Positions 1 to 34,491 of a DNA stretch of 34,491 nt are shown in pieces (the first letter of the stretch is position 1; every line of letters starts with the position of its first letter). This DNA is from an uncultured Trueperaceae bacterium. GTDB lineage: Bacteria; Deinococcota; Deinococci; Deinococcales; Trueperaceae. Made by a program: the position numbers and the translations under genes. The DNA lies in contig CAJXWR010000001.1 of NCBI GenBank assembly GCA_913062675.1, positions 1 to 34,491 on the forward strand, read 5' to 3'. A model generated the notes under the pieces. That model was not told where the DNA came from. It saw only the letters and a list, made by a program, of their open reading frames with translations, and did not search any database.

Positions 1-1558
1 ACAGGGTTGCGACGTCGACCGGTTCACCGGCCTCGACGTAGCCGGTGTCCATCTGCGCGAGTTGCAGCCTGCCGGAGACGTCGTCGTTCACGCCGTGCCA
101 CCACGTGTACGCCTCGAGCACCCACATGCCCGACTCGCGCGTCCCATTGCCACTGCCCTTCGTACCGCCGAACGGCATGTGCGCCTCGGCACCGTTGGTG
201 GTGTTGTTGATGCTGGTCATGCCCGCCTCGATGCGGGTCTTGAACTGGTACGCCCAGTCCCGGTTGTTCGTGTAGATGGCGCTCGAAAGGCCGTACGACA
301 CGGCGTTCGCCGTTTCGATCGCCTCGTCGATCCCGTCGACCTTGACGAGATTGATGGTGGGCCCGAAGACCTCCTCCTGGAACTGACGCATGTCGGGCGT
401 GACGTCGGCCCAGACGGTCGGCCAGCCGTAGTAGGCCGCGTCGGGATCGCCGGTCCAACCTGCAGGCGCATTGTCTTGCGTGATTCGGCCCTCCCCGTAC
501 AGCAGCGTCGCGCCGTCCTCCTCGCCCCACGCGTAGTGCTCCATCCAACGCTCGTAGAAGCGCTGGTTGATGAACGGGCCGTACATGACGTGCTCGGTCT
601 GGTTGGGGTTGCCGATCTCGAGTTCGCGCACCTTCTCGAGGTAGCGGGTCTTGAATTCGTCGTAGATGGGCGCGTCGATGATGACGTTACCGGCACTGGT
701 GCAGCGCTGCCCACCGGTCGCGAAGGCACTGAAGATCGCGCCGTGAACGGCGTTGTCGAGGTCCGCGTCGCGCATGATGACGAGCGGGTTCTTGCCACCG
801 AGTTCGAGGGTGGGGTGCAGCAGGTTGCGGCCGGCCACCTCGCCGACGTGGCGCCCGACGGCGGTGGAGCCGGTGAAGGCGAACTTGTGGAGTTTGCCTT
901 CGTCCATCATGGCGATGAGGTGCTGCCCGGCGGCGTCCTTACCGCCGCCGAAGACGACATTGATGACGCCGTCGGGCACACCGGCCTCCTGAATGAGTTT
1001 CACGAAGGCGTAGCCAACGGCGGGGGCGTCCTCACTGGGCTTCCAGACGATGGTGTTGCCGGTGAGGAGGGCGGGAATGATTTTCCAGGAGGGCACGGCG
1101 ATGGGGAAGTTGCCGGCGGTGACGATGCCGACCACGCCGAGGGGACGGCGGTACGTGGCGAGTTCCTTGTTCGGCATTTCGCTGGGGACGGTCTGGCCGT
1201 AGAGGCGGCGTCCTTCGCTTTGGAAGAAGTGGCAGGTGTCGATGGCTTCCTGCACGCTGCCGCGCGCTTCCTTGAGCGTCTTGCCCATTTCGCGGGTGAC
1301 GAGGCGGGAGAGGGTTTCCTTCTCGCGTTCGATGGCGGCACCGATCTTGCCGATGATCTCGCCGCGGATGGGGGCGGGGAGGCGGGACCAGGCGGGGAAG
1401 GCTTCGTTGGCGGCGTCGCAGGCGGCGCGCACTTCGTCGAGGCTGGCTTCGGGGAAGATGCCGACGACGTCGTCACGGTCACTGGAGTTGCGGCTTTCGA
1501 AGGTGTGGGCGGAGGGGACTTCGCGTCCACCGATGAGGTTGGGGAAGGTGCGTGCCAT
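1..1558 (-). CDS. Aldehyde dehydrogenase family protein (C-terminus cut by window edge)
   Basis: NAD(P)-dependent aldehyde dehydrogenase, oxidising an aldehyde or semialdehyde to the acid in the cytoplasm. About 519 residues are visible and the frame runs open off the left edge. The catalytic Glu is E252 in LELGGKN and the nucleophile is C286 in GGQRCTS; their 34-residue spacing is the family norm. FAFTGSTAVGR (cofactor region) and EEVFGPT are also present. The ATG at 1558 follows AAGGAGG by a short spacer, so this gene is Shine-Dalgarno led, unlike many neighbours. The near-complete length and a tail rich in Trp/Tyr around an INNTTNGAEAHMPFGG-type motif are ALDH-like, but I cannot tell whether the substrate is pyrroline-carboxylate, succinate semialdehyde or another aldehyde. 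It is transcribed divergently from the gene at 1703. Confidence 0.93.
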   Translation of the reverse strand, partial: MARTFPNLIGGREVPSAHTFESRNSSDRDDVVGIFPEASLDEVRAACDAANEAFPAWSRLPAPIRGEIIGKIGAAIEREKETLSRLVTREMGKTLKEARGSVQEAIDTCHFFQSEGRRLYGQTVPSEMPNKELATYRRPLGVVGIVTAGNFPIAVPSWKIIPALLTGNTIVWKPSEDAPAVGYAFVKLIQEAGVPDGVINVVFGGGKDAAGQHLIAMMDEGKLHKFAFTGSTAVGRHVGEVAGRNLLHPTLELGGKNPLVIMRDADLDNAVHGAIFSAFATGGQRCTSAGNVIIDAPIYDEFKTRYLEKVRELEIGNPNQTEHVMYGPFINQRFYERWMEHYAWGEEDGATLLYGEGRITQDNAPAGWTGDPDAAYYGWPTVWADVTPDMRQFQEEVFGPTINLVKVDGIDEAIETANAVSYGLSSAIYTNNRDWAYQFKTRIEAGMTSINNTTNGAEAHMPFGGTKGSGNGTRESGMWVLEAYTWWHGVNDDVSGRLQLAQMDTGYVEAGEPVDVATL

Positions 1559-1690
1559 GGCTGCCTCCTTGGGCATGGGTGAGGATCGCCCGCTGCTGCG
1601 TTTGTGGCGTCAGGGACGCGCGTGGCGGGGCGTGTTGCGGTGATGCTAGCACGGGGGTCGCGGGCGACGGGGGGTGGCGGGGTGGGTCGG

Positions 1691-1696
1691 TATCCT
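1691..1696 (+). promoter_or_regulatory. -10 box TATCCT, leaderless start of 1703 gene
   Basis: TATCCT is followed by exactly 6 nt and then the ATG at 1703. There is no Shine-Dalgarno sequence. The spacing places transcription start at or next to the A of the ATG. Confidence 0.7.
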
Positions 1697-1702
1697 CACG
1701 TC

Positions 1703-2308
1703 ATGTTGCCCGTCGACGCCGTGACGATTCATGCCGTGCAGTTCGTGGGAACGAACGTGGAGATGACGTACACGGTGGACCTGGACGCGGCCGGCCTCAA
1801 GGTCGACGCGGTGGAGGGCGCACTCGACGAGCTGCTCGCGAGCCGCTTGCGTTTGCATGCCATCACGCCGACGGGTGACCTGGATGGGCAGCCTCGCTTC
1901 AGCGTGATGGGCTCCCCGCTCGAACGGTTGTTCCACAAGATTGGCCCATCCGTTCCGCTGACGCTCATCAAGCATGCATCGGTGACGCTCGACTTGTCGG
2001 AGGTGAACCTCGTGCGGCAGGGGGAGGGTCTCCTGCGTAGCTACCCAGGCCCCGGCGAGAGTGCAGGGGAAGACGAGGTCGAGGTGTGGACACCGTGGGA
2101 TGCGGGGAAACTGCTCGGCATGCTGCTGCGCAAACCGGACCTGCTCGAGGGGGGCGTGGTGCGCGTGGCGGACGAGGGGGTGGAGGCACGTACGTTTCCA
2201 CAGGCCGTCCTGCCGACGTTGACCCAGCACGTAGAGGTGCACGACGGGGTGCGGGTGTGGATGGAGCCATCGGTTCGGCAGCGCCTTCGCCCCGCAGCGG
2301 CCTCGTAA
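1703..2308 (+). CDS. Conserved-looking protein of unknown function, 201 aa
   Basis: I do not recognise this protein. It has no signal peptide, no membrane segment and no obvious catalytic motif. It appears to be a soluble alpha/beta protein with several alternating hydrophobic strands (ITIHAVQFVG-like start, a VTLDLSEVNLV segment, and GVVRVADEGVEARTF). The ATG at 1703 was chosen over earlier in-frame starts because a -10 box sits 6 nt before it and because codon use becomes regular from there. It is divergent from the aldehyde dehydrogenase, with 144 bp between the two starts, and no functional link is evident. It may be a lineage-specific gene. Confidence 0.72.
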   Translation: MLPVDAVTIHAVQFVGTNVEMTYTVDLDAAGLKVDAVEGALDELLASRLRLHAITPTGDLDGQPRFSVMGSPLERLFHKIGPSVPLTLIKHASVTLDLSEVNLVRQGEGLLRSYPGPGESAGEDEVEVWTPWDAGKLLGMLLRKPDLLEGGVVRVADEGVEARTFPQAVLPTLTQHVEVHDGVRVWMEPSVRQRLRPAAAS

Positions 2309-2481
2309 CGCTTCGCTTACCTGCGCTGCATGCGCGAAAACGGCGTACGTGCGCGGTCGTCGTGGCGTTGGGCTCAACGGTCGTCACGGTCCCGCTGGGT
2401 ACGAATCCATGGTGGCGCCGCCCGGTCGCGGTGTTTTGGTCAGGCTGAAGGCATGCATCGACCCACCCATTCTCCCCAATG

Positions 2482-2490
2482 GCATATGCT
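2482..2490 (+). promoter_or_regulatory. Putative vapBC -10 TATGCT overlapped by palindrome
   Basis: TATGCT (2485-2490) overlaps the 8-bp palindrome GCATATGC (2482-2489), about 32 bp before vapB. VapB/VapBC complexes usually autoregulate by binding palindromes at their own promoter, so this is a candidate operator. No clear -35 box is visible. Confidence 0.35.
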
Positions 2491-2521
2491 TGCCCATAGG
2501 TCTCTCGTAGAGGAGGTGAGC

Positions 2522-2764
2522 ATGAACGAGGAACGACGCGTCGCACTGTTCAGAAACGGTGCCAACCAAGCCGTCCGCATCCCCCGCGACATGGAGGTGG
2601 ACGCCGATGAAGCGCTCATTCGCCGGGAGGGTGACGCCATCATCCTCGAACCCATCGCACGGTCGAGTCTCGCAACTTGGCTCGAGAGCCTCACGCCACT
2701 CGAGCTCACGCTCCCCGAAATCGATGATCCTCCTGCCGAGGAGGATCCCGTCGCCTTCCCTTGA
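2522..2764 (+). CDS. vapB: VapB-type antitoxin, AbrB/SpoVT fold
   Basis: Antitoxin of a type II toxin-antitoxin pair: it binds DNA through an N-terminal AbrB/MazE-like swapped hairpin and neutralises the VapC toxin with its C-terminal tail. The 80 residues contain the typical pattern RVALFRNGANQAVRIPRDME (residues 6-25) followed by an acidic, proline-containing tail that would wrap the toxin. The ATG at 2522 has a very strong AGGAGG (2511-2516) 5 nt upstream; the frame is open further upstream but lacks such a site. Its stop codon TGA overlaps the TTG start of vapC, giving tight translational coupling. The operon is probably autoregulated through the palindrome just upstream. Confidence 0.88.
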   Translation: MNEERRVALFRNGANQAVRIPRDMEVDADEALIRREGDAIILEPIARSSLATWLESLTPLELTLPEIDDPPAEEDPVAFP

Positions 2765-3207
2765 ACGACCCCGGTGGGACCGCCCGGCTCCGGTACTTGC
2801 TCGACACGAACGTCGTGTCTCCCCTGCTCACGGCGACCGAACCCCACCTCGTGCAACGCATTGCCGAGGTCGGGGAGACCACCGTCTGCACGTCCACCAT
2901 CGTGCTCGGAGAACTTCGGTTCGGTGCTCAGCTTGCGCAGAGGCCAGACCTGATGGAGCGTATCGATCACCTCACCAGGCGGATGACCATCCTCCCCTTG
3001 GCGAACGCGACGGCCGAGCGCTACGGACGCCTTCGCGCGGAGCTACGGAGGCAAGGCACCGGCGTGAGCGCGAACGACCTGTGGCTTGCGGCGCAAGCGC
3101 TCACCTTCGACCTCACGCTCGTCACCCGAAACCAGCGTGAATTCTCGCGAATTCCTGGACTTCGGGTGCACGACTGGACCGCTCCCCACTCCCCTGGTGA
3201 ACGCTGA
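2761..3207 (+). CDS. vapC: VapC-family PIN-domain ribonuclease toxin
   Basis: A PIN-domain endoribonuclease; known VapC toxins cleave tRNA or rRNA with Mg2+/Mn2+ held by acidic residues. The 148 residues show the expected order: D15 in LLDTNVVS, E51 in LGELRFG and D106 in SANDLWLAA. N124 in TRNQREF occupies the fourth position, often Asp or Asn. All three core acids are intact, so the toxin looks active. Translation starts at TTG 2761 inside the vapB stop (TTGA overlap), keeping toxin synthesis dependent on antitoxin translation. The length is normal for the family. The RNA target cannot be read from the sequence. Confidence 0.9.
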   Translation: MNDPGGTARLRYLLDTNVVSPLLTATEPHLVQRIAEVGETTVCTSTIVLGELRFGAQLAQRPDLMERIDHLTRRMTILPLANATAERYGRLRAELRRQGTGVSANDLWLAAQALTFDLTLVTRNQREFSRIPGLRVHDWTAPHSPGER

Positions 3208-3415
3208 GGTCGTCTCCCAGCGTTGGCGCGGGAACGGTTCATGGCGAGGCGTCCCACGAGGGCGACGCTTCGCGGTAGGGTCCTCGGCGCGACACCCGAC
3301 GTTGCGAGACCTGCGCATCGCACCACCGCCGGTATCGTGAACCTTCCAGCGAGGTACGCCCGCGCGTGGCGATTCAGCGCACCGCGCCTCTCGCACGCGA
3401 ACGGAGATCGTCGCC
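3208..3415. other. Intergenic gap between vapC and the VOC gene
   Basis: These 208 bp hold no convincing gene. AACGCTG (3197-3203, inside the end of vapC) and CAGCGTT could pair across an 11-nt loop, but no T-run follows, so I do not call a terminator. TATCGT near 3333 could serve the downstream gene; support is weak. Confidence 0.3.
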
Positions 3416-4372
3416 ATGCTTCAACTCACCGGCCTGCACCACGTGAGTGCCCTCGCCAACGACATTCGAGCGAACCACGCGTTCTACACGACCGTGATGG
3501 GCATGCGCCTCGTAAAGAAGACGGTGAACCAGGACGACACGTCCATGTATCACCTGTTCTACGCCGATGGCGTGGGTTCACCGGGGAGTGACCTCACCTA
3601 CTTCGACATGCCCCTCGCCGCGCGGGAACGCAAGGGCAACCGCAGCATCACGCGCACCACCCTGCGGGTGCATGGAGAGGACACGTTCGCCTACTGGGTC
3701 GACCGATTCGACGCGCACGACGCGCCGCACGGTGACGTCACCCAGCGGCGCGGCGTCGCGCACCTCGATTTCGAGGATCCGCACGGATTGCCGCTCAGCC
3801 TCGTCGATGATGGCGGGCTCGGCACCGCCCACCCGTGGGAAGCAAGCCCGGTCCCGACGCACCATCAGGTGCGGGGCCTTGGCTACATGGAGTTCACCGT
3901 GCCTGACCTCGGGCCGACCGATGCGTTCCTCACGGGTGTCCTGAACCTCGAGCGCGAGGCGGTGCACCCCCTGGACGACGGGACGCCGGACCAGGTGCAC
4001 GTCTACCGCATGCACGCCGAAGGTCCTGCAGGCGAATTGCACGTCGCCGTGCGACCCGAGCTTCCGCTCGCCCGCTACGGATCGGGCGGCGTGCATCACC
4101 TGGCCCTGCGCATCCCGAACGAGGAGGAGTACCACGCCTGGACGGCGCGCCTACGCGAGGCGGGTGCGCAGTTCAGTGGCGAGGTGGACCGGTACTACTT
4201 CAAGAGCCTGTACGTCCGCGAGCCTGGAGGCATCCTCATCGAACTCGCGACCGATGGGCCTGGCTTTGACGTCGACGAGCCGCTCGACGCCTTGGGCGAG
4301 GGACTGGCGTTACCTCCGTTCCTGGAGCCTCGTCGCGCCGAGATCGAAGCGCGCCTGAAACCGCTCGCGTAA
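3416..4372 (+). CDS. VOC-family ring-cleaving dioxygenase, MhqO/YkcA type
   Basis: Two tandem vicinal-oxygen-chelate (glyoxalase fold) modules make up 318 residues, the usual size of MhqO-like proteins, annotated as extradiol ring-cleaving dioxygenases of hydroquinone/catechol-type compounds. Metal ligands fit: H8/H9 in GLHHV at the N-terminus, a second His in the GGVHHLALRI segment, and Glu in GGILIELATDGPGF near the end. Module one spans about residues 1-140 and module two about 150-290, beginning near GLGYMEFTVPDL. The ATG at 3416 has a GGAG 8-10 nt upstream. It stands alone between vapBC and a convergent gene. Homologues often respond to quinone or electrophile stress through MarR/DUF24 regulators, but none lies next to it. 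Substrate is unproven. Confidence 0.85.
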   Translation: MLQLTGLHHVSALANDIRANHAFYTTVMGMRLVKKTVNQDDTSMYHLFYADGVGSPGSDLTYFDMPLAARERKGNRSITRTTLRVHGEDTFAYWVDRFDAHDAPHGDVTQRRGVAHLDFEDPHGLPLSLVDDGGLGTAHPWEASPVPTHHQVRGLGYMEFTVPDLGPTDAFLTGVLNLEREAVHPLDDGTPDQVHVYRMHAEGPAGELHVAVRPELPLARYGSGGVHHLALRIPNEEEYHAWTARLREAGAQFSGEVDRYYFKSLYVREPGGILIELATDGPGFDVDEPLDALGEGLALPPFLEPRRAEIEARLKPLA

Positions 4373-4405
4373 CGCAGCCCAACGCCTCGACCTCCCATGG
4401 AAACA

Positions 4406-4442
4406 CCCTCCGCAAGACCGGTTCGACCGGTCAGGCGGAGGG
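4406..4442. terminator. Long imperfect hairpin between convergent genes
   Basis: Stem arms CCCTCCGC (4406-4413) and GCGGAGGG (4435-4442) flank inner arms GACCGGT and ACCGGTC with a TCG loop. It sits between two converging genes (stops at 4372 and 4466). There is no T-tract on either side, so it may be a bidirectional transcript end of a weak or Rho-assisted kind. Confidence 0.6.
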
Positions 4443-4465
4443 CGGCTGAAGCTTGAGGCGTGACT

Positions 4466-4774
4466 TCAGTAGAAGGTGACGAGCGCGACGTAGTACAGCA
4501 CGACCCCAGCGACGGGGAGTCCCGCTAGTGCGACGGCAGCCTGGTGCGCCTTCGCGAAGAACGCGATGAGGGCGGCGGCGGTCGCGGCGAAGAGCACGAA
4601 CGGGTAGGCCCAGAACCCCGTCATCCAAAGACCGGACAGTTCGAGTTGCGAGATGAATCCCATGCCTCGTCCGTAACTGATGGCGGCAATGATCCAGAAG
4701 AAGAGGACGAACATCGCGCCGGCAAGGCCAGCTCCGAGTCCCAACATGGCGGTCGTGCGGTCGACGGGTTGCAT
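4466..4774 (-). CDS. Small membrane protein of unknown function, 102 aa
   Basis: I do not recognise a family. The protein has three hydrophobic segments that would span the membrane: around residues 10-32 (GLGAGLAGAMFVLFFWIIAA), 50-70 (WMTGFWAYPFVLFAATAAAL) and 80-100 (VALAGLPVAGVVLYYVALV). It has a short basic/acidic N-terminus and ends in Tyr. The ATG at 4774 was chosen because a TACACT box lies exactly 6 nt upstream and there is no Shine-Dalgarno sequence; the longer open frame upstream runs through the peptidase terminator hairpin and is implausible. It lies directly downstream of the S8 peptidase but has its own promoter. Confidence 0.72.
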   Translation of the reverse strand: MQPVDRTTAMLGLGAGLAGAMFVLFFWIIAAISYGRGMGFISQLELSGLWMTGFWAYPFVLFAATAAALIAFFAKAHQAAVALAGLPVAGVVLYYVALVTFY

Positions 4775-4780
4775 GAAGGG

Positions 4781-4786
4781 AGTGTA
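4781..4786 (-). promoter_or_regulatory. -10 box TACACT, leaderless start of 4774 gene
   Basis: On the minus strand TACACT is followed by 6 nt (CCCTTC) and the ATG. A TGC just upstream makes it an extended -10. It begins immediately after the peptidase terminator hairpin. Confidence 0.7.
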
Positions 4787-4789
4787 GCA

Positions 4790-4816
4790 CCACCCCCGCA
4801 AACTTCGCGGGGGTGG
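4790..4816 (-). terminator. Hairpin terminator after the S8 peptidase
   Basis: Perfect 10-bp arms CCACCCCCGC and GCGGGGGTGG surround a 7-nt loop, 28 nt past the peptidase stop. No T-run follows on the minus strand; a short CTTTA follows on the plus strand. Position and strength favour a terminator separating the peptidase from the next gene's promoter. Confidence 0.65.
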
Positions 4817-4844
4817 GCCTTTACGGTTGGGGTTGTCGCTCGCT

Positions 4845-7184
4845 CTACTCGGTCGCCGGGTCGAGCAGCCACTCGCGCAAGTCATGGCGAAGGGCGGGGT
4901 GCGTCAGCAGCTCGTCGATCGAGACGCCTTCGAGACCCGTCGGACCGGTCACGAGCCGGTCGAGCAAGACGTCCTTGTTCGGGTACGTCCCACCGGCCTG
5001 TGCGTCGAACACTTCGGTGCTCCCGATGAAGTCCCCAGCGTCGATGAACTCGTTGGCGTTTTGATCCACGACCGCGGCGACGTAGGTGACGCCCGGCGTG
5101 GCGCTCAGTTGGTAGTTGGGCGCAAACGACGCGCCGTACGCATCACCACTTTCCCGCCATTCAGGCGGATCACTACCCGGCACGAGGCGATAGGCGAAGA
5201 CGTAGGTCGGTCCCGTGGGGTTCGCTTCGGCCTCCGGCTTGCTGACGAGGATCGTGAACGCGCCATACTCCTCGAAGGCCTCGGGATCATAGAAGACGAT
5301 GTCGGCGGCGAAGGAGCCGAACCCGTCGATGAACGTCCGATCGACGACGACAGTGAGCGTCGCGGATGCACCCGCGGCAAGCGTTCCCGTCGGCATCATC
5401 TCGACCCAACCCTCCTCGAGAGGGGCGGGATTCGTTTCATCCTCGACGTAGCCTGCTTGCCACGTCACGGCTTCGGAACCCTCGTTCGTAACGGTCACGT
5501 CGAGCGTCGTGAGATCGCTGCCGAAATCCAGTCGATTGGGTGTGAAAACGAACGTGACGGGTGTGGGCTCAGGGTCGGGCTCGGGAACATCACCATCGAG
5601 CACCGCTTGTAGCGCAGCAGGCGCATCGATCAGGCCTCCTCCACAGTCGCTCGCAAGGAACGTACCGCACTCCCCAGCGGTGAGCGGATTGGCCGTGGCG
5701 ACGAGGATGGCTTCGGCCTCAGCGAACGTAATCCCAGGGTCGAGCGCCTTCATGAGTCCAACGACGCCTGCCACGTGTGGCGCCGCCATGCTCGTGCCCT
5801 GGTACGCAACGAATCCCATCGTCAGGTTGCCCAAGGCGTCACGTTCTGCGAGAGCACTCACGACGCCATCGACGAGTCCGTCGCCGTTGGCGTCCACCGT
5901 CGTGTCGCCCCCTGGCGCCATGACGTCGATGCGCGCACCGTAGTTGGAGTAGAACGCCCGATCACCCGAGAGGTTCGTCGCACCGACCGTGATGACGTTC
6001 CGGCAACTTGCGGGCGTGAAGTTGCCCGCATCGACGTCCTCGTTCCCTGCCGCGACGACCGTCACGACGCCAGCCGCGGTGACGGCATCGAAGGCATCCT
6101 GCTGGTAACTCCCGCACGTGCCATAGCCACCGAGACTGAGGTTCAGCACGTCCGCTGGATTCGGATTGGAGGGGGAACCAAGCCCGGCTGCCCAGTACAC
6201 CCCATCGATGATGTCGACCAGCGACCCACTACCCCCACCCGTGTCCGGGTCGTAACCCAGCGCGCGAATGGGAAGGATCTTGGCGTTCCAATCTACGGCT
6301 GGCATGCCATCGGCGTTGTCGGTCGCCGCAGCGATGGTGCCGGCCACGTGCGTTCCGTGATACGAGGGTTGGCCACTGCCGACGGGCACGTCACCCACGT
6401 CGTAGGCGTCGTCATCCCTGCCGTCCCCGTCGAGCGCAGAGGCGGGGTTCGTGATCATGTCGCGTCCAGGCAGCACCTTGCCCGCGAAGTCGGGGTGAGA
6501 CACCGCCGGGCTCGTATCGTCGAGGTCGTAGAGGATGCCCGTGTCGATCACACCAATGACCGTGCTTGCGCTCCCCGTCGTGGTGTCCCACGCCGCGGGA
6601 AGCCCAATCTGATCGTAGTGCCAGAAGTAACTGCGGTCGCTCACCCAGAGGGTGTCGTTCGGCACGCGTTGGGTGGAGAGCAGCAGGTTGGGTTCCGCGT
6701 ACCGCACGTCGGGGCGGGCGGCGAGCGCGCGAATCAGCTCGACCGTCGCATCCTCATCCACGTCGGCATGCAGAAGGCGAGCGCCGGGCACGGGTAGGTC
6801 GCGCACGACCTGCAGGGTGACGCCTGCAGCTTGCAGCGTTGAGGCGCTGGCGGCACGCACGCCTGGTTCGAACGCCACGATGACGTCACCCGGCACGAAG
6901 CGAACACGCGGATCGTCGAGTTCGTCGAGGATCGCCTGCTGCCGAAGGGACGCATCGGATTCGGTCTCGGACAAGCGAGGTAACGCGCCACCCTGAGCCT
7001 CGGAAACGGATGCTGACGTCTCGCTGGAAGCCACGAGCAGCGAACCTGAGATCACCGGATCGGCGGCAGGCGTCCCGCCTCCCCCATCCCCGCCCGATGC
7101 TCCACAAGCGGTGAGGAGCATGGAGAGCGTCGCGAGGGTGAACAGCACCAGCGGGATGCGCGCGATTCGGCGGTTGTGCAACAT
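4845..7184 (-). CDS. Subtilisin-family (S8) serine peptidase lipoprotein
   Basis: Secreted lipid-anchored serine protease, 779 residues. A signal peptide ends in the lipobox LLTAC with C27, followed by a Gly-rich linker. Residues about 95-170 look like an inhibitor I9-type prodomain (VPGDVIVAFEPGVRA onwards). The S8 domain has the full triad: D214 in VIDTG, H276 in HGTHVAG and S465 in GTSMAAPH, with oxyanion N381 in AAGNED. After a Pro/Glu linker near 530 come Ig-like beta domains (about 535-640, VTNEGSEAVTWQA) and a C-terminal domain with a Ca-binding-like DQNANEFIDAGD. The ATG at 7184 follows AGGAAGGACC and begins the signal peptide; in-frame codons upstream encode nothing signal-like. It probably degrades extracellular peptides. 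Confidence 0.93.
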   Translation of the reverse strand: MLHNRRIARIPLVLFTLATLSMLLTACGASGGDGGGGTPAADPVISGSLLVASSETSASVSEAQGGALPRLSETESDASLRQQAILDELDDPRVRFVPGDVIVAFEPGVRAASASTLQAAGVTLQVVRDLPVPGARLLHADVDEDATVELIRALAARPDVRYAEPNLLLSTQRVPNDTLWVSDRSYFWHYDQIGLPAAWDTTTGSASTVIGVIDTGILYDLDDTSPAVSHPDFAGKVLPGRDMITNPASALDGDGRDDDAYDVGDVPVGSGQPSYHGTHVAGTIAAATDNADGMPAVDWNAKILPIRALGYDPDTGGGSGSLVDIIDGVYWAAGLGSPSNPNPADVLNLSLGGYGTCGSYQQDAFDAVTAAGVVTVVAAGNEDVDAGNFTPASCRNVITVGATNLSGDRAFYSNYGARIDVMAPGGDTTVDANGDGLVDGVVSALAERDALGNLTMGFVAYQGTSMAAPHVAGVVGLMKALDPGITFAEAEAILVATANPLTAGECGTFLASDCGGGLIDAPAALQAVLDGDVPEPDPEPTPVTFVFTPNRLDFGSDLTTLDVTVTNEGSEAVTWQAGYVEDETNPAPLEEGWVEMMPTGTLAAGASATLTVVVDRTFIDGFGSFAADIVFYDPEAFEEYGAFTILVSKPEAEANPTGPTYVFAYRLVPGSDPPEWRESGDAYGASFAPNYQLSATPGVTYVAAVVDQNANEFIDAGDFIGSTEVFDAQAGGTYPNKDVLLDRLVTGPTGLEGVSIDELLTHPALRHDLREWLLDPATE

Positions 7185-7345
7185 GACGGTCCTTCCTGAA
7201 CGGCGATGGGACGGTGACTGCAAGAGGTGCGCTCGTCTACCCGCGTGATACCACGCGCATGACGGTTTCCCTGCCACGCAGGGTCGTCAGGTGGCACGGG
7301 GAGCGAACCGGAAGCGTGGACTCCAACCGAGGCCGGTACCTCTGG

Positions 7346-7351
7346 TACACT
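7346..7351 (+). promoter_or_regulatory. Putative uvrA -10 TACACT
   Basis: TGGTACACT, an extended -10, lies 58 nt before the uvrA TTG. No -35 consensus is visible. In this case it would give a leadered mRNA, consistent with the strong Shine-Dalgarno of uvrA. Confidence 0.45.
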
Positions 7352-7409
7352 CGTCCGTTGCCGCGCCGACCCCGGCTGGCGCGATGAACCAGAGTTAGGG
7401 AGGCCACCG

Positions 7410-10271
7410 TTGCAGGACCTCACCATCCGCGGTGCAAGAGAACACAACCTCAAGAACGTCGACCTCACGCTGCCCCGGAACGCGTTCATCGTGTTCACGG
7501 GCGTGAGCGGTTCGGGCAAGAGCACGCTCGCGTTCGACACGATCTATGCCGAAGGGCAACGTCGTTACGTCGAGAGCCTCTCGGCCTACGCGCGGCAGTT
7601 CCTCGGGGTGATGGACAAACCCGACGTGGACGCCATCGAGGGCCTCAGTCCCGCCATCAGCATCGATCAGAAGACGACGAGTCACAACCCGCGTTCCACG
7701 GTCGGGACCGTCACCGAGATTCACGATTACCTGCGCCTCCTCTTCTCGCGGGCGGGCACGCCGCACTGTCCCGTGTGCGACCGCGAGATTGCACGCCAGT
7801 CGCCCAGCGAGATCGTCGACCGCCTGCTCGAACGGTTCGATGGGAAGCGCGCCATGCTGCTCGCGCCCGTCATTCGTGGTCGGAAGGGCGAGTACCGGAA
7901 ACTGCTCGAGGACCTGAAGAAGGAAGGGTTCGCGCGCGTCCGCATCGACGGGACGGTCATGACCGTCGACGAGGGGATCGCGGCGAACCTCGAACGCTAC
8001 GAGAAGCACGACATCGACGTGGTGGTCGACCGCGTGAAGATCGAGGAGGGCGACCGCGCTCGCCTCGCCGAATCCACCGAACTCGCGTTGCAGCGCGGTG
8101 AGGGCCTCATGCGCCTGTTCCTGCCCGACGACGGGGTGGACGAGTTGTTCAGCGAGAAGTTCGCATGCCCCGAACACGGCACGTTCCTCGAGGAGCTCGA
8201 ACCCCGCGTCTTCAGTTTCAACAGTCCCTACGGCGCGTGCGGCCACTGCAGTGGCCTGGGTTTCCTGCAGCAGTTCGATCCGGAGCGCATCGTGCCGGAC
8301 GAGACGAAGACGTTGGCGCGCGGCGCGATTCAACCGTGGACCGGTGCGCAAGGCGGTGGCGGCGGGAAGGTCTTCTACTGGGACCGCATCAAGGCGCTGG
8401 CCGACCACATGGGGTTCGACATCGACGTGCCCTGGCGCGACCTTCCCGAGGACGCCAAGGCGACCATCCTGTACGGCAGTAGCGAACCCATCGACGTGGT
8501 GTACCGGCGGGGTGGACGCGAGACGATGCGCTTTCAGGCGGAGTTCGAGGGGGTCATTCCGAACCTCGAACGGCGCCTCAAGGAGGCGGGGAGTGAAGCC
8601 GCTCGCGAGCGACTCGAGGCGTACATGAGCATGGTGCCCTGCAGCCATTGTCAGGGCACGCGCTACAAGCCGGAGGTGCTCGCCGTGCGCGTCGCCGACC
8701 GCAACATCGCGGAGTTGTCGAACATGACGGTGCTCGATGCCGTGCAGTTCTTCGGTTCGCTCGACCTGCCGGGCGCGGCGGGCGACATCGCGAGACCGAT
8801 CGTGCGGGAGGTCGGCAGTCGCCTCGGCTTCCTCGAGGACGTGGGGCTGGACTATTTGAGTCTCGACCGGAGTGCGAACACCCTGTCGGGTGGGGAGGCG
8901 CAACGCATTCGCCTCGCCACGCAGGTCGGTTCGGGCCTCACCGGCGTGTTGTACGTGCTCGACGAGCCGAGCATCGGTTTGCACCCGCGCGACAACGAAC
9001 GGCTGCTGGGCACGCTCACGAAACTGCGCGATTTGGGCAACACGTTGATCGTCGTGGAGCACGACGAGGACACGATGCGCGCCGCGGACTGGATCGTCGA
9101 CCTGGGTCCCGGGGCGGGGGTGCATGGTGGGCACGTGGTGGCGAGCGCGGAACCGAAGAAGTTGCTGAAGGACAAGAAGAGCCTCACCGCGGCGTACCTT
9201 CGGGGCGAGAAGACGATCGACGTGCCCGCCAAGCGGCGTGATGGTAGCGGCAAGAAACTGGTGATCAAGAACGCGCGGGAGCACAACCTGCAAGGCATCG
9301 ACGTGGAGATTCCGCTTGGCACGTTGACGTGCGTGACGGGCGCGTCGGGCTCGGGCAAGTCCACGCTGGTGCACGACATTTTGCACCGGAGCCTCGCGAA
9401 GCAGTTGTACCGGGCGAAGGCGAACCCGGGGGCGCACGACAAGATCATCGGGACCGAGCAGGTGGACAAGGTGATCGAGATTGATCAAAGCCCGATTGGT
9501 CGGACGCCGCGCAGCAACCCGGCGACGTACACCGGCATCTTCACGGAGATTCGGGACTTGTACACGCGCGCTCCGGAGTCGCGGAAGCGGGGGTACAAGC
9601 CGGGACGGTTCAGCTTCAACGTGAAGGGGGGCCGCTGCGAGGCGTGCAAGGGGGACGGCACGGTGAAGGTGGAGATGTACTTCCTGCCCGACATCTACGT
9701 GCCGTGCGAGGTGTGCAAGGGCGCGCGGTACAACCGCGAGACGCTCGAGGTGAAGATTCGCGGGAAGTCGATCAGTGACGTGCTCGACATGACGGTGGAG
9801 GAGGGCTTGGCGTTCTTCGAGAACATTCCGGGCATTGCGCGGAAGTTGCAGTTGATGAAGGACGTGGGGCTCGATTACGTGAAGATTGGGCAGCCCAGCC
9901 CGACCCTGTCGGGTGGGGAGGCGCAGCGCGTGAAGTTGGCGTCGGAACTGGGGAAGCGGGGGACCGGCAAGACGCTCTACATTCTCGATGAGCCGACGAC
10001 CGGCTTGCACTTCGAGGACGTCGCGAAGCTGATGGGGGTGTTGCACCGGCTGGTGGAGGGTGGCAACACGCTGCTGGTGATCGAACACAACCTGGACGTG
10101 GTGAAGACGGCGGATTGGATCGTGGATCTGGGTCCGCATGGCGGCGCGCGGGGTGGTCAGGTGGTGGCGGCAGGCACGCCGGAGCAGGTGGCGAGCGTGA
10201 AGGGGTCGGCGACGGGGCAATTCCTGGCGCGCCTGCCCGGCATGGCGGAGCGCGTGGCGGCGGCGGGCTAA
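7410..10271 (+). CDS. uvrA: UvrA, excinuclease ABC subunit A
   Basis: DNA-damage recognition ATPase of nucleotide excision repair; it loads UvrB at bulky lesions. The 953 residues carry two ABC modules. Walker A motifs are GVSGSGKST (31-39) and GASGSGKST (about 644-652), and both signature regions read LSGGEAQR. Zinc modules are visible: CPVC, a CGHC/CSHC pair, and the C-terminal CEAC...CEVC finger. The start is TTG at 7410, supported by TAGGGAGG 7 nt upstream and by alignment of the N-terminal [11 protein letters not shown] to the family start. The stop codon TAA doubles as the first bases of the next gene's -10 box. Deinococcal uvrA genes belong to damage-induced sets, but I see no palindromic damage-response motif here. 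Confidence 0.98.
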
Positions 10272-10274
10272 ACT
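10269..10274 (+). promoter_or_regulatory. -10 box TAAACT built on the uvrA stop codon
   Basis: TAAACT begins with the uvrA TAA. Six nt (CCGGTC) separate it from the GTG at 10281. This is a leaderless promoter embedded in the end of the upstream gene. Confidence 0.65.
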
Positions 10275-10280
10275 CCGGTC

Positions 10281-10757
10281 GTGACGCGTTCCTCGCTGGC
10301 GACGGTGGTGGCGGCGGGCATCTTCTTGGTGCTGGCTGCAGCGGTGTTGGCCATCGCGCCGTTGCCGCTCGCGGTACGCAGCGCAGGGATCGTACTGGCG
10401 TTCTACCTGGCGTTCGCCGTGGCGGGTACGCCGTGGGCGTACGTCGCGGCGCTGCTGGCTCCGCCCGTCGGGTTGATTGGTGGGGACGAGGCGTGGCTCG
10501 TGATGCTGCCCCTCATCTTGAGTGGCAACCTGTTGGCACTCCTCGCGTTGGAGGTGGGGTGGCGGTTGCCGGCGTTGCTCGTCTCCCCCGTGGCGCTTCT
10601 CGCACCCCACGTCGTGGTGTGGGCGTTGTCGCTGCGGGAACTGTTCCGGCTGGACTTGCCTTGGGAACCGAATGCACTCGTGTGGTTGGCGCTGCATGCC
10701 GTGGCGAGCCTCGTGGGGGTGGTCGTGGCGGTCACGGCGAGGCGCGAACCCGCCTGA
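10281..10757 (+). CDS. Polytopic membrane protein of unknown function, 158 aa
   Basis: I do not recognise a family. The protein is almost entirely hydrophobic, with about five transmembrane segments (roughly residues 6-26, 32-48, 51-67, 75-96 and 134-152) and little loop sequence. The GTG start at 10281 is fixed by the -10 box 6 nt upstream and the absence of any ribosome-binding site. It follows uvrA by 9 nt but need not be co-transcribed with it only. Nothing suggests a catalytic role; it could be a small transporter or envelope protein. Confidence 0.68.
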   Translation: MTRSSLATVVAAGIFLVLAAAVLAIAPLPLAVRSAGIVLAFYLAFAVAGTPWAYVAALLAPPVGLIGGDEAWLVMLPLILSGNLLALLALEVGWRLPALLVSPVALLAPHVVVWALSLRELFRLDLPWEPNALVWLALHAVASLVGVVVAVTARREPA

Positions 10758-10797
10758 CGACCGCGGCATGGGCACGGCTCGGGGCAGGGCTTGGTGG

Positions 10798-10803
10798 TAG
10801 CGT
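10798..10803 (+). promoter_or_regulatory. -10 box TAGCGT upstream of the 10-codon leader ORF
   Basis: TGGTAGCGT (extended -10) lies 7 nt before the ATG at 10811. This places the transcript start at the mini-ORF, 29 nt before the BrkB start. Confidence 0.5.
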
Positions 10804-10810
10804 CGCGCCG

Positions 10811-10843
10811 ATGAGGCACACGTCGATTCGGGTGATTGCGTGA
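10811..10843 (+). CDS. Ten-codon leader ORF overlapping the BrkB start
   Basis: ATG at 10811 opens a ten-residue frame, MRHTSIRVIA, ending in TGA at 10841-10843. The stop overlaps the downstream GTG start by 4 nt (GTGA). A TANNNT box 7 nt upstream would make this ORF leaderless. Its likely role is to bring ribosomes to the BrkB start, which has no Shine-Dalgarno of its own. Coding status is inference. Confidence 0.45.
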   Translation: MRHTSIRVIA

Positions 10844-11832
10844 CGGTCCGGGCGTCCCCCTCGTGGTGGCGTTCGGTGGCGGCGGCGTGGCGGCGGTTGG
10901 TCGCGCGGTACCAGCGGGCGCGACTCGCGACGCTGGCGGCTGCCTTGGCGTACTACGCCGCGTTCTCGCTCGGTCCGTTGCTGCTGCTGTTGGGGGGCTG
11001 GGCAGCGGCGGTGCTGCGAGCGCGACCCGAGCTGGGTGCGGCGTACCGCGATGCGCTGGCGGAAGTGGTGGCCCCCATTCTCCCTGAGGGGCTCGACGCA
11101 CCGGATTTGGTGAACCGCAGTTTCGAGCTGGTGGTGCAGCAGTTGTCGGAGGGCACGACGCTGCGCACGGTCCTGTCGGTCGTCGTGCTCGTGTGGGCAG
11201 CCAGTGGTTTCTTCGCAAGTTTGCAGCGCGCACTCGAGGTGATCTTCGAGGTGCCGCAGGAGCGCGGGTTCTTCCGCAACCGCTTGGTGGCCATCATCCT
11301 CATCGCGGCGGTGGCCGTGGTGATTGCGCTCGAGTTGCTGGGTGGCACGCTGGCCGCGTGGACGTGGCGAGCATTGCAGGCGGCGTCGGAGGGATTGGCG
11401 GCGTTCGACCTTGCGCTTCCCGACCCGCCACCGTTCCTAGAGGGACCAGGCTTGTTGCGGCTCGTGTTGGGGCTCGTCGCCTTCACGCTGGCGTACCGCT
11501 GGTTGCCGTGGCGCACCGCGCGCTGGCGGGGTGCACTGCTCGGGGCGCTCATCAGCCTGGTGGGGGTGCAGTCGATGCGGGTGCTCCTACCCTTGGCATT
11601 CGACGAGGCGCGCTTCAACCTGGTGTACGGGGTGGTGGCGTCGCTGGTCGTGCTGCTGCTGTGGTTGTACCTGGCGTTGTTGTTGTTCCTGTTGGGCGCC
11701 CTCGTGGCGGCGGAGACGTCGGCGGAGATTCGGCGGCGCGAGGCCGGCCGCGCGCCGGGCGAGGGTGGGTTGACGCCCGACCCGGTGGACGCCCAGGTCG
11801 AGGGAGCGCCGAGCGGGGACCCGCTCGGGTAG
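10840..11832 (+). CDS. YihY/BrkB-family inner membrane protein
   Basis: Integral membrane protein of the YihY/UPF0761 (BrkB) family; function is unsettled (once called ribonuclease BN in error). The 330 residues carry the family pattern: an N-terminal amphipathic region and ALAYYAAFSLGPLLLL (residues 33-48), then WAASGFFASLQRALEVIFEV (115-135), and several further transmembrane helices ending near LLLWLYLALLLFLLGALVAAE. The C-terminus is a hydrophilic Arg/Gly-rich tail. The GTG at 10840 is preferred because it overlaps the leader ORF stop and precedes the conserved region. Its TAG stop forms the first bases of the -10 box of the next gene. Confidence 0.85.
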   Translation: MTVRASPSWWRSVAAAWRRLVARYQRARLATLAAALAYYAAFSLGPLLLLLGGWAAAVLRARPELGAAYRDALAEVVAPILPEGLDAPDLVNRSFELVVQQLSEGTTLRTVLSVVVLVWAASGFFASLQRALEVIFEVPQERGFFRNRLVAIILIAAVAVVIALELLGGTLAAWTWRALQAASEGLAAFDLALPDPPPFLEGPGLLRLVLGLVAFTLAYRWLPWRTARWRGALLGALISLVGVQSMRVLLPLAFDEARFNLVYGVVASLVVLLLWLYLALLLFLLGALVAAETSAEIRRREAGRAPGEGGLTPDPVDAQVEGAPSGDPLG

Positions 11833-11835
11833 CAT
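11830..11835 (+). promoter_or_regulatory. -10 box TAGCAT built on the brkB stop codon
   Basis: TAGCAT starts with the TAG stop of the BrkB gene, and 6 nt (TCCTGC) separate it from the ATG at 11842. This is the second stop-codon/-10 overlap in the window. Confidence 0.65.
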
Positions 11836-11841
11836 TCCTGC

Positions 11842-12489
11842 ATGTACCGCATGTTGATGTGGCTGGTGGAGCGTCCCTGGTTCTTCTGGACGGTGCGTTC
11901 GTTGTTCCTCGTGTACGCAAAGGTGGCGCATGCGCTCACGTCGCGAGGCAAGGACCACGTGCCGCGCGAGGGAGGCCTGGTGTTGGCGGTGAACCACTTC
12001 AGCATCCTCGACCCGCCCATGATGGGGGTGTCGGTCCCGCGCGAGATTAGTTTCATGGCGAAGAAGGAGTTGTTCGAGAATCCCGGCTTGCGGCTGATTT
12101 GGCGGGGGCTGCACGCCTTCCCGGTGGACCGGGAGGGGAACGACGTGAGTGCGATCAAGGAGGCGCTGCGGCGGCTCAAGGCGGGGCGTGCGGTGGGCGT
12201 ATTCATTCAGGGGACGCGCAACGCGTCGGATGCCGAGGCGCTCGATGGCGCGTCGTACCTGGCGCAGCGAGCAGGGGTGCCGTTGCTTCCGGCAGGGATT
12301 TGGCGTGAGGGACGACGTTACCGCGTGGCGTTCGGTACGCCGATCGAGGTGCCGGGGCGTGACCGGGCAGCGATACGTGAGGCGACCGATGCGACGGTGC
12401 GGCAGGTGAACGCGTTGTTGCCCTCCCACACGAGGATTCTGCCGCCTTCGCGGCCTGCGGACGGTACCGACGTTGACAAGGATGCGTAA
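11842..12489 (+). CDS. PlsC-like 1-acylglycerol-3-phosphate acyltransferase
   Basis: Membrane-associated acyltransferase, expected to acylate lysophosphatidic acid to phosphatidic acid in phospholipid synthesis. The 215 residues contain the HX4D catalytic box (NHFSILD, H52 and D57), HAFPVDREGND as the acceptor-binding region and VPLLPAGI near the C-terminus. Motif III, canonically FPEGTR, reads FIQGTR here, with Gln at 123 in place of the usual Glu; this could weaken or alter glycerol-phosphate binding. The start at 11842 is leaderless. The family is clear; the exact substrate is not. Confidence 0.88.
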   Translation: MYRMLMWLVERPWFFWTVRSLFLVYAKVAHALTSRGKDHVPREGGLVLAVNHFSILDPPMMGVSVPREISFMAKKELFENPGLRLIWRGLHAFPVDREGNDVSAIKEALRRLKAGRAVGVFIQGTRNASDAEALDGASYLAQRAGVPLLPAGIWREGRRYRVAFGTPIEVPGRDRAAIREATDATVRQVNALLPSHTRILPPSRPADGTDVDKDA

Positions 12490-12522
12490 TTCGTTCCAGG
12501 TCAAACGTTAACGATGCGTAAT
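12481..12522. repeat. Two direct copies of GATGCGTAAT upstream of HU gene
   Basis: GATGCGTAAT occurs at 12481-12490 (covering the plsC stop) and 12513-12522, 32 bp apart start to start, close to three helical turns. It lies 67 to 108 bp upstream of the predicted HU -10 box. It could be a binding site for a regulator of the HU gene, or chance. Confidence 0.35.
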
Positions 12523-12565
12523 CACGTTTCGCTCGGCTGGGACGGCGTTCCTTGCCTTCGCCCCC

Positions 12566-12594
12566 TTGCCCGCTCGCCGTCTGCATGCTACGGT
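12566..12594 (+). promoter_or_regulatory. Putative HU promoter, TTGCCC-17-TACGGT
   Basis: A -35-like TTGCCC (12566-12571) and a -10 TACGGT (12589-12594) are separated by 17 bp. The transcript would begin about 33 nt before the HU ATG and include its A-rich, Shine-Dalgarno-containing leader. Confidence 0.5.
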
Positions 12595-12633
12595 GCTGCG
12601 TAGCAAAAAAATCCCCAATCAAGGAGGCCTGAC

Positions 12634-12924
12634 ATGGCAAGCAGCAAAACGGTTTCGAAGGCGGACCTGGTCGGCATCGTTGCCGATGAGACCGGTCTGA
12701 AGAAGAAGGACGTCAAGGACGTGATGGATGCGATGCTCGAGCAAGTGAGCGTCAGCCTGGACAAGGGCGCCAAGGTCCAACTCACCGGTTTCGGCACCTT
12801 CGAGGTGCGTGCCCGCAAGGCGCGTACCGGCGTGAAGCCTGGCACGACCGAGAAGATCAAGATTCCTTCCAGCAAGTACCCGGCGTTCAAGCCCGGCAAG
12901 AGCTTGAAGGAGCGCGTCAAGTAA
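12634..12924 (+). CDS. HU-family DNA-binding protein
   Basis: Nucleoid-associated histone-like protein that bends DNA as a dimer. The 96 residues include the family signature GFGTFEVRARKARTG (about 53-67), followed by KPGTTEKIKIPSSKYPAFKPGKSLKERVK-type C-terminal sequence. Proline in the IPSSKYPAF segment marks the arm end. The N-terminus is short (MASSKTVSK); there is no long Lys-rich extension as in some deinococcal HU proteins. It is strongly Shine-Dalgarno led (AAGGAGG 9 nt before ATG) with its own leader and a solid hairpin terminator downstream, so it is a single, probably highly expressed transcription unit. Confidence 0.97.
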   Translation: MASSKTVSKADLVGIVADETGLKKKDVKDVMDAMLEQVSVSLDKGAKVQLTGFGTFEVRARKARTGVKPGTTEKIKIPSSKYPAFKPGKSLKERVK

Positions 12925-12963
12925 ACGTCTGACGACGTGTTCGAACGCCCGCTGCGGCGGGTT

Positions 12964-12989
12964 GCGGGGCGACCTTCGGGTCGCCCCGC
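12964..12989 (+). terminator. Intrinsic terminator after HU
   Basis: Perfect 11-bp arms GCGGGGCGACC and GGTCGCCCCGC close a TTCG tetraloop, followed by GTTTCGTGTGT. It lies 40 nt past the HU stop. Confidence 0.85.
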
Positions 12990-13011
12990 GTTTCGTGTGT
13001 GCCTCCCCAGG

Positions 13012-13040
13012 TTGACTTCGTGAAACTTTTCCCGTAGTCT
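13012..13040 (+). promoter_or_regulatory. Sigma-70-like promoter of the NDH-2 gene
   Basis: TTGACT (13012-13017) and TAGTCT (13035-13040) with a 17-bp spacer make the most canonical promoter in the window. It predicts a leader of about 70 nt. Confidence 0.7.
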
Positions 13041-13061
13041 CCGGCTCGACGTCTCGTCATC

Positions 13062-13099
13062 GGAGGGACGCCAGGCCCACGCCCCTCCGACCGTCCCTC
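13062..13099 (+). promoter_or_regulatory. GC-rich structured 5' leader of NDH-2 gene
   Basis: GAGGGACG (13063-13070) can pair with CGTCCCTC (13092-13099). Alternatively GGAGGG (13062-13067) can pair with CCCTCC (13083-13088). The two pairings exclude each other. The hairpin ends 6 nt before the Shine-Dalgarno. It does not match a riboswitch I know. Confidence 0.3.
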
Positions 13100-13117
13100 G
13101 GGCCCGAGGTGCTCATC

Positions 13118-14521
13118 ATGCCCACCCGCCTTCAGGATCGCACCCCCCCCCACCCGCTCGGAGACCCAGCCAAGCCCCGCGTCCTCGTGATCGGCGCAGG
13201 CGTCGCCGGCCTCGAGGTCGCCAAGGGGCTCCGAACCGCACCCTGCGACGTTCTCGTCATCGACCAGCACAACCACTACACGTTCCAAGCCCTCCTCTAC
13301 CAGGTGGCCAGCGCCCACCTCGACGCCGGCGACATCGCCCGCCCCGTGCGCGCCATCCTGCAGGAGATTCCCAATGCCCGCTTCCGGCACGGCACGGTCC
13401 ACGCCGTCGACTGGACTGCCCGCGAGGTGCAGCTCGCGGACGGCGCGCGCCTCCCCTTCGACCACCTCGTCGTGGCAGCCGGCGCGATCTACGCCGACTT
13501 CGGCGTGCCCGGCGTCCGCAAGCACGCGCACTTCCTCAAGAGCGTCAGCGAAGCGGTCAACCTGCGCAGCGACATCCTGCTTCGCTTCGAGGAGGCCGCC
13601 GCCCAACCCCACCGGATGGACGACGGGACCCTCACCTTCACGATCGTCGGTGGGGGCCCCACCGGCGTGGAGATGGCCGGCGCCCTCGCCGAACTCGTCG
13701 ACGACGCCATGAAGCGCGACTACCCCGAGCTCGACCTTTCCCAGGTGCGCATCACGCTCCTCGAAATGGGGGATGGCCTGCTGCCCGCCTTCAGCGACAA
13801 GTCCCGTGCCCACGCGCGTGAGGTGCTCGAACGGCGCGGCGTCGAGGTGCGCCTCGGCACCACCGTGCAGGAAGTCCACGCCGACGCGGTCGAGCTCGAC
13901 ACGGGTGAACGCCTCCCCACCCGCACGGTCGTCTGGGCGGCCGGCGTGCGCGCGCACCCACTCGCCGAGACGCTCGGCACCCCCACGACCCGCGGGGGCC
14001 GCCTCGAAATCCTCGACGACCTCTCCCTCCCCGGCCACCCCAACGCCTGGGCGGCTGGCGACGTGGCGGCCGGCAAGAGCTCCGACGGTGCCCTGCTTCC
14101 ACAAGTGGCACCCGCCGCCATCCAGCACGGCAAGCACATCGCCCGCAACATCCGCGCTCGCCTGCGCAATGAGCCCACGACCCCCTTCCGCTACTTCGAC
14201 AAGGGCAACATGGCCATCATCGGCCGCAACGCCGGCATCGCCGAAGCATCCAAACGGCTCGGAGGCCTGCACTTCCGCGGTTTCATCGGCTGGCTCGCCT
14301 GGCTGCTGCTTCACCTCGTGTACCTCCCGGGGCACCGCAACCGCCTCGGCGCGTTCACGGCGTGGGCGTACCACTACGTGACCCGCGACCGGCATGCGCG
14401 CCTCATTACCGAGATGCGGCACTCCCCGCTCGCGCAGACCGGTCGGCGTGGACGCCTCCCCCATCCACCCCGCCGCGCACCCGGAACGGCACCCCAGGCG
14501 CACCCGCCACACCGCACCTGA
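13118..14521 (+). CDS. Type II NADH:quinone oxidoreductase (NDH-2)
   Basis: Peripheral-membrane flavoprotein that passes electrons from NADH to quinone without pumping protons. The 467 residues have an N-terminal FAD fold (VIGAGVAGLEVAK, about 22-34), YTFQALLYQVAS as a quinone-side motif, and a second dinucleotide fold for NADH (IVGGGPTGVEMAGALAE, about 175-191). The FAD-binding AAGDVAA near 312-318 and a C-terminal hydrophobic anchor (FIGWLAWLLLHLVYLPG, about 388-404) follow. It ends in a Pro/Arg-rich tail of unknown role. ATG 13118 is chosen because GAGGT lies 7 nt upstream; a GTG three codons earlier lacks a site. A strong promoter and structured leader precede it. Confidence 0.92.
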   Translation: MPTRLQDRTPPHPLGDPAKPRVLVIGAGVAGLEVAKGLRTAPCDVLVIDQHNHYTFQALLYQVASAHLDAGDIARPVRAILQEIPNARFRHGTVHAVDWTAREVQLADGARLPFDHLVVAAGAIYADFGVPGVRKHAHFLKSVSEAVNLRSDILLRFEEAAAQPHRMDDGTLTFTIVGGGPTGVEMAGALAELVDDAMKRDYPELDLSQVRITLLEMGDGLLPAFSDKSRAHAREVLERRGVEVRLGTTVQEVHADAVELDTGERLPTRTVVWAAGVRAHPLAETLGTPTTRGGRLEILDDLSLPGHPNAWAAGDVAAGKSSDGALLPQVAPAAIQHGKHIARNIRARLRNEPTTPFRYFDKGNMAIIGRNAGIAEASKRLGGLHFRGFIGWLAWLLLHLVYLPGHRNRLGAFTAWAYHYVTRDRHARLITEMRHSPLAQTGRRGRLPHPPRRAPGTAPQAHPPHRT

Positions 14522-14574
14522 CGGTTCCACCGCATCGAACCTCGCGCCGTCAGCCCCTTGAGCCGGCGGCTCGC

Positions 14575-14580
14575 TATCAT
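14575..14580 (+). promoter_or_regulatory. -10 box TATCAT, leaderless start of 14587 gene
   Basis: TATCAT is followed by 6 nt (GCCGGC) and the ATG at 14587. No ribosome-binding site is present. Confidence 0.7.
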
Positions 14581-14586
14581 GCCGGC

Positions 14587-15393
14587 ATGAATCTCGACGC
14601 TGCACTCGCCACCGCCATTCACGCTGCCGAAGAGGCTGCCCGCATCCAGCGCGCCCACCTCGGCGGCGAACTCGACATCACGACGAAGTCGAGCGAGACC
14701 GACCTCGTCACGAAGGTCGATGCCGCCTGCGAAGCCAAGATTCGCGAGATCGTCCTGGCCGCGTATCCCGACCACGTCGTCCTCGGCGAGGAGCAGGGGC
14801 AGAACGGCGACGCCCGCCACCGCTGGATCGTCGATCCGCTCGACGGGACCCTGAACTACGCGCACGGCTTCCCGTTCTACTGCGTCAGCATCGCCCTCGA
14901 AATCGACGGGGAGATTCAAGTCGGCGTGGTCCTCGACCCGTCCCGCGATGAGCTGTTCCATGCGGTGAAGGGTCGCGGCGCATTCTGCAATGGTCGCCCC
15001 ATCCACGTCAGCGAGGAAGCCGTCCCGATCCGCGCCATGCTCGCCACTGGCTTCGCGTACGTGCGCGACGCGCAACACGAGAACCTCGAGGTGTTCGCCC
15101 GCATGCTGCCCGAGGTGCGCGCCATTCGTCGCCCCGGCGCGGCCGCCCTCGACCTCTGCTACGTCGCTGCCGGTCGACTCGACGGCTTCTGGGAACTCAA
15201 GCTGAACCCGTGGGACGTCGCGGCTGGCGTCCTCATCATCCACGAGGCGGGGGGCACGGTCACCGGCCCCGCGGGTGCGCCCTACGAACTCGGGGAGCGC
15301 ATCCTCATTGCCAGCAACGGGGCGCTGCACGCGCGCATCGTCGACCTGCTCGCGCTCGACGGACCCGCCCACGCCGACCCGCCATCCCGCTGA
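14587..15393 (+). CDS. Inositol monophosphatase family protein (SuhB-like)
   Basis: Mg2+-dependent sugar-phosphate phosphatase, probably acting on myo-inositol phosphate or a related substrate. The 268 residues hold all metal-binding motifs: E68/E69 in LGEEQ, DPLDGTLN (D83, D86) and WDVAAG (D210) with the IIHEAGG segment after it. Length is normal. The long open frame upstream was rejected because the leaderless ATG at 14587 begins the conserved fold. It is 65 bp from the NDH-2 stop, with its own promoter. Bacterial relatives also act as FBPase, NADP phosphatase or PAP phosphatase, so substrate is open. Confidence 0.92.
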   Translation: MNLDAALATAIHAAEEAARIQRAHLGGELDITTKSSETDLVTKVDAACEAKIREIVLAAYPDHVVLGEEQGQNGDARHRWIVDPLDGTLNYAHGFPFYCVSIALEIDGEIQVGVVLDPSRDELFHAVKGRGAFCNGRPIHVSEEAVPIRAMLATGFAYVRDAQHENLEVFARMLPEVRAIRRPGAAALDLCYVAAGRLDGFWELKLNPWDVAAGVLIIHEAGGTVTGPAGAPYELGERILIASNGALHARIVDLLALDGPAHADPPSR

Positions 15394-15451
15394 GCGGCCG
15401 TTCGCTCCGCCGGGCGTGATTCGTACCTAGGGAGTCCCACGGACTTCGGCG

Positions 15452-15457
15452 TACGCT
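15452..15457 (+). promoter_or_regulatory. -10 box TACGCT near 15467 gene
   Basis: TACGCT lies 9 nt before ATG 15467, which predicts an extremely short leader (about 2-4 nt) and no Shine-Dalgarno. Confidence 0.45.
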
Positions 15458-15466
15458 TGGCGCTAC

Positions 15467-16120
15467 ATGAAGCAGCGATGGCCGTACCTCGTCTCGCTTC
15501 TCACCGCGTTGCTCCTCCTTGCCGCCGTGGCCATCGTGCAAAGCATCGGCCTTGCCAGCCGGCACGCCATGCGCGTCGAGGAGGCCACCGCCCGCATGGA
15601 ACGCTCGGCCGTCCTGATCGCCGAGTGGCTGCGCAGCAGCGTCGCCGTGAACGACGCCGTACTGCGCGACATCGTGTACGCCGTCGACCCCTCCGAACTC
15701 CGCGACCCCACGCTGAACCCTGTTCGCTACGCCGCAACGAGCGAACGTCTCCTCGACAAGATGGAGACCGTACCCGGCGCATTCCTCGTCGGCCTATTCG
15801 ACGAGACGTGTCGCGTGACGCACGGCAACGCCATCCTCGGATTCGACGCGTCGGATCGTGACTACTGCCAGGACCACCTGAACGACCCGACGCTCGAGCG
15901 CACCGTCTCGAACGTCCTGTTCAGCAACACCGGCTCCCTCAACGTCACCCAGACGCGCGCCATTCGGCACGACGATGGCAGCTTCGCGGGTTTCGCCGCC
16001 CTCGCCATCGACCTCACCACGTTCGACGAGGTCCTCGCCCGCATTGCCGCGCCCGATGGCGCCATGTACGCCGTGAAGATGTCGCACCGCACGCTGCACG
16101 GCCTGCCGAAGGAAACGTGA
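15467..16120 (+). CDS. Orphan membrane-anchored PDC/dCache-like sensor domain
   Basis: 217 residues with one N-terminal transmembrane helix (about 7-27, SLLTALLLLAAVAIVQS) and a periplasmic segment resembling the double-Cache domain that precedes GGDEF or histidine kinase modules. Features are GLFDETCRVTHGN (about 105-117), GFDASDRDYCQDH and NTGSLNVTQTRAIRHDDGSFAGF. Two Cys (about 110 and 130) could form a disulfide. In complete receptors this domain is followed by a second membrane helix and a catalytic output domain; here the protein stops soon after DLTTFDEVLARI. It is either a truncated receptor or a genuine stand-alone ligand-binding membrane protein. The stop is 6 nt from the converging cysteine synthase stop. 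Confidence 0.72.
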   Translation: MKQRWPYLVSLLTALLLLAAVAIVQSIGLASRHAMRVEEATARMERSAVLIAEWLRSSVAVNDAVLRDIVYAVDPSELRDPTLNPVRYAATSERLLDKMETVPGAFLVGLFDETCRVTHGNAILGFDASDRDYCQDHLNDPTLERTVSNVLFSNTGSLNVTQTRAIRHDDGSFAGFAALAIDLTTFDEVLARIAAPDGAMYAVKMSHRTLHGLPKET

Positions 16121-16126
16121 GCCGGG

Positions 16127-17080
16127 TTAGGCATCGTCGAACAGTTCGGTACTGAGGTACCGCTCGAAGCCATCGGCGGCAAGCGCGACGACGACCTTGC
16201 CGGGGCCAAGTCGACGCGCCACGTCGAGCGCGGCGTGCAGCGTCGCACCGGAACTCATGCCGATCGACAGTCCCTCCTCGCGCATCGCGCGCCGCGCGAG
16301 CGGGAAGGCGTCCTCCTCGTACACGGCGATCACCTCATCGAGGACCCCCTGATCGAGGTTCTTGGGAATGAAGCCGGGTCCCATGCCCTGAAAGCGGTGC
16401 TGACCCTTCTCCCCCTTCGTGAGGATGGGACTCCGGGCCGGTTCCACCCCGACCACCTGCACCTTGGGGTTGCGGGCCTTGAGGGCACGCCCAATCCCGC
16501 TGATCGACCCGCCCGTCCCGGTGGCCCACACGAAGGCGTCGATGCGGCCCTGCATGTCCGCCCAAATCTCGGGGCCGGTGACGCGCTCGTGAATCGCGGG
16601 GTTGGCGGGGTTCTCGAACTGGTTCGGCATCCAGCCTCCCTCCGCCTCGAGGATGGCTTCGGCCTTGCCGATTGCACCCGGCATGCGCGCCTCGCCGGGC
16701 GTGAAGTGCAGTTCGGCTCCGTAGGCACGGAGGGTGGCGACACGCTCGCGACTCATGGAGTCGGGCAGGACGATGGTGCAGCGGTAGCCGCGCACGGCGG
16801 CGAGGAAGGCGAGACCAATGCCGGTGTTCCCGCTCGTTGGTTCGACGACGTGATCGCCCCGACCGGGGGTGAGGATGCCGCGCGCTTCCGCATCATCGAT
16901 CATGCCGAGCGCGGTGCGGTCCTTGATGGATCCGGCCGGGTTGAACCCCTCGAGCTTGATCCACACCTCGGCCATGTCGGGCTCCACGATGCGGTGGAGT
17001 CGCATGATCGGCGTGCGCCCAATGAGGGCGTCCATGCGGCGCGTGGGGGCTTGGACGTCCTCGGGTTCCTTGGGGTGCAT
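16127..17080 (-). CDS. Cysteine synthase (O-acetylserine sulfhydrylase), PLP-dependent
   Basis: Makes cysteine from O-acetylserine and sulfide, with pyridoxal phosphate. The 317 residues show the PLP lysine K53 in NPAGSIKDR, the substrate loop TSGNTG (82-87), the phosphate-binding GTGGSISG and a C-terminal SSGATLHAA serine loop. Length fits CysK/CysM. The leaderless ATG at 17080 is supported by TACCCT 6 nt upstream. No cysE lies nearby. CysM-type enzymes and cystathionine beta-synthases share these motifs, so I leave the gene symbol open. It is divergent from the mini-PspC gene across a region with strong palindromes. Confidence 0.93.
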   Translation of the reverse strand: MHPKEPEDVQAPTRRMDALIGRTPIMRLHRIVEPDMAEVWIKLEGFNPAGSIKDRTALGMIDDAEARGILTPGRGDHVVEPTSGNTGIGLAFLAAVRGYRCTIVLPDSMSRERVATLRAYGAELHFTPGEARMPGAIGKAEAILEAEGGWMPNQFENPANPAIHERVTGPEIWADMQGRIDAFVWATGTGGSISGIGRALKARNPKVQVVGVEPARSPILTKGEKGQHRFQGMGPGFIPKNLDQGVLDEVIAVYEEDAFPLARRAMREEGLSIGMSSGATLHAALDVARRLGPGKVVVALAADGFERYLSTELFDDA

Positions 17081-17086
17081 GGATGC

Positions 17087-17092
17087 AGGGTA
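17087..17092 (-). promoter_or_regulatory. -10 box TACCCT, leaderless start of cysteine synthase
   Basis: On the minus strand TACCCT is followed by 6 nt and the ATG at 17080. Confidence 0.7.
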
Positions 17093-17133
17093 CCCGTGGA
17101 CCGTCAGGTGATGGGTTGGCTGCGGTCCGTGTC

Positions 17134-17166
17134 GGTGGGTGCGCACCCCGGGTGCGCGCACCCACC
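17134..17166. promoter_or_regulatory. Tandem palindromes between cysteine synthase and PspC genes
   Basis: An 11-bp perfect inverted repeat, GGTGGGTGCGC and GCGCACCCACC, spans 33 bp. It can also be read as two adjacent palindromes, GGGTGCGCACCC (17138-17149) and GGGTGCGCGCACCC (17151 region). It covers the -35 position of the pspC promoter (TACACT at 17170), and lies 42 bp from the cysteine synthase -10. It looks like an operator. Confidence 0.55.
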
Positions 17167-17169
17167 CGG

Positions 17170-17175
17170 TACACT
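17170..17175 (+). promoter_or_regulatory. -10 box TACACT, leaderless start of mini-PspC
   Basis: TACACT is 5 nt before the ATG at 17181. The upstream palindrome array ends 3 nt before it. Confidence 0.65.
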
Positions 17176-17180
17176 CGAGC

Positions 17181-17378
17181 ATGGCTTCCAAGAGGCGTCT
17201 CGAGCGCTCGAGCAAGGACACGTGGATTGGGGGCGTGTGCGGCGGGCTGGGCGACTACTTCAGCATCGACCCGACGATTCTTCGGCTCGTGTTCCTCGTC
17301 GCCTTCTTCGGGTTCGGGACGGGGTTGCTCGTCTACCTGGTCTTGTGGTTCGTCATGCCCCGCAGCGAAACGATTTGA
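17181..17378 (+). CDS. Mini PspC-domain membrane protein, 65 aa
   Basis: A single PspC domain: a basic N-terminus (MASKRRLERSSKDTW), the GGVCGGLGDYFSIDPTILRL motif, and one long transmembrane segment (LVFLVAFFGFGTGLLVYLVLWFVMP, about 34-58). PspC-domain proteins take part in envelope-stress sensing (phage-shock type response) or are membrane partners of unknown effect; no pspA or pspB lies nearby. The ATG at 17181 is leaderless. Regulation may involve the palindromes covering its -35. Confidence 0.85.
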   Translation: MASKRRLERSSKDTWIGGVCGGLGDYFSIDPTILRLVFLVAFFGFGTGLLVYLVLWFVMPRSETI

Positions 17379-17393
17379 GCCGCACGCATCGCG

Positions 17394-18308
17394 TCACGCC
17401 GCGTCGGGGTTCCATCGTTCGGCGGGCGTGAGTTCCACCCACGCTTCACTGCGTTCCCACAGGTCGCGCGCCATGGCGTCGTCGCGTGCCGCACTCGACG
17501 GCGTGGACACCTTGCGGTCGACGAGGAACGCGCCGTTGGGTTCGATGGCAGGCGTCGCGGTGGAGGCCCACACACCCGTATCGGCGCCCTGTTCGGGCGT
17601 ACGCGCGAACCAGCGCTGCGTGAGCGCCACGAGGCGGGACAGCACGCCGGACCCGCCTCCGAAGCCGGTATTCACGAAGCCGGGGTGGAAGGCGTAGGCG
17701 CGAACCTTGGGGTCGGGTGCGCGGCGGGCGGCCTCTCGCGCGAAGTGAATGTTCGCCTGTTTCGACCAGCCGTAAGCGCGCCAGGCGCTGTAGGGCGTGC
17801 CGCTCGCAGCGCGTTCGAGATCGATGGCGCCCATGCGTTCCGCCGCGGAACTGGTGGTGACGATGCGGGGTTCGGGTGCGGCGAGGAGCAGGTCGGTCAC
17901 GAGGTGCGTGAGGAGGAAGGGGGACAGGTGGTTGAGCGCGAAGGTGCGCTCGAACCCGTCCTCGGTGAGGGCGCGTTCGTAGACGAACGCACCAGCGTTG
18001 TTGACGAGCAGGTCGAGGTGGGGCGTGCGGGCGCGCACGTCCTGCGCGAGGCGGCGAACGTCCTTGAGGGAGGCGAGGTCGGCGGGAAGGAAGGTGACGG
18101 CACCGTCGCGTCCCGCATGCTTGGCGAGATCGGCGGCTGCGCGTTCACCGCGGGGGGTGGGGCGCGCGACGAGGGTGACGTCGAAACCGTGCTCGAGGAG
18201 GGCGCGCGCCATGGCGAGACCAATCCCACCGCTCGCGCCGGTAATGAGGGCGGTGCGGGTGGGTGCGTCGAACGCGTCGTGCGTCGCGGGGGTTGCGGGG
18301 TCACTCAT
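17394..18308 (-). CDS. Short-chain dehydrogenase/reductase, retinol dehydrogenase-like
   Basis: NAD(P)-dependent oxidoreductase of the SDR superfamily, 304 residues. The cofactor motif TGASGGIG is at 23-30, NNAG at 103-106, the catalytic Ser in VTTSSAAER (about 153), and YGWSK (Y179, K183). The fold is complete, with a C-terminal segment typical of the WWOX/retinol dehydrogenase-like group. The start at 18308 is leaderless (TACCGT, 6 nt). It is convergent with the mini-PspC gene (15 bp apart) and divergent from mnmD. The substrate cannot be inferred. Confidence 0.92.
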   Translation of the reverse strand: MSDPATPATHDAFDAPTRTALITGASGGIGLAMARALLEHGFDVTLVARPTPRGERAAADLAKHAGRDGAVTFLPADLASLKDVRRLAQDVRARTPHLDLLVNNAGAFVYERALTEDGFERTFALNHLSPFLLTHLVTDLLLAAPEPRIVTTSSAAERMGAIDLERAASGTPYSAWRAYGWSKQANIHFAREAARRAPDPKVRAYAFHPGFVNTGFGGGSGVLSRLVALTQRWFARTPEQGADTGVWASTATPAIEPNGAFLVDRKVSTPSSAARDDAMARDLWERSEAWVELTPAERWNPDAA

Positions 18309-18314
18309 GGGGGA

Positions 18315-18320
18315 ACGGTA
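18315..18320 (-). promoter_or_regulatory. -10 box TACCGT, leaderless start of SDR gene
   Basis: On the minus strand TACCGT precedes the ATG at 18308 by 6 nt. Confidence 0.65.
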
Positions 18321-18353
18321 CCGGCTGGGGTGACGCGTGACCGCGCGCGCGGC

Positions 18354-18359
18354 TACGCT
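18354..18359 (+). promoter_or_regulatory. -10 box TACGCT, leaderless start of mnmD
   Basis: TACGCT is followed by 6 nt (GCGTGC) and GTG 18366. This picks the GTG over the much longer open frame upstream. Confidence 0.68.
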
Positions 18360-18365
18360 GCGTGC

Positions 18366-19130
18366 GTGAAGGACACCCATGAGGCGCTGCGCGTGACGGG
18401 GGATGGGAGCCGCACGTTGTTCGACGAGGCGGCGGGCCAGACGCTGCACTCCGAGCATGGGGCGGTGGCGGAGGCGCGGCACGTGTACCTCGAGGGGAGC
18501 GGCGTCGCGATGCAGCTCGCGCAGGGCGAGGTCGTGACGGTGTTCGAGGTGGGCCTCGGCGCGGGCCTGAACCTGTTGTTGACGTTGGACCTTGCCGTTC
18601 GGCACGGTGCAACGCTGCACTACCGGGCGGTGGAGCGGGCATGGCTGGACCCCAGTGAGGTGGCTGCATTGGGGTGGGGTGCGCACCTGCACGACCCGAG
18701 CTTGGTGGCGTGGTTCCTGGCGTTCCTAGAGGAGATGCGAAGCGTCACGGTGGGGTGGGAGCCGAGCCGTGAACCGGTGGCGTGGACGCGTGAGCTGCCG
18801 GGGGGCGGCACGTTGACGGTGGCGTACGGGGACGCGGTGGATGAGGCGGGCCTTCCGCGCGGTGCGGTGCGGGACCTGCTCGCGCCCGCGAGCGTGGATG
18901 CGGTGTATCACGACGCGTTCAGCCCGGCGGCGAACCCGCGCTTGTGGGAGGCGGGGTTCCTTCGCGCGTGTGCGGGTGCGTTGCGGCCCGGGGGTGCGTG
19001 GTCGAGTTACAGCGTCGCGGGGTTCGTACGGCGCGCGCTCGACGATGCGGGTCTTGAGGTGGAGAAACGACCCGGCCCGCCGGGTGGGAAGCGCGAGGTG
19101 CTCGTCGCGCGACGGCCGGCGGGCCGGTAG
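18366..19130 (+). CDS. mnmD: MnmD-like tRNA wobble-uridine methyltransferase
   Basis: SAM-dependent methyltransferase equivalent to the N-terminal half of MnmC, expected to methylate nm5(s2)U34 to mnm5(s2)U34 in tRNA. The 254 residues have the family opening (TGDGSRTLFDEAAGQTLHS, about 11-29, then GAVAEARHVYLEGSG), the SAM site EVGLGAGLN (61-69) and the active-site DAFSPAANPRLW (183-194). The C-terminus reads YSVAGFVRRAL then VEKRPGPPGGKREVLVA. It is a stand-alone protein, without the FAD domain found in fused MnmC; a matching FAD gene lies 500 bp downstream. The GTG start is leaderless. Confidence 0.88.
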   Translation: MKDTHEALRVTGDGSRTLFDEAAGQTLHSEHGAVAEARHVYLEGSGVAMQLAQGEVVTVFEVGLGAGLNLLLTLDLAVRHGATLHYRAVERAWLDPSEVAALGWGAHLHDPSLVAWFLAFLEEMRSVTVGWEPSREPVAWTRELPGGGTLTVAYGDAVDEAGLPRGAVRDLLAPASVDAVYHDAFSPAANPRLWEAGFLRACAGALRPGGAWSSYSVAGFVRRALDDAGLEVEKRPGPPGGKREVLVARRPAGR

Positions 19131-19149
19131 GGAACGAGGGCGTCGAGGA

Positions 19150-19587
19150 TCAGGTCCAGGGGATGAGGCTCTTGCCCCAGGGGGTGGCCCAGAGGATGAA
19201 CACGGCGGCCACGAGGTACCAGGTGAAGGCGCGGCGGTACTTGCCGCGGTCGTCCTTCGCGCGGCGGGCGAGCGAGGTGCCGAGCTGCGCGGCGACGACG
19301 GCGAGGATCATGGTCGTGGCGTGCTCGATGAGCATGAGGCGGCCCGTGAGCGGCGCGGTGATGCCGGCGGCGATGAGGGGCGTGAGGCCGTACAGCACGA
19401 TGCCGACAAGGAGTTGGGTGTGCATGCTGATGGTGAAGATGCGTGCCGCGCCGTCCTGCACGCCGGTCCAGGCGACCCGGGTGAAGACCCCGCGCGCCAC
19501 GAGGACGAGGGCGTAGGCGCCTCCAAGCACGACGACCCAGCGCAGGAGGTTGTGGAACCCTTTGAGGAATACGTAAAGCATGTCCAT
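19150..19587 (-). CDS. Four-TM conserved membrane protein, cytochrome b-like
   Basis: 145 residues, four transmembrane helices (about 14-34, 54-74, 82-104 and 120-136). It has His in FHNLLRW near residue 12, in SMHTQLLVG in helix 2 and in IEHATTM in helix 3. These positioned His residues resemble a small family sometimes annotated as cytochrome b, so heme binding is possible but not shown. The ATG at 19587 has TACACT 6 nt upstream; the upstream open frame overlaps the divergent gene and was rejected. It sits between, and opposite to, mnmD and the MnmC(o)-like gene; its stop is 19 bp from the mnmD stop. Confidence 0.78.
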   Translation of the reverse strand: MDMLYVFLKGFHNLLRWVVVLGGAYALVLVARGVFTRVAWTGVQDGAARIFTISMHTQLLVGIVLYGLTPLIAAGITAPLTGRLMLIEHATTMILAVVAAQLGTSLARRAKDDRGKYRRAFTWYLVAAVFILWATPWGKSLIPWT

Positions 19588-19593
19588 GACGCG

Positions 19594-19599
19594 AGTGTA
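19594..19599 (-). promoter_or_regulatory. -10 box TACACT, leaderless start of 4-TM gene
   Basis: TACACT on the minus strand lies 6 nt before the ATG at 19587 and only 17 bp from the divergent -10 box of the FAD gene. Confidence 0.68.
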
Positions 19600-19616
19600 C
19601 ACGGTGGTGACGGCGG

Positions 19617-19622
19617 TACCCT
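19617..19622 (+). promoter_or_regulatory. -10 box TACCCT, leaderless start of FAD gene
   Basis: TACCCT lies 5 nt before the GTG at 19628. The two divergent starts are only 40 bp apart. Confidence 0.6.
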
Positions 19623-19627
19623 GCGGC

Positions 19628-20689
19628 GTGGACGTCGATTCTCCCGTACCGGTGGACCTCGCGATCATCGGGGGTGGCGTGGCGGGCTTGTCGCTCGCGC
19701 GTGCCGCTGCGATGCAGGGAGCGCGCGTCGTGCTGCTGGAGCAGAGCGAGGACGCCGCGGTGGGTTGGCGGGGTGGTGGAGCGTCGAGCCTACCCGTCGC
19801 GCTTCTGAACCCATGGCGGGGGCGGAAGGGGGACGCGCACGAGGACGATCTTCGTGGCTTGGCGGTGACGTGGCGCTGGGCGGCGGAACTCGAGGGGGAG
19901 GGACTGGAGCCCGGTGCCGTGCGGACGGGCGTGCTGCGCATCCCGTCGAGTGCGCGGCAGGCTGCCTCGTGGCGGGAGCGGTGCGAGGCCGAGGCGAGCT
20001 TGATCTGGTTGCCGGCGGGCAGCGTCCCGGCGCCCTACCACGCGCCGTTCGGTGCGATGCAGGCGGAGGACGGGGGGCGCATCGACGCAGCTGCATGGCT
20101 GACTGCGCTCGCCGCTTCCGCAGCGCGGCATGGCGCCCAACTTCGCCAGGGCGTCGAGGTCCAGGCGGTCGAACATGGCGTCGAGGGCGCGTGGCGGGTG
20201 CGGGGTGAAGACGGTGGGATGCTCGTGGAAGCGTGGCGTGTGGTGAGCGCCGTCGGTGCGGATGCACCCCCCAGGGTGCAGGGGGGAGGCGAACCCGCCC
20301 CGTGGCCCACCTGGATTCGCACGCAGGGGGAAGAGGTTCGCATCACCGGGGTTCCCACCTTGCCTTGGCCCATTGCTGGAGGCTTGTACGGGGCGAGCGT
20401 GCAGGAGGGCGAAGCGTGGATTGGTGGGGGGCATCGGCCCTTGGGTGAGGACGATCCCTCCGCAGCCACGAACCTTCGCGATGCCTTCGCCTGGTCGTAC
20501 CCTCCCGTGGCTGAGGGAACCATTTTGGAGGTGTGGCACGGCGCACGAGCGAAACGGGAGGGAGCGAGACCCGACGTGCGCGAGGTCGCGCCCGGACTGT
20601 GGACGTTCGGCGCGTTCGCCGGTCGCGGTTTCCTGTGCGCCGCAGACGAGGCAGAACGCTTCGCGCGGCGCGTCAAGCCGATGCAGTAA
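19628..20689 (+). CDS. FAD-dependent oxidoreductase, MnmC(o)-like (DAO family)
   Basis: D-amino-acid-oxidase-type flavoprotein, 353 residues. The N-terminal FAD site is IIGGGVAGLSLARAA (13-27) with the acidic end VVLLEQ. The segment GWRGGGASSLPVALLNPWRG (about 45-64) matches the GAS...P.ALL.P stretch of the MnmC C-terminal oxidase. The C-terminus (GLWTFGAFAGRGFLCAADEAERFA) corresponds to the GLGSRGL-type end. Nearby mnmD suggests this is the detached partner that converts cmnm5U34 to nm5U34. Glycine oxidase/ThiO-like roles remain possible. The GTG start was chosen from the -10 spacing, and it starts just before the FAD fold. Confidence 0.78.
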   Translation: MDVDSPVPVDLAIIGGGVAGLSLARAAAMQGARVVLLEQSEDAAVGWRGGGASSLPVALLNPWRGRKGDAHEDDLRGLAVTWRWAAELEGEGLEPGAVRTGVLRIPSSARQAASWRERCEAEASLIWLPAGSVPAPYHAPFGAMQAEDGGRIDAAAWLTALAASAARHGAQLRQGVEVQAVEHGVEGAWRVRGEDGGMLVEAWRVVSAVGADAPPRVQGGGEPAPWPTWIRTQGEEVRITGVPTLPWPIAGGLYGASVQEGEAWIGGGHRPLGEDDPSAATNLRDAFAWSYPPVAEGTILEVWHGARAKREGARPDVREVAPGLWTFGAFAGRGFLCAADEAERFARRVKPMQ

Positions 20690-20896
20690 ACAACGATTGC
20701 CTGACCCGTTACCTGCCCGTCATCAGCGAAGAACGCTCGTTCGCAAGCATGGGCAGCGCGGCCATCCGCCTGGTCCATCTCCGCCACCGGTAACGGTCGG
20801 TTCATGTCGATCGGTCCCATCCGAACGTCCGCACTCCGCGCCAACATGCATGGGGCCGTTCCGATCCTTTCGTGAGGCTTCCGTTCCATGATCTGC
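20690..20896. other. Gap before the AbiE-like module
   Basis: About 207 bp with no supportable gene. Base composition looks slightly lower in GC than the flanks. The promoter repeats of the next gene begin at 20897. Confidence 0.4.
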
Positions 20897-20902
20897 TATG
20901 TT
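20897..20902 (+). promoter_or_regulatory. -10 box TATGTT, AbiE-like module
   Basis: TATGTT lies 7 nt before the ATG at 20910. An earlier in-frame ATG (20898) falls inside this box and has no ribosome-binding site, so 20910 is preferred. Confidence 0.55.
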
Positions 20903-20938
20903 CCACTTTATGAGGAACACGACGTTTTCTGGAACACG
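20899..20938. repeat. TGTTCC/GGAACA repeats across the module's start
   Basis: TGTTCC (20899-20904) and GGAACA (20914-20919) form an inverted repeat with a 9-bp spacer over the -10/start. A second GGAACACG (20931-20938) repeats the copy at 20914-20921, 17 bp apart. It is a candidate autoregulatory operator. Confidence 0.42.
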
Positions 20939-21959
20939 TGCGTTGCGGCGTGCCGTCGGCATCGTCGAGGAACGGCTCCCCCCACGATGGCGCATTGAAG
21001 CCAGCCTGACCCAACGCGAACCCCACATGACCATCGTGTCACCCGACGGCCAACGAGGAACGCTGGCCCTCACGGCGAAGGCGCACGTCGCTCCCCGTGA
21101 CGTGGCTGGCCTCAAGCAACGATTCGAAGATCGCGCACGCACCACGTTCCTCTTCGCCCCCTTCCTCAGCCCTCGGACCCGCGTACTTCTTACCGAAGCG
21201 GGCATCCACCATGCCGACGCCACAGGAAATCTCCGTCTGGTCATGACGGTTCCTGGCATCTTTCTCGAGGGACGCGGAGCGGATCGGAGTGAACACACGT
21301 CACCGAGGACCCTGAAGAGCTTGAAGGGTGCGGCAGCAGGACGCGTGGTGCGCGCGCTCGCGGACTTTCTACCCCCGTTCGGAATCCGACAACTCGCCGA
21401 GGCTTCCTTGACACCGGTTTCGACGGTGTCGCGCGTCGTCGACCTCCTCGATTCGGAAGCCCTCTTGACGCGCGACGCGAAGAAACGAATCGAGGACGTC
21501 GACTGGGTTCACCTACTCGAGCGTTGGATTGAGGATTACAGCCTCACGGGAAGCAATCTCGTCGTTTCCCACCTCGAGCCCCGAGGCGTACCTGCGTTGC
21601 TGAACCACCTATCGCGTCTCGACCGATATGCCGTTACGGGGTCTTTGGCAGCCACCGGGGTCACCTCCGCACGACTCGCCATGGTGTTCGTCGAGGATGC
21701 GATCGAGGCGGCAGAAATCCTCGAGCTCGAGCCCGTAGATGATGGAGCCAACGTGTGGCTGATCGAACCCTTCGATGCCGTCGTCTTCGATCGAACACGT
21801 TGGATTACCCCCGCGTCACGGAGTACGCCTATCGTCACAGCCGCTCCGACTCAGGTCGTGGCAGATCTTTGGACGAGTCCCGGGCGTGGACCCCAAGAAG
21901 CCTCGGCCCTCATCCAGGAAATGCGGAGATCCGAGAATGCATGGAGGACCGACCCCTGA
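20910..21959 (+). CDS. Winged-helix AbiEi-like antitoxin/regulator
   Basis: 349 residues. An N-terminal domain (1-140) holds GIHHADATGNLRLVM (99-112) and a GADRSE motif, typical of a widespread, mostly unstudied actinobacterial family. A winged-helix domain follows (about 143-190: GRVVRALADFLPPFGIRQLAE, then STVSRVVDLLDSEALL). The C-terminal part (200-349, YAVTGSLAATG, GANVWLIEPFDAVVFDRT) resembles the AbiEi C-terminal domain. The next gene overlaps by 23 nt and encodes a nucleotidyltransferase, as in type IV AbiE systems, where the first protein is a DNA-binding antitoxin that represses the operon. That role is inference here. Confidence 0.68.
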   Translation: MRNTTFSGTRALRRAVGIVEERLPPRWRIEASLTQREPHMTIVSPDGQRGTLALTAKAHVAPRDVAGLKQRFEDRARTTFLFAPFLSPRTRVLLTEAGIHHADATGNLRLVMTVPGIFLEGRGADRSEHTSPRTLKSLKGAAAGRVVRALADFLPPFGIRQLAEASLTPVSTVSRVVDLLDSEALLTRDAKKRIEDVDWVHLLERWIEDYSLTGSNLVVSHLEPRGVPALLNHLSRLDRYAVTGSLAATGVTSARLAMVFVEDAIEAAEILELEPVDDGANVWLIEPFDAVVFDRTRWITPASRSTPIVTAAPTQVVADLWTSPGRGPQEASALIQEMRRSENAWRTDP

Positions 21960-22758
21960 CCCAGCGTACGTAGGCGCACGCACCGTCCTGCTTGACGTGC
22001 TCGAGTATCTCAACGTCCATCGCGATTCGGTCATTCTGGTTGGAGCCCAAGCCATCTATCTGCACGTGGGCGACGACGACCTCGCCATCGCTCCACATAC
22101 GACCGATGGCGACCTGGTGATCGACCCCAATCGTCTCCTCGATGAACCACGCTTGAGCACGCTGCTGGCGCAGGCTGGCTTTACCCTTGCGATTCGCCCC
22201 GGCACTTGGCGACGGCATGACGTTCCCATCGACCTTCTCGTTCCTACGGCGCTCGCAGGGCCCGGGCGGCGAGGCGCGAGGCTCGGACCTCACGGAAACG
22301 ACGTGGCGCGACGCGCGGCTGGTCTCGAAGCGACTCTCGTGGACCATGCCCACATGCGGATTCGTTCACTCGAACGAACCGACGTGCGCGAATTCGATGT
22401 TCGCGTTGCAGGTGTCGCTAGCCTCCTCGTTGCCAAGGTTCACAAGCTCGCAGAGCGCCAACACGATGTCCGAAGACTCGAGGCGAAGGACGCGCTCGAC
22501 GTCCTCCGACTCTTGCGGCACAGTCCGACAGCGGATCTTGCACGAACACTCGCACGCCTCGAACGCGATCCGCTCGCAGGCGTGTCGACGACGGAAGCAA
22601 GAACGTTGTTGGCCGCCATGTTTGGAAGCCGCGATGGCGTTGGTGCATCGATGGCCGCTCACGCGACCGTCGGACTCGAGAATGCAGACACGGTCAGGCA
22701 GTCATGCGAAGTCTTGACGAAACGATTGATGAACGCCTGGGGCGCCCAACGAGACTAG
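21937..22758 (+). CDS. AbiEii-like nucleotidyltransferase toxin candidate
   Basis: 273 residues. Nucleotidyltransferase-like core: ILVGAQAIYLHVG (33-45) replacing the GG-S/A motif, then TTDGDLVID with D57 and D59 as metal-binding acids, then VPIDLLVP with D99 as a third acid. A C-terminal helical part has LLVAKVHKLAERQ and EAKDALDVLRLLR, recalling the K...D basic segment of AbiEii. AbiEii toxins act as GTP-using nucleotidyltransferases, bacteriostatic or abortive on phage infection. The ATG at 21937 has GGAG 8 nt upstream and overlaps the first gene by 23 nt. It is a toxin by analogy; the target is unknown. Confidence 0.65.
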   Translation: MHGGPTPDPAYVGARTVLLDVLEYLNVHRDSVILVGAQAIYLHVGDDDLAIAPHTTDGDLVIDPNRLLDEPRLSTLLAQAGFTLAIRPGTWRRHDVPIDLLVPTALAGPGRRGARLGPHGNDVARRAAGLEATLVDHAHMRIRSLERTDVREFDVRVAGVASLLVAKVHKLAERQHDVRRLEAKDALDVLRLLRHSPTADLARTLARLERDPLAGVSTTEARTLLAAMFGSRDGVGASMAAHATVGLENADTVRQSCEVLTKRLMNAWGAQRD

Positions 22759-22878
22759 GGTCACGCGATTGCGACCAGCGGACGGACAACCATGTGGAAC
22801 CCCTTAGCGCCTCCCTCGGGCGCGAACACCGCCCTTCGCCCACTCGAGATAGGCCATCACGCCGCACGCCGATACGAT

Positions 22879-23073
22879 TCACACGCCTTGCGAGCGCTCC
22901 TCCCAGCCCCCACAACGGTGAATCGGTTGGGGCGGGTACTTCGGGAGTCGCGGGTGGTCACAGCGCAGGAACACCGAGTCCTTCGCGGAGGTAATGACGC
23001 GCGCGAAGGCGCAGGACGCACACACGCCACCCCGAGCGGCCCGTTGTAGCGCAGCGGCGTCGTCGGGCGTCAC
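22879..23073 (-). CDS. Small cysteine-rich protein, 64 aa, putative zinc-binding
   Basis: 64 residues with C18-x2-C21, C38 and C54, a spacing that could hold one zinc. The pattern VCASCAFARVI, then SAKDSVFLRC and RLPKYPPQP, then RCGGW recurs, as far as I recall, in small conserved proteins of other GC-rich bacteria, which is why I count it as real. It is probably translated from the GTG at 23073, 13 nt after the stop of the preceding minus-strand gene, so they form an operon. No ribosome-binding site is clear. Function unknown. Confidence 0.7.
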   Translation of the reverse strand: MTPDDAAALQRAARGGVCASCAFARVITSAKDSVFLRCDHPRLPKYPPQPIHRCGGWEERSQGV

Positions 23074-23086
23074 GGGAACGTTCGCG

Positions 23087-23476
23087 TCAAACGCGCGGCA
23101 AGGCGAACAGCTCGTCGGTCAGGTGCTCGAGCGCAGCGCGGGTGAACGGCCGCCGACCCTCCACGAGACCGCCCCTCTCCTTCGCGAGGGTGAGCTTGCG
23201 GTACGCGTGCGAATCGACCGGGTGCATCACGATTTCCTTGAACACCGTGTGCCGCGGACTGGCATTGACGAGCAGAATCGGGCGACCGTCCGGAAGCGAC
23301 AGGCTGGCCGACATCACGGTCGTCGGAAGGTCGTAGGGTCGCTCCATCCGGTAGATGTAATCCGGAAAGTCCGCCTCCTTCTCGAAGTGCACACCCTCCC
23401 GCGCGTCGGCCACCTCGCGCATCCACGAGAGCAGTTCCACCCATGCCGCATAGAAGGCCTTGTCTTGATCCGTCAT
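23087..23476 (-). CDS. Conserved protein of unknown function, 129 aa
   Basis: Soluble alpha/beta protein without signal or membrane segments. It carries several aromatic and charged residues (FYAAWVELLSWMREV, DFPDYIYRMERPYDLP, then HTVFKEIVMHPVDSHAYRKL). I cannot place it in a family. Leaderless ATG at 23476 with TACACT 6 nt upstream fixes the start. A 14-bp palindrome lies over its -35 region, so expression may be regulated. The cysteine-rich gene follows in the same operon. Confidence 0.78.
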   Translation of the reverse strand: MTDQDKAFYAAWVELLSWMREVADAREGVHFEKEADFPDYIYRMERPYDLPTTVMSASLSLPDGRPILLVNASPRHTVFKEIVMHPVDSHAYRKLTLAKERGGLVEGRRPFTRAALEHLTDELFALPRV

Positions 23477-23482
23477 GGTGCG

Positions 23483-23488
23483 AGTGTA
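23483..23488 (-). promoter_or_regulatory. -10 box TACACT, leaderless start of 23476 gene
   Basis: TACACT on the minus strand is 6 nt before the ATG at 23476. Confidence 0.7.
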
Positions 23489-23506
23489 GCGCGCCCGGGC
23501 GGGACG

Positions 23507-23520
23507 CACGTCCGGACGTG
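23507..23520. promoter_or_regulatory. 14-bp perfect palindrome CACGTCCGGACGTG
   Basis: It lies 18-31 bp upstream of the -10 box of the 23476 gene, overlapping the -35 position, and 9 bp past the P450 stop. It is a candidate operator. A loopless palindrome is an unlikely terminator. Confidence 0.45.
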
Positions 23521-23528
23521 AAGCATCC

Positions 23529-24761
23529 TCAGGCACGCACGCGCAACTCGGTCAAGTAGCGAAACACGTTCTTCGGCACGTACGTGAAGTCCTCCTGCGC
23601 GAGCTGCAGGTTGGGGAAGCGATCGAGCAGCGCATTGACCGAGCGACCGAGCTCGAGACGAGCCAACGGAGCGCCAATGCAGTAGTGGAGCCCCAGGCCA
23701 AAGGCGAGGTGCGGATTGGGACTGCGCGTCACGTCGAACACCGTCGGCTCGGCGAACACGGCGGGATCGTGGTTGGCCGAGGCGTAGTACAGCGCAAGTT
23801 TCGTGCCAGCTTCGAACGTGTGGGTACTGCCGTCGTCCGCGTCGAAGGTGAACGGTTCGAGGACGAAGCGTTCGAAGAACTGCAGCGGCGTATCGAAGCG
23901 CATCATCTCCTCCACCGCCGTGGGGACGAGCTCCCGGTCGGCGCGCACGAGGGCAAGCTGGTCCTCGTGGGTGAGGAGCGCCTTCATGCCGTTCCCGAGC
24001 ACGTTGACGACCGCCTCGTGTCCCGCGTTGAGGAAGAGAATGCCGTTGGCGACGATCTCATCCTCACTGATTCGCGTTCCGTCCTCCGCCTGAACGTACA
24101 CCATGCGACTGATCAGGTCATCGCCCGGCTCACGGCGTTTGATTTCGGCAAGGTGACGCAGGTAGGCGGAGAAGTCGCGGGCGGCGTCCACCGCAGCCGC
24201 TTCACTCTCGGGCGTGCGTTCAGGTTCGAACATGCCGATGATGGCTTTCGACCAGGGGAGGAGTTGATGCCGGTCGGCCTCAGGAACGCCCAGCAGGTCG
24301 GCAATGACGGTGACGGGGATGGGTTCCGCAAACGTGGTGATGACGTCCGCCTGCCCCGCCTCGGCGATGGCGGTCGCGAGCGCATCCGCTTGCGTGCGGG
24401 CGAGCGTCTCGATGCGGTCCGCGAGGGCGCGCACGTGCTTGGGCGTGAAGACGTCGTGCACCACCTGCTTGATGCGGGTGTGGTCGGGCGGCTCAATTTC
24501 GAGCAGCGACCCGGCCTGGATACGGTCGAACGGTTCGTGCGCCGGGTTGGGGGGACGCTTCTCCACGCCGTCCATGACCCGCCCGAGCCGCTTGTCGCGC
24601 AGCAGGCGATCCACGTCGCGGTAGCGCGTCACGACGAGCGCCTCCCAGGGAGCGTGCCAATGAAGCGGCGACGATTCTCGCAGCATGCGGTAGGTGGGGT
24701 ACGGGTCGTACAGGAAGGCAGAATCGGTGGGGTCGAAACGGACGGCGCCTGGGTCGGTCAT
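23529..24761 (-). CDS. Cytochrome P450, bacterial soluble class
   Basis: Heme monooxygenase of 410 residues. The heme-binding loop FGLGLHYCIGAPLAR (354-368) includes C361; the K-helix ExxR motif is E285-M-M-R288. The I-helix reads LNAGHEAVVN (244-253), so the usual acid-alcohol pair is broken: Glu 249 is present but there is Ala at 250 and Val at 251 where Thr is expected. This suggests atypical oxygen activation or peroxygenase-like chemistry. No ferredoxin or reductase is next to it. Leaderless ATG 24761. Confidence 0.93.
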   Translation of the reverse strand: MTDPGAVRFDPTDSAFLYDPYPTYRMLRESSPLHWHAPWEALVVTRYRDVDRLLRDKRLGRVMDGVEKRPPNPAHEPFDRIQAGSLLEIEPPDHTRIKQVVHDVFTPKHVRALADRIETLARTQADALATAIAEAGQADVITTFAEPIPVTVIADLLGVPEADRHQLLPWSKAIIGMFEPERTPESEAAAVDAARDFSAYLRHLAEIKRREPGDDLISRMVYVQAEDGTRISEDEIVANGILFLNAGHEAVVNVLGNGMKALLTHEDQLALVRADRELVPTAVEEMMRFDTPLQFFERFVLEPFTFDADDGSTHTFEAGTKLALYYASANHDPAVFAEPTVFDVTRSPNPHLAFGLGLHYCIGAPLARLELGRSVNALLDRFPNLQLAQEDFTYVPKNVFRYLTELRVRA

Positions 24762-24767
24762 GACGGC

Positions 24768-24773
24768 ATGCTA
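24768..24773 (-). promoter_or_regulatory. -10 box TAGCAT, leaderless start of P450
   Basis: TAGCAT precedes the P450 ATG by 6 nt on the minus strand. Confidence 0.68.
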
Positions 24774-24778
24774 GCCGT

Positions 24779-24784
24779 TATCTT
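24779..24784 (+). promoter_or_regulatory. -10 box TATCTT upstream of 18-codon ORF
   Basis: TATCTT is 7 nt before GTG 24792. It is divergent from the P450 promoter, 5 bp away. Confidence 0.35.
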
Positions 24785-24791
24785 GTGGACC

Positions 24792-24848
24792 GTGAAACCC
24801 GCGACGATCGAGGAGGACGTTCCGGACCTTCTCGACGCGATCGCCTGA
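24792..24848 (+). CDS. Possible 18-residue leaderless small ORF
   Basis: GTG 24792 opens an acidic, amphipathic 18-residue frame (VKPATIEEDVPDLLDAIA) ending in TGA 24846-24848. Support is its -10 spacing and the coding-like composition only; it could be noise. It lies between the P450 and UvrD genes. Confidence 0.3.
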   Translation: MKPATIEEDVPDLLDAIA

Positions 24849-24921
24849 CGACCTTCTTGGCGTAGGTTGCGTGCAGCTCGGCGGGTGCGGGGTGCCGACC
24901 GACCCGAGCGTGGACGCGCGA

Positions 24922-24927
24922 TACACT
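24922..24927 (+). promoter_or_regulatory. -10 box TACACT of the UvrD/PcrA gene
   Basis: TACACT lies 9 nt before the ATG at 24937, giving a leader of only a few nt, without a Shine-Dalgarno. Confidence 0.5.
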
Positions 24928-24936
24928 GACCGGCCG

Positions 24937-27174
24937 ATGCCCGAGCCTGGAATCCTCGACGTCCTCAACGAAGAACAACGCGCCGCCGCCGCGCACCTGA
25001 CCGGGCCCGCCCTCGTCCTGGCTGGAGCCGGATCGGGCAAGACGCGTACGGTGGTGCACCGTATTGCGCACCTCATGGCGGAGCACGAGGTGTACCCGCA
25101 GCAGATCCTGGCCGTGACCTTCACGAACAAGGCGGCAGGGGAGTTGCGGGAGCGGGTCGAGACGCTCGTGGGACCCACCGCGCGGGACGTCTGGGTGTCC
25201 ACCTTCCACTCCGCCTGCCTGCGCATCCTGCGGAGTTACGGGAGCGCAATTCAGCTCGACCCGGGCTTCGCAATCTACGACGATGGCGATCAACTCGACC
25301 TGCTCAAGGAGGTGCTCGGCACGGTGGTGGGCATGCAGGACGCCAACCCGCGCGTGCTGCGCGCGGTCATCGACCGGGCCAAGTCGAACCTTTGGACGCC
25401 CGCCCTGCTTGCGCAGGAGGGCGCGAAGCGGTACGGACACGCGGTGAGCGGCGTGGATCTTGAGCAGATCGTGGAGGTGTACGAGCGGTACCAGGCGAGG
25501 CTCGAACGCGCCAACGCCGTGGATTTCAACGACATTCTGGGTCGGACGGTGGAGTTGTTCACGCTGCACCCCGAGATCCTCGAGCGGGTGCAGGACCGCG
25601 CGGTGTTCGTGCACGTCGACGAGTACCAGGATACGAACGCGGCGCAGTACCGACTCACGCATCTCCTGAGCGAGAAGTACCGCAACCTCATGGTGGTGGG
25701 TGATCCCGATCAGGGCATCTACGCCTTCCGGGGGGCGGACATTCAGAACATCCTCGATTTCCAGCGCGATTACGAGGATGCGGTCACCTTCCGGCTCGAG
25801 AGCAACTACCGCAGCATCCCGAACGTCCTCAAGGTCGCGAATGCGGTGATCGAGGCGAACACGGGACGGCTTCCCAAGGAGCTCCGTCCGGTGAAGGAGG
25901 ATGACGCACCGGTCCGCATCTACCGGGCGGCTGATCACCGCGCGGAAGCGGATTTCGTGGCGCGCATGGTGGAGCAGGTGTTGCAGGAGCGGGGCGGGGA
26001 TTTGAACCAGTTCGCGGTGCTGTACCGGACGAACAGTCAATCGCGCGCGCTCGAGGAGTCGCTGCGCCGCGCGGGGCTCGAGGCACGCATCGTGGGGGGC
26101 GTGGGGTTCTACGAGCGGCGTGAGGTGAAGGATGCCTTGTCGTACGCGCGCGCGGCGTTGAACCCGGGCGATGACGTGTCCTGGCGGCGAATCTTGAATC
26201 GGCCGAAGCGGGGGGTGGGGAAGACGAGCGAGGAGAAGCTTGCGGGGTGGGCGGCACGGCAACGCCAACCGTTCAGTGAGGCGGTCCGCCGCGCGGGCGA
26301 GATCGTGGGCGGCACCGCGGCGGAGAAGCGCATCGCGGAGTTCGCGGCGTTGATGCAGGACTTGAGTGAAGCGGCGGACGTCATGCCCGCCGGGCAGTTC
26401 GTCGCGCACCTGCTCGACGCGAGCGGCATGGTGCGCGCCTTGCGTGAGGAGAACAGTTTCGAGGCGCAGGGGCGCATCGACAACCTTGGCGAGCTGGCGA
26501 GTGCGGTGGAGGAATGGGAGTCGAGCGAGGGCGGCACGATTCAGGCGTTCCTCGACGAAGCGGCCTTGATGGCGTCGGTCGATGACCGGGCGGTCGCGGC
26601 GGCGAACGCGGGCGACGTGCCCGATGACGCGGTGACGCTCATGACGCTGCACAATGCGAAGGGGCTCGAGTTTCCCGTGGTGTTCCTCGTGGGCCTCGAG
26701 GAGGGCTTGCTTCCGCACCGCAGTTCGACGGGCAGCCTGCAGGAGATCGAGGAGGAGCGGCGGTTGCTCTACGTGGGGGTGACGCGCGCGCAGGATGCGT
26801 TGTACCTGGTGCATTGCGAGTCGCGCATGACGTTCGGCCGGACCGAACCGGCGCGCCCGTCGCGTTTCCTGGAGGACGTACCGCGCGATTTCCTGCAGGA
26901 GATCGACGCGTTCGGTTCCGAGCTCGACCGTTCGGTGCGTACACCGTCCCGACCGAAGGTCAGCTGGCCAGCCGCGCGCAGTGCAGCGGCGGGCGACGCG
27001 CCAAAGGCGGGGGGTGGCTACCGGGGCGGGGAGAAGGTGCGGCACCCGAAGTACGGCGTGGGGACGGTGGTGGGCGTGTCGGGTGAGGGCGCGAAGATGG
27101 AGTTGACGGTCGTGTTCGACGGGGCAGGCGCGAAGCGGTTGCTCGCCAAGTTCGCGAACTTGCAGGACGCTTGA
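24937..27174 (+). CDS. UvrD/PcrA superfamily 1 DNA helicase
   Basis: ATP-dependent 3'-5' DNA helicase for excision and mismatch repair and replication-fork rescue; 745 residues. Walker A is GAGSGKT (30-36), motif Ia is TFTNKAA, motif II is DEYQDTN, followed by GDPDQGIYAFRGAD, LESNYRS, TLMTLHNAKGLEFPVVFL and YVGVTRAQ. Motif III has Gly where most have Ser (DQGIY). The C-terminal region ends in a Tudor-like domain (GEKVRHPKYGVGTVVGV) as in PcrA. The length agrees with deinococcal UvrD. Start at 24937 is favoured over an earlier GTG by the promoter and by N-terminal alignment. Confidence 0.96.
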   Translation: MPEPGILDVLNEEQRAAAAHLTGPALVLAGAGSGKTRTVVHRIAHLMAEHEVYPQQILAVTFTNKAAGELRERVETLVGPTARDVWVSTFHSACLRILRSYGSAIQLDPGFAIYDDGDQLDLLKEVLGTVVGMQDANPRVLRAVIDRAKSNLWTPALLAQEGAKRYGHAVSGVDLEQIVEVYERYQARLERANAVDFNDILGRTVELFTLHPEILERVQDRAVFVHVDEYQDTNAAQYRLTHLLSEKYRNLMVVGDPDQGIYAFRGADIQNILDFQRDYEDAVTFRLESNYRSIPNVLKVANAVIEANTGRLPKELRPVKEDDAPVRIYRAADHRAEADFVARMVEQVLQERGGDLNQFAVLYRTNSQSRALEESLRRAGLEARIVGGVGFYERREVKDALSYARAALNPGDDVSWRRILNRPKRGVGKTSEEKLAGWAARQRQPFSEAVRRAGEIVGGTAAEKRIAEFAALMQDLSEAADVMPAGQFVAHLLDASGMVRALREENSFEAQGRIDNLGELASAVEEWESSEGGTIQAFLDEAALMASVDDRAVAAANAGDVPDDAVTLMTLHNAKGLEFPVVFLVGLEEGLLPHRSSTGSLQEIEEERRLLYVGVTRAQDALYLVHCESRMTFGRTEPARPSRFLEDVPRDFLQEIDAFGSELDRSVRTPSRPKVSWPAARSAAAGDAPKAGGGYRGGEKVRHPKYGVGTVVGVSGEGAKMELTVVFDGAGAKRLLAKFANLQDA

Positions 27175-27245
27175 ACCTGCAGCCCGTTGGGAGGCGGTCG
27201 TGTGGTAGCCTTCCCCCTCAGGAAATCGCCTAGGGAGGCTCGCTT

Positions 27246-28055
27246 GTGAACGCCAAAGCCATCGTCGTGACGTCGGGTAAGGGCGGCGTCGGCAAGACCA
27301 CCACCACGGCCAACGTGGGGGCCGCACTCGCCAAACAGGGTGAGAAAGTGGCCGTCATCGATACCGACGTGGGCCTGCGGAACCTGGACGTCGTGATGGG
27401 GCTCGAGGGCCGCGTGGTGTACGACCTGATCGACGTGTTCGAAGGGTCCTGCAAACTCAAGCAGGCGTTGATTCGCGACAAGCGGGTGGAGAACCTGCAC
27501 TTGATCGCAGCTTCACAAACGAAGGACAAGAGCGCCCTGTCCGAGGCGCGCATGCAGGAAACGGTGCGCATGCTGCTCGAGGACGAGGGGTTCGACCGGG
27601 TGATCATCGACAGTCCCGCCGGCATCGAGTCGGGCTTTCAGACGGCCGCCTCGGCTGCGGAGGGTGCGCTCGTCGTGGTGAACCCCGAGGTGAGCAGCGT
27701 GCGGGATGCGGATCGCATCATCGGCCTGCTCGAGGCGCGCGAGGTGACCGAGGTGCGCCTGATCGTGAACCGTTTGCGCCCCAACATGGTGGAGCGCGGC
27801 GACATGCTTGAGGTGGACGACGTCCTCGAGATTCTCGGCATCAAGTTGATTGGCATCGTGCCGGAGGATGAGAAGATCCTCGTGTCCACGAACCTGGGTT
27901 CGCCTGCAAGTCTCGATGAGGACAACCAGGCGGGTGAGGCGTTCCGCTCGATCGCGAAACGCATTCGCGGGGAGGACGTGCCGTACCCGTCGCTCGGGGA
28001 GGACAAGGGTGGCCTGTTCGGTGGTCTGCGCAGGTTGTTTGGTGGGGGCCGCTGA
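27246..28055 (+). CDS. minD: MinD septum-site ATPase
   Basis: Deviant Walker A ATPase (SGKGGVGKTTTT, about 10-21) that binds the membrane and places the division site with MinE. The 269 residues show DTDVGLRNLD (38-47), a Walker B-like VIIDSPAGIE and a C-terminal amphipathic membrane helix (GGLFGGLRRLFGG). GTG at 27246 with GGGAGG upstream. No minC lies upstream; the first open genes are minD, minE and a third, unusual gene. The last base of its TGA is the first base of the minE ATG. Confidence 0.96.
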   Translation: MNAKAIVVTSGKGGVGKTTTTANVGAALAKQGEKVAVIDTDVGLRNLDVVMGLEGRVVYDLIDVFEGSCKLKQALIRDKRVENLHLIAASQTKDKSALSEARMQETVRMLLEDEGFDRVIIDSPAGIESGFQTAASAAEGALVVVNPEVSSVRDADRIIGLLEAREVTEVRLIVNRLRPNMVERGDMLEVDDVLEILGIKLIGIVPEDEKILVSTNLGSPASLDEDNQAGEAFRSIAKRIRGEDVPYPSLGEDKGGLFGGLRRLFGGGR

Positions 28056-28288
28056 TGTTCGGTTGGTTCCAACGCAAGCGCAGTAAGGACAAGTTGAAGG
28101 AACGCCTCAAGTTGGTGTTGAGTTACGACCGGGCGAAATTGACGCCGGGTCGCATGGAGGACTTGAAGGCGGAGTTGCTCGAGGTGATCGCCAAGTACTT
28201 CCCGGCCGAGGATTCGGCGTACGACGTGCGTGTGGAGCAGCAGGGGGAGCGCATGGTGTTGATCGCCAACCTCCCACTCGAAAATTGA
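28055..28288 (+). CDS. minE: MinE, topological specificity factor
   Basis: 77 residues. It stimulates the MinD ATPase and drives pole-to-pole oscillation. N-terminus MFGWFQRKRSKDKLKERLKLVL carries a hydrophobic membrane-targeting start and the MinD-binding helix (KERLKLVLSYDR). The C-terminal part (about 35-75) is the dimerising domain. The ATG overlaps the minD TGA by one base, so it is translationally coupled. The third gene follows after 4 nt. Confidence 0.93.
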   Translation: MFGWFQRKRSKDKLKERLKLVLSYDRAKLTPGRMEDLKAELLEVIAKYFPAEDSAYDVRVEQQGERMVLIANLPLEN

Positions 28289-28292
28289 GGGT

Positions 28293-29006
28293 GTGAGCAC
28301 GTCCTCTCGCGATCCCCTGCGCGTTCTCGTGGCCGAGGGGGATCTGGCCGAACGGGATTTGCTGGACGTGGTGTTGAGTGCCGGGGCGTTCGACGTGTCG
28401 TTCGTTTCCGATGGGCGGCAAGCCTTGGCGCGCCTGAAGGAGGACGCGCCGGACGCGTTGATCGTGGCGCGTAACGTGGCTGGCGTACCGGGGGATGAGG
28501 TGTGCGCGCGGGTGCGGCGCGTGCCGCGGCTCGCATCCATGGTGCTGGTGTTGATTGATGATCCCGAGGGGGAATTGGGGTTGTCGAAGGCGCAGCGCGC
28601 CTTGGCGGAGCGGTTGGGTGTGGATTTGATCGTGCCGCGTCCCTTGGGGGACAAGAACCTCGTGGCGCGCATCGAGGCGTTGCACGCCGAGCGGACGCAA
28701 ACCCCGCAGCGTGGGGTGCAAATGACGGGCGAATGGCGTGCGTTGGACGTGAACCCCGGTCCCGGCGGGGTGGACGGGGCGTCCTCGGCTGCACCGCTCG
28801 CGGCCAACACGCAAGGGGGTCGCGTTGGCGAGGAGCGCGAGGTGCGGGAGGTGGATGCCGCGTCGCTGCATCAACGCGTGCTCGACCTCGAGGCGCAGGT
28901 CGAGGCGTTGGCGAGGGAGAACGATGCGTTGCGCGAGGCGCTTGAGAAAGCGGAGAGCGAGCGGGAAGCGGGCGATGAACGACGGTGGGGTCGCTCAGGT
29001 CGTTGA
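28293..29006 (+). CDS. Degenerate receiver domain plus coiled coil, in minDE operon
   Basis: 237 residues. Residues 8-130 resemble a CheY-like receiver (LRVLVAEGDLAERDLLDVVL, then DALIVARNVAGVPGDEV). The phospho-acceptor position (59) is Ala, one N-terminal acid is Gly, and the usual KP near 116 is RP, so phosphorylation is unlikely. A linker (140-185) is Gly/Ala-rich. Residues about 190-226 form a heptad coiled coil (LHQRVLDLEAQVEALARENDALREALEKAE). GTG 28293 lies 4 nt after the minE stop, with overlapping GTGTG. The role is unknown; its position points to division-site placement or polar anchoring. Its last 12 nt overlap the convergent HxlR gene. Confidence 0.8.
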   Translation: MSTSSRDPLRVLVAEGDLAERDLLDVVLSAGAFDVSFVSDGRQALARLKEDAPDALIVARNVAGVPGDEVCARVRRVPRLASMVLVLIDDPEGELGLSKAQRALAERLGVDLIVPRPLGDKNLVARIEALHAERTQTPQRGVQMTGEWRALDVNPGPGGVDGASSAAPLAANTQGGRVGEEREVREVDAASLHQRVLDLEAQVEALARENDALREALEKAESEREAGDERRWGRSGR

Positions 29007-29384
29007 AGCCGATTCCCCGTCGCGCGTAACGGCGGGCGGTGCGTGCGTACTGTGCAAGTGCAGGACCGACCAGGTGTGAATCGCATCGATCACCTCGCGG
29101 AGGCCTTCCCCCGCTGCGGTGAGTCGATATTGGGGCCGCCCTTGCGCGTCGTCGTGCGTGGCGCGTTGGACGAGTCCGAGCGTTTCGAGTCGGGTGAGGC
29201 GATCGCGTAGCGTGCTGGGGTTGCATCCACCGACGGTGCGGCCGAGTTCGTTGAAGCCGCGAGGCCCATCGAGGAGAACCGCGATGATGTGCAGCACCCA
29301 CTTTTCCTGCAACACGCAAATGCCGCGCGCGGCGGGTTGCTGGGCGAGGTTCAACGCGGAATGGTCGGGCGTGCACGCGGCCAT
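28995..29384 (-). CDS. HxlR/DUF24-family winged-helix regulator
   Basis: 129 residues. Wing-helix core: CVLQEKWVLHIIAVLLDGPRGFNELGR (about 23-49), the recognition helix STLRDRLTRLETLGLVQR (57-74) and GRPQYRLTAAGEGL as the wing. Three Cys (C4, C23 and C54) could sense thiol-active electrophiles or oxidants, as in several DUF24 members. Leaderless ATG 29384 (TAGCCT, 6 nt). It is divergent from hpf, 168 bp apart. Its target is not visible; the VOC/MhqO-like gene is a family-typical target but lies 25 kb away. Its 3' end overlaps the pseudo-receiver gene by 12 nt. Confidence 0.88.
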   Translation of the reverse strand: MAACTPDHSALNLAQQPAARGICVLQEKWVLHIIAVLLDGPRGFNELGRTVGGCNPSTLRDRLTRLETLGLVQRATHDDAQGRPQYRLTAAGEGLREVIDAIHTWSVLHLHSTHAPPAVTRDGESASTT

Positions 29385-29390
29385 GGGTCA

Positions 29391-29396
29391 AGGCTA
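29391..29396 (-). promoter_or_regulatory. -10 box TAGCCT, leaderless start of HxlR gene
   Basis: TAGCCT precedes ATG 29384 by 6 nt on the minus strand. Confidence 0.68.
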
Positions 29397-29482
29397 GCAC
29401 CCGCGGTCGTGACGGCAAGATTCTCGCCCTACACGCACTTCGCGGGGTACGTGGTTGGCGGCGCAGGGCGGTTGCGTGGTGG

Positions 29483-29488
29483 TATTCT
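29483..29488 (+). promoter_or_regulatory. Putative hpf -10 TATTCT
   Basis: TATTCT predicts a start near 29495 and a leader of about 58 nt. No -35 match at 17 bp. Confidence 0.45.
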
Positions 29489-29509
29489 GACGTATCGAAC
29501 GCAGACCCC

Positions 29510-29528
29510 GACCCCCATGCGGGGGGTC
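29510..29528 (+). promoter_or_regulatory. GC hairpin in the hpf leader
   Basis: GACCCCC (29510-29516) and GGGGGTC (29522-29528) form a 7-bp stem with a 5-nt loop, about 24 nt before the hpf ATG. It could stabilise or regulate the mRNA. Confidence 0.4.
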
Positions 29529-29552
29529 GTGTAGGCACGCGAAAGGGGCACC

Positions 29553-30080
29553 ATGAACATCTACCAGGTGATCGGGCGCAACATCGACGTGACGGACGCA
29601 ATGCGGACGTACGCCGAGGACAAACTCGAGAAGCTCAACCGCTTCAATGACCAAATCGTCGATGCGAAGGTGGTCATGTCATACAACGAGCGGGTGGGCG
29701 GTCAACCCGCGAAGGTCGAGGTGCAAGTCAACGTGCCGAACGGCATGGTGCGCGCCGAGGAGCGGGGGCCGGATCACTACGGAGCGGTCGACCTCGTCGT
29801 CGACAAGCTCGAGCGGCAACTGAAGAAACTCAAGGGCCGGCAGGTCGCCAAGCGTGGCGAGGAGAAGCCCGAACCGGTCGTCGAGGAAGCGGAGGAGGAA
29901 GCGCCGCGCATCGTGCGGACGAAGCGGCACGTGATGCGTCCCATGGCGCCCGAGGATGCGGCGATGGAGATGGATGCGTTGGGTCACGACTTCTACGTGT
30001 TCCGCAACGTCGACACCGACCAGGTGGCCGTCATCTACCTGCGGGAGGATGGGCATTACGGGGTGATCGAACCCGCCTGA
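29553..30080 (+). CDS. hpf: Ribosome hibernation promoting factor, long form (HPF)
   Basis: Binds the 30S decoding region and dimerises ribosomes into 100S particles in stationary phase or stress. The 175 residues consist of an N-terminal S30AE domain (1-100: MNIYQVIGRNIDVTDAMRTYAEDKL onward) and, after an acidic Glu/Pro linker (105-120), a C-terminal dimerisation domain (HVMRPMAPEDAAMEMDALGHDFYVFRN). This is the long form, which works without RMF. GAAAGGGG is the Shine-Dalgarno. The leader hairpin is upstream and a clear terminator follows. Confidence 0.95.
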   Translation: MNIYQVIGRNIDVTDAMRTYAEDKLEKLNRFNDQIVDAKVVMSYNERVGGQPAKVEVQVNVPNGMVRAEERGPDHYGAVDLVVDKLERQLKKLKGRQVAKRGEEKPEPVVEEAEEEAPRIVRTKRHVMRPMAPEDAAMEMDALGHDFYVFRNVDTDQVAVIYLREDGHYGVIEPA

Positions 30081-30105
30081 CGCGAACGCGTGGAGGTTCG
30101 TCGTG

Positions 30106-30127
30106 CGGCCCGGCATTCGCCGGGCCG
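30106..30127 (+). terminator. Intrinsic terminator after hpf
   Basis: Perfect 9-bp arms CGGCCCGGC and GCCGGGCCG close an ATTC loop, followed by TTTCTTCGTT. It sits between hpf and the convergent rhomboid gene. Confidence 0.88.
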
Positions 30128-30135
30128 TTTCTTCG

Positions 30136-30846
30136 TTAGCTTCGTCGGCGCGGGTCGATGAAGGGGGCAAGAACGAGGCCGAACACGAACCCGCCGACGT
30201 GCGCCCACCAGGCCACCCCGGCATCGGCGGTGGCGCCGGGTGCGAGGCTGCCTCCCGCCTCGAGGAACTGGATGACCGCCCAGTAGCCGATGTAGAGCCA
30301 GGCGGGCAACCACCACAGGTAGAAGCGGGGGATGCGCCCGAGGATGCGCGCGAAGATCCAGGGGAGGAAGAGCGGGGCGATGAAGGCCTGGACCTTGCGG
30401 CGCGGGAACCACAGGATGTACGCGCCGAGCACGGCACTGATGGCGCCCGACGCGCCGATCATGGGTCGCCAGCCTTGCGGGTCGATCGCCCCATGCGTGA
30501 GGGCGGCCGCCGCGGCGGCGGTGAGGTAGAAGGCAAGGAAGCGGCGGGATCCGAGGCGCGCCTCCACGTTGTCGCCAAACACGACGAGGAAGAAGGCGTT
30601 GCCAATCAGGTGGAACGGGTCGGCGTGCAGGAAGGCGTGCGTGACGAGGCTGAAGGCGTGCGCGAACGGTTCGGCCCAGAAGGTTTCGGGGATGAAGGCG
30701 GCGGCGTACATGAGGGCGAGGAGCGTCTCGTCCCGTTGCGCCGCGATGAAGACCTGCGTGAGGTAGCCGGCGATGATGAGCGCGAGAAGCGTCCACGTGA
30801 CGGGCGCTGCGCGGTGGCGTGGATTGATGTCGCGAATGGGAAGCAC
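30136..30846 (-). CDS. Rhomboid-family intramembrane serine protease
   Basis: Six-TM intramembrane protease cleaving transmembrane substrates. 236 residues; catalytic Ser S133 in IGASGAIS and His H216 in WWAHVGGFVFGL. N83 in HLIGNAFFL and the N-terminal LPIRDINPR are family features. GTG 30846 is chosen because the conserved N-terminus begins there; the longer frame reads into the upstream gene. It follows the beta-helix gene by 22 nt and is likely its operon partner, without its own promoter. Substrate unknown. Confidence 0.9.
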   Translation of the reverse strand: MLPIRDINPRHRAAPVTWTLLALIIAGYLTQVFIAAQRDETLLALMYAAAFIPETFWAEPFAHAFSLVTHAFLHADPFHLIGNAFFLVVFGDNVEARLGSRRFLAFYLTAAAAAALTHGAIDPQGWRPMIGASGAISAVLGAYILWFPRRKVQAFIAPLFLPWIFARILGRIPRFYLWWLPAWLYIGYWAVIQFLEAGGSLAPGATADAGVAWWAHVGGFVFGLVLAPFIDPRRRS

Positions 30847-30868
30847 GAGCGGGGCGTCCTGCCTGGGA

Positions 30869-31564
30869 TTACGTACCGGGCGGCCCGCCGGGCAGCCGTT
30901 CAACGATCTCCCCCACTGCCCGGTGCTTGACGATGTGGTCGGCGGGGATGGCTCCGCGAACGGTCGCACCGGCGTAGATGAGGGTGCGCGCGCCAATCAC
31001 GGCGCCTGGACCGAGGACGGCGTTGCAACCGACGTGCACGTCGTCGCCGAGGGCGGCACCGAACTTCCGGAGGTGCGTATCGACCGTTCCGACGTGGATG
31101 GTGGACCCGTCGTTCTTGAGGTTGGCGATCTTGACGCCCGCACCGAGGTTCACGTCGATGCCGAGGATGGCGTCCCCAACGTAGTTGAAGTGGGGTGCCT
31201 TGGCGCCGGGCAGGAGCAGGCTTCGTTTCGCTTCGCTGGCGTGTCCGACCTTCGCGCCGGCTGCGAGGATGCACCCATCGCGCACGAGGGCGGCATGCCC
31301 AACGGTGGCGCCGGCCTCGATGAGGGCGGGTCCGCGGACGTGGGCGTGGGCTTCGATGGTGGCGCCGGCGCGGACGGTGACGGCGCCCTCGAGGATGGCG
31401 GTGGGGTGCACGGTGGCGCCCTCTTCGACGATGACCTCGTCGGGCAACGCCTTCAGGTGGCGATCCATGGCGGCGAGGACGTCCCAGGGTCGTGACTGGT
31501 CGACGAGTTCGCGGAGCGCAGGGTCGAGGCGCGTGAGGTCGAAAAGGTCGCTCGGGCGCGTCAT
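30869..31564 (-). CDS. Left-handed beta-helix (hexapeptide) transferase-like protein
   Basis: 231 residues, mostly hexapeptide turns ([LIV]-G-x4) running from about residue 44 to 215 (VIVEEGATVHPTAILEG, GATIEAHAHVRGPALIEAG, and so on). It resembles the C-terminal acyltransferase part of GlmU-like enzymes: HFNYVGDAILGIDVNLGAGVKIANLKNDG includes the conserved loop. The nucleotidyltransferase part is missing, so it is probably a stand-alone acyltransferase or related sugar-nucleotide protein. Leaderless ATG 31564. The rhomboid gene follows in the operon. Confidence 0.82.
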   Translation of the reverse strand: MTRPSDLFDLTRLDPALRELVDQSRPWDVLAAMDRHLKALPDEVIVEEGATVHPTAILEGAVTVRAGATIEAHAHVRGPALIEAGATVGHAALVRDGCILAAGAKVGHASEAKRSLLLPGAKAPHFNYVGDAILGIDVNLGAGVKIANLKNDGSTIHVGTVDTHLRKFGAALGDDVHVGCNAVLGPGAVIGARTLIYAGATVRGAIPADHIVKHRAVGEIVERLPGGPPGT

Positions 31565-31570
31565 GGGGGC

Positions 31571-31576
31571 AGCATA
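31571..31576 (-). promoter_or_regulatory. -10 box TATGCT, leaderless start of 31564 gene
   Basis: TATGCT precedes ATG 31564 by 6 nt on the minus strand; its divergent partner box is 51 bp away. Confidence 0.68.
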
Positions 31577-31627
31577 CCGCTCGTCGCCTTGCCTTCCGGG
31601 CCATGCGCCGACCGTCTTGCCGCGCGA

Positions 31628-31633
31628 TAGACT
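31628..31633 (+). promoter_or_regulatory. -10 box TAGACT, leaderless start of lipid kinase
   Basis: TAGACT is 5 nt before GTG 31639. Confidence 0.62.
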
Positions 31634-31638
31634 CCGTC

Positions 31639-32532
31639 GTGTCCACGTTCCTGGTGGTGAATCCGGTGGCGGGTCGCGGTCGCGCGTTCGCCTTGTTGCC
31701 GACCGTCCGTGAGGCGTTCGCGCGGGCGGGCGTCGCTTTGACGGTCCTCGTCACGGAACGGCCGGGTCACGCAACGGCGTTGGCTCAGGCTACGCCGGGT
31801 GACGCGACGATCTTGGCGATGGGCGGTGATGGGACGGTGCATGAGGTGGGGCGTGCTTGCATCGACTCGGGCCGTACGCTCGGCGTGGTGCCGGTGGGTT
31901 CGGGTGACGATTTCGCGTTTGCCTCGGGGTTGGCGCGGGGTGACGTCGAGGCTGCGGTGCGCGTCGCACTCGAGGGTCACGTACGGCTGGTGGATACGGG
32001 TGTGTGTAACGGCGAGCCGTTCGTGAATGCGGCGGGCATAGGTTTCGATGCCGAGGTGAGTGCGCGCATGCGTTCGGCACCTGCTCCCTTGACCGGCTTC
32101 GGCGCGTACCTGTGGGGCGTGGCGGTGGCCTTGAGCCAGTTGGCGTCGGTACCCATGCGTGTGTGGGGCACCGACCGCGATGGGGCCGAGCGCCTGTTGT
32201 TGGATGGACCGAGTCTCCTGACCTCGGCTCAGAACGGTCCCCGCACGGGTGGCTCGTTCCTGTTTGCACCCCTGGCGGACGTGGCGGACGGCTCGTTGGA
32301 CGTGGTGATCGCGAAGCGCGTGGGACGGCTGGGCACCCTGTCGTTGCTTCCCAAGGCATTGCGGGGGAGGCACCTGTCCGACCCACGTGTGGCGCAGGCG
32401 AGGGTCGTGGCCGTGCGCATCGAGGCGGCGTCACCGCGCGCGTGGCACACCGATGGGGAGGTGTTTTCGCCCACCTCCAGCTTCTCGATTTCGGTGCGCC
32501 CAAGGAGCTTGCGGGTGCTGGCTCCGCTGTAG
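31639..32532 (+). CDS. Diacylglycerol kinase catalytic-domain lipid kinase (YegS/DgkB-like)
   Basis: 297 residues. It phosphorylates diacylglycerol or a similar lipid with ATP. Motifs: VNPVAGRGRA (7-16), MGGDGTVHEV (61-70) and VPVGSGDDFAFASGL, where the last motif usually reads GTGND; here Asp replaces Asn (GSGDD). The C-terminal domain includes NGPRTGGSFLFAPLADVADGSLDV. The GTG at 31639 is leaderless and begins the core; an ATG 36 nt upstream would overlap the -10 box. The gene is divergent from the beta-helix gene and ends next to a bidirectional terminator. Confidence 0.9.
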   Translation: MSTFLVVNPVAGRGRAFALLPTVREAFARAGVALTVLVTERPGHATALAQATPGDATILAMGGDGTVHEVGRACIDSGRTLGVVPVGSGDDFAFASGLARGDVEAAVRVALEGHVRLVDTGVCNGEPFVNAAGIGFDAEVSARMRSAPAPLTGFGAYLWGVAVALSQLASVPMRVWGTDRDGAERLLLDGPSLLTSAQNGPRTGGSFLFAPLADVADGSLDVVIAKRVGRLGTLSLLPKALRGRHLSDPRVAQARVVAVRIEAASPRAWHTDGEVFSPTSSFSISVRPRSLRVLAPL

Positions 32533-32561
32533 GGAACGGCTCGACGGGCCAACAAGAAAAG

Positions 32562-32589
32562 CGTGAGCCCCGCCGAAGCGGGGCTCACG
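32562..32589. terminator. Bidirectional intrinsic terminator
   Basis: Perfect 12-bp arms CGTGAGCCCCGC and GCGGGGCTCACG close a CGAA loop. TTTCAGG follows on the plus strand and CTTTTCTTGTT on the minus. It serves the lipid kinase and the SlpA-like gene. Confidence 0.9.
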
Positions 32590-32633
32590 TTTCAGGCTAT
32601 GCGTGCGGCCGAAGCCGCGAGCGTGCCGTCAGA

Positions 32634-34491
32634 TCAGAAGCCGACCTGGTAGGCAACGCCGAACTGCTGGGCCTTGGTCTCGTTGTCGTCGACGTCCGTG
32701 TTGGGGTCGAAGTCGTAGAGGCCGTAGTCGAAGACCAGGTCGTAGAAGTTGACTTGGACTTCGAAGCCCGCGACGCTGTTGGTGATGCCGTTGTTGTCCG
32801 GGCCGGCCGACATGTCGTCGACGGTCCAGTTGGTCGCGGTGTAGGAGCCGTAGCGCGCGGCGAGGCTCGTGTTGGGGAGCAGGAACTCGGCGAGGTTGAG
32901 GCCGACCGACCATTGGAGTTGCTCGGCGACGTAGTCAGCTTCGCTGAAGTTCTTGTTCCGGTAGTTGATGGCCGCTTCGAGGCTGGGCGCGAAGACCGTC
33001 TCGAGGGGCGCGGTCACGAGGCCGGTACCGACCTTGAGGTCGGCGGCATCGTTGAGCGGGGTGTCCGCATCGCTGACGAGCTCGTAGCTGACGTACGGGG
33101 TGAGCGTGAGGATGCTCACGGTCGCCTCGTAGTCGGCGCTGGCGGCGATGGTGGTCACGTCGAAGTCAACCGTGTCGGCGTCGTAGCTGAGGCCGAGGTT
33201 GAGGTTCGAGATGAGCGCATCGTCGGCGGAGCCGTCGTGGCTGAGCGCGACGCCGAAGCCGGTCTCGTAGTCGCCCATGTCGTCTTCGTCGGCAACGTCG
33301 CCACCGACGGACACTTGGGTGAAGTCGCCCGAGAGGCTGAAGCCGGCGAACAGGTCGGCCGAGGCGGTGACGCCAAGGGCGACGTTCTCGGATTCGGTGC
33401 TCGTGACTTCGTAGCTGTCGTAGAAGGCGGTCACGTCGATCATGAGGAGGCCAAGGCTGGCGTCCACACCGAAGCCGGTTTGATCGACGGCGTAGCCGTA
33501 CTCGTCAGCGTCGCCAGCGGTCCAGGCGGCATCGATGTCGCGGTAGTTACCGCCGATGCTCACGCCGCCGAGGATGTCGGCGAGGGTGGCTTCACCTTCG
33601 AGGAAGAGGACGTCGATCTCGTCGGTCGCGTCGTCCTGGTCCATGGTGGTCGCGTACTCACCGGCGAGGGTGAGTTCGAGGCCGGCCACACCGATGGTGC
33701 CGCCGCCGTCGACGCCCACGATGGCGCTGTACTCGAGGTCGGTGTCGAGGTCACTGAGGTTGCTGACGTCGGCCACGACGCTGAAGCCACCGGTCCAACC
33801 CTCGATGGGGCTGAGCGTGCCGCGGACGGCCATGGTGGCCATGTCGACGGGGGCGGCCTCGTCCTGGTCGCTCGTCAGGTAGGCGACGTGCAGGGCGGGG
33901 TCGACGAAGGCGAGCATGTCGGGGGCGCCGAGGCTGGCAACGAGGCCAACTTCGTCTTCGGCAGCGAGGGTGTAGGGCGTGAAGCTCACGGCCACCTCTT
34001 CACCGAAGTCGACGGTGATGGGGTCGGCGCCGATCACTTCGAAGGTGCTGCTGAACGAGTCGAGCCCGAAGACGTATTGGGCGCTCGTATCCGTGCCCGC
34101 GATGTCGACTTCTTCGAGGACGAAGGTCGCGGTGGCCGAGAAGCTGTTCAGGCCGCGCGGGGTGCTTTCGCCGTCAAAGGAGAGGTCGTCACCGAGGTTG
34201 ACGGTGATGGACGCGTCGAAGTCGCTGTTGTACGCCGTGGTGCCGTCGGGACCTTCGTTGGTACCGAGGTCGGCACGGTCTTCGGCGACTTCACCGACGT
34301 CGGTGCTGTCGTCATCGCCATTGATGTCTTCAGCGCCGGTCGAGAAGGCGGAAGCGCCCATGTCGACGTTCATGCCGACGCCGTAGGCGCGGTCAACGTC
34401 GAAGAAGGCTTCGACGCCACCGAACGCGGATTCGACGTAGCTGAGGTCGATGGTGCCGTTGAAGCCGAGGGGGTTGTTCTCGAGCGCCGTC
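32634..34491 (-). CDS. SlpA-like outer-membrane/S-layer protein, C-terminal part
   Basis: About 618 residues of an open frame running off the right edge; the start is outside the window. The sequence consists of alternating strand-like segments rich in Asp, Gly, Thr and aromatic residues (for example SFSATATFVLEEVD, ALHVAYLTSD, FSVVADVSNLSDL, LTLAGEYATTM, YGLYDFDPNTDVDD). It ends in the terminal Phe (FGVAYQVGF), the classic end of an outer-membrane barrel. Deinococcota SlpA proteins join an N-terminal SLH domain and coiled coil to such a barrel; the SLH part would lie off-window. Tat- or BamA-type function is not supported. Confidence 0.8.
   Translation of the reverse strand, partial: TALENNPLGFNGTIDLSYVESAFGGVEAFFDVDRAYGVGMNVDMGASAFSTGAEDINGDDDSTDVGEVAEDRADLGTNEGPDGTTAYNSDFDASITVNLGDDLSFDGESTPRGLNSFSATATFVLEEVDIAGTDTSAQYVFGLDSFSSTFEVIGADPITVDFGEEVAVSFTPYTLAAEDEVGLVASLGAPDMLAFVDPALHVAYLTSDQDEAAPVDMATMAVRGTLSPIEGWTGGFSVVADVSNLSDLDTDLEYSAIVGVDGGGTIGVAGLELTLAGEYATTMDQDDATDEIDVLFLEGEATLADILGGVSIGGNYRDIDAAWTAGDADEYGYAVDQTGFGVDASLGLLMIDVTAFYDSYEVTSTESENVALGVTASADLFAGFSLSGDFTQVSVGGDVADEDDMGDYETGFGVALSHDGSADDALISNLNLGLSYDADTVDFDVTTIAASADYEATVSILTLTPYVSYELVSDADTPLNDAADLKVGTGLVTAPLETVFAPSLEAAINYRNKNFSEADYVAEQLQWSVGLNLAEFLLPNTSLAARYGSYTATNWTVDDMSAGPDNNGITNSVAGFEVQVNFYDLVFDYGLYDFDPNTDVDDNETKAQQFGVAYQVGF

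Follow-up and report, generated by a model that had tools for sequence, protein, structure and literature searches.

In classical AbiE systems (COG5340–COG2253), the nucleotidyltransferase (NTase) AbiEii owes its toxicity to its NTase motifs, and AbiEi uses inverted repeats to repress its own promoter (PMC3985639). A second type of pair, COG4861–COG4849 (PF09952–PF08843), includes M. tuberculosis Rv0836c–Rv0837c (MenAT2); the COG names used here were carried over via Pfam links and papers, with the PF09952–COG4861 link taken from PMC7251935. The COG4861-type half of AbiE was recognised in 2014 and, as far as the literature we searched shows, no COG4861-type antitoxin has a solved structure, operator or mechanism. 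We know of no wet-lab toxicity evidence that settles the mechanism of such pairs. MenT toxins transfer nucleotides onto tRNA. Two of them, MenT1 and MenT3, are silenced by their antitoxins, which induce auto-phosphorylation of the toxin at T39 and S78, respectively. T39 lies with D41 in the MenT1 active-site loop, and MenT4, from the same superfamily, shows no auto-phosphorylation (PMC11375011).

Here we describe a gene pair in a 34,491-nt stretch of DNA (the window) from an uncultured Trueperaceae bacterium, the genome of which is a draft of 196 contigs and about 90% complete. Profile comparisons indicate that the pair is almost certainly a divergent, unannotated branch of the AbiEi_2–AbiEii type IV toxin–antitoxin (TA) class. 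As a whole, we favor the explanation that it is a self-regulating TA operon of this class, to which we give a probability of roughly 0.7. New here are a predicted four-half-site operator for the family, a nuclease-like domain (D...ExK) at the antitoxin N-terminus that has decayed in the window, a relative that keeps only the antitoxin C-terminal domain, joined to a different DNA-binding domain, a Thr that is invariant and corresponds to the MenT auto-phosphorylation site, and an empty insertion site in four congeners.

Class, spread and arrival of the gene pair

The module consists of two overlapping genes within an inserted segment:
20898–21959, + strand: first gene, the predicted antitoxin/regulator (the partner) of the AbiEi_2 (COG4861-type) class; 353 residues, three domains
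21937–22758, + strand: second gene, NTase and proposed toxin, starting at ATG 21937; 273 residues, COG4849/AbiEii-like, pol-beta fold
21937–21959, + strand: overlap of the two reading frames, 23 nt
20690–22910, no strand: inserted segment with the whole module, missing in four congeners

The inner ATG at 20910 is as plausible a start for the first gene as 20898. A sequence-only reading of the window had pointed to an AbiE-like order, antitoxin then NTase, in a divergent module with a 23-nt overlap; the order and divergence were borne out and the overlap is exact. A scan of 20500–23200 for sigma-70 promoters and terminators found none. Elsewhere in the window, ARAGORN called a tRNA-like gene (16640–16731) in which the anticodon could not be read; the call is probably spurious.

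In profile comparisons with hhalign, the partner family matched AbiEi_2-type antitoxins over its full length at 99.9% (E 6.7e-38, 335–336 columns) and the NTase family matched AbiEi_2-linked NTases at 97.4–98.2% (E 3.3e-14 at 98.2%), while the crossed control gave 0.5%. The AbiEi_2 set comprised PF09952 proteins from other genomes of the phylum and from plasmids. By contrast, classical AbiEi, represented by proteins upstream of PF08843 toxins in the same family of genomes, gave 0.4% with the partner, and classical AbiEii gave 13% with the NTase. These comparisons place the module in the COG4861–COG4849-type class rather than in classical AbiE; the partner, first taken for an atypical classical AbiEi, is by this measure not homologous to COG5340 AbiEi. 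With the COG4861–COG4849 pairs the module shares gene order, a three-domain partner that is homologous over its full length, and the NTase superfamily and motifs (PMC3985639, PMC3968373). It differs from them in having only about 20% identity, in falling mostly under Pfam cut-offs and being unnamed, and in an hGA motif I that lies further from the DxD. Classical AbiE resembles the module in operon order, short overlap, the combination of a winged helix-turn-helix (wHTH) regulator with a pol-beta NTase, and an inverted-repeat operator over the promoter (PMC3985639, PMC7319586), but the three-domain partner lacks profile similarity to AbiEi and the NTases are only weakly related.

Taken alone, the window NTase matched AbiEii (PF08843) with an E-value of 0.0022, under the Pfam cut-off, and the window partner gave a weak MarR match and none to PF09952; neither protein had a meaningful PADLOC or NCBIfam match. 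Across the family, NTP_transf_8 (PF12281) was matched by 43/77 NTases and AbiEii by 6/77, and AbiEi_2 (PF09952) was matched by 22/77 partners. The window's own genome contains three more PF08843 matches, on contigs C151, C14 and C95, and upstream of the C151 match lies a classical AbiEi-like gene. Another genome of the same family has what appears to be the remnant of a pair of AbiEi_2 antitoxin and NTase, beside a TetR-type gene (locus L090, 1408–2810).

A single scan of public genomes yielded 191 confirmed NTase relatives, from which 80 loci were kept, and the NTase was also present in 19 plasmid records, mostly from Streptomyces. The family had been described as hypothetical and largely actinobacterial, and indeed 46 of the 69 phylum-labelled tree rows are Actinomycetota and most members are annotated as hypothetical. 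Other relatives come from Myxococcota, Acidobacteriota, Chloroflexota, Pseudomonadota and further phyla; in the window's own phylum the NTase was found in 2/111 genomes. Pairing of the two genes, proposed earlier as a check, is far above chance. The partner occupies the adjacent upstream ORF at 87/88 related loci, and the frames overlap in 74 of 84 measured pairs (the window counting twice, as L001 is its copy), most commonly by 23 nt, with the rest at most 43 nt apart. Partner and NTase distances between loci are correlated (rho 0.71; permutation maximum 0.15).

In four of four congeners (G104–G107) the flanking genes, an FAD-oxidoreductase-like gene at 19580–20689 and a gene at 23087–23536, are direct neighbors separated by 38–250 nt. 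In blastn alignments to these empty sites homology breaks off around the FAD gene's end and picks up again at ~22911–22924. The partner and NTase genes have GC3 values of 0.68 and 0.65 versus 0.79–0.94 for the five flanking genes measured, and the module GC is 0.62–0.64 versus 0.667 for the window, in keeping with the slightly lower GC, more mixed codon use and transfer suspected at the outset. Given the empty site and the lower GC3, a ~2.2-kb segment with just this module appears, in this one assembly, to have been gained as a unit; a binning artefact of the flanks is made less likely by the presence of the empty site in four congeners. The nearest relative comes from a Myxococcota MAG (55% over 613 columns) and not from the other member found in the same family of genomes. 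No target-site duplication was noticed at the insertion junctions. A phage-borne origin is unsupported, with no relatives in IMG/VR or phage collections.

Classical AbiE confers phage resistance (PMC3985639) and some COG4861-type pairs adjoin HerA/DUF4297 or TrlF genes, which raises the possibility, in our view a doubtful one, that the module is mainly an anti-phage abortive-infection system. In a neighborhood survey counted without a background control, a few neighbors of family members matched PADLOC models, but most were ordinary metabolic genes. The window neighbors, as read from sequence, are an FAD oxidoreductase, a small conserved gene, a P450 and UvrD, and the absence of relatives from phages and IMG/VR also speaks against a mainly anti-phage role. 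Of the two roles first suggested, membership of a TA class is supported by homology, whereas anti-phage evidence was not found in phages, IMG/VR, PADLOC searches with the window proteins or the neighborhoods, which held no consistent defense genes. The PADLOC model PDC-M21B gave weak matches in 4/77 relatives, and no relevant PADLOC model matched the window proteins. Two COG4861-type pairs lie directly upstream of, respectively, HerA/DUF4297 anti-phage genes (L125) and a TrlF ATPase gene (L128).

The nucleotidyltransferase

The NTase carries the following conserved elements:
22099–22113, + strand: T55-x-D57-x-D59, the metal-binding DxD with a candidate auto-phosphorylation Thr; T, D and D in 77/77
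22231–22233, + strand: D99, third catalytic Asp; 77/77
22435–22458, + strand: motif III, K167-x2-K170-x3-R174, with a spacing that fits KLxAaxxR (PMC3985639)
22486–22500, + strand: motif IV, K184-D185-x-x-D188, which fits +DxxD (PMC3985639)

Residues G36, T55, D57, D59, D99, K167, K170, R174, K184, D185 and D188 are invariant in all 77 aligned relatives, and include the DxD pair and third Asp noted in the sequence-only reading. The spacings of motifs III and IV in DUF1814/COG4849 proteins were given by Dy et al. 2014 (PMC3985639). Motif I reads hGA versus the hG[G/S] pattern, an Ala that has been noted in some homologues (PMC3985639); the DxD is kept as D57-x-D59, and the motif II Arg of classical AbiEii is absent from the window NTase. 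The altered motif I and the lost Arg both weigh against the favored TA explanation, as does a best structural match other than MenT. The predicted model (mean pLDDT 95.3; plasmid-record rows were left out of the alignments used for structure modelling) has as its best fold matches, with modest E-values, the aminoglycoside nucleotidyltransferase ANT(2'')-Ia, FKRP and CCA-adding enzymes, and so provides the structural match to nucleotidyltransferases that had been looked for. A profile search of PDB sequences with the NTase returned no credible match. MenT was absent both from the profile-search matches of the NTase and from its listed fold matches.

As ANT(2'')-Ia and FKRP are the best structural matches, the NTase could be a non-toxic, ANT(2'')-like enzyme that modifies small molecules or serves a housekeeping function under a local repressor. 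We regard this as improbable, however, because the AbiEii-specific motifs III and IV are invariant, the closest profile families are AbiEii-type toxins beside AbiEi_2 antitoxins, and the scattered distribution of the NTase in the phylum, together with movement of the two genes as a pair, better suits a TA module. From homology together with the invariant residues, the likeliest role of the NTase is that of a toxin that acts on tRNA or other RNA, and toxin–antitoxin behavior of the module is, from its sequence relationships, quite probable. In Rhodococcus opacus PD630 (L006, 3956–4951) a frameshift interrupts the NTase shortly ahead of motif IV and the partner is intact; two separate PD630 records give this NTase in two pieces. 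A broken NTase with an intact partner would be expected if, of the two genes, it is the NTase that carries the cost.

The NTase resembles MenT1 and MenT3 in its S/T-x-D-x-D active-site loop and its Lys and Asp motifs, and differs from MenT in having ANT(2'')-Ia and FKRP as best structural neighbors. T55, a Thr in 77/77 relatives, precedes the first Asp of the DxD by two residues and lies at the position of MenT1 T39 and MenT3 S78. By analogy from this one residue, phosphorylation of T55 is conceivable, though we would not bet on it. With this single invariant Thr, the MenT auto-phosphorylation model can be tested outside M. tuberculosis.

The three-domain partner

The predicted partner model (pLDDT 94.2) has three domains rather than the two described in the sequence-only reading:
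20925–21302, + strand: N-terminal PD-(D/E)XK-like domain, residues ~10–135, with a match to EndoMS
21315–21542, + strand: wHTH, residues ~140–215, with the recognition helix near residues 174–186
21543–21956, + strand: C-terminal domain, residues 216–353, proposed to bind the toxin and provide antitoxicity

The winged helix recognized earlier is corroborated by matches of relatives to HTH_IclR, MarR and HTH_Crp and of the model to Crp/MarR structures. Among PDB folds, EndoMS, a PD-(D/E)XK nuclease, is the best match of the whole partner, ahead of IclR, Crp and MarR regulators, and the core order of the N-terminal domain in the model is alpha-beta-beta-beta-alpha-beta; a profile search of PDB sequences with the partner found wHTH proteins only. 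The D...(D/E)xK triad is present in 60/77 partners when close substitutes are allowed and as a strict D-E-K in 42/77. In the window partner it has decayed to E41/T59/K61, and it is also lost in 16 other partners. The D107-x-T-G-N motif is nearly invariant among the 77 partners and is kept in the window.

An improbable reading of these features is that the partner is a sensor–repressor, in which the nuclease-like domain, catalytically worn in some members with D-x-T-G-N nearly always kept, would sense foreign or damaged DNA and free the C-terminal domain from the NTase, while the wHTH would time the synthesis of the partner itself from a four-half-site operator. If true, this would place a DNA-sensing trigger inside a type IV-like antitoxin, an arrangement undescribed for AbiE as far as the literature searched shows.

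In Brevibacterium plasmid pAP13 (L009, 3020–3980), an Xre-type HTH protein is encoded upstream of a family NTase. It has lost the nuclease-like domain and the wHTH and has kept the family C-terminal domain, with similarity at E 7.5e-10 and a further 7.1e-9 in the next small overlapping ORF. Since the C-terminal domain is the sole part of the partner that always accompanies the NTase, we infer that it is the antitoxic part; this natural domain-swapped antitoxin localises the proposed antitoxic domain. At a separate locus (L055, 6014–7180), a second, distant partner-like protein with wHTH and C-terminal similarity is encoded downstream of the module, with no family NTase beside it.

Reversed roles, with the partner a toxin by virtue of its PD-(D/E)XK-like domain and the NTase neutralising it by modification, have a precedent for a nucleotidyltransferase antitoxin in HEPN/MNT (PMC7641770) and would accord with the triad kept in 60/77 partners, but are very unlikely because the nuclease triad decays, in the window among others, and the NTase residues do not, the L009 partner has no nuclease-like domain at all, and where a broken gene was seen, it was the NTase and not the partner.

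In the favored reading, a self-regulating TA operon, the partner would bind its operator through the wHTH and repress its own operon, while its C-terminal domain would contact the NTase and hold it in an inactive state, perhaps by moving T55 closer to a bound NTP such that T55 auto-phosphorylates, as in MenT1 and MenT3. Upon loss or titration of the partner, the NTase would add nucleotides to RNA, most likely tRNA 3' ends, and growth would stop. The eventual role could be phage defense or the maintenance of mobile DNA.

A predicted operator at the antitoxin start

A predicted operator lies across the start of the first gene:
20883–20936, no strand: predicted four-half-site operator, spanning the antitoxin start
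20883–20887: half-site GTTCC
20899–20904: half-site TGTTCC
20914–20919: half-site GGAACA
20931–20936: half-site GGAACA

Its design is a TGTTCC-N9-GGAACA core flanked by more copies at 17–18 nt. When the best inverted repeat near the partner start was taken at each locus, strong repeats were found in 25% of loci versus 0.9% of shuffled sequences. TGTT-N13-AACA, exactly 21 bp long, is present in 24/81 upstream regions, whereas TGTT/AACA repeats of other lengths (15 to 29) are found in at most 2/81, and intragenic control stretches gave 0/81; the looser GTT-N13-AAC occurs in 52% versus 1%. Among 43 loci with sites chosen by their center alone, outer half-sites stand at exactly 17 nt in 24 cases on the left and 19 on the right and at 18 nt in 10 and 12 cases, and almost never at other offsets. 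Half-sites within a locus tend to belong to one class, GTTCC, GTTGC or GTTTC, and aligning 11 loci from several phyla makes the four-half-site pattern plain.

The 2.5-Mb genome has a single copy of the exact 21-bp core, copies with one mismatch stay at the background level, and for this reason the predicted operator looks like a dedicated autoregulatory site. Autoregulation of the operon by the partner is, from this sequence pattern, very probable. At 24 of the 43 site-bearing loci the operator overlaps the start codon or lies directly next to it, and a leaderless transcript is possible. The half-sites of the module are spaced 17, 15 and 17 nt apart, in contrast to the 23-bp repeats 3 bp apart of classical AbiE. 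Upstream of the COG4861-type loci checked, no TGTTCC-type operator was found apart from one doubtful site (L143). The branch supplies a widespread unannotated family together with a predicted operator precise enough for a gel-shift test.

Among the 353 positions of the partner, 176 shows the strongest and 173 the third-strongest association with the variable base of the operator; both open the predicted recognition helix, and Y176 is present in 9/9 TGTTGC loci. On the tree this association, although strong, traces to one to three independent events; with so few events a recognition-helix code for the operator base is suggestive only and confounded by descent.

Follow-up and report, generated by a model that had tools for sequence, protein, structure and literature searches.

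The minDE locus and its third gene

The window analysed here is the whole stretch of 34,491 nucleotides from contig CAJXWR010000001.1 of an uncultured Trueperaceae bacterium (assembly GCA_913062675.1). It carries minD and minE, followed on the same strand by a gene for a protein with a receiver-like domain and a coiled coil, referred to below as the pseudo-receiver (Table 1). The initial annotation had given the limits of this open reading frame, its GTG start 4 nt past the minE stop (28288) and the identities of minD and minE, all of which were confirmed. The pseudo-receiver gene and hxlR converge, and their 3' ends share 12 nt (28995-29006). Elsewhere in the window, at 20898-22758, two ORFs on the same strand overlap, the second being nucleotidyltransferase-like; judged by eye, they may form an AbiE-like toxin-antitoxin pair.

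Table 1. Genes around the pseudo-receiver locus and parts of the encoded protein (positions in the window)
Feature	Position	Strand	Basis
uvrD/pcrA helicase, conserved upstream neighbour	24871..27174	+	Pfam, synteny
minD	27246..28055	+	CbiA/ParA/MinD Pfam matches; conserved C-terminal LRRLFGG-type tail
minE	28055..28288	+	PF03776, E 2e-19
Pseudo-receiver/coiled-coil protein gene (237 aa), GTG start	28293..29006	+	ORF and translation, homologues, purifying selection in relatives
Receiver-like domain, residues ~8-136, Ala59 at phospho-acceptor position	28314..28700	+	Foldseek, VIA-align, residue tallies
Disordered, fast-evolving linker, residues ~140-176	28710..28820	+	pLDDT mostly <50; dN/dS in relatives
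Long helix/coiled coil, residues 178-231	28824..28985	+	model helix; heptad pattern
Short basic C-terminal tail	28986..29003	+	alignments; strict motif scan
HxlR-type regulator, conserved convergent neighbour	28995..29384	-	PF01638, synteny
hpf, ribosome hibernation factor	29553..30080	+	Pfam

Architecture of the protein

As a single sequence, the window protein matches the Response_reg profile weakly (E 6e-6, under the Pfam cut-off), and PF00072 is matched by 16/16 aligned relatives. An AlphaFold2 model built on 17 natural sequences consists of a (beta-alpha)5 domain with a pLDDT of ~95, a disordered linker (residues 140-176) and a single 54-residue helix (178-231). Comparison with canonical solved receivers by Foldseek and VIA-align gave Z ~18 over 120 residues. 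Profile, relatives and model agree with the receiver-like fold that had been proposed initially. The coiled coil placed behind it is likewise borne out by the model helix, which shows a heptad pattern with an Asn at one core position.

In most members the alignments show a tail of the form (R/K)GLFGRR, whereas the window copy ends in ERRWGRSGR, starting at the helix end. MinD proteins of the same genomes mostly end in LRRLFGG or LRKLFGG, and this C-terminal end is the usual place of the MinD membrane-targeting helix. The resemblance between the two kinds of tail suggests, at the level of sequence, that the pseudo-receiver tail may dock to the membrane. A strict form of the tail motif, searched as a degenerate DNA pattern, matched the pseudo-receiver alone in four of the eight genomes scanned and had no match in the other four; the idea of a sorting motif common to other proteins was therefore dropped.

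Loss of the phosphorylation site

At the active-site positions of the window protein D12 is replaced by Glu, D13 by Gly, D57 by Ala, T87 by Asp and K109 by Arg. Among 25 distinct members the Asp57 position holds Ala in 19, Ser in three and Glu in three. Asp, which would make a close homologue phosphorylatable, was looked for at this position and occurs in none of the 25, and the alanine first read at the phospho-acceptor position of the window protein stands. Asp is likewise found at the D13 position in 0/25, the Thr87 position is mostly Ala, and at Lys109 there are 13 Lys, 11 Arg and one gap. The loss of acidic and Lys residues noted at the outset is accordingly real in part; in part it is conservative (Glu, Arg), and many relatives keep the Lys. 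Two residues past the lost Asp, 21/25 members carry D or E, compared with 0/14 receiver paralogues from Deinococcota.

These paralogues, of which most are stand-alone proteins and three belong to longer frames of f4 genomes, were picked as the next-best profile scores. They keep Asp13, Asp57 and Lys109 in 14/14 cases and Asp12 and Thr87 nearly always, figures that describe intact receivers and not all receivers of the phylum, given this choice and the exclusion of three proteins with degenerate sites (L132, L133 and L135). The latter are short receiver-like proteins of the phylum in which the active site is incomplete; they may be additional, unrelated pseudo-receivers.

Because the Asp is lost in all 25 members, its absence is a property of the whole family and not an error of one draft genome. 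Glu at this position, found in three members, may mimic a permanently active state.

Distribution and selection

When 111 Deinococcota genomes were searched with a profile, with the full-length group set at >160 bits, full-length matches were found in 28/39 Trueperaceae genomes and in 0/72 others; the lower-scoring matches inspected were ordinary receivers. A match in G106 that resembled a broken copy proved to be a canonical receiver paralogue. In a scan of named genomes, 16/17 loci were pseudo-receivers, from records titled Trueperaceae, Deinococci or Deinococcota bacteria. Conservation of the gene beside minDE, which had been proposed for Deinococcota, is thus recurrent within Trueperaceae and does not extend to full-length matches in the other 72 genomes.

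Relatives share 23-38% identity with the window protein, and the receiver-linker-coil-tail anatomy is still kept. For close pairs of relatives, which stand in here for a window copy that has no close enough relative, dN/dS was 0.04-0.37 in the receiver, 0.09-0.32 in coil plus tail and ~0.3-1.4 in the linker. The receiver and the coil plus tail are under purifying selection, the linker much less so, and the linker looks like a tether. With 25 distinct homologues of this anatomy and such constraint on the receiver, the gene stands well clear of a chance ORF. Since the Asp is lost family-wide, the paralogues keep it and both ends are under purifying selection, the window protein is, as judged from sequence, a member of a true pseudo-response regulator family.

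Mapped onto a MinD+MinE tree, presence and absence of the gene take ~6 changes including the outgroup boundary, two of which are forced by well-supported branches. G001, which lies inside the genus of the window's genome, lacks the gene, and several losses, uncertain in number, are the likeliest reading. In G015, the sister of G012 on this tree, the copy (L124) is ~160 aa long and ends before the coil, with neither coiled coil nor tail. It adjoins a trmFO-like gene and hxlR/hpf, not minDE, and the minE contig of this genome ends in a transposase-like ORF.

The lost active site, the patchy presence in Trueperaceae and the truncation in G015 would also be expected of a response regulator decaying without function. 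We regard this as highly improbable, because in the relatives receiver, coil and tail are all under purifying selection, a promoter motif is conserved (see below) and the anatomy is kept down to ~27% identity.

Linkage to minDE

The pseudo-receiver gene adjoins minDE in 25/26 distinct loci checked, G015 being the exception. The order uvrD-minD-minE-pseudo-receiver-hxlR-hpf is conserved as a block in most relatives examined, often extending to a rhomboid and a diacylglycerol-kinase-like gene. As the whole block is conserved and unrelated neighbours are equally syntenic, the adjacency to minDE carries limited weight. Several genomes retain minDE but do not have the gene, and in several without it hpf is the next same-strand gene after minE. 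Gene order here depends on the family: a rodA-like gene comes after minE in the f2-f4 genomes examined (L051, L053-L055, L057, L058, L060 and L144).

In 13/16 named relatives (L099-L111), where the gene lies further from minE, the motif GCTANCNT is found 15-19 nt before the ATG; its chance figure of 0.002 per 20 nt serves as a guide, the motif having been defined after viewing the upstream sequences. It contains a TANNNT -10 element, and such elements next to the ORF drive leaderless genes in Deinococcota (PMC12340547). The gene is therefore predicted to have its own leaderless promoter in these 13 relatives. Upstream of the window copy and of L112, L113 and L114 the motif is absent. The distance from minE to the start is 4 nt in G002 as in the window, and ~25 nt in G022. 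Operon coupling in these cases accordingly looks like a local state. The initial annotation had read the 4-nt spacing as a sign of shared function: the spacing is real, and the conclusion is weakened by the predicted promoters, the synteny, the G015 copy and the minDE-positive genomes without the gene.

The same observations bear on whether the protein is an accessory of the Min system, one that would bind MinD or MinE and tune the MinD ATPase/membrane cycle or recruit a client to the MinD gradient. Its position directly downstream of minDE (only 4 nt from minE in two genomes, the window's and G002), the likeness in kind between its GLFGRR tail and the LRRLFGG-like tails of MinD, and the joint absence of minC, minE and the pseudo-receiver gene from G007, the sole well-assembled genome without the two min genes, are consistent with such a role. 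Several minDE-positive genomes do without the gene, however, 13/16 relatives have their own predicted leaderless promoter, the G015 copy stands apart from minDE and is truncated before the coil, and unrelated neighbours are equally conserved. A function in the Min system is plausible but weakly supported, and we consider the accessory role a possible, not a probable, explanation.

The locus had further been described as a minC-less operon, which holds at the locus only: a gene with a MinC_C match above the family cut-off is found in this genome on a different contig (G000:C4:53565), and minC was found in 39/41 genomes searched, with or without the pseudo-receiver. A Pfam search of the window protein gave no MinC match. 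The position after minDE with no local minC had led to the suggestion that the protein replaces MinC as an inhibitor of FtsZ. With minC present elsewhere in the genome, and in 39/41 genomes regardless of the pseudo-receiver, this is very unlikely, the least probable of the explanations considered.

Weak association with type IV pili

The presence of the gene was compared with that of MreB, DivIVA, PilT and MglB, each marker standing for a specific idea, and PilM was added to confirm PilT. A link to rod shape could not be read from MreB, which is universal and hence uninformative, and one to DivIVA was discarded as its presence pattern does not track the gene. Of all the markers compared, PilT and PilM alone showed a pattern. 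Among 27 genomes at least ~90% complete, 18 have both gene and pili, none the gene without pili, six pili without the gene and three neither (Fisher p = 0.029, uncorrected for shared ancestry or for the markers tried, with hand-assigned labels and 9% contamination in G012). Two of the three pilus-less genomes are small. The well-assembled G001, G006 and G007 lack PilT, PilM and the pseudo-receiver gene. G007 is a Trueperaceae genome, 96% complete, in which minE, minC, DivIVA, PilT and PilM were all undetected, as was the pseudo-receiver gene.

These data would fit a polarity or assembly factor of the type IV pilus that works like FrzS of Myxococcus xanthus, its proximity to minDE being inherited gene order. 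Among well-assembled genomes the gene occurs only in pilus-positive ones; G001, of the same genus, carries minC and minE yet lacks the pilus markers and the gene alike; and both the architecture and the residue signature are FrzS-like. The events are few, though, and six genomes (G009, G012, G016, G024, G105 and G106) have PilT and pili without the gene. The neighbourhood examined contains no pilus genes, and MglB was undetected in the window's genome and in G003 and G004 of the same genus, all three gene-positive. A FrzS-like relay through MglA can therefore not be general, and an MglAB relay was rejected on these grounds. The pilus association is weak and a lead only, and a pilus factor seems to us rather unlikely.

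A putative scaffold

The predicted absence of phosphate switching, the gained coil and the conserved tail together make a scaffold the most likely role. We tentatively favour, at somewhat less than an even chance, a Trueperaceae-specific pseudo-response regulator that, much as FrzS does, acts independently of phosphorylation as a scaffold, probably a dimeric one. In this scheme the receiver fold would bind a partner protein, the coiled coil would dimerise, and the tail may dock to the membrane or to another protein. Our best guess for the site of action is the cell poles or membrane, where the protein would serve either Min-dependent positioning or the type IV pilus machine; in the window, co-expression with minDE and translational coupling to it are probable. 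The early view of the protein as a protein-interaction module is supported to this extent, as a putative scaffold.

A bolder and distinctly unlikely version would make it a new class of polarity adaptor, a phosphorylation-independent receiver/coiled-coil dimer that places or licenses the type IV pilus machine, or some other client at the pole, with the help of the MinDE gradient, and that arose in Trueperaceae independently of FrzS.

Pseudo-receivers are common, yet their switching is still largely unexplained (PMC12632262). The family described here is real and conserved, and no description of it was found in the open-access literature searched, where nothing relevant appeared on a comparable third gene with minDE or on Min work in Truepera either. 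In MinE-type systems, MinD has few known partners other than MinC and MinE. The scaffold proposed above combines a conserved loss of the phosphorylation site, a coil and a tail with a patchy presence against constant neighbours, which yields testable hypotheses on Min- or pilus-linked polarity in Deinococcota.

Comparison with known systems

MinC and MinJ/DivIVA are MinD partners with a polar or membrane location. No sequence relation between them and the pseudo-receiver was seen; minC is a separate gene here, and the DivIVA pattern follows its own course. In TadZ/CpaE an atypical receiver domain is fused to a MinD/ParA-type ATPase, whereas here receiver and MinD are separate genes and MinD has a MinE partner.

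The nearest receiver sequences found in the phylum are canonical Deinococcota receivers (mostly stand-alone, 130-160 aa), which share with the family a domain end of the PL.GK(D/N)(F/L)R type. Unlike the Trueperaceae family, they keep Asp13, Asp57 and Lys109, and the stand-alone ones have no coiled coil.

The closest architecture described is that of FrzS, which combines an N-terminal pseudo-receiver with a C-terminal coiled coil and acts on type IV pili; its pseudo-receiver binds SgmX, and its coiled coil serves polar localisation (PMC11580455). FrzS has Ala53 at the Asp57 position and an acid, Asp55, two residues on (PMC1974792). The Trueperaceae family likewise mostly has Ala at this position with an acid two residues on, has lost Asp13 and Thr87, and runs from pseudo-receiver to C-terminal coiled coil to end tail (PMC1974792, PMC11580455). 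It differs in a coiled coil of ~54 residues compared with ~258 in FrzS, in gene context, and at Tyr102, which FrzS needs and which is here Leu in 18, Val in five, Ile in one and Tyr in one of 25 members. In sequence it is no nearer to FrzS than to canonical receivers: DivK, PleD and CheY-type chains, along with other solved receivers, score equal or higher. As the switch Tyr is missing and FrzS is not its closest sequence, we class the family as FrzS-like and not as FrzS. By analogy, it would work like FrzS without being a FrzS, and the recurrence of the signature, Ala at the Asp site with an acid two residues on, outside FrzS would suggest that the path from switch to scaffold can be taken more than once.
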